Shown: piece by piece, positions 1-51,036 of the stretch
Layout of the letters: every line of letters begins with the position of its first letter
Position numbering within the stretch: position 1 is the first letter of the stretch
Assembly (NCBI GenBank): GCA_029884335.1
Contig: JAOUIA010000024.1
Span: 1-51,036 of the forward strand
DNA length: 51,036 nt
Direction: 5' to 3'
Origin: Betaproteobacteria bacterium
Lineage (GTDB): Bacteria; Pseudomonadota; Gammaproteobacteria; Burkholderiales; Casimicrobiaceae
The notes under the pieces: generated by a model
The model's input: the letters and a program-made list of their open reading frames with translations, nothing else
Told to the model about the DNA's origin: nothing
The model's database searches: none
Program-made: the position numbers and the translations under genes

Positions 1-25
1 TCGAGATACATGGAACCCCCGCGGC

Positions 26-69
26 TACAATGCCGGCGGCGCCTCCCGGGGCGTCGCCGGTATGATAAT
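26..69 (+). promoter_or_regulatory. Candidate promoter region upstream of the methylthioinosine phosphorylase gene
   Basis: The 199 bases before the first gene hold no convincing coding frame. Two -10-like hexamers are visible: TACAAT at 26-31 and the overlapping TATGAT/GATAAT at 60-69. No good -35 box sits 16-18 bases upstream of either. A hexamer of the same sequence precedes the FAD oxidoreductase gene at 36015. The leader to the ATG at 200 would be about 125-160 bases. This is weak evidence from motif appearance only. Confidence 0.25.
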
Positions 70-199
70 GTCATGAAACTTCACGTTTTTCGCTGCCGGC
101 CGTCGCCCCGCGCTGCGCGGCACAACGCGACCGGCAGCGTGAGCCCGGGCGCCCGTCGGGGCCCGGATTCCGCCAATTCAAGGGGTTGAAGCAACTTCC

Positions 200-958
200 A
201 TGCTCGCCATCATCGGAGGCAGCGGCCTCACCCGGCTGGCCACGCTGGCCGTCGCCCGCCGAGAGATCGTCCGGACGCCCTACGGCGAGCCGTCGGCGCC
301 GCTGGTGTTCGGGCAGATCGCCGGCCGCGACGTCGTGTTCCTCGCCCGGCACGGCCACGGGCACACGATCCCGCCGCACCGCGTCAACTACCGGGCCAAC
401 ATGTCGGCGCTGCGCGAACGCGGGGCGCACGCGGTCGTCGCGGTCGCCTCGGTCGGCGGCATCCGGGGCCACCGGCCCGGCGAGCTGGTGCTGCCGCACC
501 AGCTGATCGACTACACGTACGACCGCCAGCACACGATCTTCGACGGCGGCGACATGAAGGTCGTGCACGTCGACTTCACGCATCCGTACACGCCCGCGCT
601 GCGGGCGGCGTGCCTGGCAGCCGCGAACGAGGGGGGGATCGCGCTCTCCGACGGCGGCGTCTACGGCGCCGTGCAGGGACCGCGCCTGGAGAGCGCGGCG
701 GAAATCGACCGCATGGACCGCGACGGCGCGACGATGGTCGGCATGACAGGCATGCCGGAAGCCGCGCTCGCCCGCGAGCTGGAGCTGCCCTACGCGGCGA
801 TCTGCGTGGTCGTCAACCACGCCGCCGGCCGCGGCGACAGCGCGCAGTCGATCTCCATGGAGGCGCTGGTGCGCACGCTGGAGGCCGGCATGGAGAAGGT
901 CCGCGCGCTGCTCGACCACCTCGTCGCCCTGGTGCCGGCGCCGGACGACGCGCGATGA
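200..958 (+). CDS. mtiP: S-methyl-5'-thioinosine phosphorylase (MTAP/PNP family)
   Basis: A cytoplasmic purine nucleoside phosphorylase of 252 residues. It would cleave methylthioinosine with phosphate to hypoxanthine and methylthioribose-1-phosphate. The N-terminal IIGGSGL phosphate-binding loop (residues 4-10), the [17 protein letters not shown] motif (51-67) and [13 protein letters not shown] (181-193) are those of the MTAP/PNP family. At the base-binding position, where true MTAP enzymes carry Asp, this protein has Asn206 in VVVNHAAG. Asn there is the usual sign of 6-oxopurine specificity, so methylthioinosine is a better guess than methylthioadenosine. A gene for the matching deaminase (mtaD) lies at 14560-15876. 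The ATG at 200 gives the IIGGSGL start, although its ribosome-binding site is weak. The stop overlaps the deformylase start (ATGA), so the two are translationally coupled. A plain purine phosphorylase is the main alternative. Confidence 0.85.
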
Positions 959-1485
959 TCCGCGAGATCCTGCGCATGGGCGACCCGCGGCTGTGGCAGT
1001 CGTCGCGGCCGGTCGGGCGCGTTCCTTCGCAGGAGCTCGACGCGCTGCTCGCCGACATGCGCGACACGATGCGCGCGGCGAACGGCGCCGGGCTCGCCGC
1101 GCCGCAGATCGGCGTGCCGCTGCGGGTGGTGATCTTCGGCATGGACTTCAACCCGCGCTATCCCGACGCGCCGCCGATTCCCTGGACCGAGCTGGTCAAC
1201 CCCGTGCTGACTCCGCTGGGCGACGAAGTCGAGGAGGGCTGGGAGGGCTGCCTGTCGGTGCCGGGGTTGCGCGGCGTGGTGCCGCGCTACGCCAGGTTGC
1301 GCTACGAGGGCTTCGACCCGCAGGGGCAGCGCATCTCGCGCGAGGTCGACGGCTTCCACGCGCGCGTCGTGCAGCACGAGTGCGACCACCTCGACGGCAT
1401 CCTCTACCCGATGCGCATGCGCGACTTCGCGCGCTTCGGCTACACCGACGTCCTGTTCCCCGACATGGCGGCGGGGGAGGAGTAG
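955..1485 (+). CDS. def: Peptide deformylase
   Basis: Metal-dependent removal of the formyl group from the N-terminal methionine of new proteins. The 176-residue protein has all three family motifs: GAGLAAPQ (44-51), EGCLS (97-101, metal ligand Cys99) and HECDH (141-145, two His ligands and the catalytic Glu). The ATG at 955 overlaps the preceding stop by four bases; the frame stays open further upstream, but that part is a shadow of the phosphorylase gene. The gene is not next to fmt, its common partner, so this may be a second deformylase copy. The C-terminus is a little longer than the catalytic core and acidic. It ends 7 bases before the convergent stop of the next gene. Confidence 0.93.
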
Positions 1486-1492
1486 CGGCGGT

Positions 1493-2470
1493 TCAGCGCA
1501 GCACGTCGTCGGCGCGCACCTGCAGCGATTGCGGCACGGTGAAGCCGATACCCTGCGCCGCGCGCAGGTTGACGACCAGCGCGAACTTGTCGGGCTGCTC
1601 GACCGGCAGGTCGCCGGGTTTCGCCCCCTTCAGGATCCGGTCGACGTAGGCGGCTGCACGGCGATACGTGGTGAGGAGGTCCGGGCCGTAGCTCACCAGG
1701 CCGCCGGCATCGACGAAGTTGCGCGCTTCGTAGATGGCCGGCAGCCGCTCCTTCGCCGCCAGCTCGACGACGCGCGCGGCGTGCTGCAGGAAGAGGGGGC
1801 TGACCTGCACGATCGCCACCTGCGCCTTCGCGCGGCCGAAGTCGGCGAACGCCGCCGGCAGGCCGGCGGCCGAGGCGACCTCGATGGAGGTGAGCTGCAG
1901 GCCCGCTGCCTCCACTGCCGCGCGCGTCTCCGCGACGAGCGTCGCGGTCGTGCCCTGGGCGGGGCTCGCCACCTTCTCCGCCAGCAGCCCGATGCGCTTC
2001 GCCCCCGGCACGAGCTCGAGGGCGAGCTGCAGCCGCTTGCGCGCCATGTCCGTGGTCTGCAGCGACACGCCCGTGACGTTGCCTCCCGGACGGCCGAGGC
2101 TGGCGACGAGTCCCGCGCCGACGGGGTCGGCGGCGGCCGCCATCACGATCGGGATCGTTCGCGTCGCTTCCATGGCAGCGCGCACGCCGGCCGTCGTCGC
2201 CGTCACGATGACGTCGACCTTGAGGGCGACGAGCTCGTCCGCCAGAGGCCGCAAGCGCGTCATGTCGTTGCCCGCCCAGCGGTATTCGATCGCGACGTTG
2301 CGCCCCTCGGCGTAGCCCAGGTCGCGCAGGCCGGCGACGAAGGCGTCGTCGATCGACGTGCGCGATGCGCGCGTGCTGAGGTACCCGATGCGCAGGACCT
2401 TTCCCTGCGCGAAGGCCGGCCCTGCGGCGAAGCCGGCGATGGCGAGGCACAGGATGCGGCGGCGGTTCAC
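1493..2470 (-). CDS. ABC transporter substrate-binding protein, ABC_sub_bind (TrpX-like) family
   Basis: A 325-residue periplasmic solute-binding protein. A signal peptide is visible (MNRRRILCLAIAGFAAGPAFAQ). The core phrases IGYLSTR, DVIVTATTAGVRAAM, PIVMAAAADPVGAGLVASLGRPGGNVTGVS and GPDLLTTYRRAAAYVDRILKGAKPGDLPVEQPDKF (quoted in parts) are hallmarks of Pfam ABC_sub_bind. No permease or ATPase gene is adjacent, so the transport partner and ligand are unknown; the family is often annotated for aromatic amino acids or sugars without proof. It is divergent from a paralogue at 2588 and convergent with def. Another paralogue lies at 38545. Confidence 0.88.
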   Translation of the reverse strand: MNRRRILCLAIAGFAAGPAFAQGKVLRIGYLSTRASRTSIDDAFVAGLRDLGYAEGRNVAIEYRWAGNDMTRLRPLADELVALKVDVIVTATTAGVRAAMEATRTIPIVMAAAADPVGAGLVASLGRPGGNVTGVSLQTTDMARKRLQLALELVPGAKRIGLLAEKVASPAQGTTATLVAETRAAVEAAGLQLTSIEVASAAGLPAAFADFGRAKAQVAIVQVSPLFLQHAARVVELAAKERLPAIYEARNFVDAGGLVSYGPDLLTTYRRAAAYVDRILKGAKPGDLPVEQPDKFALVVNLRAAQGIGFTVPQSLQVRADDVLR

Positions 2471-2587
2471 GCGGTCTGACTCCGGGGCCGGGACGGACGC
2501 GCCGATGGTACTCCGCAGGGCGGGAGAACGCGCCTTGACCTAGCAGGGACTCCGGCGTAGCGTCGGAAGCCTCGAGTTCGCGCCGCG

Positions 2588-3580
2588 ATGAGTATCGTCA
2601 TCCGCTTCCCCATCGCCGTGCTGGCGCTGTTCGTCGCCTCGACTGCCGCGACGCCGGTCGCTGCGCAGGCGTCGAAGGTGCACCGCGTCGGCTACCTGCA
2701 GACCGCGAGCGCAGAAGAGCAGGCGCACTTGACGCGCGCGTTCGAGGACTCGATGCGCGAGCTGGGCCATGTCGAGGGACGCAATGTCGTCTACGAGCGG
2801 CGCTTCGCCGACGGCGACACTCGCCGCCTGCCCGCGTTGGCCGCCGAGCTCGTCGCCCTCAAGGTCGACGTCATCGTCACCGGCGCCAACCCGGTGATCG
2901 ACGCGGTGAAGAAAGCGACCTCGTCGATCCCGGTGGTGATGGCCGCGAGCCGCGATCCGGTCGGCTCCGGCTACATCGCGAACTTCGCCCGGCCAGGCGG
3001 GAACATCACCGGAGTGACGTCGGCGCCGACAGTCGAATCGATCGGCAAGGCGCTGGAGATCTTCCGTGAAGCCGTCCCGCAGGCGAAGCGCATCGCACTG
3101 CTGTGGAACCCGACGCCGTCGGACGCGACCGCGAGCAGGAAAGCCGCGGAGGCCGCTGCCCAGCGCATGGGCACGGTGCTGCTCGTGGTGGAGGTGCGCG
3201 CCCGCGACGAGCTCGAGGCGGCGTTCGACGCGATGGTCCGCCAGCGCGCCGAGGGCGTCTGGGTGTTGCCGGACCCGCTGACGTTCACGGCACGCAGTCG
3301 CGTTGCGGCGCTGGCGCTGAAGCACCGCCTGCCGTCCGTGTACTGGCAGCGCGAGTTCGTCGATGCCGGCGGGCTGGTCGCCTATGGCGCGAGCGTTCCG
3401 GAGCAGTTCCGCCGCGCCGCAGGCTATGTCGACCAGATTCTGAAGGGCGCGAAGCCTGCCGAGCTCGCCATCTACCAGCCGACGACCTTCGAGCTGGTCG
3501 TGAATGTCAAGACGGCGAACGCGCTGGGCCTGACCATCCCGCAGCCGCTGCTGCAGCGCGCCGCCGACGTCCTGCGCTGA
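2588..3580 (+). CDS. ABC transporter substrate-binding protein, ABC_sub_bind family (paralogue)
   Basis: A 330-residue exported binding protein. It has a signal peptide (about residues 1-26, ending ...AATPVAAQA), then VGYLQTA, DVIVTGANPVIDAVKKA, SRDPVGSGYIANFARPGGN and a C-terminal GYVDQILKGAKPAELA segment like that of its neighbour. The two genes are divergent across a 117-base gap, which is a duplicated and inverted arrangement. No permease or ATP-binding gene is nearby. The ligand cannot be told from sequence. Downstream lies a REP-like inverted repeat rather than another gene. Confidence 0.88.
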   Translation: MSIVIRFPIAVLALFVASTAATPVAAQASKVHRVGYLQTASAEEQAHLTRAFEDSMRELGHVEGRNVVYERRFADGDTRRLPALAAELVALKVDVIVTGANPVIDAVKKATSSIPVVMAASRDPVGSGYIANFARPGGNITGVTSAPTVESIGKALEIFREAVPQAKRIALLWNPTPSDATASRKAAEAAAQRMGTVLLVVEVRARDELEAAFDAMVRQRAEGVWVLPDPLTFTARSRVAALALKHRLPSVYWQREFVDAGGLVAYGASVPEQFRRAAGYVDQILKGAKPAELAIYQPTTFELVVNVKTANALGLTIPQPLLQRAADVLR

Positions 3581-3616
3581 CGGCGGTCCGGGCGTGCAGC
3601 TGCTCGTATCCTCGAG

Positions 3617-3711
3617 TCGTCGTCCCCGCGAAGGCGGGGACCCAGCGTCGTGCCCGTGGGTTGGCTCGCTGGCACGAAAGACACTGGGCCCCCGCCGTCG
3701 CGGGGACGACG
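3617..3711. repeat. REP-like paired inverted repeat (doublet)
   Basis: Two arms, about 3617-3644 and 3685-3711, are imperfect inverted copies of CGTCGTCCCCGCGAAGGCGG. Each arm also folds on itself (CCCCGC..GCGGGG). An inner GTGCC...GGCAC pair sits between them. It lies between the convergent ends of the binding-protein gene and glnD, where it could work as a bidirectional terminator or RNA stabiliser. Related copies are at 9021 and 47134. Confidence 0.8.
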
Positions 3712-3760
3712 AGTGAACTGAACTGCTGCACTGGTCCTATGCCCGCTTGGGGGCTGACGA

Positions 3761-6367
3761 CTAAACGCGCAGCTGCTCGTAGAGCGCAGTTTCGAGCTTC
3801 AGCAACGCCTGCTCGTCGTGCAGGCGGTTGCCGTCGACGAGGAAGACGTCCTCGGCGCGCTCGCCCAGCGTGTTGATCTTCGCGCTCACCACGTTCACGT
3901 TGGCCTTCGCCAGCACGTAGGCGATGCGCGCGAGCAGGCCCGGCCGGTCGCTGGCGACGATCTCGAGGATGTAGTGCGTGCCCTTGTCGTCGGGGAACAT
4001 CTGCACCTGCGGCGACAGCGGGAAGTGGCGCACGCGGCGGCTGACGCGCCCGTCCTCGGGAGGCGCAAGCTGCGCCTGCTCGACCAGGATGCGGGCGAGC
4101 TCGTGCTCGACGTACTGCAGCGTTTCGCGCCGCGGCGGCGCGTCGTCGTGCGCGTCGTGCACGAGGAACGTGTCGAGCGCGTAGCCGTGGCGCGTGGTGT
4201 GCACCTTCGCCTCGAGGATCGACAGCCGCGCGCGGCCGAAGAAGCCGCACACGCGCGCGAACAGCTCCTTCTGGTCGGGCAGGTACACGAGCACCTGCAC
4301 ACCCGCGCCGCTCGGCAGCAGGCGCGCCTTGACGACCGGCTGCGGGCGGTCGACGCGCCAGTGCAGGTGGCGCGCGTGCCACGCGATCTCGTCGGCCGAG
4401 TGGCGCTGGAAATACGCGGTGTCGAGCTGCCTCCACAGCGCGCTCTCGGCGCCTTCCGGCACGGCGTGGAGATTGAGCAGCCGGCGCGCCTCGTGCTGGC
4501 GTCCGGTCAGCGTGTCCGCCAGGGCGGTCGCCGCGGCACCGCCCTCGATGACCCGGCGCGCAGCGTGGAACAGCTCCTCCAGCAACTGCGCCTTCCACGC
4601 GTTCCACACCTTCGGGCTGGTGCCCCGGATGTCGGCGACGGTGAGGAGGTACAGCGCGGTCAACCTGCGCAGCGTGCCCATTCTCGCGGCGAACGCCTGC
4701 ACCACGGCATGGTCGTAGGTGTCCTGCTTCTGGGCCGTCGACGACATCGCGAGGTGCTGCTCCACGAGCCAGACGACCAGATCCGCGTCATCGTCCGGCA
4801 GCCCGTGGTCGCGGCAGAAGCGCCGCGCGTCGCGGCCGCCGAGCGCCGAATGGTCGCCGCCGCGCCCCTTGGCGATGTCGTGGAACAGCCCGGCCAGATA
4901 GAGAACCTCCGGCCGCTCGAAGTCCGCGATCAGCCGCGAGCACAGCGGGTACTCGTGCGCGTGCTGCGCCTCGGTGAAGCGGCGCAGGTTGCGGATCACC
5001 ATCAGGATGTGCTCGTCGACCGTGTAGACGTGGAACAGGTCGTGCTGCATCTGCCCGACGATGCGGCCGAACGGCGGCAGGTAGTGGCCGAGCACGTCGT
5101 AGAGGTTCATCCGTCGAAGCTCGTGCAGGATGCCCCGCTTCGCGCGGAACAGGCGCAGGAAGGCCTCGCGGTTGTGCGGGTCGCGGCGGAACCCCGCGTC
5201 GATGCGGTGGCGGTTGCGCCACAGCGCGCGCAGCGTGCGCGCCGACATCCCCTTGAGCTCGGGGTGCGCCTGCATGTGCAGGAAGGCGTCGAGCATCGCC
5301 GACGGCCGACGCTCGAACAGCCGCTGGTCGCGCACGTGCAGCAGCTCGTCGATCGCGACGAACTCGCCGTCGATCGGCACCGGCTCGGCGGGGATCGGGA
5401 ACAGCTTCGCGTGCAGGTTCTGCAGCAGGACCGTGTTGACCTGGCGCACCAGCCGCGCGGCGCGGTAGTAGCGCTGCATCAGCTGCTCGGTGGCCCGCTT
5501 CGCCGGGGTGTCGGCGAGCCCCAGCTGGGCGGCCAGCGCGGTCTGCTGGTCGAACACGAGGCGGTCCTCGCGGCGGCCGGCAAGGTAGTGAAGACGGATG
5601 CGCAGCGCCGCGATGAAGTGCTCCTGCCGCGTCACGTCGCGCGCCTCGTCGGCGGTGATGAGGCCGGCCTGCGCGAGCTCCTTCCAGCTGCGGCCGAGGC
5701 CCGCTGCGCGCGCGATCCAGATCACCGCCTGCAGGTCGCGCAGGCCGCCCGGGCTCTCCTTGACGTTCGGCTCGAGGTTGTAGGCGGCGTCGTGGTGCTT
5801 GAGGTGTCGCTGCTGCTGCTCGAGCGCCTTCGCCTCGTAGAACGCGCGCACGTCCAGCGCGCCGGCGAAGGCCTTGTCGAACGCCGCGTAGAGGCGGCGG
5901 TTGCCCGCCACGAGGCGGTGCTCGAGCAGGCTGGTGCGGATCGTGGCATCCGCCGCCGCGTCGCTGACGCACTCGTCCACTGTGCGCACCGCGTGCCCCA
6001 CCTCCAGGCCCACGTCCCACAGCGCGAGCAGGAACTGCTCGATGCGATCGCCGTCCTCCGCCGTGGCCGCCTGCGGCAGCAGCAGCATGACGTCGACGTC
6101 GGAGTGCGGGAAAAGCTGCCCGCGACCGTAGCCGCCGACGGCGACGAGCGCGAGGCCTCGCGGCAGGTCGGCGGCGGCGAGCACCTTGCGCGCGACGACG
6201 TCGACCAGGCGCGCGTGATCGCGCAGCAACCGGGCGGTTCCGCCGCCCGCGAGGAACGCGTCGCGCAGGCGCTCCCGGCCCTGCCGCAATTCGCCGCGCC
6301 ACGCGGCAAGCGCCTGCCGCCCGGCCGCCGGCTCGGCGAGGGCTTCAGCGGCGGGCGCGCGGGCCAT
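3761..6367 (-). CDS. glnD: [Protein-PII] uridylyltransferase / uridylyl-removing enzyme
   Basis: Nitrogen-status sensor that uridylylates PII (GlnB/GlnK) when glutamine is low and removes UMP when it is high. It has 868 residues, the usual length. Domain order: nucleotidyltransferase with GGYGRG (78-83) and SDVD (89-92); PII-uridylyltransferase middle region; HD phosphohydrolase domain with LFHDIAKGRGGDHS (HD near residue 496); and two C-terminal ACT domains starting near 690 and 800 (the second with ASDRPGLLARIAYVLAKANV) that bind glutamine. The ATG at 6367 gives the MARAP start 8 bases after the map stop; a longer open frame upstream is a shadow of map. It is the last gene of the dapD-map-glnD group. 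All catalytic motifs appear intact. Confidence 0.96.
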   Translation of the reverse strand: MARAPAAEALAEPAAGRQALAAWRGELRQGRERLRDAFLAGGGTARLLRDHARLVDVVARKVLAAADLPRGLALVAVGGYGRGQLFPHSDVDVMLLLPQAATAEDGDRIEQFLLALWDVGLEVGHAVRTVDECVSDAAADATIRTSLLEHRLVAGNRRLYAAFDKAFAGALDVRAFYEAKALEQQQRHLKHHDAAYNLEPNVKESPGGLRDLQAVIWIARAAGLGRSWKELAQAGLITADEARDVTRQEHFIAALRIRLHYLAGRREDRLVFDQQTALAAQLGLADTPAKRATEQLMQRYYRAARLVRQVNTVLLQNLHAKLFPIPAEPVPIDGEFVAIDELLHVRDQRLFERRPSAMLDAFLHMQAHPELKGMSARTLRALWRNRHRIDAGFRRDPHNREAFLRLFRAKRGILHELRRMNLYDVLGHYLPPFGRIVGQMQHDLFHVYTVDEHILMVIRNLRRFTEAQHAHEYPLCSRLIADFERPEVLYLAGLFHDIAKGRGGDHSALGGRDARRFCRDHGLPDDDADLVVWLVEQHLAMSSTAQKQDTYDHAVVQAFAARMGTLRRLTALYLLTVADIRGTSPKVWNAWKAQLLEELFHAARRVIEGGAAATALADTLTGRQHEARRLLNLHAVPEGAESALWRQLDTAYFQRHSADEIAWHARHLHWRVDRPQPVVKARLLPSGAGVQVLVYLPDQKELFARVCGFFGRARLSILEAKVHTTRHGYALDTFLVHDAHDDAPPRRETLQYVEHELARILVEQAQLAPPEDGRVSRRVRHFPLSPQVQMFPDDKGTHYILEIVASDRPGLLARIAYVLAKANVNVVSAKINTLGERAEDVFLVDGNRLHDEQALLKLETALYEQLRV

Positions 6368-6375
6368 CGGGGCGG

Positions 6376-7185
6376 TCAGCCCGGCGGGGCGGGCGTGCCG
6401 GCGGACTGCGTGAGGATCTCGTGGCCTTCGGGCGTGACGAGCACGGTGTGCTCCCACTGCGCGGACAGCGAGTGGTCGGCGGTGACGATCGTCCAGCCGT
6501 CGGCCAGCGCGCGGATCCCCGCGCGGCCGGCGTTCACCATCGGCTCGATGGTGAAGATCATGCCCGCCTGCAGCACCAGGCCCGTGCCGGCGCGGCCGTA
6601 GTGCAGGACCTGCGGCTCCTCGTGGAACGCCTTGCCGATGCCGTGGCCGCAGAATTCGCGCACGATCGAGTAGCCGTTCGCCTCGGCGTGCTTCTGGATG
6701 ACGTGGCCGATGTCGCCGAGGTGCGCCCCGGGGCGCACGACGCGAATGCCCTGCCACATCGCCTCGTAGGTGACCTCGACCAGCCGCTTCGCCTGGATCG
6801 AAGGCGCGCCGACGAAGAACATGCGGCTGGTGTCGCCGTGGTAGCCGTCCTTGATCACCGTCACGTCGATGTTGACGATGTCGCCGCTCTTGAGCTTGCG
6901 CTCGCCGGGGATGCCGTGGCAGACGACGTGGTTGACCGAAGTGCACAGCGACGCGGGGTAGGGGGAGTGTCCGGGCGGCGCGTAGTTGAGCGTCGCCGGG
7001 ACCGTCTGCTGCACGCCGATCATGTGGTCGTGCGCGAGCCTGTCGATCTCGGCGGTCGTGACGCCGGGCTTGACGAACGGCGTCAGGTAGTCGAGCAGCT
7101 CGGCCGCGAGCCGGCCCGCGACGCGCATGCCCGCGATCTCCTCGGGTCCCTTGATGCGGACCCCTGCCGGAAGCGGTGCGCGCAT
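6376..7185 (-). CDS. map: Methionine aminopeptidase, type I
   Basis: Removes the initiator methionine after deformylation. The 269-residue protein has the five metal ligands of the pita-bread fold: Asp in VNIDVTVI, Asp in GDTSRMF, His in GHGIGKAFHEEP, Glu in FTIEPM and Glu in QWEHTVLVT. The substrate-site His is in VVCHGIPG. There is no N-terminal zinc-finger extension, so it is the short bacterial type Ia form. The start shares one base with the dapD stop (TGATG), indicating translational coupling. glnD starts 8 bases after its stop. In many proteobacteria map faces rpsB-tsf; here it follows dapD instead. Confidence 0.96.
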   Translation of the reverse strand: MRAPLPAGVRIKGPEEIAGMRVAGRLAAELLDYLTPFVKPGVTTAEIDRLAHDHMIGVQQTVPATLNYAPPGHSPYPASLCTSVNHVVCHGIPGERKLKSGDIVNIDVTVIKDGYHGDTSRMFFVGAPSIQAKRLVEVTYEAMWQGIRVVRPGAHLGDIGHVIQKHAEANGYSIVREFCGHGIGKAFHEEPQVLHYGRAGTGLVLQAGMIFTIEPMVNAGRAGIRALADGWTIVTADHSLSAQWEHTVLVTPEGHEILTQSAGTPAPPG

Positions 7186-8012
7186 CAGCTTCTCAGCAGC
7201 TCGTTGATGCTGGTCTTCGACCGCGTCTGCGCGTCCACGCGCTTGACGATGACCGCGCAGTAGAGGTGGCAGCTGCCCTCGGACGAGGGCAGGCTGCCGG
7301 CGACGACCACCGATCCGGACGGCACGCGCCCGTAGCTCACCGCGCCGGTCGCGCGGTCGTAGATCTTCGTGCTCTGGCCGATGAACACGCCCATGCCGAG
7401 CACCGAGTTCTCCTCGACCACCACGCCCTCGACGACTTCGCTGCGCGCGCCGATGAAGCAGTTGTCCTCGATGATCGTCGGGTTCGCCTGCACGGGCTCC
7501 AGCACGCCGCCGATGCCCACGCCGCCCGAGAGGTGCACGTTCTTCCCGATCTGCGCGCAGGAGCCTACCGTGGCCCAGGTGTCGACCATCGTGCCCTCGT
7601 CGACGTAGGCGCCGATGTTGACGTACGACGGCATGAGCACGACGTTGCGCGCGACGAACGCGCCGCGCCTCGCCACGGCGGGCGGCACGACGCGCACGCC
7701 GGCGGCCGCGAACGCGGCGTCGTCGTAGCGGGCGAACTTCGTCGGCACCTTGTCGTAGAAGCGGAAAGGAGCGCGCTCCGGCGGCGGGCCCATGCCGGCG
7801 TTGTCAGCGAGGCGGAACGAGAGCAGCACCGCCTTCTTGATCCACTGGTGCGTGGTCCACGCGCCCGCGAGCTTCTCGGCCACGCGCAGGCGACCGGCGT
7901 CGAGCTCGTCGATGACGTGCGCGACGGCTTCGCGCACCTCGGAAGGCGCGCTTCGTGGCGAGAGGTCGGCGCGCTGCTCCCAGGCGCCCTCGATCACGGT
8001 CTGCAACGACAT
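7185..8012 (-). CDS. dapD: 2,3,4,5-tetrahydropyridine-2,6-dicarboxylate N-succinyltransferase
   Basis: Transfers succinyl from succinyl-CoA to tetrahydrodipicolinate in the diaminopimelate/lysine pathway. The 275-residue protein has the family N-terminal helical region. A left-handed beta-helix follows, made of hexapeptide repeats ([59 protein letters not shown]). The ATG at 8012 gives [14 protein letters not shown], matching the family start; the open frame continuing upstream is not coding. map is translationally coupled behind it. The next pathway gene, dapC, is about 3 kb upstream on the same strand, separated by three genes of unrelated function. dapE is not in the window. Confidence 0.96.
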
Positions 8013-8040
8013 GGGGTATCCGGCAGGAGAAAGCGATAGT

Positions 8041-9003
8041 CTACCGTGACCCGCTCGCGGCGTTGCCGACCAGGCGCCGGTACGCCCTCGCGAGCAGCGC
8101 CGGCAGCGTGTACATGGGGATCTGCGCCAGCGCGAAGAACACCACGACCTCGAACGCGGCCTTGCCCTGGAGCGCGACCAGCACGAGTCCCATGTTGCAG
8201 TTGCCCGAGACCAGCGCCGCGGCGAGCGCCGAGCGGCGTCCGAGGCCGCGGAACGCCGCGTAGCCGAGCGCCTGCAGCGCGAGGTTGAACGCGAAAGCGG
8301 CCAGCAGCGCTGCCGCTGCGTAGCCGGGGCGGGCGACGGCAAAGGCCGTGACGCCGTCCATGATGGCCAGGCCGAACAGCACCAGGTTGAGGACGGTGAG
8401 GCCGTCGAGGAGTTCGGTGTTGCGGGAGAGCACGCTCGCCGGCACGAAGCGCCGGACGGCCCAGGCGACGGCGAATGCGCTGCCGACGAGCAGCGCCAGC
8501 CGCAGCATGAAGGCCGCGATCCCGATGTCGAGCGTGACGCCGGTCAGCGCCTGCGCCATCGGGGGGAGCGTGAACGGCACCAGCGCGGTGGCGACGAGCA
8601 CGGCCACGATCGCCAGCGTCGCGTCGAGCCCGACCATCAGCGCAATCGCCACCGACGAAACGATCGGGGACGAGGCTGCCATAAGCACCAGCGCGACCTG
8701 CAGCGGCGGCGGGAAGCCGACGTGGACCAGCGGCACGGTGGCGATCCACACGAGGACCGGCGAGACGCCCAGCAGCCAGGCGACCAGCAGCGCGACGACG
8801 AGCGGTCGCCGTCGCCACGCGGCGATCGCGCTCCAGTCGAGGCGCACGAGCGCGAGCGTGAGCGGGATCAGCAGCGTGGGAACGAGCAGCGGCTTGGCCA
8901 GTGCCGCGAGCGGCGGCACCGCGAGCCCGAGCATGACCCCGCCCGCCATGAAGGCCGTGGCGTGGCGGCCGAGGTGGGCGAGGGCGGCGTGGGCGCGGCG
9001 CAC
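8041..9003 (-). CDS. Integral membrane transporter, bile acid:sodium symporter (BASS)-like
   Basis: A 320-residue protein that is almost entirely hydrophobic, with about nine or ten membrane segments. The layout and the late motif [13 protein letters not shown], followed by a last helix with [14 protein letters not shown], resemble BASS/SBF-type sodium-coupled transporters. Auxin-efflux-type carriers share the same general fold and cannot be excluded by eye. The substrate is unknown. It lies between dapD and the two-component pair on the same strand, 28 bases before dapD. The nearby LytS/LytT-type pair may control it, because regulators of this type often control an adjacent carrier; this is inference. 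Confidence 0.6.
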
Positions 9004-9020
9004 GCCGGGATTCTAGTGCT

Positions 9021-9093
9021 GTCGTTCCCGCGAAGGCGGGAACCCGGTGTCGTCTGTGTGAGCGCGGCCGGGTCCCCGCCTGCGCGGGGACGA
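9021..9093. repeat. REP-like paired inverted repeat (doublet)
   Basis: Arms at about 9021-9047 and 9067-9093 are inverted copies of the same unit as at 3617, a TCGTTCCCGCGAAGGCGG variant facing a complementary TCGTCCCCGC variant, each with its own small hairpin. It fills the 109-base gap between the response regulator and the transporter on the minus strand. Confidence 0.8.
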
Positions 9094-9112
9094 TGCGACG
9101 CGGCGTCGCTTG

Positions 9113-9856
9113 TCACATCGCCTTGAAGAGATGCGCGAACGTCCGCGACACCACGAGCTGCTCCGGCCGCCCCTTGAGAGAGATCACCGGCTGGTCGCGC
9201 CAGTCGCGCTCCACCTTGGCGATGGCGCGCAGGGCGACGATCGTGCTGCGGTGGATCTGCCAGAACGCCTCGGGATCGAGCTCGTCGTAGAGCTCCTTGA
9301 TCGGCTTGCGGATGAGCGCCTCGGCATCCGCGGTGACGACCTTCGTGTACTTGTCCTCCGACTGGAAGTAGAGGACGTCCTCGATGGGCACCATGCGCAT
9401 CGCGTTGCCGAGCGAGGCGCGGATCCACTTGAGGTGCGCGCCGCCGGGCTCGCGCGCGGCCAGCCGGGCGATGAGCGTCGCGAGGTCGGCGGGCGGCGCG
9501 GCGAGCCGCGCCTTGAGCCGCGCCACGACCTTGCCGATGCGCTCCGCCGACACCGGCTTCAGCAGGTAGTCGACCGCGCCTTCCTCGAAGGCGGCGACCG
9601 CGTACTCGTCGTAGGCGGTGACGAACACGACGTGCGCGCGGTCGCCTATCGCCCGCGCCACGTCGAGGCCGCTCATCACCGGCATGCGGATGTCGAGGAA
9701 CGCCACGTCGACCGGATCGGCGTCGAACATCGCGACCGCCTCCGCTCCGCTCGCGGCCTCGGCGGCGATGGCAAGCTCCGGCCACGCTTCGGCGAGCCGG
9801 CGCTTGAGCTGCTCGCGCAACAGCGGCTCGTCCTCGGCTATGAGCGCGCGGGACAC
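9113..9856 (-). CDS. LytTR-family response regulator
   Basis: A 247-residue two-domain regulator. The receiver domain has acidic residues AEDE (7-10), phospho-acceptor Asp55 (FLDIRMP), Thr80 (FVTAYDEYA) and Lys100 (YLLKPV). The C-terminal half is a LytTR DNA-binding domain, with phrases MVPIEDVLYFQSEDKYTKV, DELDPEAFWQIHRSTIV and LKGRPEQLVVSRTFAHLF. The GTG at 9856 is preferred: it follows the kinase stop by 7 bases, has a GAGGACGAG ribosome-binding stretch and starts directly at the receiver fold. An in-frame ATG at 9916 would add 20 arginine/serine-rich residues inside the kinase gene. It resembles AlgR/LytT-type regulators of beta- and gammaproteobacteria. The target genes are not visible. 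Confidence 0.93.
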   Translation of the reverse strand: MSRALIAEDEPLLREQLKRRLAEAWPELAIAAEAASGAEAVAMFDADPVDVAFLDIRMPVMSGLDVARAIGDRAHVVFVTAYDEYAVAAFEEGAVDYLLKPVSAERIGKVVARLKARLAAPPADLATLIARLAAREPGGAHLKWIRASLGNAMRMVPIEDVLYFQSEDKYTKVVTADAEALIRKPIKELYDELDPEAFWQIHRSTIVALRAIAKVERDWRDQPVISLKGRPEQLVVSRTFAHLFKAM

Positions 9857-9863
9857 CTCGTCC

Positions 9864-10943
9864 TCACCCCTGCTCGAACGGGATCGCGACGACGGCGCGC
9901 GTGCCGCCGGGCGCAACGTCGTCGATGACGAAACGGGCGCGCGCGCCGTACAGCGCCGCGAGGCGCTCGCGCAGGTTCGTGAGCCCCACGCCGTGGCCTT
10001 TCGTGGCGCCGCCGCTGCTGGCCGCCAAGCCGCGCCCGGTGTCGGTCACCGTCACCTCGACGCTCTCGCCGGCACGCCGCGCTGCGATCGACAGCCGCCC
10101 CCCCTCCGCGGAAGGCTCGAGGCCGTGCTTGATCGCGTTCTCGACCAGCGAGACCAGCATGTTCGGCGGGAACGGGTGCGCGCGCAGGTCCGCGGGGATG
10201 TCGACGTCGAACGCGAGCCGCGGTCCCATGCGGATGGCGAGGATCTCGAGGTAGGCCTTCGCGAGGTCGGTCTCGCGCCCGATCGTGGTCAGGCTGGCGC
10301 GCAGGTCCGGCAGCGCGGCGCGCAAGTACTCGATCAGGTGCCCGAGCAGCTTGCCGGCGCGCGGCGGGTCGGTCTCGGTGAGGAACTGCACCGAGGCCAA
10401 CGTGTTGAAGAGGAAGTGCGGCTCGATCTGTGCCTGCATGAGCTTGAGCTCCGCCTCGACGGCCTGCCTCGCGAGCAGGTTCCGCTCGGCCTCGGCGCGC
10501 AGCATCGCGGCGCGCGCCCGCGCTTCGCGCTCGCGCAGCAGGAAGAACAGGCTCACCATCAGGCCGAGGAAGAACGACGAGAAGAAGTTCCCCATGAACG
10601 AGCGCCAGCGCGTCGTCACGTGGGCGAGGTCGTACTGCTTGACGAGCACGATCAGCACCAGCGCGATGGCGCTGCCGACCGCCACGGCCGCGATGAGGCG
10701 CCAGATCGGGTTCGACCTGTCCCACGGTGCGGCGACATTGACGCAATACGCGATGGCGAAGCCCGATATCTGCACCGAGACGAACGGATGCCAGAACGGG
10801 CGCGGATCCTCGACCCAGATCAGCAGCGCGATCGCGGTGTTCAGCGCCGCGATCAGCATGAAGATGGAAGGCTTGGCGCGCAGACCGCGTCGGATGGCCT
10901 TCGGCCAGGACTCGGGCGGCAGCGCGGCCGCTGTGGCACTCAT
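9864..10943 (-). CDS. LytS/AlgZ-type sensor histidine kinase
   Basis: A membrane sensor kinase of 359 residues with four hydrophobic segments (about 27-44, 53-70, 83-101, 117-136) and no large periplasmic domain. Then come a short coiled-coil-like linker, the His_kinase domain with phospho-acceptor His176 in QIEPHFLFNTL, and an ATPase domain with NMLVSLVENAIKHGLEP and DTGRGL. This is the PF06580 class that pairs with LytTR regulators, and the regulator gene follows 7 bases later. The ATG at 10943 (MSATAAALPPESWP) is chosen over an upstream in-frame ATG at 10991. The short membrane part suggests it senses the membrane or a partner protein such as the downstream transporter; this is inference. 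Confidence 0.92.
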   Translation of the reverse strand: MSATAAALPPESWPKAIRRGLRAKPSIFMLIAALNTAIALLIWVEDPRPFWHPFVSVQISGFAIAYCVNVAAPWDRSNPIWRLIAAVAVGSAIALVLIVLVKQYDLAHVTTRWRSFMGNFFSSFFLGLMVSLFFLLREREARARAAMLRAEAERNLLARQAVEAELKLMQAQIEPHFLFNTLASVQFLTETDPPRAGKLLGHLIEYLRAALPDLRASLTTIGRETDLAKAYLEILAIRMGPRLAFDVDIPADLRAHPFPPNMLVSLVENAIKHGLEPSAEGGRLSIAARRAGESVEVTVTDTGRGLAASSGGATKGHGVGLTNLRERLAALYGARARFVIDDVAPGGTRAVVAIPFEQG

Positions 10944-11061
10944 GACCCGGATTCTAGGGAACTGGCGGGCGGCGCCAGGGCTTCGCGACAAGGCGCAGCG
11001 AGTTCGGACAGGCCGCAGCGGGACGGCGCCGGACGCAACTCCGGGATCGGCATCCGGCCCC

Positions 11062-12255
11062 TTATAGGCGCCGTGCGAAGGCGGCGATCCGGTCGATCCC
11101 CTCCGCGCACTCGGCCTCGTCGGCCACCAGGGCGATGCGGATCCGCCCGCGCCCGGGATTGCCGCGCGGCGTCTCGCGGGCGAAGTAGCTGCCCGGCAGG
11201 ACCGCCACGCCTTCCTCGGCGTGGAGGCGCCGGGCGAACTCGGCGTCGTCGATCGGCGTGGCCGCCCACAGATAGAACGAGGCCTCGGGCATGTCGCAGG
11301 GCAGCACCGACGCCAGCCGCGGCTGCAGCGCGGCGAACTTGGCGGCGTAGCGCCGCCGGTTCTCCACGACGTGCGCCTCGTCGTTCCAGGCGGCGATGCT
11401 GGCGTTCGCGACCGCGGGCGACATCGCCGAGCCGTGGTAGGTGCGGTAGAGCAGGAACGCCCTGACCAGCGCGGCGTCGCCGGCCACGTAGCCGGAGCGC
11501 AGCCCGGGCGCGTTGGAGCGCTTCGACAGGCTGCCGAAGACGAGGACGCTGCGGTAGTCGTCGCGCCCGTCGGCGCGCGCGGCGGCGAGCGCCGACAGCG
11601 GCGGGTGCGCCTCGTCGGGGTAGATCTCCGAGTAGCACTCGTCGGAGGCGATGACGAAGCCGTGCCGGTCGGCCAGCGCGAAGAGCGCGCTCCACTCGGC
11701 TTGCCGCAGCACGCGTCCGGTCGGGTTGTCTGGCGAGCAGACGTAGAGGAGCTGCGTGCGCGCCCACACCTCGTCCGGCACCGCCTCCCACTCGAGCGCG
11801 AAGCCGCGCGCGGCCACCATGTTCACGCAGTGCGTGCCGGCGCCGGCGAGCAGCGCGGCGCCCTCGTAGATCTGGTAGAACGGGTTCGGCGTGACGACGG
11901 TCGCGCCCGGCCGGCTCGCGTCCACGACGGTCTGCGCGAACGCGAACAGCGCCTCGCGGCTGCCGAGCACCGGCAGGACCTGCGCCGCGGGGTCGAGCGC
12001 CGGCAGCGCGTGGCGTCGGGAGAGCCACGCTGCGATCGCCTCGCGCAGCGCGAGCGGGCCGATCGTCATGGGATAATTCGCGAGCCCTGCGCCGCCGGCG
12101 GCGAGCGCGTCGAGCACGAGCTGCGGCGTCGGATGCTTCGGCTCGCCGATCGACAGCGATATCGCGCGCCGCGACGGATCCGGCGGGCTGCCGGCGAACA
12201 GCGCGCGCAAGCGCTCGAACGGGTACGGCTGCAGCAGGCCGAGGCGGGGATTCAT
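11062..12255 (-). CDS. dapC: Succinyldiaminopimelate transaminase (class I/II aminotransferase)
   Basis: A PLP enzyme of 397 residues, placed in the DapC branch by its N-terminus (MNPRLGLLQPYPFERLRALF) and SLSIGEPKHPTP phrase. The PLP lysine is Lys245 in GSLSKRSNAPGLRSG. YVCSPDNPTG binds the cofactor ring, and GRGRIRIALV near the C-terminus carries the carboxylate-binding Arg. It would convert N-succinyl-2-amino-6-ketopimelate with glutamate. dapD, the preceding pathway step, is on the same strand 3 kb downstream. A TATAAT hexamer sits 27 bases upstream of the start. AlaT-like or other class I transaminases are the alternatives, but phrasing and context fit DapC. Confidence 0.88.
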   Translation of the reverse strand: MNPRLGLLQPYPFERLRALFAGSPPDPSRRAISLSIGEPKHPTPQLVLDALAAGGAGLANYPMTIGPLALREAIAAWLSRRHALPALDPAAQVLPVLGSREALFAFAQTVVDASRPGATVVTPNPFYQIYEGAALLAGAGTHCVNMVAARGFALEWEAVPDEVWARTQLLYVCSPDNPTGRVLRQAEWSALFALADRHGFVIASDECYSEIYPDEAHPPLSALAAARADGRDDYRSVLVFGSLSKRSNAPGLRSGYVAGDAALVRAFLLYRTYHGSAMSPAVANASIAAWNDEAHVVENRRRYAAKFAALQPRLASVLPCDMPEASFYLWAATPIDDAEFARRLHAEEGVAVLPGSYFARETPRGNPGRGRIRIALVADEAECAEGIDRIAAFARRL

Positions 12256-12281
12256 GGAGATGGCGGCTCGAGCGACGGCGG

Positions 12282-12287
12282 ATTATA
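12282..12287 (-). promoter_or_regulatory. Perfect -10 hexamer for dapC
   Basis: Reading the minus strand, TATAAT ends 26 bases before the dapC ATG. No matching -35 box is seen, because the upstream DNA is occupied by a dispersed GC-rich repeat (12296-12335). Transcription would start near 12275. It could serve the whole minus-strand run down to glnD. Confidence 0.5.
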
Positions 12288-12295
12288 TCGGCGGG

Positions 12296-12335
12296 CCCTC
12301 GCCCCCGGCCCCTCTTCCGGCTGGCGCCGGGCGCG
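12296..12335. repeat. Copy of a dispersed GC-rich repeat
   Basis: This stretch matches the left arm of the repeat at 45124 almost base for base. CCCTCGCCCCCGGCCCCTCT here corresponds to CCCTCACCCCCAACCCCTCT there, and both continue with CCGGCT..CGCC.GG. It sits between dapC and the gspC-like gene, directly behind the dapC -10 box. It looks like a partial copy without the second arm. Confidence 0.6.
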
Positions 12336-12375
12336 GGGAGCAAGGCGAGAGCGGCGTGGCCGCCTTGGAGAGACG

Positions 12376-13143
12376 TTGAAGACGCTTGCCAATCTCGTCG
12401 CCGTTGCAGCGTTGGCCGCGGTCATCGCGTTCTGGGGTTGGCGCTGGCTCGGGCCGTCGCCGGAGCCGATCGTGCGCAAGCCGGTGGACGACGTCGCCGC
12501 GGCGCTTGGCGTGTCGCCACCCTTCGGTGCATCGCAGACCCCTGCAGCTGGAGTGCCGGCAGTTTCGCCGACTCCGGCGGCCGGCGAGGTGCGTGTGCTG
12601 GGCGTGCTCGCAGAAGCCGACGGCCGCGGCCGCGCGTTGCTCCGCTTCCCCGACGGGAGCGCGCGACTCGCAGCGGTGGGCGAGGCGCTGGGTGCTGCCG
12701 GCACGCTCGCGGCTGTGCACCCGGATGGCGTGACCTTGCGCGGCGCGACCGGGGAGCGCCGGATTCCGTTGCGCCAGCCCGCCGCGGCGCAGCCGCTGGC
12801 GCCGGCCGCCTCCTGCGTTCCCGCGGGCTACCGCGGGCCGGTCGTGCGTCTCAACGCGGAACTCGTCGCCGGCATGATCCAGCAGCCGCACAGCCTGGGT
12901 GCGATCGTCGAGGCGAAGGACGGCGCGCTGGTCCTGCGGGACGATTCCGGATTCGGCGGCATGCTGGGCCTGCGCAAGGGGGACCGCATGACGCAGGCGA
13001 ACGGCATCGCGCTGCGCGCTCCCGAGGACCTGGTCGTGGCGCTGCTGCGCCCGCTCGCCGCGAACCAGCCCGTCCGCGTCGCCGGCCTGCGCGGCAGCGA
13101 GCGGCAGGAACTCCTGCTGGTGAACGCGGCCGCGTGCCGCTAG
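12376..13143 (+). CDS. GspC-like type II secretion inner-membrane protein with C-terminal PDZ domain
   Basis: A 255-residue protein. One N-terminal membrane helix (about residues 3-20) is followed by a Pro/Ala-rich linker. A small beta domain resembling the T2SS C homology region (VRVLGVLAEADGRGRALLRF and GEALGAAGTLAAVHPDGVTL) comes next. A C-terminal PDZ-like domain (about 160-250; FGGMLGLRKGDRMTQANGIA) closes it. In T2SS, GspC links the GspD secretin to the inner-membrane platform. No other gsp gene is in the window, so it is an orphan here; the machinery may be elsewhere. The TTG at 12376 is chosen because a GGAG box lies 5 bases upstream and the frame then opens with the membrane helix. 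Its stop abuts the gph stop within TAGCTA. Confidence 0.72.
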   Translation: MKTLANLVAVAALAAVIAFWGWRWLGPSPEPIVRKPVDDVAAALGVSPPFGASQTPAAGVPAVSPTPAAGEVRVLGVLAEADGRGRALLRFPDGSARLAAVGEALGAAGTLAAVHPDGVTLRGATGERRIPLRQPAAAQPLAPAASCVPAGYRGPVVRLNAELVAGMIQQPHSLGAIVEAKDGALVLRDDSGFGGMLGLRKGDRMTQANGIALRAPEDLVVALLRPLAANQPVRVAGLRGSERQELLLVNAAACR

Positions 13144-13836
13144 CTAGCGCGAAGCGGCCGAGGGCAGCCAGTCGAGCAGGCGAATCGGCGCGTCGGCGCC
13201 GCCCGTAGCGGGCCAGCGCTCGTGCGGCTCGCCGTTGCCCATGTAGCCCCAGCGCGCGACCAGCGTGGCCATTCCCGCGGCGTTGCCGGCCACGATGTCG
13301 CGCAGGTCGTCGCCGACGTACACGCAGCGGCTTGGCGCGACCCCTAACTCGGCCGCCGCGTGGCGCAGCGGCGCGGGGTGCGGCTTCGGATGCGGCGTGG
13401 TGTCGCCGGAGACGATGGAGCGCGCACGCGTGTCGAGCCCCAGCGCCGCGACGACCGGCGCCGTGAAGCGGGCGGCCTTGTTGGTGACGATGCCCCACGG
13501 CAGGCTCCGCGCATCCAGCGCTTCGAGCAGGTCGGCCACGCCCTCGAACAGCGTCGTCGTCTCGGCGAGGCAGCGCTCGTAGTGGGCGAGGAACGCCTCG
13601 CGCAGCGCGCCGAACGAGGGGTCGTCGGGGCCGATCCCGAGCCCGGCCTGCAGCATGCCGCGCGCGCCTGCCGACGCGTGCGCGCGCAGGCTGGCGGGAG
13701 GCACGCCCGGCAGCCCGCGGTCGCGTCGGACGCGATTGAGCGCGCCGGCGAGGTCGCCGGCGGTGTCCGCGAGCGTGCCGTCGAGGTCGAACAGCACGGC
13801 CGCGACGTCGAGCGGCCGCGCGCCCTGGTCACCCAT
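13144..13836 (-). CDS. gph: HAD-family phosphatase: phosphoglycolate phosphatase or MurNAc-6-phosphate phosphatase (MupP)
   Basis: A 230-residue HAD hydrolase with FDLDGTL (Asp17 nucleophile, Asp19), a helical cap, VTNK (motif II), the Lys of HPKPHPAPL (motif III) and YVGDDLRDI (motif IV). It is usually annotated Gph. The order mtaD-ubiG-phosphatase next to gyrA matches what I recall of Pseudomonas, where the phosphatase is MupP, acting on N-acetylmuramate 6-phosphate in peptidoglycan recycling. The two functions cannot be separated by eye. The ATG at 13836 overlaps the ubiG stop by 8 bases, so translation is coupled. An earlier in-frame ATG at 13854 lies further inside ubiG. Confidence 0.85.
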
Positions 13837-14563
13837 GCCGGCGGAACGCCGCAAAGTAGTTCACGTCGGTGTCGCCGCGCGCGAGCGCGAACGTCTTCGC
13901 GAACGGGTTGTAGACGAGACCTGTCGTGTCGACCAGCTCGAGCCCCGCTCGCCTCGCGTGACCGACGAGCTCGGAGGGCCGGACGAAGCGCGACCAGTCG
14001 TGCGTACCCCGGGGAAGCATGCCCAGCACGTACTCGGCGCCGAGGATGGCGAAGAGATAGGACTTCGGGTTGCGGTTGATCGTCGAGAACGCGACCGTCC
14101 CGCCGGGCTTCGCGAGCGCCGCGCAGGCAGCCACCGTCGAGGCGGGGTCCGGCACGTGCTCGATCATCTCCATGCAGCAGACGACGTCGAATGCGCCGGG
14201 CGACTCGCGCGCGAGGTCCTCGGCGGCGACGCAGCGGTAGTTCGCGCTGGTGCCCGATTCCAGCCTGTGCAGCTTCGCGACGCCGAGCGCCTTCTCGCCC
14301 AGGTCGATGCCGAGCACGTCGGCGCCGCGCGCGGCGAGCGACTCCGCGAGGATGCCGCCGCCGCAGCCGACGTCGACGATGCGCTTGCCGGCAAGCGCGC
14401 CGGCGACGCCTTCGATCCACGCGACGCGCAGCGGGTTGATCCTGTGCAGCGTCCCGAACATCGCGTGCTCGGGATCCCACCAGTGGTGGGCGAGCGCGCC
14501 GAACTTCGCCAGTTCCGCGGGATCGGCGTTGCGTGCGTGCGTATCGGCGGCCGGGGAGGTCAT
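13829..14563 (-). CDS. ubiG: Ubiquinone biosynthesis O-methyltransferase
   Basis: SAM-dependent methyltransferase of 244 residues that carries out both O-methylations in ubiquinone synthesis. Family phrases include [24 protein letters not shown], the SAM loop [12 protein letters not shown] (63-74), [26 protein letters not shown], and [15 protein letters not shown]. It starts four bases inside the end of mtaD (ATGA) and ends 8 bases inside the phosphatase gene, so the three genes form a tight unit. The open frame upstream of its ATG is a shadow of mtaD. Confidence 0.96.
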
Positions 14564-15876
14564 CGCAGTCGCTGTTGCCAGAGGCGCGCGCGGGCGGCGA
14601 GCGCGGGGACGTCGACCCTCGTCGGCGTCCGCTCGCGCACCACGCGCTCGCCGGCCACCCACACGTCGGTGACGCGCTCGCGCGACGCGACGTGGACGAG
14701 GTGCGACACGGGATCGTACACCGGCGCGTCGTCGATCTCGCCCATGTCCACCGCGACGACGTCCGCCTGCTTGCCGGGCTCCAGGCTGCCGATCGCGTCG
14801 CCCATCGAGAGCGCCATCGCACCGCCCAGCGTCGCCATGCGCAGCACCGTAGCCGCCGGCAGCGCGGAAGCGTCGCCGCCGGAGACCTTCGCGAGCAGCG
14901 CGGCGAGGCGCATCTCGGAGAACAGGTCGAGGCGATTGTTCGAGGCGGCGCCATCGGTGCCAAGCGCGACGTTGACGCCGCGCGACATGAGGTCGACCAC
15001 CGGGGCCACGCCGCTGGCGAGCTTCATGTTCGACGCCGGGCAGTGCGCGACGCTGCAGCCGTGGCGGACGAGCAGCTCGCGGTCCCCGGGGCCTAGGTGC
15101 ACGGCGTGGATGGCGAGGAACCCGGGGCCGGTGGCGCCGAGGCGGTCGAGGCGCGCCAGTTCGCTCTCGCCGTACTTCGCCATCGCATCGTCCAGCTCCG
15201 CGCGGGTCTCCTGCAGGTGCGTCTGGATCGCGAGGTCGAGCTGGCGCGCGTAGGTGACGATCTTCGCGAACGCGGCGTCGCCGACCGTGTAGGGCGCGTG
15301 CGGCGCGAGCATCCAGCCCAGGCGGGGCAGGTGCCGGAAGCGGTCGCGCGCGTCGAGCCCGAGGCGAAGGTAGGCGTCGGCGTCGCTCGCATACGGCGTG
15401 GGGAAGTCGAGCACCGGCAGGCCGATCACCGCGCGCAGGCCAGCGGCGTCGTAGGCGTGCGCGGCGGCGTCCGGGTAGAAGTACATGTCGCTGCAGCAGG
15501 TGATCCCGCCGCGGAGCATCTCGACCGCGCCGAGCGTGACGCCGTCGTGGATGAACTCGGGCGTGACGAACTTCGCCTCGCGCGGCCAGATGTGGTCCTT
15601 CAGCCACGCGTCGAGCGGGACGTCGTCGGCGATCCCCCGCAGCAGGGTCATCGCGGTGTGCGTGTGCGCGTTGACGAGCCCGGGGATCAGCGCGTGGCGC
15701 TCGAGCGCGATGGACTCGCGCGGCGCGTAGTCCCGCGCGGCGGCTTCCTGGGTGGCGAGCGCGACGATCCTGCCGTCGTCGACGAGCAGCACGCCGTCGG
15801 CGAGCACGCGCTGCGGCTCGACGGGCACGATCCAGCGCGCGGAGATCGCGAGGTCGACGGGGCGGGGCGGGGTCAT
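14560..15876 (-). CDS. mtaD: 5-methylthioadenosine/S-adenosylhomocysteine deaminase (TRZ/ATZ amidohydrolase)
   Basis: Zinc amidohydrolase of 438 residues that would deaminate methylthioadenosine (and possibly S-adenosylhomocysteine) to the inosine form. Metal and catalytic motifs: [13 protein letters not shown] (His71, His73), [19 protein letters not shown] and [10 protein letters not shown] (late Asp). The N-terminal [13 protein letters not shown] and C-terminal [15 protein letters not shown] flank the barrel as in the family. The ATG at 15876 gives [11 protein letters not shown]. The product fits the substrate of the MtiP-like phosphorylase at 200-958. It is the first gene of the mtaD-ubiG-gph unit. 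A general aminohydrolase role is possible, but the pairing supports the deaminase call. Confidence 0.9.
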
Positions 15877-15998
15877 GGCGTTGGAGTCAGATCCGGCGCA
15901 TCCGGTGACGCAGCCGACCGGACGTGACGGCACCGACCCCGTCCTTGCTGCCTTCGGTCGGGCCGCACGCTGATTGTGAAGGATCTGGCTCCGGGAAT

Positions 15999-16028
15999 GA
16001 AAAAGCCCCGCGCGAGGCGGGGCCTTTT
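15999..16028 (-). terminator. Intrinsic terminator downstream of ompA
   Basis: On the minus strand, a GGCCCCGC...GCGGGGC stem is followed by five T residues, 16 bases after the ompA stop. The top strand reads AAAAAGCCCCGC...GCGGGGCC followed by TTTT, so it could work in both directions. Confidence 0.85.
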
Positions 16029-16044
16029 CGTGGAGCGGGAAGCG

Positions 16045-16839
16045 CTACTTCGCGACGACCGCTTCGCCCTTGACTTCGACTTCGACGCGGCGGTTCGGCT
16101 GCAGGCAGGCGATCAGCTCCTTCAGGTTCTTCTGCGTGCAGCTGACGCCCGGGACCGGCTGGGTCTTGCCCATGCCCAGCGTCTCGATCTTGTCCTTCGG
16201 CACGCCCTTGCTGACCAGGTAGTCGCGCACGGCATCGGCGCGGCGCTCGGACAGCTTCTGGTTGTACTGCTGCGTGCCGAGGCGGTCGGTGTGGCCGGTG
16301 ACCAGCACGAGCTCGAGCTTCTGCACCTGCGGCAGCTTGGCGATGATCTCGGCGTCGATCGCGGCGCGGCCTTCCGGACGCAGCACGGCCTTGTCGAAAT
16401 CGAACAGCGCCTTCGAGGCCAGCGTGATCTTCTGCACGGCAGGAGCGGCGGGCTTCGGCGCGGGCGCCGGAGCGGGCGCCGGAGCGGGCGCGGGGGCCGG
16501 CTTCGCGGCGGGAGCAGGCGCAGGAGCAGGCGCGGGGGCCGGAGCGGGCTTCGGCACGAGGTCCGGATCGCACTGCGCGATGGCCATGGCCGGCGACCAG
16601 TAGCCGGTGCGGTAGCAGAGGTTGCCGGCCAGGCCGCGCGCGCCGTTGAACTGGGCGCTCTTCACGACGTTGTTGTCCGGCGTGCCGGTGGCGGACAGCC
16701 AGTAGGCGCAGTTCTTCGTGTCGCATCCGGCCACGCCGGCGACATACCCGGATGTGGCGGGCGCTTGGGCAGCGACGCTTCCGGCGACAGCGGCGGCGAA
16801 CGCGCCCACGAGAGCACCGGACAGAAGACGTCGAGTCAT
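16045..16839 (-). CDS. OmpA-family outer membrane protein with Ala/Pro-repeat linker
   Basis: A 264-residue envelope protein with a signal peptide (MTRRLLSGALVGAFAAAVAG...), then a small N-terminal region with paired cysteines (GCDTKNC and the Cys of NLCYRTG). A long Ala-Pro linker (about residues 97-131) leads to a C-terminal OmpA peptidoglycan-binding domain (FDFDKAVLRPEGR, VTGHTDRLGTQQYNQKLSERRADAV). The N-terminal part is too short for an eight-strand barrel, so it probably ties a small surface or periplasmic module to peptidoglycan. The ATG at 16839 has a GGGGTGAAAC leader as ribosome-binding site; an upstream ATG at 16872 would spoil the signal peptide. It is transcribed away from gyrA and ends in a clear terminator. 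Confidence 0.9.
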   Translation of the reverse strand: MTRRLLSGALVGAFAAAVAGSVAAQAPATSGYVAGVAGCDTKNCAYWLSATGTPDNNVVKSAQFNGARGLAGNLCYRTGYWSPAMAIAQCDPDLVPKPAPAPAPAPAPAPAAKPAPAPAPAPAPAPAPKPAAPAVQKITLASKALFDFDKAVLRPEGRAAIDAEIIAKLPQVQKLELVLVTGHTDRLGTQQYNQKLSERRADAVRDYLVSKGVPKDKIETLGMGKTQPVPGVSCTQKNLKELIACLQPNRRVEVEVKGEAVVAK

Positions 16840-16949
16840 TGTTTCACCCCTTTGGCTTTGGTTTTCGATCAAGGTTCCTGCAACCGAACTTCACGGGCGC
16901 GCCGCGCAGATAAATGCCTGACGCGCCGAATCCTTTCGTCCCGTTTTTG

Positions 16950-16958
16950 AATATAGCA
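16950..16958 (-). promoter_or_regulatory. Extended -10 promoter for the OmpA-like gene
   Basis: The minus strand reads TGCTATATT, an extended -10 element, in the 378-base divergent gap between the OmpA-like gene and gyrA. Transcription would begin near 16943, giving a leader of about 104 bases. No good -35 box at standard spacing was seen, which is tolerable for an extended -10 promoter. Confidence 0.5.
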
Positions 16959-17037
16959 CAGGGTTCCCACCCCAACCCACGGCGCGCCGGCGCCGGACGA
17001 GCGTTCGCGGCGCGACTGTCGCGGCAATACAACGCCG

Positions 17038-17046
17038 TGCTAAAAT
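17038..17046 (+). promoter_or_regulatory. Extended -10 promoter of the gyrA leader transcript
   Basis: TGCTAAAAT is an extended -10 element. The expected start is near 17053, about 165 bases before the gyrA ATG. It is the only promoter-like motif seen on the plus strand of this gap, and everything between the terminator at 17162 and the ATG is GC-rich without a -10 box. Confidence 0.55.
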
Positions 17047-17052
17047 GTTGCA

Positions 17053-17163
17053 TTTTCAAGGCTCTCCGGCGCTTTCCGGGGAGCTGCCCGGTTGCCGGGG
17101 GCTCGCCCAAAGCGCACGAACGCGGGCGTCCCGGCGATTTGCGCGCCGGGACGCCCATTTTTC
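17053..17163 (+). ncRNA. Putative structured leader RNA or small RNA ending in a terminator before gyrA
   Basis: From the predicted start to the terminator the transcript would be about 110 nucleotides. It folds by eye into three hairpins: 17061-17084 (9-bp stem GCTCTCCGG/CCGGGGAGC, one wobble), 17087-17099 (CCCGG-TTG-CCGGG) and the terminator stem 17124-17156. A promoter, compact stem-loops and a strong terminator ending 55 bases before gyrA describe either an attenuator that regulates gyrA or an independent small RNA. I cannot assign it to a known RNA family from memory. No credible leader peptide was found in it. Confidence 0.5.
17124..17162 (+). terminator. Strong intrinsic terminator inside the gyrA leader
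   Basis: A perfect 13-bp stem, GGGCGTCCCGGCG (17124-17136) with CGCCGGGACGCCC (17144-17156), encloses a 7-base loop and is followed by ATTTTT. It lies between the only visible promoter and the gyrA start codon, so gyrA transcription from that promoter must pass it. Confidence 0.85.
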
Positions 17164-17217
17164 CGACCGACCCGGCGCCGGCCCGCGCCGCGCCCACCCA
17201 AGGACCGGACCATCCCC

Positions 17218-19776
<2,559 letters not shown>

Positions 19777-19798
19777 TGACGCCAGGCACCGGCCCGCG

Positions 19799-20872
19799 AT
19801 GAGCCAGGACGACGATCTCGCCGCCCGCCGCGCGGCGATCGACCGCATCGACGACGCGATCCTCGCCGCGCTCGCCGAGCGCGCGCGCCACGCGCAGGCG
19901 ATCGGGCACCTGAAGGCCGGGGCGGGCGGCCGGGCGTGGCGACCCGAGCGCGAGGCGCAGGTGATCGACCGGCTCGTCGCGGCGAATCCCGGGCCGCTGT
20001 CCTCCGAGCACGTCGCCGGAATCTTTCGCCAGGTCATGGCCGCGTGCATGTCGCTCGAGCAGAAGCTGCGCGTGAGCTACCTCGGGCCGCCGGGCACGTT
20101 CTCGCACGCCGCGGTCGCGCGGCAGTTCGGGGAGTTCGTCGACGCCGTGCCTTGCGCTTCGATCGACGAGGTGTTCCGTGCGGCGGAGGCGGGCCGTGTC
20201 GACTACGCCGTCGTGCCGGTCGAGAACTCGACCGAGGGCGCGGTCGGGCGCACCCTCGACCTCATGTGCGCCACCGACCTCGCCATCTGCGGCGAGGTCA
20301 AGCTGCGAATCGGGCAGAACCTCATGTCGCGCGCGGCCGCGCTGGCCGACGTGAGCAAGGTCTACTCGCACGCGCAGTCGCTCGCGCAGTGCGTGCAGTG
20401 GCTGGCGCGCCACCTGCCGGGTGCGGCGCGCGTGGCGGTGGCGAGCAACGCCGAGGCCGCGCGGATGGCCTCCGAGGAGGCGGGCGCCGCGGCGATCGCG
20501 GGCGAGCTCGCCGCCAAGCTCTACGACTTGCCGATCCTCGCGCCCCACATCGAGGACGAGCCGAACAACACGACGCGCTTCTGGGTGCTCGGCCGCCAGG
20601 AGGTGGCGCCGAGCGGCCGCGACGAGACGTCGCTCGTGATGAGCGCGCCCAACAGGCCCGGCGCCGTCCACCACCTGCTCGAGCCGCTCGCGCGGCACGG
20701 CGTGTCGATGACGCGATTCGAGTCGCGGCCGGCGCGCACCGGCCTGTGGGAGTACCTGTTCTTCGTCGACCTCGCCGGTCACCGGACCGACCCGCCGGTG
20801 GCGGCCGCGCTCGCCGAACTCGCGCAACGCGCGCCCTTTCTCAAGCTCCTTGGTTCCTATCCCGCCGCCTGA
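19799..20872 (+). CDS. pheA: Bifunctional chorismate mutase / prephenate dehydratase (P-protein)
   Basis: Converts chorismate to prephenate and then to phenylpyruvate. 357 residues: an AroQ-type mutase domain (about 5-90; RAAIDRIDDAILAALAERAR), a dehydratase domain (about 92-275; SYLGPPGTFSHAA, VPVENSTEGAVGRTLD, NNTTRFWVLG with the catalytic Thr) and an ACT domain (about 285-357) carrying GAVHHLLEPLA and ESRP, the phenylalanine-binding motifs. It is therefore expected to be feedback-inhibited by phenylalanine. It follows gyrA closely and precedes hisC by 10 bases. Confidence 0.95.
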   Translation: MSQDDDLAARRAAIDRIDDAILAALAERARHAQAIGHLKAGAGGRAWRPEREAQVIDRLVAANPGPLSSEHVAGIFRQVMAACMSLEQKLRVSYLGPPGTFSHAAVARQFGEFVDAVPCASIDEVFRAAEAGRVDYAVVPVENSTEGAVGRTLDLMCATDLAICGEVKLRIGQNLMSRAAALADVSKVYSHAQSLAQCVQWLARHLPGAARVAVASNAEAARMASEEAGAAAIAGELAAKLYDLPILAPHIEDEPNNTTRFWVLGRQEVAPSGRDETSLVMSAPNRPGAVHHLLEPLARHGVSMTRFESRPARTGLWEYLFFVDLAGHRTDPPVAAALAELAQRAPFLKLLGSYPAA

Positions 20873-20882
20873 GCGGGTCCCC

Positions 20883-21989
20883 ATGACCGACCCCATTGCC
20901 GAACTCGCGCCGGACCACGTGCGGCGCATCGCGCCCTACGTTCCGGGCAAGCCCGTCGACGAACTCGCGCGCGAGCTCGGCCTCGACCCGGCCGGCATCG
21001 TCAAGCTCGCGAGCAACGAGAACCCGCGCGGGCCCGGCCCCCGCGTGCGGGCGGCGATCGCCGCGGCGATCGAGGACGTGCCGCGCTATCCGGACGGCAA
21101 CGGCTACGCGCTCAAGGCGACCCTGGCGAGACGGCTGGGCGTGGACATGGGTGAGCTCGTGCTCGGCAACGGCAGCAACGACATCCTCGAGCTCGTCTCG
21201 CTCGCTTTCCTCGAGCCGGGCGACGCGGCGGTCTACGCGCAGCACGCGTTCGCGGTCTACCCCCTCGCCACCCAGGCGCGCGGCGCGACCGGCATCGAGG
21301 TGCCCGCGCGCGACTTCGGCCACGACCTTCCCGCGATGCGCGAGGCGATCACGCCGCGCACGCGCGTCGTGTTCGTCGCCAACCCGAACAACCCGACGGG
21401 AACGTGGCTGCCGCCCGCGGCGGTGGAGTCGTTCATCGCCTCGGTGCCGCGCGAGGTCGTCGTCGTGCTCGACGAGGCCTACAACGAGTACCTGGACCCG
21501 GCCGACCGCGCGCCCAGTGTCGCGTGGGTCGGCAAGTACCCGAACCTCGTCGTCTCGCGCACGTTCTCCAAGGCCTACGGACTGGCGGCGCTGCGCGTGG
21601 GCTACGGCGTGATGGACGCGCGCGTGGCCGACATCGTGAATCGTGTTCGCCAGCCGTTCAACGTCAACACGCTCGCCCAGGTGGCGGCGGCCGCCGCGCT
21701 CGAGGACACGGCCTACGTCGAAGAGAGCCGCGCGCTCAACCGCGAGGGGATCGCGCAGCTCGAGTCGGGGTTCGACCGCCTGCGCCTGCGCCGCGTGCCC
21801 ACGCACGGCAACTTCGTGCTGGTGGAGGTCGGCGACGGCGCGCGCGTCAACGCGGCGCTGCTGAAGCAGGGCGTGATCGTCCGCCCGGTCGCCAACTACG
21901 GGCTCCCGCAGTGGCTGCGCGTCACCGTCGGGCTGCCGCAGGAGAACGCGCGCTTGCTCGACGCGCTGGCCAATGCGCTGAAGGCGTGA
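20883..21989 (+). CDS. hisC: Histidinol-phosphate / aromatic aminotransferase
   Basis: Class I/II PLP transaminase, 368 residues. Motifs: KLASNENPRGPGP (substrate loop), LGNGSNDILEL, NPNNPTGTWLP, and the PLP lysine Lys230 in SRTFSKAYGLAALRVGY. C-terminal NYGLPQWLRVTVG holds the carboxylate-binding Arg. Lying between pheA and tyrA, it probably acts on aromatic keto acids or prephenate as well as, or instead of, histidinol phosphate (the hisC2 position in pseudomonads). The ATG at 20883 (MTDPIAELAPDHVRRI) fits the family; an in-frame ATG at 20850 lies inside pheA. The stop overlaps the tyrA GTG. Confidence 0.93.
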   Translation: MTDPIAELAPDHVRRIAPYVPGKPVDELARELGLDPAGIVKLASNENPRGPGPRVRAAIAAAIEDVPRYPDGNGYALKATLARRLGVDMGELVLGNGSNDILELVSLAFLEPGDAAVYAQHAFAVYPLATQARGATGIEVPARDFGHDLPAMREAITPRTRVVFVANPNNPTGTWLPPAAVESFIASVPREVVVVLDEAYNEYLDPADRAPSVAWVGKYPNLVVSRTFSKAYGLAALRVGYGVMDARVADIVNRVRQPFNVNTLAQVAAAAALEDTAYVEESRALNREGIAQLESGFDRLRLRRVPTHGNFVLVEVGDGARVNAALLKQGVIVRPVANYGLPQWLRVTVGLPQENARLLDALANALKA

Positions 21990-22888
21990 GCTTGCGCGTC
22001 GAGCGGCTCGTCGTCGTCGGCGTCGGACTGATCGGGGGCTCGGTCGCGCTCGCGCTGAAGGCGCGCGGCGCGGTGGGCGAGGTGGTCGGCGTGGGGCGTT
22101 CGCGCGGCAACCTCGACGACGCGCTCCGCGCGGGCGTCGTCGACCGCGCGGCGACGCTCGACGAGCGCTGGACCGACGAGGTGGCGCGCGCCGACGCCGT
22201 GGTGGTCGCGGCGCCCGTCGCGCAGTACCCGGCGCTGTTCCGGGCGATCGCGCCCGCGTTGCCGCCGCAGGCGTTCGTGACCGACGCCGGCAGCACGAAG
22301 CAGGACGTCGTCGCTGCCGCGCGTGCGCATCTGGGCGGCGCGTTCCCGCGCTTCGTGCCGGGGCACCCGATCGCCGGCACCGAGCGCTCGGGCGCCGCCG
22401 CCGCCTTCGCCTCGCTGTACGAGGGGCGGCGGGTGATCCTCACCCCCGAGCCGGACACCGGCGCCGCTGCCGTCGCCGCCGTCACCGCGCTGTGGGAGGC
22501 CTGCGGCGCCCGCGTCTTGACGCTCACGGCGGAGCGCCACGACCGCATCTACGCCGCGGTGTCGCACTTCCCGCACATGCTCGCGGCGGCGTACATGGCC
22601 GGGATCGCCGGCCGTCCGGACGCCGGCGAGATCACGTCCTACGCGGGCACGGGCTTCCGCGACGTCACGCGCGTGGCCGCGGCGTCGCCGGAGATGTGGC
22701 GCGACATCGGCATGGCCAACCGCGCCGCGCTGCTCGACGAGCTGGCGGCGTTCCGCGGCCCGCTCGACGCGCTCGAGGCTGCGCTGCGCAATGGCGACGC
22801 GACGAAGCTCGAGGCGCTGCTCGCCGTGGCGGCGTGGGCGCGGCGCTCGTGGGCGGCGAACCGCGACGACCCGGGCGCGGTCGAGTGA
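21986..22888 (+). CDS. tyrA: Prephenate dehydrogenase (possibly cyclohexadienyl dehydrogenase)
   Basis: NAD(P)-dependent oxidation of prephenate (or arogenate) to the tyrosine precursor. 300 residues: the Rossmann loop [12 protein letters not shown] (GxGxxG from Gly12), [35 protein letters not shown] (catalytic His) and an all-helical C-terminal dimerisation domain ([14 protein letters not shown]). There is no ACT domain, so no ligand-binding control in the protein itself. The GTG at 21986 overlaps the hisC stop (GTGA). A TTG at 21992 is the alternative and has better spacing from GAAGG. The next gene, aroA, follows directly; in pseudomonads these two are fused. Confidence 0.93.
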
Positions 22889-22889
22889 C

Positions 22890-24227
22890 GTGAACCTCCA
22901 GCGGCCGCACGACGCGCTGGTGCTCGCGCCGACGGCGAAGGCCGCCGGCACCGTGGACCTGCCGGGCTCCAAGAGCATCAGCAACCGCGCGCTGCTGCTG
23001 GCCGCGCTCTCCCGCGGCACGACGACGCTGCACGGGCTGCTCGCCGCCGACGACGTCGAGCGCATGCGCGAGGCCCTCGCGGCGCTCGGCGTCGACGTGG
23101 AGCAGGGAGCGGGGCCGCGCGAGGTCGTCGTCGCCGGCTGCGGCGGCGCGCTGCCCCGACGCCGGGCGTCGCTGTTCCTCGGCAACGCCGGCACGGCCGT
23201 GCGCCCCCTGACGGCGGCGCTCGCGGTGCTGGGCGGCGAGTTCGAGGTCCGCGGCGTGCCGCGCATGCACGAGCGGCCGATCGGGGACCTGGTCGAACCG
23301 CTGCGCGCGCTCGGCTGCGACGTGCGCTATCTCGGCAACGACGGGTTCCCGCCGCTCGCGATCGGCGCGTCGCGCGCGCGGGCGGGCGGCGAGGTCGCGA
23401 TCCGCGGCGACGTGTCGAGCCAGTTCCTCTCGGCGCTGCTGATGGCGCTGCCGCTCGCTGCGGGCGCGGCCTCCGCCGCCACGCGCGTGCGCCTCGCCAC
23501 GCCGCTGGTCTCGCGCCCGTACGTCGAGATCACGACGAACCTGATGCGGCGCTTCGGCGTCGACGTCGCGGCGCCGGACGCTGACACGTTCGTCGTGCCG
23601 GCGGGACCCGGCTACGCGAGCCCGGGCGACCTCTACGTCGAGGGCGACGCCTCGGCCGCCTCCTACTTCCTCGCCGCCGGCGCCCTCGGCGGCGGGCCGG
23701 TGCGCGTGACCGGCGTGGGCCACGCCTCGATCCAGGGCGACGTCGCTTTCGCCGACGTGCTGAAGCGCCTGGGCGCGGACGTCCGCTTCGGGCCTGACTG
23801 GATCGAAGCGCGGCGCGGCGCGCCGCTCTCCGGCGGCACGATCGACTGCACCGCCATTCCGGACGCCGCGATGACGCTCGCGGTGACCGCGCTCTTCGCC
23901 ACGGAGCCGACCACGCTCACCGGCATCGCGAGCTGGCGGGTCAAGGAGACCGACCGCATCGCCGCGATGGCCTGCGAGCTCGCCAAGCTCGGCGCCACCG
24001 TGGACGCCGGTCCCGGTCACCTCAAGGTCGTGCCGCCGCCGGCGCTGCGCAGCGCAGCGATCGACACCTACGACGACCACCGCATCGCGATGTGCTTCTC
24101 GCTGGCCGCCTTCGGCGGCGCGCGGGTCACGATTCGCGACCCCGGCTGCGTGGCGAAGACGTTCCCGGAGTATTTCGCCGTGCTCTCCGGCATCACCGGC
24201 GTCGCGCCCGAGTACGTGCATGCCTGA
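22890..24227 (+). CDS. aroA: 3-phosphoshikimate 1-carboxyvinyltransferase (EPSP synthase, class I)
   Basis: Joins shikimate-3-phosphate and PEP in the shikimate pathway. 445 residues with [16 protein letters not shown] (Lys28, Ser29, Arg33), [15 protein letters not shown] (96-110; the Gly-Ala of class I, glyphosate-sensitive enzymes), [36 protein letters not shown], and [17 protein letters not shown]. The GTG at 22890 starts one base after the tyrA stop and gives [12 protein letters not shown]; no ATG start is available before the PEP site. Its last 8 bases overlap cmk. This is part of the pheA-hisC-tyrA-aroA aromatic block. Confidence 0.96.
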
Positions 24228-24894
24228 CAGCCACGCTGCGGTCCCGGTCGTCGCGATCGACGGCCCGGCGGCGTCGGGCAAGGGGACGATCGCGCGGCAG
24301 GTGGCTGCGGCGCTCGGCTACCACTATCTCGACAGCGGCTCCCTCTACCGGCTGGTCGCCCACCAGGCGCTCGCCACGGGCACGGACCCGGGGGACGGCG
24401 AGGCGCTGGCGGCGCTCGCCCGGGCCATGGTCGTCCGGTTCGACGGGGACGCGATTCGCCTCGACGGGGCCGACGTCACCGAGGCGCTGCGCGCCGAGGC
24501 CGTCTCCGCCGCGGCGTCGCGGGTCGCCGTCCACCCGGCGGTGCGTTCGGCGCTGCTGGAGCGGCAACGGGGCTTTCGCCGCCTGCCGGGACTGGTGGCG
24601 GACGGCCGGGACATGGGGACGGTGGTGTTCCCGGACGCCGCGCCGAAGGTGTTCGTGACCGCCAGCGCCGAGGAGCGCGCCCGCCGCCGCCGGCGGCAGT
24701 TGGCGGAAACGGGAATTGATGTTAATATTCAAAGTCTTTTGCGCGACATCCGCGAGCGCGACGAACGCGACGCGAGCCGCAGTGCAGCACCGCTGCGGCC
24801 CGCCGTCGACGCCGTGATCCTGGATACGACGAACATGGCTGTCGAGGCCGCAGTGGCGGCCGTGCTGGCGCTGATCGCGCCGGCGCGGAGGTAG
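24220..24894 (+). CDS. cmk: Cytidylate kinase
   Basis: Phosphorylates CMP and dCMP with ATP. 224 residues: P-loop [14 protein letters not shown] (about 14-27), [28 protein letters not shown] and the C-terminal [22 protein letters not shown]. The start is 8 bases inside aroA. Ten codons around 24712-24741 ([10 protein letters not shown]) are unusual for this genome: nine end in A or T, whereas neighbouring codons almost all end in G or C. The amino acids are the normal conserved ones, so the DNA rather than the protein seems to be under selection there (see the promoter entry). Confidence 0.96.
24700..24728 (+). promoter_or_regulatory. Candidate internal promoter for rpsA within cmk
   Basis: TTGGCG (24700-24705) and TAATAT (24723-24728) are separated by exactly 17 bases, each matching four of six consensus positions. 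They lie in the only AT-rich patch of the cmk gene. Predicted transcription would start near 24735 and give a leader of about 350 bases to rpsA. Transcription of rpsA from a promoter inside cmk is known in E. coli, which supports the idea. Confidence 0.5.
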
Positions 24895-24972
24895 CGCGGC
24901 CTCGAGCGGACACGGAAACGGGCGCCCGGCAGCCGCACGCGACGAAGCGGCCGGGGGCTTCACGCAAAGGGA

Positions 24973-25053
24973 CCCGCGCGCCGCGCTTTTGCCGGTGCGG
25001 CGACGCGGGACACGTCGACAACTGCCCGCCGGCGCGAGAAACAGGGTTCTCGC
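24973..25053 (+). promoter_or_regulatory. Two-hairpin leader upstream of rpsA
   Basis: Hairpin one has a 12-bp stem, CCCGCGCGCCGC (24973-24984), paired with 24997-25009 with a one-base bulge. Hairpin two is GCGAGAA (25034-25040) with TTCTCGC (25047-25053) and a 6-base loop, 34 bases before the start codon. S1 represses its own synthesis through leader structure in E. coli; a similar role here is inference. Confidence 0.4.
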
Positions 25054-25087
25054 CGAAGGCGGCCCGGACGAAATCACAAGGAACCCG

Positions 25088-26809
<1,722 letters not shown>

Positions 26810-26829
26810 CCTCCAGCATGCCCGGGGCG

Positions 26830-27126
26830 ATGACCAAATCGGAGCTGATCGACCGGCTGGCGGCGCAGTTCCCCCAGCTCGTCGCGAAGGACGCCGAGCT
26901 CGCGGTCAAGATGATCCTCGACGCGATGGCCGAGGCCCTCGCGAAGGGGGAGCGCATCGAGATCCGCGGGTTCGGCAGCTTCGGGCTCAACTACCGCCCG
27001 CCGCGCACCGGCCGCAACCCGAAGTCCGGGGAGAAGGTGCAGGTGCCGGAGAAGCACGTGCCGCACTTCAAGGCAGGCAAGGAGCTGCGCGAGCGCGTGG
27101 ACTTCAAGAAGCCGGACGGCGGTTGA
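26830..27126 (+). CDS. ihfB: Integration host factor subunit beta
   Basis: Small DNA-bending protein of 98 residues, partner of IhfA. It has [17 protein letters not shown], then the beta-arm region [23 protein letters not shown] with the intercalating Pro of RTGRNPKSG, and [14 protein letters not shown] at the end. The ATG at 26830 matches the E. coli start; an in-frame ATG at 26818 would add MPGA. It sits directly after rpsA as in most gamma- and betaproteobacteria. Confidence 0.95.
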
Positions 27127-27145
27127 CGCGGCCGCGATCGCGCCC

Positions 27146-27466
27146 ATGACCGCCGTGCGGATCGCCGTCGCCCTGGCGGCGTTCGTCTTCCTGCTGCTGG
27201 CGGCGCTGTCCAACACCGAGGCGGTGACGCTGCGCTTCCTGCGCGTCGCGCAGTTCGAGTCGCCGCTGGCGTTCGTCGTGTTCGTGGCGTTCGCCGCCGG
27301 CGTCGCCGCCGGGCTCGCTGCCGGGGCGTGGCGCAACGCGCGGATGCGCCGCCACCTCTTCCGCCTGCGCCGCCGGCTCGCCGCCGCGCCCGCCCCCGGG
27401 CCGCACGGCGCCGCGCCCTCCGACCGGCCCGAGCCGCCGCGCGCCCAGCCGCTCGACGCCGTGTAG
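27146..27466 (+). CDS. lapA: LapA family inner-membrane protein (DUF1049)
   Basis: A 106-residue protein with two membrane helices (about 5-23 and 43-63) and a basic, then Pro/Ala-rich cytoplasmic tail. LSNTEAVTLRFL between the helices is typical of LapA. It is found with lapB in lipopolysaccharide assembly and in the control of LpxC turnover. It lies 6 bases before lapB, after ihfB, as expected. The precise role of LapA is poorly defined. Confidence 0.88.
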   Translation: MTAVRIAVALAAFVFLLLAALSNTEAVTLRFLRVAQFESPLAFVVFVAFAAGVAAGLAAGAWRNARMRRHLFRLRRRLAAAPAPGPHGAAPSDRPEPPRAQPLDAV

Positions 27467-27472
27467 CCCGCG

Positions 27473-28651
27473 ATGGACTTCGAGCTGTGGTGGCTGCTGC
27501 CGATCCCGGTGCTGTTCTTCGCGCTTGGCTGGATCGCCGCGCGCATCGACATCAAGCACCTGCTCACCGAGTCGCGCGCGCTGCCGCTGTCGTACTTCCG
27601 CGGCCTCAACTTCCTGCTGAACGAGCAGCCGGACAAGGCCATCGAGTCCTTCATCGAGGTGGTCAAGGTCGACCCGCAGACCATCGACCTGCACTTCGCG
27701 CTCGGCAGCCTGTTCCGCCGGCAGGGCGAGATCGACCGCGCGATCCGCATGCACCAGAACCTGCTCGACCGGCCGGACCTGCCGAAGGACCGGCGCGAGA
27801 CCGCGACCTTCGAGCTGGCGCAGGACTTCCACCGCGCCGGGCTCCTCGACCGCGCCGAGGACCTGTTCGTGAAGCTCGCCGGCACGCCCTACGAGCACGC
27901 CTCGCAGGGCTTCCTGCTGTCGATCTACGAGACCGAGAAGGACTGGCCGAAGGCCATCGCGATCACCCGGGGCATGGAGGCGATCAGCAAGACGCCCCAC
28001 CACAAGGAGATCGCGCACTACCACTGCGAGCTCGCGCAGGCGGCGCTGCTGCGCTCCGACTTCGCTCTCGCGCAGCAAGAGATCGAGCTCGCGCGCGCCG
28101 AGTACCGCGGCTGCGCGCGGGCGACGATGCTCACCGGCGACCTGCTCGCGCAGCAGGGCCGCCTCGCCGAGGCCGTCGAGGCCTGGGGTCGCATCGAGGC
28201 GCAAAGCGCCGGCTACCTCGCGCTGGTCGCCGAGCGCGCCGCTGCGGCGTACGCCAAGCTCGGCGACCCCGCGCAGGGCATCCGCGTGCTGTCGGCGTGG
28301 CAGGCGAGCGTCCCTTCGCACGACGTCCTGGTCGCGCTGTTCTCGCTCGTCCTCGCCCACGAGGGGCCGGAGGCCGCGGCGGCGCTGGTGCGCCGCGAGC
28401 TGGCGCGCAGCCCGACGCTGCTCGGCCTCGACCGGCTGCTCGAGGCGCAGCTCGCCGCCGCGCCGGCGGAGCGCCGCCACGACCTCGAGCTCGTCAAGGG
28501 GCTGGTCGCGCAGCACACCAAGCGGCTGGGGATGTATCGCTGCGAGCAGTGCGGGTTCCGCGCGCGGCAATGGTACTGGCGCTGTCCGGGCTGCCAGAAG
28601 TGGGAGACGTACTCGCCCAAGCGCACCGAGTCGCTCGAGGGGCAGGCGTAG
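27473..28651 (+). CDS. lapB: Lipopolysaccharide assembly protein LapB (YciM), TPR protein with rubredoxin-like metal site
   Basis: A 392-residue inner-membrane-anchored regulator that in E. coli brings LpxC to FtsH for degradation and coordinates LPS assembly. The N-terminal helix (about 5-22) is followed by YFRGLNFLLNEQPDKAIESF and about nine TPR units. The C-terminal rubredoxin-like knuckle is CEQCGF...CPGC near residue 360-375. All four cysteines are present. The following 192 bases to pyrF hold no convincing gene. Confidence 0.95.
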   Translation: MDFELWWLLPIPVLFFALGWIAARIDIKHLLTESRALPLSYFRGLNFLLNEQPDKAIESFIEVVKVDPQTIDLHFALGSLFRRQGEIDRAIRMHQNLLDRPDLPKDRRETATFELAQDFHRAGLLDRAEDLFVKLAGTPYEHASQGFLLSIYETEKDWPKAIAITRGMEAISKTPHHKEIAHYHCELAQAALLRSDFALAQQEIELARAEYRGCARATMLTGDLLAQQGRLAEAVEAWGRIEAQSAGYLALVAERAAAAYAKLGDPAQGIRVLSAWQASVPSHDVLVALFSLVLAHEGPEAAAALVRRELARSPTLLGLDRLLEAQLAAAPAERRHDLELVKGLVAQHTKRLGMYRCEQCGFRARQWYWRCPGCQKWETYSPKRTESLEGQA

Positions 28652-28843
28652 CAGACCGATGCAGAAGGCGATCGCTCGGGAGGCGAGGATTCGAGAAGTC
28701 GGCGTTGCGCCTTCTGCAACGGGCCGACGCAAGGGCGCTCGCCTGGGGGCGGCCCGTCGGCGCGCGCCGCGAACCGCACGCAGCACCGCGCGGCGCTCCG
28801 CCGAAGCGCTTCCCGTCAACCTGCTGATGGCCTGCGCAAGCGC

Positions 28844-29554
28844 ATGATCTCGCCCGTCATCGTCGCCCTGGACTTTCCCGATGCCGCCGGCGCGCTCGCG
28901 CTCGCGCAGCGCCTCGACCCCGGCCGGTGCGCGGTCAAGGTCGGCAAGGAGCTGTTCACCGCCGCCGGGCCCGACGTGGTGCGCGCGTGCGTGGCGCGCG
29001 GCTTTCGCGTGTTCCTCGACCTCAAGTTCCACGACATCCCCAACACGTGCGCGCAGGCATGCGCGGCGGCCACGAGGCTGGGCGTGTGGATGCTCAACGT
29101 GCACGCCTCCGGCGGCAGCGCGATGCTGACCGCCGCGCGCCGGGCCGTCGACGAGGCGGCGGGCGGGCGCGAGGCTCCGCTGCTGATCGGCGTGACGGTG
29201 CTGACCAGCCTCGCCGCCGCGGACCTGCGCGCGATCGGCGTCGATGCCGAGCCGCAGGAGCAGGCGCTGCGCCTCGCGAAGCTCGCGCAGTCGTCCGGCC
29301 TCGACGGCGTGGTGTGCTCGGCGCGGGAAGCCGCGGCCTTGCGCGCGGCCTGCGGGCCGCGCTTCCAGCTCGTCACGCCCGGGATCCGGCCGGCGGGGGC
29401 CGCCACGCAGGACCAGGCGCGCGTGGCGACTCCTGTCGAAGCGATGGCCGCCGGAGCCGACTGGCTGGTGATCGGGCGTCCGATCAATGCGGCGCCGGAC
29501 CCTGCGGCCGCGCTGGCTGCGATACTGGACGGCTTGCAGGGAGACGCCAAGTGA
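28844..29554 (+). CDS. pyrF: Orotidine 5'-phosphate decarboxylase
   Basis: Last step of UMP synthesis. 236 residues with VIVALDFPD (first Asp), VKVGKELF (Lys), [10 protein letters not shown] (59-68; the catalytic Asp-Lys-Asp set around Lys61), VTVLTSL and [14 protein letters not shown] (phosphate loop). It follows lapB as in E. coli. No clear ribosome-binding site is seen before the ATG. The end overlaps the ugd GTG start (GTGA). Confidence 0.95.
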
Positions 29555-30873
29555 AGATCACGATGATCGGCGCCGGGTACGTCGGGCTCGTCACCGGCGC
29601 CTGTTTCGCCGAGGTCGGCAACGACGTGCTGTGCCTCGACGTGGACGCGGGCCGGATCGCCACGCTGCGCGACGGCGGCGTGCCGATCCACGAGCCGGGC
29701 CTCGAGCCGCTGATCCGGCGCAACGTCGCGGCCGGGCGGCTCGCGTTCACCACCGACGTCGACGCGGCCGTCGCGCACGGCGCCGTGCAGTTCATCGCCG
29801 TGGGCACCCCGCCCGACGAGGACGGCTCGGCGGACATGCAGTACGTGCTGCAGGCGGCGCGCGAGATCGGCCGGCGCATGACCGGCTGGAAGCTGGTCGT
29901 CGACAAGTCCACCGTCCCGGTCGGCACCGGCGACCGCGTGCGCGAGGCGATCGCGACCGCCCTGCGCGAGCGCGGCGTCGACCTGCCGTTCGCGGTGGCG
30001 AGCAACCCCGAGTTCCTCAAGGAAGGCGCGGCGGTCGAGGACTTCATGCGGCCGGACCGCATCGTCGTGGGCGCCGACGACGAGCGCGCGATCGCCGAGC
30101 TGCGCGCCGTCTACGCGCCGTTCATGCGCAACCACGAGCGGCTGCTGGTGATGGACGTGCGCTCGGCCGAGCTCACGAAGTACGCGGCGAACGCGATGCT
30201 CGCCACCCGCATCTCGTTCATGAACGAGCTCGCCAACCTCGCCGACCGGCTCGGCTGCGACATCGAGCACGTGCGGCAGGGCATCGGCAGCGACCCGCGC
30301 ATCGGCTGGCAGTTCCTCTACCCGGGCGTGGGCTATGGCGGCAGCTGCTTCCCCAAGGACGTGAAGGCGCTGCAGTTCACCGCACGCGAGCACGGCGAGC
30401 CGCTCGCGCTCCTCGCCGCGGTCGAGGAGGTCAACCAGCGGCAGAAGCGCGTGCTCGTCGACAAGGTCGTCAGGCGCTTCGGCGCGGACCTCGCGGGCCG
30501 CCGCTTCGCCGTCTGGGGCCTCGCGTTCAAGCCGAACACCGACGACATGCGCGAGGCGCCTTCGCGCGAGATCCTCCCCGAGCTCGCTCGGCGCGGCGCG
30601 CGCGTCGTCGCCTACGATCCCGTCGCGATGGACGAGGCGCGGCGCGCGTTCGGCGAGCAGCCGTGGCTCGCGTACGCGCGCACGCCGATGGCGGCGGTCG
30701 AGGGCGCGGACGCGCTGCTCGTGATCACCGAGTGGAAGGAGTTCCGCAGCCCCGACTTCGCGGCGCTGCGCGATGCGCTCGCGGCGCGCGCGGTGTTCGA
30801 CGGGCGCAACGTCTACGAGCCTGCGCAGGTGCGTGCGGCCGGGCTCGAGTACCACGGCATCGGGCGCCGCTGA
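29551..30873 (+). CDS. ugd: UDP-glucose 6-dehydrogenase
   Basis: Oxidises UDP-glucose twice to UDP-glucuronate, a precursor for exopolysaccharide or modified LPS. 440 residues: [18 protein letters not shown] loop (Gly7, Gly9, Gly12), [26 protein letters not shown], and the catalytic Cys266 in YGGSCFPKD, then the C-terminal UDP-binding domain ([20 protein letters not shown]). The GTG at 29551 overlaps the pyrF stop; the open frame further upstream is a pyrF shadow. hldA follows after 2 bases. Confidence 0.95.
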
Positions 30874-30875
30874 CC

Positions 30876-31817
30876 GTGGACCGGCCGCGATTCTCCGACT
30901 GGCGCGAGCGCGTCGCGCGCGGCCGCATCCTGGTGGCCGGCGACGTCATGCTCGACCGCTACTGGTTCGGCGCCGTCGAGCGCATCTCGCCCGAGGCGCC
31001 GGTGCCGGTGGTGAAGGTCGAGCGCACCGAGGAGCGCCCCGGGGGCGCGGCGAACGTCGCGCGCAACGCAGCTGCGCTCGGCGCGCGGGCAACGCTGCTG
31101 TCGGTGACCGGCGACGACGAGGCCGGCCGCGCACTCGCAGCGCTCGTCGAGGCCGAAGGTGTGCGCGCGGTTTTCCACCGCGACCCCAAGCTCGCCACCA
31201 CGGTCAAGCTGCGCGTGATCGGCCGCCAGCAGCAGCTCCTGCGCGTCGACTTCGAGACCGCGCCCTCGCACGAGGTGCTCGCCGGCAAGCTCGCCGAGTT
31301 CGCGCGGCTCGCCTCCGAGCACGACGCCGTCGTGCTGTCCGACTACGGCAAGGGCGGGCTCGCGCACATCGCCGCGATGATCGAAGGCGCCCGCGCGGCC
31401 GGCAAGCCGGTGCTCGTCGACCCGAAGGGCGACGACTGGGACCGCTACCGCGGCGCTACCGTCGTCACGCCGAACCGCGCCGAGTTCCGCGCTGTCGTCG
31501 GCCGCTGGCGCGACGAGGCCGACATGACCGCGCGCGCGCAGGCGCTGCGGCGGCGTCTGGGGTTGGCGGCGCTGCTCGTCACGCGCTCGGAGGACGGCAT
31601 GACGCTCTACACCGATGCCGGGGCGGACTCGATCCCGGCGCAGGCGCGCGAGGTGTACGACGTATCCGGTGCGGGCGACACGGTCATCGCCACGCTCGGA
31701 GCGCTGATCGCGGCCGGCGCGAGGCTGCACGACGCCATGGCGATCGCGAACGAGGCGGCCGGCGTCGTGGTCGGCAAGCTCGGCACCGCCACGGTCACGC
31801 CGGCGGAGCTCTCGTGA
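30876..31817 (+). CDS. hldA: D-glycero-beta-D-manno-heptose-7-phosphate kinase (HldE domain I / HldA)
   Basis: PfkB-family kinase of 313 residues for ADP-heptose synthesis, the LPS inner-core precursor. Motifs: GDVMLDRYWFGAVERISPEAPVPVV, RPGGAANVARNAAALG, LSDYGKGGL, and DVSGAGDTVIATL with catalytic Asp268. It lacks the nucleotidyltransferase half of the fused HldE, so a separate hldC-type gene is expected elsewhere. The GTG at 30876 starts 2 bases after ugd; no better start exists before the GDVMLDRY motif. hldD, the common next gene in betaproteobacteria, is absent and radA follows. Confidence 0.93.
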   Translation: MDRPRFSDWRERVARGRILVAGDVMLDRYWFGAVERISPEAPVPVVKVERTEERPGGAANVARNAAALGARATLLSVTGDDEAGRALAALVEAEGVRAVFHRDPKLATTVKLRVIGRQQQLLRVDFETAPSHEVLAGKLAEFARLASEHDAVVLSDYGKGGLAHIAAMIEGARAAGKPVLVDPKGDDWDRYRGATVVTPNRAEFRAVVGRWRDEADMTARAQALRRRLGLAALLVTRSEDGMTLYTDAGADSIPAQAREVYDVSGAGDTVIATLGALIAAGARLHDAMAIANEAAGVVVGKLGTATVTPAELS

Positions 31818-31850
31818 CAGCGCCCGCGGCCGCAGCGTGAACAAGCCCTG

Positions 31851-33206
31851 ATGGCCAAGGCGAAGACCGTCCACAGCTGCACGGAGTGCGGCGGCGTCTC
31901 GCCGAAGTGGCAGGGCCAGTGCCCGCACTGCGGCGCCTGGAACACGCTGGTGGAGAGCGCCGCGACGCCGCCGCCGAAGCGCTTCGAAACCGTCGCGGGC
32001 GCGCGCTCGGCGATCGTCCCGCTGGCAGGCGTGCAGGCGAAGAGCGTGGAGCGCATCGCCACCGGGCTTCCCGAGTTCGACCGCGTGCTCGGCGGCGGGC
32101 TGGTCCCGGGAGGCGTGGCGCTGCTGGGCGGCGATCCCGGCATCGGCAAGTCGACGCTGCTGCTGCAGGCCTGCGCGGCGCTTGGGGCCTCGCACCGCAC
32201 GCTCTACGTCACCGGCGAGGAGTCCGTCGAGCAGGTCGCGCTGCGCGCGCAGCGGCTCGGCCTGATCAACCCGCAGGTGGAGCTGCTGGCCGAGGTGCAG
32301 CTGGAGGCGATCGTGGCGGCGATCGGCAGCGCCGCGCCCCGGATCGTCGTGATCGACTCGATCCAGACGCTCTACACCGAGGTGCTGGCCTCCGCCCCGG
32401 GGTCCGTGTCGCAGGTGCGCGAGTGCGCTGCGCAACTCACGCGGCTCGCCAAGCAGCGCGGCGTGATCGTCGTGTTCGTCGGCCACGTCACGAAGGAGGG
32501 GGCCATCGCCGGCCCCCGCGTGCTCGAGCACATCGTGGACACCGTCCTCTACTTCGAGGGCGATCCCCACTCGAGCTTCCGCCTCGTGCGCGCGATCAAG
32601 AACCGCTTCGGTGCCGCCAACGAGCTCGGCGTGTTCGCGATGACCGAGCGCGGCCTCAAGGGGGTGGCGAATCCCTCGGCGCTGTTCCTCTCGCAGCACG
32701 CGGATGCCGTTCCCGGCTCGGCGATCGTCGCAACGCTGGAGGGCTCGCGGCCGCTGCTGGTCGAGATCCAGGCGCTGGTCGACCCGGCGCTCGGCGGGCC
32801 GCCGCGGCGGCTCGCCGTCGGCCTCGACCCGCAGCGCCTCGCGCTGCTGCTGGCCGTGCTGCACCGGCACGGCGCCGTCGAAGTGGGCGGCTTCGACGTC
32901 TACGTCAACGCCGTGGGCGGGGTGCGGATCGCCGAGCCCGCCGTCGACCTGGCGGTCCTGCTGGCCGTGGCTTCATCCTTGAGAAACAAGCCGTTGCCGG
33001 CGAAATCTCTCGTTTTTGGCGAAGTCGGGCTGGCAGGCGAGGTGCGCCCGGTCCAGCGCGGCCAGGAGCGCATCCGCGAGGCGGCGAAGCTCGGCTTCCG
33101 CAGCGCGTTGATCCCGGGCCCGAACAAGCCGCGGCAGGCGATCGACGGCATCGAGATCGTCGCGGTCGATCGCGTCGCCGACGCGCTGGACTACCTTCGG
33201 CGCTAG
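31851..33206 (+). CDS. radA: DNA repair protein RadA (Sms)
   Basis: A RecA-like ATPase that drives branch migration in recombination. 451 residues: N-terminal zinc finger with Cys10, Cys13, Cys24, Cys27 (CTECGGVSPKWQGQCPHC); Walker A GDPGIGKST (94-102); Walker B IVVIDSIQTLY; the KNRFG signature; and a C-terminal Lon-protease-like domain (FDVYVNAVGGVRI...FGEVGLAGEVRPV). Eighteen codons near 32970-33023 include an unusual number ending in A or T (for example TCA, AGA, AAA, TCT, TTT) in a gene otherwise GC-ended. The gene ends the long plus-strand run, 7 bases from the convergent TPR gene. Confidence 0.96.
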   Translation: MAKAKTVHSCTECGGVSPKWQGQCPHCGAWNTLVESAATPPPKRFETVAGARSAIVPLAGVQAKSVERIATGLPEFDRVLGGGLVPGGVALLGGDPGIGKSTLLLQACAALGASHRTLYVTGEESVEQVALRAQRLGLINPQVELLAEVQLEAIVAAIGSAAPRIVVIDSIQTLYTEVLASAPGSVSQVRECAAQLTRLAKQRGVIVVFVGHVTKEGAIAGPRVLEHIVDTVLYFEGDPHSSFRLVRAIKNRFGAANELGVFAMTERGLKGVANPSALFLSQHADAVPGSAIVATLEGSRPLLVEIQALVDPALGGPPRRLAVGLDPQRLALLLAVLHRHGAVEVGGFDVYVNAVGGVRIAEPAVDLAVLLAVASSLRNKPLPAKSLVFGEVGLAGEVRPVQRGQERIREAAKLGFRSALIPGPNKPRQAIDGIEIVAVDRVADALDYLRR

Positions 33207-33213
33207 TGCCGGG

Positions 33214-33777
33214 TCAGACGGTCGCGGCGGCGAGCCGCGCGACCTGCGCTGAGTAGGCGGTCTCCGCCGGGGACAGCTGAGCCGCGCGCTGCGCGGCATC
33301 GAGAGCTTCGCGCGGACGATCCTGGCGCTCGAGCGCGAGCGCCAGGATGTGCCACACGCGCGGCCGCTGGGCGTCGGAGGCGAGCGCCCGACGCGCGAGC
33401 GCCTCCGCCTCGACGGCCTGGCCGCGCGCCAGCAACGCGGCCGAGAGTCCCGCCGCGGCATCGGCGGAGTCCGGCGCTCGCCGCAGCGCCTCCTTCCAAG
33501 CGGTCACCGCGGGCTCCGTGCGCCCCAGCGCGTCGAGCACCCGGCCGAGGCTGATCCACGCCTCGGGATCGGAGGAATCGACGTCCAGCGCGGCGCGTAT
33601 GCGCTCGGCGGCCGCGGCGTGCTGTCCGGCCTGGTGCAGCACGACGCCGGAATAGTGCAGGGCGAGCGCGTGGCGCGGCGCCGCCTTGAGGATCGCGTCG
33701 TAGCGAAGGAACGCCTCGCGCAGCTTGCCCTGGCGGTGCACTGCCAGGGCGCGGTCGAGTTCGGCGGCGTATTTCAT
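33214..33777 (-). CDS. Tetratricopeptide repeat protein
   Basis: A 187-residue soluble protein of about five TPR units (AELDRALAVHRQGKLREAFLRYDAIL and similar; PRHALALHYSGVVLHQAGQHAAAAERI, in parts). There is no signal peptide and no membrane helix. It resembles the N-terminal TPR part of larger peptide glycosyltransferase or sulfotransferase-type proteins but lacks any catalytic domain, so it may be a free-standing adaptor or a shortened relative. The ATG at 33777 gives MKYAAELDRALAVHRQGK; the longer open frame upstream is arginine-rich and non-coding in appearance. No function can be given. Confidence 0.75.
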   Translation of the reverse strand: MKYAAELDRALAVHRQGKLREAFLRYDAILKAAPRHALALHYSGVVLHQAGQHAAAAERIRAALDVDSSDPEAWISLGRVLDALGRTEPAVTAWKEALRRAPDSADAAAGLSAALLARGQAVEAEALARRALASDAQRPRVWHILALALERQDRPREALDAAQRAAQLSPAETAYSAQVARLAAATV

Positions 33778-33905
33778 GCGGGGCGACGGCGGCACACGAC
33801 TGCGGATTTTAGTGGATACGCGCGCCGCTGCCGAATCCCGCCTGCGGCACGATCGCGACGCTCGTCGGCCGTTGATCCAGGTGAAAGGGCCGCGCCGGGG
33901 GCAGG

Positions 33906-35150
33906 GTGGTGGACGACCTGGCGCACTATCCTCTGCTTGCCGAAATCGCAACCCCCGCCTTGGTGTTCCTCCCCGTCCTGCAGCTGCTGCGCCGTCTCGC
34001 CGCGGTTGCCCTCCTGGTTGCCGTCGTGCCCGCGCTGCCCTGCGCGGCCGGGGACGGCGTCGTCGAGGCCTTCGTCCGCGAGGGCTGCCCGCACTGCGCG
34101 CAGGCCGAAGCGTTCCTCTTGCAGCTCGGCCGCGAGGATCCCGCGCTGAAGATCGTGGTTCGCGACGTCGGCCGCGAGCCCGCCGCCCTCGAGCGCCTGA
34201 AGGAGCTCGCCCGCGCATCGCCCGGCGCCACCGCGCGCGTGCCGGCTGTGTACGCCGGCGGGCAACTGATCCTCGGCTACTCGCAGCAGGCGCGCACGGA
34301 CCGGCTGATCCGCGCCGCGCTCGCCGGGCAGGCGCATGCCGGCGACGCGAAGCCGCACGACACCGGCAGCTGCTCGGCCGAGGAGGAGTCGCTCGCCTGC
34401 GACGCGCCGCCCGCCGAGCAGGAGCGCTTCGAGATATCGGTGCTCGGCCGCACGCTGTCGCTCGACGACGCGGGGCTTCCCGCGTTCGCGTTCGTGATGG
34501 GGCTGCTCGACGGCTTCAACCCGTGCTCGATGTGGGTGCTGATCCTGATGATCTCCCTGCTCGCGCCCCTCAACGACCGCCGCCGCATGGTGGCGATCGC
34601 GGGCACGTTCGTCGCGATCCAGGGCATCGCGTACTTCCTGATGCTCGCGGCGTGGCTCAACCTGTTCCTGCTGATCGGTCTCGCGCGCTGGTCGGAGATC
34701 GCCATCGGCGCGATAGCGCTCGTCGCCGGGCTGGTCAACGTGAAGGACTTCTTCGCCTATGGACGCGGCATCACGCTGTCGATCCCCGAGCGGCACCGCG
34801 CCGACATCTACAGGCGCATCAAGGGACTGCTGCACGCGGAGACGATCGCGGCGGCGATCGTCGGCACGGTGGTGCTCGGCGTGCTCGTGCAGATCGTCGA
34901 GTTCATGTGCACGTCCGGCTTCCCGGCGCTGTTCACGCGCATCCTGACGCTGCGCGCGCTCGACGCGGTGAGCTACTACGGCTACCTGGCGCTCTACATC
35001 GCCGCGTACATGGTCGACGACGTGGTCGTCCTGGGGATAGGCGTGGCCACGCTGTCGCGCCACCGGCTGCAGGAGAGGGAGGGTCGGTGGCTCAAGCTGC
35101 TGGCCGGGGTGGTGATGATCGGCCTGGCGGTCTACCTGCTCTCGCCCTGA
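33906..35150 (+). CDS. Fused thioredoxin/glutaredoxin-like domain and CcdA/DsbD-like membrane domain
   Basis: A 414-residue predicted membrane redox protein. A hydrophobic N-terminal segment (about 23-47) leads to a thioredoxin-fold domain with active site CPHC (Cys61, Cys64) and the cis-Pro of ARVPAVYAGGQ. A charged linker with CSAEEESLAC follows. The membrane part has about six helices, with one Cys in DGFNPCSMW (Cys207) and one in FMCTSGFP (Cys335), the conserved pair positions of CcdA/DsbD thiol-electron transporters. It probably moves reducing power across the membrane to its own periplasmic domain. The start is a GTG at 33906 after a GGGGGCAGG stretch; a GTG at 33963 is possible. The stop abuts the rhomboid stop in TGATCA. 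Confidence 0.8.
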   Translation: MVDDLAHYPLLAEIATPALVFLPVLQLLRRLAAVALLVAVVPALPCAAGDGVVEAFVREGCPHCAQAEAFLLQLGREDPALKIVVRDVGREPAALERLKELARASPGATARVPAVYAGGQLILGYSQQARTDRLIRAALAGQAHAGDAKPHDTGSCSAEEESLACDAPPAEQERFEISVLGRTLSLDDAGLPAFAFVMGLLDGFNPCSMWVLILMISLLAPLNDRRRMVAIAGTFVAIQGIAYFLMLAAWLNLFLLIGLARWSEIAIGAIALVAGLVNVKDFFAYGRGITLSIPERHRADIYRRIKGLLHAETIAAAIVGTVVLGVLVQIVEFMCTSGFPALFTRILTLRALDAVSYYGYLALYIAAYMVDDVVVLGIGVATLSRHRLQEREGRWLKLLAGVVMIGLAVYLLSP

Positions 35151-35921
35151 TCAGCCGCGAAGTTCGGGGGGCGGCATCGGCTCGCGCGGCTCCTTGCGGC
35201 CCATGGCGAACGCGACCGCCAGCCCGGCGATGAACCCGCCGATGTGCGCGCCGTGCGCGACGCCGCCCTGCGCCGCCGCGAGGAACGGCAACACGTTGTC
35301 GAGGATCAGGTAGCCCCACAGCACCAGGCTCGCCGGGAGCATGCGCGTGCCCACGAGGAAGGGCGGCATGAACATGAAGATCTTCACGTAGTGGTGCGGG
35401 AACCAGCGCAGGTAGAAGCCGAGCACCCCCGAGATCGCGCCCGAGGCGCCGACCATCGGAATGTTCGACCCGACGCTGAACGCCGCCTGGAACAGCGCCG
35501 CGGCGATTCCCGTGGCGAGGTAGGCGACGAGGAACCAGAACGGACCCAGGCGGTCCTCGACGTTGTTGCCGTAGATGAACAGGAACAGCATGTTCCCGGC
35601 GAGGTGCATGAACCCGCCGTGCAGGAACATCGAGAAGAACAGGTCGGTGACGTTCATCGCCGCGGGCCGGAATCCCCACTGGTAGACGAAGAGGTCGTAC
35701 TGGCTCATGCCCGCCAGGGCCGCGCGCAGGTCGGTGCCCGGCGGCAGGTGCTTCGCCATGGCGGCGACGTACTCGGCGACGCGCGTATCGGCGGGATTCA
35801 CCGGCTGCCCCGACAGCGGCAGCGTCACGACCAGGTAGACGGCGACGTTCGCGGCGATGAGCGCGAGCGTCATCCAGTGCAGGCCACGGGGGTTGGGCGA
35901 GTCGCCCAGGGGAAGGAACAC
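35151..35921 (-). CDS. Rhomboid-family intramembrane serine protease
   Basis: A 256-residue membrane protein with about six or seven helices. It has the rhomboid signature: HGGFMHLAGNMLFLFIYGNNVED (helix 2 His/Asn set), GASGAISGVLGFY with nucleophile Ser160, and AHGAHIGGFIAG with catalytic His226. An extended loop after helix one (about 36-90) is longer than in GlpG, as is common in the wider bacterial rhomboids. Substrates cannot be predicted. The gene is convergent with the redox fusion, with no space between the stops. Confidence 0.92.
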   Translation of the reverse strand: MFLPLGDSPNPRGLHWMTLALIAANVAVYLVVTLPLSGQPVNPADTRVAEYVAAMAKHLPPGTDLRAALAGMSQYDLFVYQWGFRPAAMNVTDLFFSMFLHGGFMHLAGNMLFLFIYGNNVEDRLGPFWFLVAYLATGIAAALFQAAFSVGSNIPMVGASGAISGVLGFYLRWFPHHYVKIFMFMPPFLVGTRMLPASLVLWGYLILDNVLPFLAAAQGGVAHGAHIGGFIAGLAVAFAMGRKEPREPMPPPELRG

Positions 35922-36014
35922 GGCGCGTCAGCTCCGACGGGGGAAGTTCTCGGCCCCGGCGGCGGGGCAGGGGAGCGCGCATCGTAACGCCGGCGGCCTG
36001 CCCAGGCGCCCGGC

Positions 36015-36020
36015 TACAAT
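36015..36020 (+). promoter_or_regulatory. Candidate -10 hexamer for the FAD oxidoreductase gene
   Basis: TACAAT lies 28 bases before the ATG at 36049, in the 127-base divergent gap from the rhomboid gene. No clear -35 box was seen. If it is used, an alternative upstream ATG at 36019 cannot be the start, because it overlaps the hexamer. Confidence 0.35.
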
Positions 36021-36048
36021 GCGCACGGACCGCGGAGCCTCGCCAGGC

Positions 36049-37347
36049 ATGAGCGTCGACAACACCACCGTCGTGAGTCGTCGCGCGTCGCGCGAGCCGC
36101 TGGCGATCGACTGCGACCTCTGCGTCGTCGGCTCCGGCGCCGCGGGGTCGGCCGCAGCGATCGAGGCGGGGCGCCTGGGCCTCGACGTCGTGCTGCTCGA
36201 CGGGGCGCCTCAGGTGGGTGGCCAGGCCACCGGGGCGATCATCGACACTTTCTGCGGGTTCTACTCGATCGGCCCGCAGCCGGAGTTGCTGACCTTCGGC
36301 ATAGCCGAGGAGATCGTCCGCGACATGACCGCGGCGGGCGCCATGGCGCGCATCGAAGGCCGACGGCGCACGATCATCCTGTACTACCGGCACACGGTCC
36401 TGCAGCGCTGGATAGAGGATGCGCTGACCGCGGCGAACGTCCGGGTGATCACGAGCGCGCTCCTGCGGTCGGTCGAGCGCGAAGGCGTGCGCATTGCCAG
36501 CGTGTCGGCCGTGACCCGCTTCGGCGAGGTCGTCGTGCGAGCGCACTCGTTCGTCGACGCCTCGGGCGATGCGGCGCTGGCGTGGCTTGCCGGCCTGTCC
36601 GTGCAGGAGCCGGCGACCGAAACCGTCTACGGCTCGCAGAACGGCATCGTGCGAGGCGTGGACGTGGCGGCGTTGCAGGCGGCCGGGGGAGGCGAGGCGA
36701 TCAAGCGCCGCGTCGTCGCGAAGGCCGCCGACTACGGTCTCGATCGCCACGACGCGTTCGTCTACGTGCTGCCCGGCAGCGACCAGGTGCTGGTCAACAT
36801 GACGCACATCGCCACGCCGCTCGATCCGTTGGGGGCATCGCGGATGGTCGTCGACGGACATCGGCAGCTCGATCGCGCGTTTGCCTTCCTCCAGGCCGAG
36901 TTCCCGGAGGCTTTCGGCAAGGCGACGATCGACCGCTACGGCCAGCCCGGCGTGCGGCAGACCCGCTGGATCAAGGGCCGCTACCAGCTCTCCGTGGACG
37001 ACGTGCGCGCCGGCACGCGCTTCGACGATGCCGTCGCGCGCTGCGCCTGGGGCATCGAGCTGCACAACCGCGCCGACGTGGTTCACTGGGAAGGCTTCCC
37101 CGACGGCCACGTCCACTACGTCCCCTACCGCAGCATGCTGCACGCCGAGGCCGACAACCTGATCGCGGCAGGGCGCTGCATCGACGCCGACCTCCTTGCG
37201 CTATCCTCCGTGCGCGTCATGGGGCCCTGCATCGCGATGGGGGTGGCCGCGGCGCACGCGGCCGACCTCGCGAGGACGGGACCGCTCGCGGCAGTCGACG
37301 CTGCCGCGCTGCGCGGCCGGCTCGCCCGCAACCTCGGCATTTCCTGA
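36049..37347 (+). CDS. FAD-dependent oxidoreductase
   Basis: A 432-residue flavoprotein of the FAD_oxidored type. The Rossmann motif CDLCVVGSGAAGSAAAIEAGR (GxGxxG) is near residue 24-35, LLDGAPQVGGQATG follows, and the C-terminal FAD phrase is ADNLIAAGRCIDADLLALSSVRVMG (in parts) with CIAMGVAAAHAADLA. A mid-region sugar- or organic-acid-binding domain is expected, but the substrate is unknown. The next gene, 16 bases on, is a TctC-type binding protein, so the two may handle the same organic acid. The ATG at 36049 is chosen over ATG 36019 because the -10-like hexamer overlaps the latter. Confidence 0.85.
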   Translation: MSVDNTTVVSRRASREPLAIDCDLCVVGSGAAGSAAAIEAGRLGLDVVLLDGAPQVGGQATGAIIDTFCGFYSIGPQPELLTFGIAEEIVRDMTAAGAMARIEGRRRTIILYYRHTVLQRWIEDALTAANVRVITSALLRSVEREGVRIASVSAVTRFGEVVVRAHSFVDASGDAALAWLAGLSVQEPATETVYGSQNGIVRGVDVAALQAAGGGEAIKRRVVAKAADYGLDRHDAFVYVLPGSDQVLVNMTHIATPLDPLGASRMVVDGHRQLDRAFAFLQAEFPEAFGKATIDRYGQPGVRQTRWIKGRYQLSVDDVRAGTRFDDAVARCAWGIELHNRADVVHWEGFPDGHVHYVPYRSMLHAEADNLIAAGRCIDADLLALSSVRVMGPCIAMGVAAAHAADLARTGPLAAVDAAALRGRLARNLGIS

Positions 37348-37363
37348 ACCTGGAGACCACCGC

Positions 37364-38335
37364 ATGAACCGCCGCCAATTGCTCGCCGCCGCCGTTTCGC
37401 TGTCCTGTCTCGCCGCCGCGCCATTCGCCTCTGGCCAGGCGTGGCCGGACAAGCCTCTGCGCATCGTCGTCGCCTCGGGAGCCGGCAGTTCGCTCGACGC
37501 GCTGGCCCGCGCAATCAGCGAGCCGCTGCGCGAGCGTCTCGGCCAGCCGGTGATCGTCGAGAACAAGCCTGCCGCCGGCGGGACGGTGGCCACGGCCGAG
37601 GTCGCGAAGTCCGCGCCGGACGGCACGACGATGGTGCTGGGGTTCCCCGGCCCGTTCGCGTTCGGGCCGCTGCTGCAGAAGCTGCCCTACGACGTGAACA
37701 AGGACCTCGCCCCGGTCATCATCACGTCCAACCAGCCGCTGATCCTCGTCGTGAACGCCGACCTGCCGGTGCGCAACGTCGCGGAGCTGGTCGCGTGGTC
37801 GAAGGCCAATCCCGGCAAGCTCACTTACGCGTCCGTCGGCAACGGCAGCTCCGCGCATCTCGGGATGGAGCTCCTGAAGTCGCTCTCCGGCATCGACGCG
37901 CTGCACGTCCCGTTCAACGGCTCGCCCCCGGCCGTGCTGGCGACGGTGCAGGGGGAGACGAAGGCGCTGCTGGCCGTGATGCAACCCGTGCAGGCGCAGA
38001 TCCAGGCCGGCAAGCTCCGGGCGATCGCCGTCACCACCGCCAAGCGCTTCTTCCTGTTCCCGGACCTGCCCTCAATTGCGGAGGCGGGCTACCCCGGCTT
38101 CGAAATCCAGGGCTGGAACGGGCTGATGGTGGCCGCGGGCACGCCTCCGGCCATCGTCGCGCGGCTCAACTCCGAGATCAATGCGATCCTGAAGCGGCCC
38201 GACATCGTGCAGAAGATGCAGGGCCTGGGCTTCGAGCTGATCGGCGGCACGCCCGAGGAGTTCGGGACGCTGATCCGCAACGACGTCGCGCGGCTGACGC
38301 CGGTCGTGAAGGCCGTGGGGTTGAAGGTCGACTGA
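37364..38335 (+). CDS. Tripartite tricarboxylate transporter substrate-binding protein (Bug/TctC family)
   Basis: A 323-residue periplasmic binding protein. Signal peptide MNRRQLLAAAVSLSCLAAA..., then WPDKPLRIVVASGAGSSLDALARAIS, VIVENKPAAGGTVATAEVAKSAPDGTT, GKLTYASVGNGSSAHL and LPSIAEAGYPGFE, all standard for the Bug family. No TctA/TctB membrane genes are nearby, which is usual for Burkholderiales Bug proteins. GGAG precedes the ATG by about 10 bases. It is likely co-transcribed with the FAD oxidoreductase. Confidence 0.92.
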   Translation: MNRRQLLAAAVSLSCLAAAPFASGQAWPDKPLRIVVASGAGSSLDALARAISEPLRERLGQPVIVENKPAAGGTVATAEVAKSAPDGTTMVLGFPGPFAFGPLLQKLPYDVNKDLAPVIITSNQPLILVVNADLPVRNVAELVAWSKANPGKLTYASVGNGSSAHLGMELLKSLSGIDALHVPFNGSPPAVLATVQGETKALLAVMQPVQAQIQAGKLRAIAVTTAKRFFLFPDLPSIAEAGYPGFEIQGWNGLMVAAGTPPAIVARLNSEINAILKRPDIVQKMQGLGFELIGGTPEEFGTLIRNDVARLTPVVKAVGLKVD

Positions 38336-38544
38336 CACCTCGGGTGCCGTCGGGTCCATGGCGAGTTCACCTGTGTTACGAAGTTAGCCACGGAACCTAT
38401 TGAAAAGAAGCTTGTAATGCGTGTTGCCGACGGCTCGTCGCGAGGCGGGCGCGAGCGACGGGACTCGATGCCTGAAAGGCCGCGGCCCGGCGCACGCTCC
38501 GCGTTGCACACGTAGACTCGAACGGGACAACAGGGGAGGAGAGC

Positions 38545-39525
38545 GTGGACGCAACGCGCAGGCGGGTGGTCCGCGGTGCCGGAGTAGCGCTCCTCGTCGT
38601 CACGGCTCCTGCGCACGCCCAGCGACCGGCAGCGCTGCCGCGCGTCGGGTTCCTCACTCCCGGCAAGAACCCGCGCGAGGACAGTTTTTGGGCGGGCATG
38701 CGCGAGCTTGGCTACGTTGACGGGCGGAGCATGCTCGTCGACCGTCGATCCGCCGAGGGCGACTTCGCGCGCTTGCCCGGCCTCGCCGCGGACATCGTGA
38801 AGGGGCGGCCGGACGTTTTCGTTGCGATTGCGTCGGCTGCCGCGGTTGCCGCGAAGCAGGCGACTGCCACCATACCGATTGTCATTGTCGGCGGCGCCGA
38901 CCCTGTCGGCGCCGGGCTGGCCACGAGCCTCGCGCGTCCCGGCGGCAACGTGACAGGCACTGCCACCCAGACGACCGCAGCGTGGGGCAAGCTGCTCCAG
39001 CTAACGCGCGAAGTGCGACCCCATGCCAGACGGGTAGCCGCCCTGTGGAATCCGGTGAACGCCATTTCGGCGCAGCTGCGCCTCGGCGAGACGCTCATCG
39101 CGGCGGCGCGCCTGAACATCTTCGTACGTCTGATCGAGGTGCGGACGGTCGACGACCTGGAGCGCGCGTTCGTCACGCTCGGCGCCGAGCCGCCTGACGC
39201 GGTGCTGGTGTCGGCGGACACATTCTTCCTCCCGCACGCGGCGCTCATGGCCGAGCGGGCGCTCGCCGTGCGGTTGCCGCTGCTCAGCACGGGACGCCAG
39301 GTTCCCGAGTCCGGCGGATTTGCAAGCTACGGACCGGATCAGGTGTTGGTCGCACGACGCGCGGCGACCTACGTGCATCGGATCCTGAAAGGGGCGAAGC
39401 CCGGCGAGCTTTCGATCGAGCAACCGAACAAGTTCGAGCTCGTGATCAACCTGCGGACTGCAGAAGCGCTTGGCATGACCTTGCCGGCATCGGTGATCGC
39501 GCGCGCTGATGCGGTGATTCGATAG
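38545..39525 (+). CDS. ABC transporter substrate-binding protein, ABC_sub_bind family (third paralogue)
   Basis: A 326-residue exported binding protein with the same phrases as the two near the window start: VGFLTPG, GADPVGAGLATSLARPGGNVTGT, RAATYVHRILKGAKPGELSIEQPNKFELVINL. The N-terminus is a short twin-Arg-containing signal (MDATRRRVVRGAGVALLVVTAPAHAQ). The GTG at 38545 follows an excellent GGGGAGGAG box. The upstream 209-base gap holds no gene. No permease or ATPase is adjacent. The codons are somewhat less GC-biased than in neighbouring genes. Confidence 0.88.
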   Translation: MDATRRRVVRGAGVALLVVTAPAHAQRPAALPRVGFLTPGKNPREDSFWAGMRELGYVDGRSMLVDRRSAEGDFARLPGLAADIVKGRPDVFVAIASAAAVAAKQATATIPIVIVGGADPVGAGLATSLARPGGNVTGTATQTTAAWGKLLQLTREVRPHARRVAALWNPVNAISAQLRLGETLIAAARLNIFVRLIEVRTVDDLERAFVTLGAEPPDAVLVSADTFFLPHAALMAERALAVRLPLLSTGRQVPESGGFASYGPDQVLVARRAATYVHRILKGAKPGELSIEQPNKFELVINLRTAEALGMTLPASVIARADAVIR

Positions 39526-39586
39526 GCGTCTGGAGAGTGACGCGGCCACCGCCTCCCGCGCGCCAGCGCACGACTTCCATGGTGCG

Positions 39587-39601
39587 TATAATTTGTATTA
39601 T
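39587..39601 (+). promoter_or_regulatory. Perfect -10 hexamer overlapped by a small inverted repeat, upstream of the matrixin-like gene
   Basis: TATAAT at 39587-39592 is followed by TATTAT at 39596-39601. ATAAT and ATTAT form an inverted repeat around TTGT. This is one of the few AT-rich spots in the window and lies 200 bases before the metalloprotease-like gene. No -35 box was found. The repeat could be a regulator site over the -10 box. Confidence 0.4.
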
Positions 39602-39802
39602 GTAAAGTAGCAGGCGGAGAAGCCGGGACGGGCAGCCGCGCCCGTGTCAGGGCCCCGCGGGCCCCTTCCTTCCTCCCGCCAGGGGCGCCTTGGCCCGGCA
39701 GTACGCGGGTTTGCGCTTGTACGCTGCAAACGGGCTGCGTTGACCGAATTCCCATGAGCAAGTACGTTGGGCGCCTCCGTCCACGCGCCCAAGGAACCGC
39801 CG

Positions 39803-40600
39803 ATGCCTTCCAACCCCGTGCGACGCGCCGTTGCTCTGGTTGCAGCCACGTCTGCGCTCGCGTTCTTCGCGCCGGTCGCCAGCGGATCGCACTCCTGGGG
39901 CGGCTATCACTGGGCGCGGACGGCGAATCCCTTCACGGTTGAACTCGGCGACAACGTGTCGGCGGCGTGGGACGCGGCCCTTGCGGTCGCCTCCAAGGAC
40001 TGGAGCGCGTCGGCGGTCCTCGATACGCAGCTCGCGCCGGGCTTGGCGAATCCGAAGAACTGCCGCCCCACTGCGGGGCGCGTCGAGGTCTGCAATGCCG
40101 CCTACGGCAGCAACGGGTGGCTCGGCATCGCGACGATCTCGATCAGCGGCGGCGTCCACGTCACCCAGGGGACGGTGAAGCTCAACGACACCTACTTCCG
40201 GACGGCGAAGTACAACACGCCCGCGTGGCGCGCGCTGGTGATGTGCCAGGAGATCGGCCACACGTTCGGCCTCGACCACCAGGACGAGAACTTCAGCAAC
40301 GCCAATCTCGGCACCTGCATGGACTACACGAACAACCCGGACTCCAACCAGCATCCGAACGCCCACGACTACATCGAGCTCGAGGCGATCTACAGCCACC
40401 TGGACAGCACGAACACGATCGGGCAGAGCACGGCGGCGGGCTTCGCGGCGGATCCCGATCACGACGATCCCGGCTCCTGGGGCCGGCTCGTGAGGCAGTC
40501 GCGCGGCGGCCTCCTCCAGACCTACGAGCTCGATCACGGCCACGGCTTCAAGACGGTGAGGTTCGTCTTCTGGGCCGAGGAGCGCGGCCGCCGGCACTAG
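39803..40600 (+). CDS. Secreted matrixin-like metalloprotease homologue with altered zinc motif
   Basis: A 265-residue exported protein with a signal peptide (about 1-28; PVRRAVALVAATSALAFFAPVASG). A metzincin-type core follows: the helix AWRALVMCQEIGHTFGLDH places Gln149-Glu150-x-x-His153-x5-His159 where HExxHxxGxxH is normal, and a Met-turn is visible in GTCMDYT (Met173). The first zinc His is thus Gln. Catalytic Glu150 and two His remain. Cysteines (87, 97, 148, 172) may form disulfides. The C-terminal region (DHGHGFKTVRFVFW) is unassigned. AAGGA lies 7 bases before the ATG at 39803. It may be an active variant, a binding protein, or inactive. Confidence 0.75.
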   Translation: MPSNPVRRAVALVAATSALAFFAPVASGSHSWGGYHWARTANPFTVELGDNVSAAWDAALAVASKDWSASAVLDTQLAPGLANPKNCRPTAGRVEVCNAAYGSNGWLGIATISISGGVHVTQGTVKLNDTYFRTAKYNTPAWRALVMCQEIGHTFGLDHQDENFSNANLGTCMDYTNNPDSNQHPNAHDYIELEAIYSHLDSTNTIGQSTAAGFAADPDHDDPGSWGRLVRQSRGGLLQTYELDHGHGFKTVRFVFWAEERGRRH

Positions 40601-40603
40601 CGA

Positions 40604-40619
40604 GCCGCGGCGCCGCGGC
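40604..40619. repeat. Perfect 16-base palindrome between convergent genes
   Basis: GCCGCGGCGCCGCGGC begins 3 bases after the matrixin-like stop and lies 22 bases from the phospholipase D-like stop. It can form a GC hairpin on either strand without a T-run. A weak bidirectional termination role is possible. Confidence 0.5.
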
Positions 40620-40640
40620 GCGGGCCCGGCTGCGCGCCGC

Positions 40641-42182
40641 CTACAGCAGCCACTCGATCGGCAGGATCGAGAGGAAGTCCACCTTCATCCGCTGCGACCA
40701 GGTGGTCCCGGGCTCCGTCGAGTGGCGGACCTCGCCGTCGCGCCGGCGCTCGATCCACTCGAGGCTGCGGCCGTCCGCGGCGATGCGGACCTCCCAGGCG
40801 GAGAGCGGAATGGGCCCATCGAACGCCTCGGCGAGCCGGCCGGCCAGCTGCGGGCTGCCGATCACCAGCCCCATCTCGGTGTTGAGCAGCGCCGAGCGCT
40901 GGTCGAAGTTGAACGAGCCCACGAAGATCCGCTGCCGGTCGACGGCGAACGTCTTGGCGTGGAGCCCCGCCGAGGAACTGGAGCCCATGTGCGGCTTCTC
41001 GCCGCGATCGTCGCGGCCGGCGGTCGGGCGCAGCTCGAAGAGGCGCACGCCCGCGCGCAGCAGTTCCAGGCGGCGCGGCGCGTACCCGGCGTGCACGACG
41101 CCCTCGTCCGAAGAGGACAGCGAGTTCGTGAGGATGCGCACGGCCACCCCGCTCCGCGCGAGCGACGCGAGCGCAGCGGTGCCCTCCTCTCCCGGAACGA
41201 AGTACGGCGAGACGAGGTCGAGGGACTTCGACGGGCGGCCGATCGTCCGCACGAGCTCGGGAAACAGGAGGTCGCCGGGGCGCGTGGTCTCGGCCAGCGT
41301 CTTCGCCGGGTCGTCGTGCACCAGCCTGGCGGTCGTCCACTCGAAGGGGAGCCCGTCCTCGAGGATCTGGTCGACGACGCGGGCGCGGCGTACGGCCTCG
41401 AGGTAGGCGACCGAGTCGGGATCGGCGCGGGTCGCCGCGAAGCGGGCGGCGAGCAGCGCCGCGCCGTCCGGCGACGCTCCGACGAAGCCCGCCGCCGGGT
41501 ACGCCGACGGGCTGTTCCAGTAGAGGTCGAACTCCGCCGACACCTCGCGCACCGCGTCGCCGACCGCGATCACGTCGAGGTCAGCGAACACCACGCCGGT
41601 GCCGGCGGCGAAGTACTCGTTGCCGACGTTGCGCCCGCCGACCACGCTCGCCTGGTTGTCCGCGGTGAACGACTTGTTGTGCATGCGGCGATTGACCCGC
41701 CGGAAGTCGGTGACGAAGGCGAGCGCGCGCGAGCCGCGCTGCACGAACGGGTTGTAGAGGCGCACCTCGATCCGCGGGTGCGCGTCGAGCGCGGCGAGGA
41801 CGGGATCCAGCCCGCCGGTGTTCATGTCGTCGATCAGCAGGCGCACGCGCACGCCGCGCTCGGCGGCGCGCCACGCTGCCTCGAACAGGAGGTCGCCGAC
41901 CTCGTCGCCGTGCCAGATGTAGTACTGCACGTCGAGCGTGCGCTCGGCCGCCGCGGCGAGGAGCACGCGGGCGGCGAAGGCGTCGTGCGGCTCGAACAGC
42001 GGGTGGATGCCGGTCTTGCCCGGCTGTTGCGCGACTCGCGGGGTCAGCACCCTGCCCAGCCGGGTCTCGGAGGTGCTCGCGAGCGCCGTCGATGCCGTGC
42101 GTCCCTCGGGCGGCGGCAGCGTGGCGCAGCCGCCGGCGAGCACTGCGAACGCCAAAGCCGCAATCGTGTGGTGGAGGCGCAT
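40641..42182 (-). CDS. Phospholipase D family lipoprotein (cardiolipin synthase-like)
   Basis: A 513-residue protein with a lipoprotein signal (ALAFAVLAGGC, lipid Cys19). It has two complete HKD motifs, HNKSFTADN (near residue 167; followed by GGRN) and HAKTFAVDR (near 407; followed by GSFNFD), so the bilobed active site is intact. LDVQYYIWHGDEVGDLLFEA matches the YmdC/ClsC-type cardiolipin synthase branch. It probably acts on phospholipids from the membrane-anchored, periplasmic side. AGGA precedes the ATG at 42182; 51 open codons upstream do not encode a signal peptide and are rejected. It is convergent with the matrixin-like gene. Confidence 0.9.
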   Translation of the reverse strand: MRLHHTIAALAFAVLAGGCATLPPPEGRTASTALASTSETRLGRVLTPRVAQQPGKTGIHPLFEPHDAFAARVLLAAAAERTLDVQYYIWHGDEVGDLLFEAAWRAAERGVRVRLLIDDMNTGGLDPVLAALDAHPRIEVRLYNPFVQRGSRALAFVTDFRRVNRRMHNKSFTADNQASVVGGRNVGNEYFAAGTGVVFADLDVIAVGDAVREVSAEFDLYWNSPSAYPAAGFVGASPDGAALLAARFAATRADPDSVAYLEAVRRARVVDQILEDGLPFEWTTARLVHDDPAKTLAETTRPGDLLFPELVRTIGRPSKSLDLVSPYFVPGEEGTAALASLARSGVAVRILTNSLSSSDEGVVHAGYAPRRLELLRAGVRLFELRPTAGRDDRGEKPHMGSSSSAGLHAKTFAVDRQRIFVGSFNFDQRSALLNTEMGLVIGSPQLAGRLAEAFDGPIPLSAWEVRIAADGRSLEWIERRRDGEVRHSTEPGTTWSQRMKVDFLSILPIEWLL

Positions 42183-42394
42183 TGGTCCTGCCCGGGTTCG
42201 AAGAGACATATTCTCGCAAACGAGCGCGCTTGCGTCGCGCGAGCGCAGTCGAATCGGCAGGCTTGCCGCTGCTGCCGGAAAGCCGCCGATGCGCCCACTA
42301 CATCGGCGGCATGTGGACGCTGCATTGGACGCCATGCCGGCCGACGCCTAGAATCCGCGCCGGCTCTCCGCCATCACCCCTACAGGGAGTTCAC

Positions 42395-43195
42395 GTGAAG
42401 TTACCGTTTCGCTTCGCGAGCACGTTGACCGCCGCCGCCATGTGCGCCGGGACGGCGCTTGCCCAGACCGCGGCCCCCGCTGCCGCACCGGCCGCGCCCT
42501 CGGCACCCGCCGCGGCCGCGCCCGCGAAGCCCACGATCAACGCCAAGGCGATGGAGCGGCTGAAGGCGATGGGTGCGCACCTGCGCATGCTCAAGGCGTT
42601 CAGCGTCACCGCCGACACGACCAGCGACCTCGTGCTCGACTCGGGGCAGAAGATCGAGACGACGCAGGTCGTCGAGATGAGCGCGCGCATGCCGAACATG
42701 CTCACCGTCAGCGTCCAGGCGCCGCTGCGCAGCCGCAAGATCTACTACGACGGCAAGGAAGTCACGATCTACGGCGAGAAGCTCGGCTACTACGGCACGT
42801 TCAAGGCGCCGGACACCATCGCCGCCACGCTCGAGGCCGCGGCGAAGAAGCACGGCATCGAGGTTCCTCTCGCCGACCTCTTCTACTTCGGCACCGAGAA
42901 GTCGAACCTCGCCGCTGTGACCGAGGCGCTCTACACCGGCCCGCAGCGGGTCGGCGGCGTCCTGTGCGACAACTTCGCCTTCCGCCAGCCCGACGTCGAC
43001 TGGCAGGTGTGCATCGAGCGCGGCAAGAATCCGCTGCCGCGCAAGATGATCGTGACCACCACGGACGTCGCCGAGCGGCCGCAGCAGCGCTCGGTGCTGA
43101 CGTGGAAGCCCGGCGTCGCGCCCGCGCCCGCTGCCTTCACTTTCAAGGCCCCGAAGGACGCGAAGAAGATCGCGGTCAAGGAGATGGCCTCGTGA
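42395..43195 (+). CDS. DUF2092 family periplasmic protein
   Basis: A 266-residue exported protein: signal peptide (about 1-23, ...AGTALAQ), an Ala/Pro-rich stretch (24-47), then a domain with MGAHLRMLKAFSVTADTTSDLVLDSGQKIE, MPNMLTVSV, KIYYDGKEVTIYGEKLGYYGTF and a late WKPGVAPAPAAFTFKAPKDAKKI segment. The fold should resemble the LolA/LolB beta-sheet lipoprotein carriers, to which DUF2092 is thought to be related. It starts with GTG at 42395 after GGGAG. The next gene follows after 32 bases, and the two are probably co-transcribed. Its role is unknown; a lipid or outer-membrane function is inference. Confidence 0.82.
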   Translation: MKLPFRFASTLTAAAMCAGTALAQTAAPAAAPAAPSAPAAAAPAKPTINAKAMERLKAMGAHLRMLKAFSVTADTTSDLVLDSGQKIETTQVVEMSARMPNMLTVSVQAPLRSRKIYYDGKEVTIYGEKLGYYGTFKAPDTIAATLEAAAKKHGIEVPLADLFYFGTEKSNLAAVTEALYTGPQRVGGVLCDNFAFRQPDVDWQVCIERGKNPLPRKMIVTTTDVAERPQQRSVLTWKPGVAPAPAAFTFKAPKDAKKIAVKEMAS

Positions 43196-43227
43196 GCGCC
43201 CAGCCGACTTCCCGGAAGGAACCTCCA

Positions 43228-43731
43228 ATGAACTGCAGCATCTTCACGCGCGCGACGCTTGCCGGCGCCGTCGCCTTGGCGCTGGCCGCCTCGCTGGCGG
43301 CGACGCCGGACGTCGAGGCGCGCGACGTCAAGGCGCAGGCGCGCAGCAACGTCAACGCCGGCTCCAATCGCAGCGCCAACACGAACGTCAACCGCAATAC
43401 GAACGTCAACCGCAACACGAACGTCAACCGCAACACGAACGTCAACGTCGACAAGCGCACGAGGATCGACGTCGACCGCGACATCGACATCGACGTCGAC
43501 GTCGATCACGACTGGGATCACCACCACCACCCGATCGCCACGGGTGTTGCCATCGGCACGGCGGCGGCGATCACCTCGGCAGTGATCGGCTCGATCGTCT
43601 ACACGCTGCCGCCGGCGTGCTCCACGATCGTGGTGAACGGCATCGCCTACAGCCAGTGCGGTTCCGTCTGGTACCAGCCGCAGTACGTCGGCACCTCGGT
43701 CCAGTACGTCGTCGTGACCGCGCCGCGGTAA
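43228..43731 (+). CDS. Exported Asn/Asp-repeat protein of unknown function
   Basis: A 167-residue protein with a signal peptide (about 1-28). A repeat region of Asn-Thr-Asn-Val-Asn-Arg units (51-74) and alternating Asp with Val/Ile residues (79-93) ends in DHDWDHHHHP. A hydrophobic glycine/alanine helix (about 104-124; GVAIGTAAAITSAVIGSIVY) is followed by a short C-terminal domain with PPACSTIVVNGIAYSQCG and WYQPQYVGTSVQYVVV. I recall similar uncharacterised proteins in Burkholderia and Bradyrhizobium. The Asp/His block could bind metal. GGAAGGA precedes the ATG. It is paired with the DUF2092 gene and followed by a terminator. Confidence 0.82.
   Translation: MNCSIFTRATLAGAVALALAASLAATPDVEARDVKAQARSNVNAGSNRSANTNVNRNTNVNRNTNVNRNTNVNVDKRTRIDVDRDIDIDVDVDHDWDHHHHPIATGVAIGTAAAITSAVIGSIVYTLPPACSTIVVNGIAYSQCGSVWYQPQYVGTSVQYVVVTAPR
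43378..43449 (+). repeat. In-frame 18-base tandem repeat, four units
   Basis: The unit AACACGAACGTCAACCGC is present four times in a row; unit 2 has one C-to-T change and the last unit ends GTC. It encodes the Asn-Thr-Asn-Val-Asn-Arg block of the surrounding gene. Being a multiple of three, unit gain or loss changes length without breaking the frame. Confidence 0.9.
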
Positions 43732-43756
43732 CCGCCGCAGCAAGGCCTCGCGCCAG

Positions 43757-43790
43757 GCGCCCTGCCCGTCCCGCGGGCCGGGCGCTTTTC
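43757..43790 (+). terminator. Intrinsic terminator after the DUF2092 / Asn-repeat gene pair
   Basis: GCGCCCTGCCCG pairs with CGCGGGCCGGGCGC across a short loop (one or two bulged bases) and is followed by TTTTC, 26 bases after the stop. It separates this pair from the enolase-superfamily gene. Confidence 0.7.
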
Positions 43791-43862
43791 GTCTCTGCGT
43801 GTCCTGCCGCGCAGTCGCGTTACCATCGGCGGCCCGGCCATGCCCCGCGCGCCAGCCTGCGA

Positions 43863-43955
43863 ATGCCGATCCTCAACCAGCTGTCCGAACCGCCGTCGTC
43901 GCCGCGCCCGTGCCGGTGCGCCGACGGCAACTGCGGCGACCCCGCGCGGGAGTAG
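43863..43955 (+). CDS. Candidate 30-residue cysteine-containing small protein or leader peptide
   Basis: An ATG-TAG frame of 31 codons ends 2 bases before the GTG of the enolase-superfamily gene. The peptide begins MPILNQLSEPPSS and ends PCRCADGNCGDPARE, with three cysteines. All but one of its codons end in G or C, as real genes in this window do. A TACCAT hexamer at 43821-43826 could be a -10 box just upstream. There is no strong ribosome-binding site. It may be a leader peptide coupling translation of the next gene, a small protein, or chance. Confidence 0.35.
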   Translation: MPILNQLSEPPSSPRPCRCADGNCGDPARE

Positions 43956-43957
43956 CC

Positions 43958-45121
43958 GTGGCAACCGTCCGCTCGATCGAAGCGCTGGCCGTGTCGCTGC
44001 CGCGCGCGACTCCCTACCTCGGCCCGCTCGCGGAGGGCGAGCGCGTCAACGCGCGCGGCTACGTCGTGCGCAAGGGCAACCGCACCATCTACCCGACGGC
44101 CGACCGCTCGGTGATCGTCAAGGCGACCGCGAGCGACGGCACGGTCGGCTGGGGCGAGACCTACGGCATCGTCGCGCCGCTCGCCACGCTCGCCATCCTC
44201 CGCGACGTGCTCGCCCCGGTGGTCGAGGGCCGCGACCCGCGCGACGCGATGGCGATATGGCAGGACCTCTACGACCTGATGCGCGTGCGCGGCGGCGCCT
44301 CCGGCTTCTACGGCGACGCGCTGGCCGGCGTGGACATCGCGTTGTGCGACCTCGCCGCGCGCATCGAGGGCGTGCCGCTGGCGCAGTGGCTGGGCGGCGC
44401 GCGCCGCGAGCGCATCCCCGCCTACGTCTCCGGCCTGCCGAAGGCCACGCTGTCCGAGCGCGTCGCCTTCGCGCGCGAGTGGGCCGCCAAGGGCTTCGAT
44501 GCCTTCAAGTACGCCGCCGTCGTTTCGCACGAGGGCGTGGTCGAGGAGATGCAGGCGCTGCGCGCCGCCCTGCCCCGCGCCTCGCTGATGGTCGACCTGC
44601 ACTGGAAGTACACGGCCGCCGAAGCGCTGGCGCTCGCGCACGAACTGGCGCCGTACGAGCCCGCTTTCGTCGAGGCGCCGGTCGCGCCCGAGGACATTGC
44701 CGGGCTGGCGGAGGTCGCCGCCGGCTCGCCCGTTCCGGTCGCGGCGGGCGAGGAGTGGCACAACGTCTACGAGGCCGGGTGGCGGCTACCGCTCGCCAAG
44801 CTCGCCTACGTCCAGCCGGAGATCGCGCACACCGGAGCCACGCAGTTCCTTGCCATCGCGCGCCACGCTCGCCAGTGCGGCGCCCGCATCGCCCCGCACG
44901 CGACGATCGGCGTGGGCATCTTCATGGCGGCGAGCCTGCACGCGAGCGCGGCGCTCGACGATTGCGCGTGGCACGAGTACCAGCACTCGGTGTTCGACGG
45001 CAACCTCGCGCACGTCGACACGGCGATGCGCTGCGAGGCGGGGTTCTACACGCTGCCGCGGGGCCCGGGGCTCGGCGCGGTGCCGCGCGAATCCCTGTGG
45101 GCGTACCGGATGGACCTGTAG
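43958..45121 (+). CDS. Mandelate racemase / muconate lactonizing enzyme family protein (probable sugar-acid dehydratase)
   Basis: Enolase-superfamily enzyme of 387 residues. The capping domain (about 1-130; RNARGYVVRKGNRTIYP-like region, SVIVKATASDGTVGWGE) precedes the barrel with DAFKYAAVV (Lys), MVDLHWKYT (metal Asp), AFVEAPVAPED (metal Glu), PVAAGEEWHNV (metal Glu) and RIAPHATIG (catalytic His of the mandelate-racemase-type His-Asp dyad). This set fits an acid-sugar dehydratase or racemase; the substrate is not deducible. The GTG at 43958 gives VATVRSIEALAVS. Across a repeat lies a sugar ABC importer with a DapA-like lyase and a lactonase-domain regulator, which supports a sugar-acid route. 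Confidence 0.85.
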   Translation: MATVRSIEALAVSLPRATPYLGPLAEGERVNARGYVVRKGNRTIYPTADRSVIVKATASDGTVGWGETYGIVAPLATLAILRDVLAPVVEGRDPRDAMAIWQDLYDLMRVRGGASGFYGDALAGVDIALCDLAARIEGVPLAQWLGGARRERIPAYVSGLPKATLSERVAFAREWAAKGFDAFKYAAVVSHEGVVEEMQALRAALPRASLMVDLHWKYTAAEALALAHELAPYEPAFVEAPVAPEDIAGLAEVAAGSPVPVAAGEEWHNVYEAGWRLPLAKLAYVQPEIAHTGATQFLAIARHARQCGARIAPHATIGVGIFMAASLHASAALDDCAWHEYQHSVFDGNLAHVDTAMRCEAGFYTLPRGPGLGAVPRESLWAYRMDL

Positions 45122-45123
45122 TT

Positions 45124-45244
45124 GCCCTCACCCCCAACCCCTCTCCCGGCTAACGCCAGGAGAGGGGAGTAGTGCCCCTGCGATGCCGTGCTTTGCCCTG
45201 CCCTCGCCCCGCGTCAGCGGGGAGAGGGGGCGGGGGTGAGGGGG
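45124..45244. repeat. Nested inverted repeat between convergent genes
   Basis: The outer arms, 45124-45147 and about 45220-45244, are near-perfect inverted copies (CCCTCACCCCCAACCCCTCT facing a CCCTCACCCCCGCCCCCTCT complement). Two inner hairpins, CTCTCC...GGAGAG and CCCCGC..GCGGGG, lie inside. A partial copy is at 12296. It separates the enolase-superfamily gene from the convergent importer operon and may end transcription from both sides. Confidence 0.75.
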
Positions 45245-45247
45245 TGG

Positions 45248-46081
45248 CTACTGCTTCACCGCGCCCGAGGTGAGGCCCGAGACGAGGAACGGCTCGAGCA
45301 GCAGGAACAGCACGAACATCGGCACCAGCGAGACCACGCCGGCGGCCATCAGCGCCGGCCAGTCGACCAGGTACTCGCCGACGAAGGACTGCAGGCCCAC
45401 GGTCACGGTCCAGAGGTCGGCCTTCGTCACCAGCGTGCGCGCGAAGACGAACTCGGACCACGCGACGATCGCGAGGTAGATGCCGCAGGCGGCGAGCCCG
45501 GGGCGCGCCAGCGGCAGGATCACGTGCCACAGCGCCTGCAGCGGCGTGCAGCCGTCGATCGCCGCCGCCTGCTCCAGTTCCCGCGGCAGCGTGTCGAAGA
45601 AGCCCTTCATCATCCACGTCGCGAACGGCACGCCCACCGCGACGTTGGCGACGATCAGCCCCAGCCGCGTGTCGATCAGGTGCGCGGTGGTGAACATGAC
45701 GAAGAACGGGATCACGATCAGGCTGCCCGGCAGCATCTTCGTGAGCAGCAACGCCGCGCCCGCCGCCTTCTGCGCCGGCGTGTGGAAGCGCGACAGCGAG
45801 TAGCCCGCCAGCGTCGAGATCGCGAGCGAGACCGCGGTGGATCCGGCCACGACCAGCGTGCTGTTGAGGATCCACGTCAGCACCGGCCGGCGGGAGAACA
45901 CCTCGGCGAACGCGGCGAACGACACCTGGCCCGGCGGCGGCAGCAGCGGCGGATGGCGCGAGAGGACGACCGACGAAGGCAGCAGGCTCGTGACGACCAT
46001 CCAGTAGACCGGGAACAGCACGACGGCGACCACCAGCGCGGCCAGCGCGAACAGCAGCCAGCGGCGCGCGCGCGCGCTCAT
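45248..46081 (-). CDS. Carbohydrate ABC transporter permease (MalG/LacG type)
   Basis: A 277-residue inner-membrane protein with six helices and the EAA loop EQAAAIDGCTPLQALWHVILPLARPG (near residue 170-195) that contacts the ATPase. The N-terminal WLLFALAALVVAVVLFPVYWMVVTSL and the late SLVPMFVLFLLLEPFLVSGLTSGAVKQ are typical of MalG-class permeases. It is the distal gene of the minus-strand order lyase, binding protein, MalF-type permease, MalG-type permease. No ATP-binding subunit gene is in the window; importers of this CUT1 class often share an MsmK/UgpC-type ATPase coded elsewhere. Confidence 0.93.
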   Translation of the reverse strand: MSARARRWLLFALAALVVAVVLFPVYWMVVTSLLPSSVVLSRHPPLLPPPGQVSFAAFAEVFSRRPVLTWILNSTLVVAGSTAVSLAISTLAGYSLSRFHTPAQKAAGAALLLTKMLPGSLIVIPFFVMFTTAHLIDTRLGLIVANVAVGVPFATWMMKGFFDTLPRELEQAAAIDGCTPLQALWHVILPLARPGLAACGIYLAIVAWSEFVFARTLVTKADLWTVTVGLQSFVGEYLVDWPALMAAGVVSLVPMFVLFLLLEPFLVSGLTSGAVKQ

Positions 46082-46168
46082 TGGGCCCCCACGCTTGCGG
46101 CATGCGCCGCGGCGCTGCCCCCCGAGGGGGAGCGATGAGCGCCTTGGGGCGGCCCTGCGGCGCTCATC
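46082..46168. repeat. Two-hairpin intergenic element between the permease genes
   Basis: The 82-base gap and the end of the upstream gene hold a small hairpin (GCTGCCCCCCGAGGGGGAGC, 46114-46133) and a perfect 10-bp stem, GATGAGCGCC (46134-46143) with GGCGCTCATC (46159-46168), loop 15. The second stem includes the stop codon of the MalF-type gene. I recall similar sequence as a common filler between genes in Burkholderiales; that is memory, not a search. Confidence 0.6.
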
Positions 46169-47108
46169 GGAACTCCTCGCGCAGGAAGCGCATCGCCAGC
46201 ACGACGAACACCGCCGCGGTCGCCAGCATCAGCACGCCGATCGCCGCGGCGGTGCCGAAGCGGAAGCTCTCGAATGCCTCGCGGTACACGAGGATGCCTA
46301 GCGTCTCGGTGGCGCCTGCCGGCCCGCCCCGCGTCGAGGCGTAGATGATGTCGAACTCGCGGAACGTCCACAGCGCGTTCAGCAGCACGGCCAGCAGCGC
46401 CGGGCGACGGATGCCGGGCCAGGTGACGTGGACGAACTGCTGCCGCGCGGTGGCACCGTCGACGCGCGCGGCTTCGTAGAGCGAGGCGGGGATCGACTGC
46501 AGCGCCGCGAGGATCGTGATGGTGAAGAACGGGAAGCTCTTCCACACGGTCGGTGCGATCACCGCCGCCATCGCCGTGCGCGCGTCGACGAACCACGCGA
46601 TGTCGGCGCGGGTGATGCCGGCGTCGCGCAGCATCGCGTTCGCCACGCCGTAGGAGGCGTCGAGCATCCACAGGAACGTGATGCTGACCACCACGCCGGG
46701 CACCGCCCACGGCAGCAGCAGCAGGCTGCGCAACCAGCGGCGGGCCGGAAAGGCGCGGTGGAAAAGCAGCGCGAAAACGAGCCCGCAGGCGAACGCCGGG
46801 ATCAGCGAGCCCACGGTGTAGACCGCCGAGTGGCCGTACGCCGCCCACAGCGCCGGAAGGTTGAGCACGCGCTCGTAGTTGGCGAGCCCCAGCGGCTGCG
46901 ACATGAGTTGCGAGAGCGCGAGCGCGCGGCCGGGTCGCAGGCTCATCTGCACGATGACGTACAGCGGCCACGCCACTAGCGCGGCGACCGCGGCGAACGC
47001 CGGCAGCAGCAACAGCCACGCGAGCCTGCGCTCGCCGGCCTTGAGCGACGAGCCCCGGCGGCGCGCGGGTGGCCCCGCCGGGGGCGACGGGGCGGCTGCC
47101 GAGGTCAT
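46164..47108 (-). CDS. Carbohydrate ABC transporter permease (MalF/UgpA type)
   Basis: A 314-residue inner-membrane protein. A Pro/Ala/Arg-rich cytoplasmic start (1-27) is followed by six helices. The EAA loop YEAARVDGATARQQFVHVTWPGIRRP lies near residue 212-237, and LPWAVPGVVVSITFLWML is characteristic. It pairs with the MalG-type permease downstream. It is separated from the binding-protein gene by a 95-base gap holding a REP-like unit, an arrangement often linked with making more binding protein than permease from one transcript (inference). Confidence 0.93.
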   Translation of the reverse strand: MTSAAAPSPPAGPPARRRGSSLKAGERRLAWLLLLPAFAAVAALVAWPLYVIVQMSLRPGRALALSQLMSQPLGLANYERVLNLPALWAAYGHSAVYTVGSLIPAFACGLVFALLFHRAFPARRWLRSLLLLPWAVPGVVVSITFLWMLDASYGVANAMLRDAGITRADIAWFVDARTAMAAVIAPTVWKSFPFFTITILAALQSIPASLYEAARVDGATARQQFVHVTWPGIRRPALLAVLLNALWTFREFDIIYASTRGGPAGATETLGILVYREAFESFRFGTAAAIGVLMLATAAVFVVLAMRFLREEFR

Positions 47109-47133
47109 CTCAACGGTGTACGCCCGAGAGACG

Positions 47134-47160
47134 CTGGATCCCCGCCTTCGCGGGGATGAC
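47134..47160. repeat. Single REP-like unit
   Basis: ATCCCCGCCTTCGCGGGGAT folds into a short hairpin and matches the unit of the doublets at 3617 and 9021. It lies between the binding-protein gene and the first permease gene of the importer operon, a usual place for such a unit to protect the upstream mRNA. Confidence 0.75.
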
Positions 47161-47203
47161 AGGCGCCTTGCAGTGCGCCCCAGTCACTTCGGCTACGCCC
47201 GAG

Positions 47204-48442
47204 TCACTTGAGCGGCAGCGATCGCTCTAGCTCGGACTGCAGTTCGGAGAGCACCTTCGCTGTGGGCTCGGGGGACGACACCATGCGCATCGCCGCCTTG
47301 GTCACCGCGGTGGCGAAGTCGTTGTAGCCGGCACGCACGGCCTGCACCTCGGGGAACAGGTTCCGCGCCTTCGCCGCCTCGTCGTTGATCACCTTGAGAT
47401 GCGGCTGCGCGGCGAGGTCGGCGGCGGTGAGCGCGCCCTTGCGCGGCGCCGGCGACCCGGTCAGCGCGTAGCGATTCTGCCACTCGGGCGAGGCGGCCAT
47501 GGCGATGAAGTTCCACACCGCCTGCTTCTTCTTCGCGTCGGTCTTCGCCGCCATGTGCAGGCTGTTGCTCGCCCCTCCCGGCGTCGCCGCGAAGGGCAGC
47601 GGCGCGATCTTCAGATGGGGCTTGACCTCCGCGGGCGCCTTGGCGAGCGCGCCCCACACCCACGGGCCATCGCGCAGGAAAGTGACCTTGCCGTCGATGA
47701 ACAGCTGCCGCGCCGTGGCCGAGTTCGTGCCCTTCGGCGCGTAGGCGATCGACTGGCGCCAGCCCTCGACCGCCTTGACGACCGCCGGGTCGTTGAAGTT
47801 GTACCTGCCTCCCTTGAGCCAGTCGGCGCCGGAGCCCACGACCCAGCTCGCCATCTCCACGACCATGTTCGGGTGCTCGGCGGTGATCGTCGCCAGCCCG
47901 AACTGCCCCTTGTCGGCCAGCGTGGTCGCCTTCATCGCGGCCAGCCACTCGTCGGGGGTGCGCGGGACGCCGAGCTTCGCGTCCTTCAGCTTCTGCTCGT
48001 TGTAGAACAGGATGCCTCCATAGCCCATCAGCAGCACGCCCTGCGTGCGGCCGTTCCACTGCATCTCCGCCTGCAGCGGCGGCCAGTTCGCGGCGATGTC
48101 GGTGGCCTTGAGGCGCTCGTCGAGCGGCTCGAGCCAGCCCTGGTCGGCAAAGCTCGCGAAGTCGCGCGTGGGCAGGTGCACGACGTCGGGCGGATTGCCC
48201 GCTGCAAAGCGCACCGTCATCTGCTTGACGAACTGCGCGAACGGCACCTGCTGCAGGTTGATCTTCACGTCGGGGTAGCGCTTCTCGTAGGCGGCGATCA
48301 ACTCTTTCCACCACGTCGAGATGCCGGGCTCCTCGGCCTGCCAGGTGGGAAACTCGAGCGTGGTCTGCGCCTGCGCGGTGCCGAGCGCGGCTCCCGCGGC
48401 CAGCAGCGCCGCGACGGCGGCGCGAGCAAAGCGTTGCAGCAT
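47204..48442 (-). CDS. Sugar ABC transporter substrate-binding protein (UgpB/MalE-type)
   Basis: A 412-residue periplasmic binding protein. Signal peptide about 1-25 (RFARAAVAALLAAGAALGTAQAQ), then TTLEFPTWQAEEPGISTWWKEL, YPDVKINLQQVPFAQFVKQM, ADQGWLEPLD, GILFYNEQKLKDA and GKVTFLRDGPWVWG, the normal layout of family-1 solute-binding proteins. The ATG at 48442 has an ideal GAGGAGG site; an ATG at 48457 overlaps the lyase stop and is less likely. The ligand is probably a sugar, sugar acid or glycoside processed by the neighbouring enzymes. Confidence 0.92.
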   Translation of the reverse strand: MLQRFARAAVAALLAAGAALGTAQAQTTLEFPTWQAEEPGISTWWKELIAAYEKRYPDVKINLQQVPFAQFVKQMTVRFAAGNPPDVVHLPTRDFASFADQGWLEPLDERLKATDIAANWPPLQAEMQWNGRTQGVLLMGYGGILFYNEQKLKDAKLGVPRTPDEWLAAMKATTLADKGQFGLATITAEHPNMVVEMASWVVGSGADWLKGGRYNFNDPAVVKAVEGWRQSIAYAPKGTNSATARQLFIDGKVTFLRDGPWVWGALAKAPAEVKPHLKIAPLPFAATPGGASNSLHMAAKTDAKKKQAVWNFIAMAASPEWQNRYALTGSPAPRKGALTAADLAAQPHLKVINDEAAKARNLFPEVQAVRAGYNDFATAVTKAAMRMVSSPEPTAKVLSELQSELERSLPLK

Positions 48443-48453
48443 GGTGCTCCTCC

Positions 48454-49368
48454 TCATCGGATCAGATCGGTCACATCGGCCAGCAGCGCGTCCAGCTCGC
48501 GACGGTCGCCGTCGTCGAGCGCGGGCCCCGGCGCGCGCACGTGCGTGGAGCGGATCACGCCGCGCCGGCGCAGCACTTCCTTGGTCATCGCCATCCTGAA
48601 CACGGCCTGGAAATTGAGCAACGGCAGCATGCGGTTGAACAGTTCGCGCACGCCTGCTGCGTCGCCTGCGCGGTGGCGGCGGAACTGCTCGACGTGCAGG
48701 TCGACGAGTTCGCACGCCGGCATGGTGCCGCAGGCGCCGCGTGCGAGCTCGTCGGTGATGTAGCGCCCGCCTGCGCCGCCGAAGACGCCGTCAAGGCCGG
48801 GCGCGAGCTGCATGAGCCGGGTGATGCGCTGGCCGCAGGGCAGAGTCTCCTCCTTCACGTACCGGATGCCGGGCACTGCGGCGCAGATCGCGGCCACGCT
48901 CTCCGGCGCCAGCCCGCAGCCGGCCGGCGGCGGCGCGTTCTGCAGGATGATCGGGACGCCTTGCGCGGCGATGGCCCGATAGTAGTCCAGCTGCGCCTGC
49001 GGCTGGTCGCGCAACGCGGGCGGGGCCATCGCCATCACCGCGGCAGCGCGAAGCGAGCCCGCCTGCTCCGCCAGGGCTGCAGCCGTCGTGGCGTCGGGCG
49101 CGGAGACGCCCACGACCAGCGGCACGCGCCCGCCGCAGCTCTGCGCGACGACGCCGACCAGCTCACGGCGCTCGGCGGGCGCCAGCGTCTCGAACTCGCT
49201 CGCGACACCGGGAAACACGACGCCGTCGGCGCCGGCGTCGACGATGAAGCGCACGACGCGCGCGAGGTCCTCGCGGTCGCAGGAGCCGTCGTCGCGAAAA
49301 GGCGTGGCGACGATGGGGTAGACCCCGGTCAGCCGCGCGCCGGTTGCAGGTTGCGGTGTTTGTCCCAT
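48454..49368 (-). CDS. Dihydrodipicolinate synthase/N-acetylneuraminate lyase superfamily protein
   Basis: A 304-residue TIM-barrel enzyme with the Schiff-base lysine Lys172 (IRYVKEET). Two other family hallmarks are changed: the GTTGE loop reads GVASE (55-59 region), and the usual YN.P motif reads QNAPPPAG, so the acid-base Tyr is replaced by Gln143. It is therefore not DapA; a keto-deoxy sugar-acid dehydratase or aldolase is more likely, since some dehydratases of this superfamily use other acid-base groups. It is the first gene of the minus-strand importer operon and is divergent from the IclR-lactonase fusion. The ATG at 49368 lies in a CCCAT..ATGGG palindrome. Confidence 0.85.
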   Translation of the reverse strand: MGQTPQPATGARLTGVYPIVATPFRDDGSCDREDLARVVRFIVDAGADGVVFPGVASEFETLAPAERRELVGVVAQSCGGRVPLVVGVSAPDATTAAALAEQAGSLRAAAVMAMAPPALRDQPQAQLDYYRAIAAQGVPIILQNAPPPAGCGLAPESVAAICAAVPGIRYVKEETLPCGQRITRLMQLAPGLDGVFGGAGGRYITDELARGACGTMPACELVDLHVEQFRRHRAGDAAGVRELFNRMLPLLNFQAVFRMAMTKEVLRRRGVIRSTHVRAPGPALDDGDRRELDALLADVTDLIR

Positions 49369-49394
49369 ATGATGGGAGTGAGTTGTCGTGTATT

Positions 49395-49406
49395 GAGACT
49401 AGTCTC
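49395..49406. promoter_or_regulatory. Palindromic candidate operator in the divergent IclR/lyase promoter
   Basis: GAGACTAGTCTC is a perfect 12-base palindrome, extendable to 16 with one mismatched pair. It lies 12 bases before the fusion gene's ATG and 26 bases from the lyase ATG, in a 50-base gap. A second short palindrome, CCCAT-ATG-ATGGG (49364-49376), overlaps the lyase start. IclR-family proteins bind palindromes in such divergent gaps, so autoregulation is a fair inference. Confidence 0.45.
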
Positions 49407-49418
49407 CACCCTGCCCGG

Positions 49419-51036
49419 ATGCCCCGTCAAGCCGCCAAGCCATCCGCAGCCTCCGTCGCCGGCGCCGCCGCCCTGGACAAGGCATTCGCCCTGGTCGACG
49501 CGATCGCCGCCGCGCCGATGCCGCCGACCGCGGCAGCGCTGGCGGCAGCCACCACGCTGCCGCGCTCGACGCTGTTCCGCCTGCTGGGCGCGCTCGAGGC
49601 GCACGGGTACGTGCGGCGCGACCCTCGCGAGCGCGGCTGGCGGCTCGGATTCCGCCTGTTCGAGCTGGCGCAAGGCGCGTGGTCGGCCTTCGACCTGCGC
49701 GATGCGGCGCTCGACGAGATCGCCACGCTGCGTGAGCGCACCGGCGAGACCGTGCAGCTCGCGGTGCTGGACGGCGACGAGTGCGTGGTCGTGGGCGGCG
49801 CGGACGGTACGCAGGCGATTCGCCACGCCGCAGCGCTGGGCCAGCGCAGCGCGTGGACGGGCAACGCGGCGGGGCTGGCGCTCGTCGCGTTCGCCGATGC
49901 GACGGTGCGCGCCGCCCTGCTGGCGGCCCTGCCCGCCGCAGCGCGCGCGGGGCAGGAGGCGGCGATCGAACTGGCGCGCGGCCGCGGCTACGCGGTGGGC
50001 GCCGACTCCGGCGACGGCGTGGCGGATGTCGCGGCCCCGGTGCTCGACGTCCGGGGCAGCGGCGCCGCGGCCCTCGTACTCGCCGGTCCCGCGTACCGCC
50101 TCGATCCGGCGCGACTGCACGCGCTCGCGCCGCTGCTGATGGCTGCGGCACGCCGGGTGTCGCACGATGCCGGCGGCACCGCGATGTCGCTCTCGTCCTC
50201 GCCCTCGCCCGGCGCGCCGTCGCGTGGCGTTCGCGTGGCACAGGCCGGCGCGGCGCTGCTGGGCGAGGCGCCCTACTGGTCCGCGCACGACGCTGCGCTG
50301 TGGTGGGTGGACATGCTCGCCCCGGCACTGTGGCGATACGACCCGCGCACGCGCGGCGCGCAAACGTTCCCGCTGCCGCGCCTCACCAGCGTCGCGGTGC
50401 CGAGGCGGCGCGGCGGCTTCCTGCTGGCGCGACCGGACGGCCTCCATCTCGCCGCTGCCCCGGGCGACCCCGGCACGCGGTTCGCGCATCCGGGTTCCGA
50501 AGCCCCGGACAATCGCTACAACGACGGCAAGTGCGACGCGCACGGCCGCCTGTGGATCGCCACGCTCGACCCGACAGGCAAGCGCGGCCGGGGCAGCCTG
50601 TACCGCGTCGACCCCGACGGCCGGTCGCAGCGCGTCGACACCGGCTTCACGGTCGCCAACGGCCTCGCGTTCAGCCCCGACGGATCCACGCTGTACTTCG
50701 CCGAGTCGGCGCAGCGCGCAATCCTCGCCTACGACCTGGACGCGCGCGGCAACGCCCGGGGTCGGCGCACGTTCGCGACGTTTCCGGAGGGCGTAAAGCC
50801 GGACGGCATCGCGGTCGACGCCGAGGGCGGCGTGTGGGTCGCGTTGTGGGACGGCTGGCGGGTCGAGCGCCTGTCGCCCGAGGGCCGCCTCTCCCGCACC
50901 CTCCGGCTGCCGGTGCCGCGGCCAACCAGCGTCGCGTTCGGGGGCGCGGCGCTCGACAGGCTCTACGTCACCAGCGCACGGGTGCGGCTCGACCCCGACT
51001 CGCTCGCCGCTGCGCCCCTCTCGGGAGCACTGTTCG
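49419..51036 (+). CDS. IclR-family regulator fused to an SMP-30/gluconolactonase domain (partial, runs off the window)
   Basis: One uninterrupted frame of 539 codons with no stop before the window end. Residues about 15-75 are an IclR winged helix (ALDKAFALVDAI...LPRSTLFRLLGALEAHGYV). Residues about 80-250 are the IclR effector domain (RERTGETVQLAVLDGDECV, GNAAGLALVAF). A Ser/Pro linker (about 254-270) leads to an SMP-30-type propeller: LLGEAPYW (metal Glu283), DNRYNDGKCDAHGRLWIATLD, GFTVANGLAFSPDG (metal Asn), and VKPDGIAVDAEGGVWVALW (metal Asp). It would join an effector-sensing repressor to a sugar lactonase. I checked the frame base by base through the junction. An internal ATG at about 50182 could allow a separate lactonase product. 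The C-terminus is missing. Confidence 0.88.
   Translation, partial: MPRQAAKPSAASVAGAAALDKAFALVDAIAAAPMPPTAAALAAATTLPRSTLFRLLGALEAHGYVRRDPRERGWRLGFRLFELAQGAWSAFDLRDAALDEIATLRERTGETVQLAVLDGDECVVVGGADGTQAIRHAAALGQRSAWTGNAAGLALVAFADATVRAALLAALPAAARAGQEAAIELARGRGYAVGADSGDGVADVAAPVLDVRGSGAAALVLAGPAYRLDPARLHALAPLLMAAARRVSHDAGGTAMSLSSSPSPGAPSRGVRVAQAGAALLGEAPYWSAHDAALWWVDMLAPALWRYDPRTRGAQTFPLPRLTSVAVPRRRGGFLLARPDGLHLAAAPGDPGTRFAHPGSEAPDNRYNDGKCDAHGRLWIATLDPTGKRGRGSLYRVDPDGRSQRVDTGFTVANGLAFSPDGSTLYFAESAQRAILAYDLDARGNARGRRTFATFPEGVKPDGIAVDAEGGVWVALWDGWRVERLSPEGRLSRTLRLPVPRPTSVAFGGAALDRLYVTSARVRLDPDSLAAAPLSGALF

Follow-up and report, generated by a model that had tools for sequence, protein, structure and literature searches.

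The window, by which we mean the whole 51,036-nucleotide stretch of betaproteobacterial DNA that was analysed (Casimicrobiaceae; contig JAOUIA010000024.1), carries the gyrA gene, encoding subunit A of DNA gyrase, with its ATG start codon at 17218-17220 and a chorismate mutase/prephenate dehydratase gene as the next gene after it. An OmpA-like gene lies on the other side of the gyrA leader and is transcribed away from it. Elsewhere in the same genome topA was located, and gyrB starts at a contig edge. The features with which we are concerned are the following:

16045-16839, minus strand: OmpA-like gene, divergent from gyrA (OmpA models score 143 bits, below their curated cut-offs)
16950-16958, minus strand: likely extended -10 of the OmpA-like gene, TGCTATATT (assigned by eye)
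17017-17034, plus strand: conserved block TGTCGCGGCAATACAACG, 5' of the gyrA -10 (gap-free alignment of 23 gyrA promoters from two genera)
17038-17046, plus strand: extended -10 of gyrA, TGCTAAAAT (TGnTAAAAT in 23 of 23 leaders)
17056-17067, plus strand: conserved stretch TCAAGGCTCTCC, consensus TCAANGNCCTCC, just 3' of the presumed transcription start (23-leader alignment)
17060-17085, plus strand: hairpin 1, 10 pairs (-17.9 kcal/mol alone; sequence not conserved)
17081-17104, plus strand: hairpin 2 (-14.6 kcal/mol alone; its 3' arm may pair with the 5' arm of the terminator)
17106-17129, plus strand: 24 bases identical in the window's genome (G000) and the sister species G003, extending into the terminator stem (leader alignment)
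17124-17162, plus strand: intrinsic terminator with a 13-bp stem, a 7-nt loop, an A and T5 (sequence, terminator scan, compact score, fold)
17218-19776, plus strand: gyrA, DNA gyrase subunit A (TIGR01063, 1197 bits against a cut-off of 877)

The first-pass annotation of this DNA placed a promoter-like motif, two compact stem-loops and a strong terminator in front of gyrA, and both the motif and the terminator were borne out. The terminator stem is a perfect match of GGGCGTCCCGGCG to CGCCGGGACGCCC (17124-17156), followed by an A and by TTTTT at 17158-17162; a further 55 bases separate this T-run from the ATG of gyrA. Folded alone, this hairpin reaches -30.4 kcal/mol, and its compact-hairpin score was matched by none of 500 shuffled leaders. 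A more permissive score, under which long hairpins with imperfect stems also count, was matched by 10.5% of 200 shuffles; we considered it too loose for leaders this rich in GC and went on to the compact score, and both are given below. A terminator scan of 16800-17300 returned a single terminator-like site, compared to 0.7 (sd 0.9) in shuffles. In a survey of 376,971 bases, made up of the window and 20 stretches and covering roughly one tenth of the genome, a compact score of at least 30 was reached by 26 hairpins; the gyrA-leader terminator ranks highest and is the only one of them that could be placed between divergent genes (37 divergent pairs were counted), two hairpins at stretch ends having been left unplaced (L174 near 19970 and L179 near 14130). 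Gene calling in this survey was crude, and visual inspection changed two labels: the gyrA terminator had been assigned to the inside of gyrA, since the longest open frame begins upstream of it, and the hairpin at 43757 had been labelled a leader terminator although it directly follows the end of a frame. We also considered a dispersed repeat element and rejected it, since the hairpin pattern (up to three mismatches) has just one further match in the genome, and an imperfect one.

The OmpA-like gene runs the opposite way, so the RNA that reaches the terminator most likely comes from the gyrA promoter, and because the two genes are divergent there is no upstream gene on the same strand for the terminator to serve. 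No promoter-like site was seen after the terminator, either by inspection of the sequence or in the sigma-70 scan, in agreement with the first-pass annotation, and the gyrA mRNA must thus be a product of read-through. The sequence thus presents a promoter motif, an intrinsic terminator between it and the gene it controls, a divergent neighbour and no upstream gene to be served, the arrangement that an attenuator would have. On this basis the gyrA 5' leader probably holds a transcription attenuator with obligatory read-through, a reading that we hold with moderate confidence. RNA polymerase would start at the conserved extended -10 promoter, at around 17053; a fraction would stop at the terminator (17124-17162) and release leader RNAs about 110 nt long, and the remainder would pass it and make gyrA mRNA. 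The extent of read-through could be constant, or it could be regulated through alternative pairing, through a protein or through the speed of the polymerase. The start site is inferred, and so are termination in the cell, its efficiency and any regulation of read-through. Attenuation suggests that the supply of gyrase is partly set by the frequency with which polymerase passes the terminator.

The sigma-70 scan of 16800-17300, which requires two hexamers, found no promoter on either strand, and the gyrA promoter is therefore called from its extended -10 and from conservation, with no -35 match; the start at about 17053 is the position expected from the spacing. The promoter alignment comprises 23 leaders (20 from the same genus and three from a second genus) and is free of gaps around the -10, with TGTCGC, CAACG, TGnTAAAAT and TCAA.G...T invariant or nearly so. 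In the block at 17017-17034 the (near-)invariant elements are TGTCG.. and CAACG, and in the start stretch the TCAA, the next G and the T are invariant in all 23 leaders. Outside the range from about -27 to about +26, counted from the first base of TAAAAT, conservation fades. The upstream block together with the -10 has a single match in the window's genome when up to three mismatches are allowed. The pattern formed by the -10 and the start stretch has one match each in 18 of 64 family genomes, all from two genera; the window's own copy is one base off this pattern and was missed by that search. Across the 23 leaders, the promoter and the stretch after the start are conserved far better than the hairpins. 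The conservation of the gyrA promoter (17017-17067 in the window) reaches far past a usual -10, and we know of no binding protein or role for the TGTCGC...CAACG block or the TCAANGNCCTCC stretch. Leaders of genus g3, among them L148 and L149 (both with TGTCGCAGTTACGCAAC), have a block resembling this one well over 100 nt 5' of the -10 instead of adjoining it, and this position well upstream suggests an independent binding site. Letters similar to the likely extended -10 of the OmpA-like gene were also seen by eye in leaders of the window's genus.

Each of the two stem-loops between promoter and terminator folds alone, but bases 17081-17085 belong to both, so that hairpins 1 and 2 compete and cannot both form fully. 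In the minimum-energy fold of the leader the terminator is retained, and another, longer helix precedes it; this fold has a z-score of -3.94, and none of 200 shuffles was as stable. The first-pass annotation also suggested that CCGG-rich arms of hairpin 2 could pair with the terminator stem as an antiterminator. Until the 3' arm of the terminator has been transcribed, all 13 bases of its 5' arm can indeed find partners in the leader, some of them in the 3' arm of hairpin 2. However, the same number of paired bases is reached by 3.8% of shuffles and the same gain in energy by 13.8%; the corresponding values for the sister G003 are 22.8% and 36.4%, and in four further leaders the pairing was no better than in their own shuffles. 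The antiterminator pairing is thus not clearly beyond chance. We identified neither a ligand nor a protein site for the gyrA leader, and a search by eye yielded no leader peptide. Two candidate start codons were set aside: the ATG at 17045 precedes the presumed transcription start, and the TTG at 17092, which has no visible ribosome site, opens an in-frame extension of gyrA. The comparison with Rfam leader motifs that the first-pass annotation proposed matched no family: there were no matches in the window at the gathering score, and the 15 matches obtained in 16850-17260 at E values up to 10 all fall below it.

A 201-base leader query matched five of the 22 genomes of the genus, one of them its own, and apart from its own genome the match covers the whole length only in G003; beyond this sister the leader sequences are no longer alignable and similarity is lost. 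The gyrA of G003 is 98% identical to that of the window over the 199 residues compared, and its leader has a bulged terminator followed by T6 at the equivalent position, which the compact score missed. Although 14 of the 33 hairpin bases differ between the two genomes, the aligned hairpin of G003 still reaches -19.5 kcal/mol and its T-run is kept; 0.9% or 2.1% of simulated changes, depending on which of two nulls is used, reach this energy.

Among the 22 same-genus genomes, gyrA was recovered in 20, and all 20 leaders were read. In ten of them a T-run comes directly after a hairpin, in every case 45-72 nt before the ATG, and some of these hairpins are weak; no such terminator hairpin was detected in the other ten. 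Hairpins of -14 kcal/mol or below occur in eight leaders, compared to 3.6 in shuffles, and their clustering in one 28-nt window was matched by none of 100 shuffle sets. The position test was devised after the leaders had been seen, with the window width of 28 nt and the energy steps being our own choice, and for this reason all 28-nt windows were scanned. At the weakest cut-off the count is ordinary (10 leaders with a hairpin against 8.6 expected) and only the clustering stands out. By the permissive score there is no clear excess in the genus (seven leaders against 6.2 expected at a score of 25, and six against 4.0 at 30); by the compact score, three of the 20 leaders pass 28, compared to 0.4 expected. 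In a gyrA tree built from 21 rows, from which L105 and L121 were left out and in which L104 is represented by only 369 bases, the presence of a terminator requires four changes, compared to 7.2 with shuffled labels. The label thus follows kinship, and the same-genus leaders are not independent. The conservation and covariation that were to be sought in relatives present a divided picture: the presence and position of the terminator recur, but its sequence does not, and no covariation was shown. L090 and L092, in which no terminator was detected, have two competing short hairpins and no T-run; in L090 these are GAAACTTT/AAAGTTTC and AAAGT/ACTTT.

The first-pass annotation left the choice between attenuation and an independent RNA of about 110 nucleotides to further work, and of the two it is attenuation that is better supported, by the divergent OmpA-like gene, by the lack of a visible promoter-like site after the terminator and by the recurrence of a terminator-like hairpin in 10 of 20 same-genus leaders. 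If the region encoded a small RNA acting on other messages, with gyrA expressed by read-through, the conserved 5' end TCAANGNCCTCC would be its seed. The spacing of promoter and terminator does resemble that of a small RNA gene, no other transcribed part of the 23 leaders is as well conserved as the 5' end, and most relatives have an anti-Shine-Dalgarno-like CCTCC there. Yet the full-length body is conserved in the sister only, no Rfam family covers it, and the 5' stretch shows the same degree of conservation where no terminator was detected, which points to a function in the promoter or the mRNA; we regard a small RNA as unlikely. The terminator might instead damp gyrA transcription weakly and to a fixed degree, or be a neutral hairpin such as GC-rich leaders form; in either case it would be unregulated and freely gained and lost. 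Its absence from half of the same-genus leaders and the frequency of strong hairpins in GC-rich shuffles are what one would expect of such an element, whereas the clustering of the genus hairpins at one place and the retention of the terminator hairpin in the sister, better than simulated change predicts, are not, and this explanation too appears unlikely.

It is very improbable, finally, that gyrA is transcribed from a promoter of a different type situated 3' of the terminator and 5' of the ATG, which would make the upstream unit irrelevant to gyrA expression. Our scans cover sites of the sigma-70 type only, which leaves room for such a promoter; but 17163-17217 is very rich in GC and has no TATAAT-like hexamer, the upstream promoter is the one conserved in 23 leaders, and each of the 36 other family leaders could be assigned a -10-like motif ahead of gyrA (L151, in which the gyrA start was not found, had been dropped).

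Control of the gyrase supply is usually discussed in terms of supercoiling-sensitive initiation. In Escherichia coli the gyrA promoter is reported to be sensitive to supercoiling (PMC6170449), and the leader described here is similar in that control would sit in the gyrA promoter region and different in that control in E. coli acts at initiation. The gyrA leader of Pseudomonas aeruginosa, for which premature 3' ends were measured and alternative folds predicted (PMC8297930), resembles the early termination predicted here between the promoter and gyrA. It belongs to a gammaproteobacterium and its ends were measured, whereas those of the present leader are predicted, and the two are likened by description and not by sequence. 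The gyrA RNA motif of Pseudomonas is Rfam family RF01740 (listed in PMC2864571) and has in common with the leader studied here an RNA structure in front of gyrA. The window gave no match to RF01740, and none of 21 genomes has one over the cut-off; the control is uninformative, as 14 control genomes were silent too, and the one weak hit (25.9 bits, in G006) is on a contig other than the gyrA contig of that genome. We recognised no report on betaproteobacterial gyrA leaders in a largely open-access literature represented mostly by titles and abstracts. The gyrA leader described here would thus be a case of attenuation of an already known type, and attenuation is the likely reading. A terminator that gyrA transcription is obliged to pass, and whose distance is kept while its letters change, would add a control step after initiation, which would fit the premature leader ends measured in P. 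aeruginosa (PMC8297930).

A broader possibility is a feedback attenuator shared across the family, in which the promoter block, the start stretch and the position-held terminator form one control unit responsive to chromosome or gyrase state, with the terminator repeatedly rebuilt while its place is kept; we consider this improbable. At the stricter cut-off, gyrA was found in 55 of the 64 genomes of the family set. By the compact score, six of the 36 other family leaders pass 24, compared to 1.7 expected, and one passes 28, compared to 0.4. Among 77 leaders from bacteria of other groups, from which L041, L076 and L079 had been dropped because no -10 was found in them, there is no excess at a compact score of 24 (none, with 1.0 expected), and seven pass 20, with 4.6 expected. 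In genus g7, seven leaders have a hairpin and T-run directly after the promoter. A MAFFT alignment of these seven leaders contains no pair with both sides changed, and 74.2% of its cells are paired, lower than the 79.0% obtained when the alignment is slid by +1, so that the pair counts give covariation no support; aligning one g7 leader to that of the window was uninformative. Compact terminator-like hairpins begin 13-34 nt past the start of the -10 in L153, L156 and L159 of genus g3 and in L165 of genus g7, and these g3 and g7 hairpins are much closer to the promoter than those of the window's genus.
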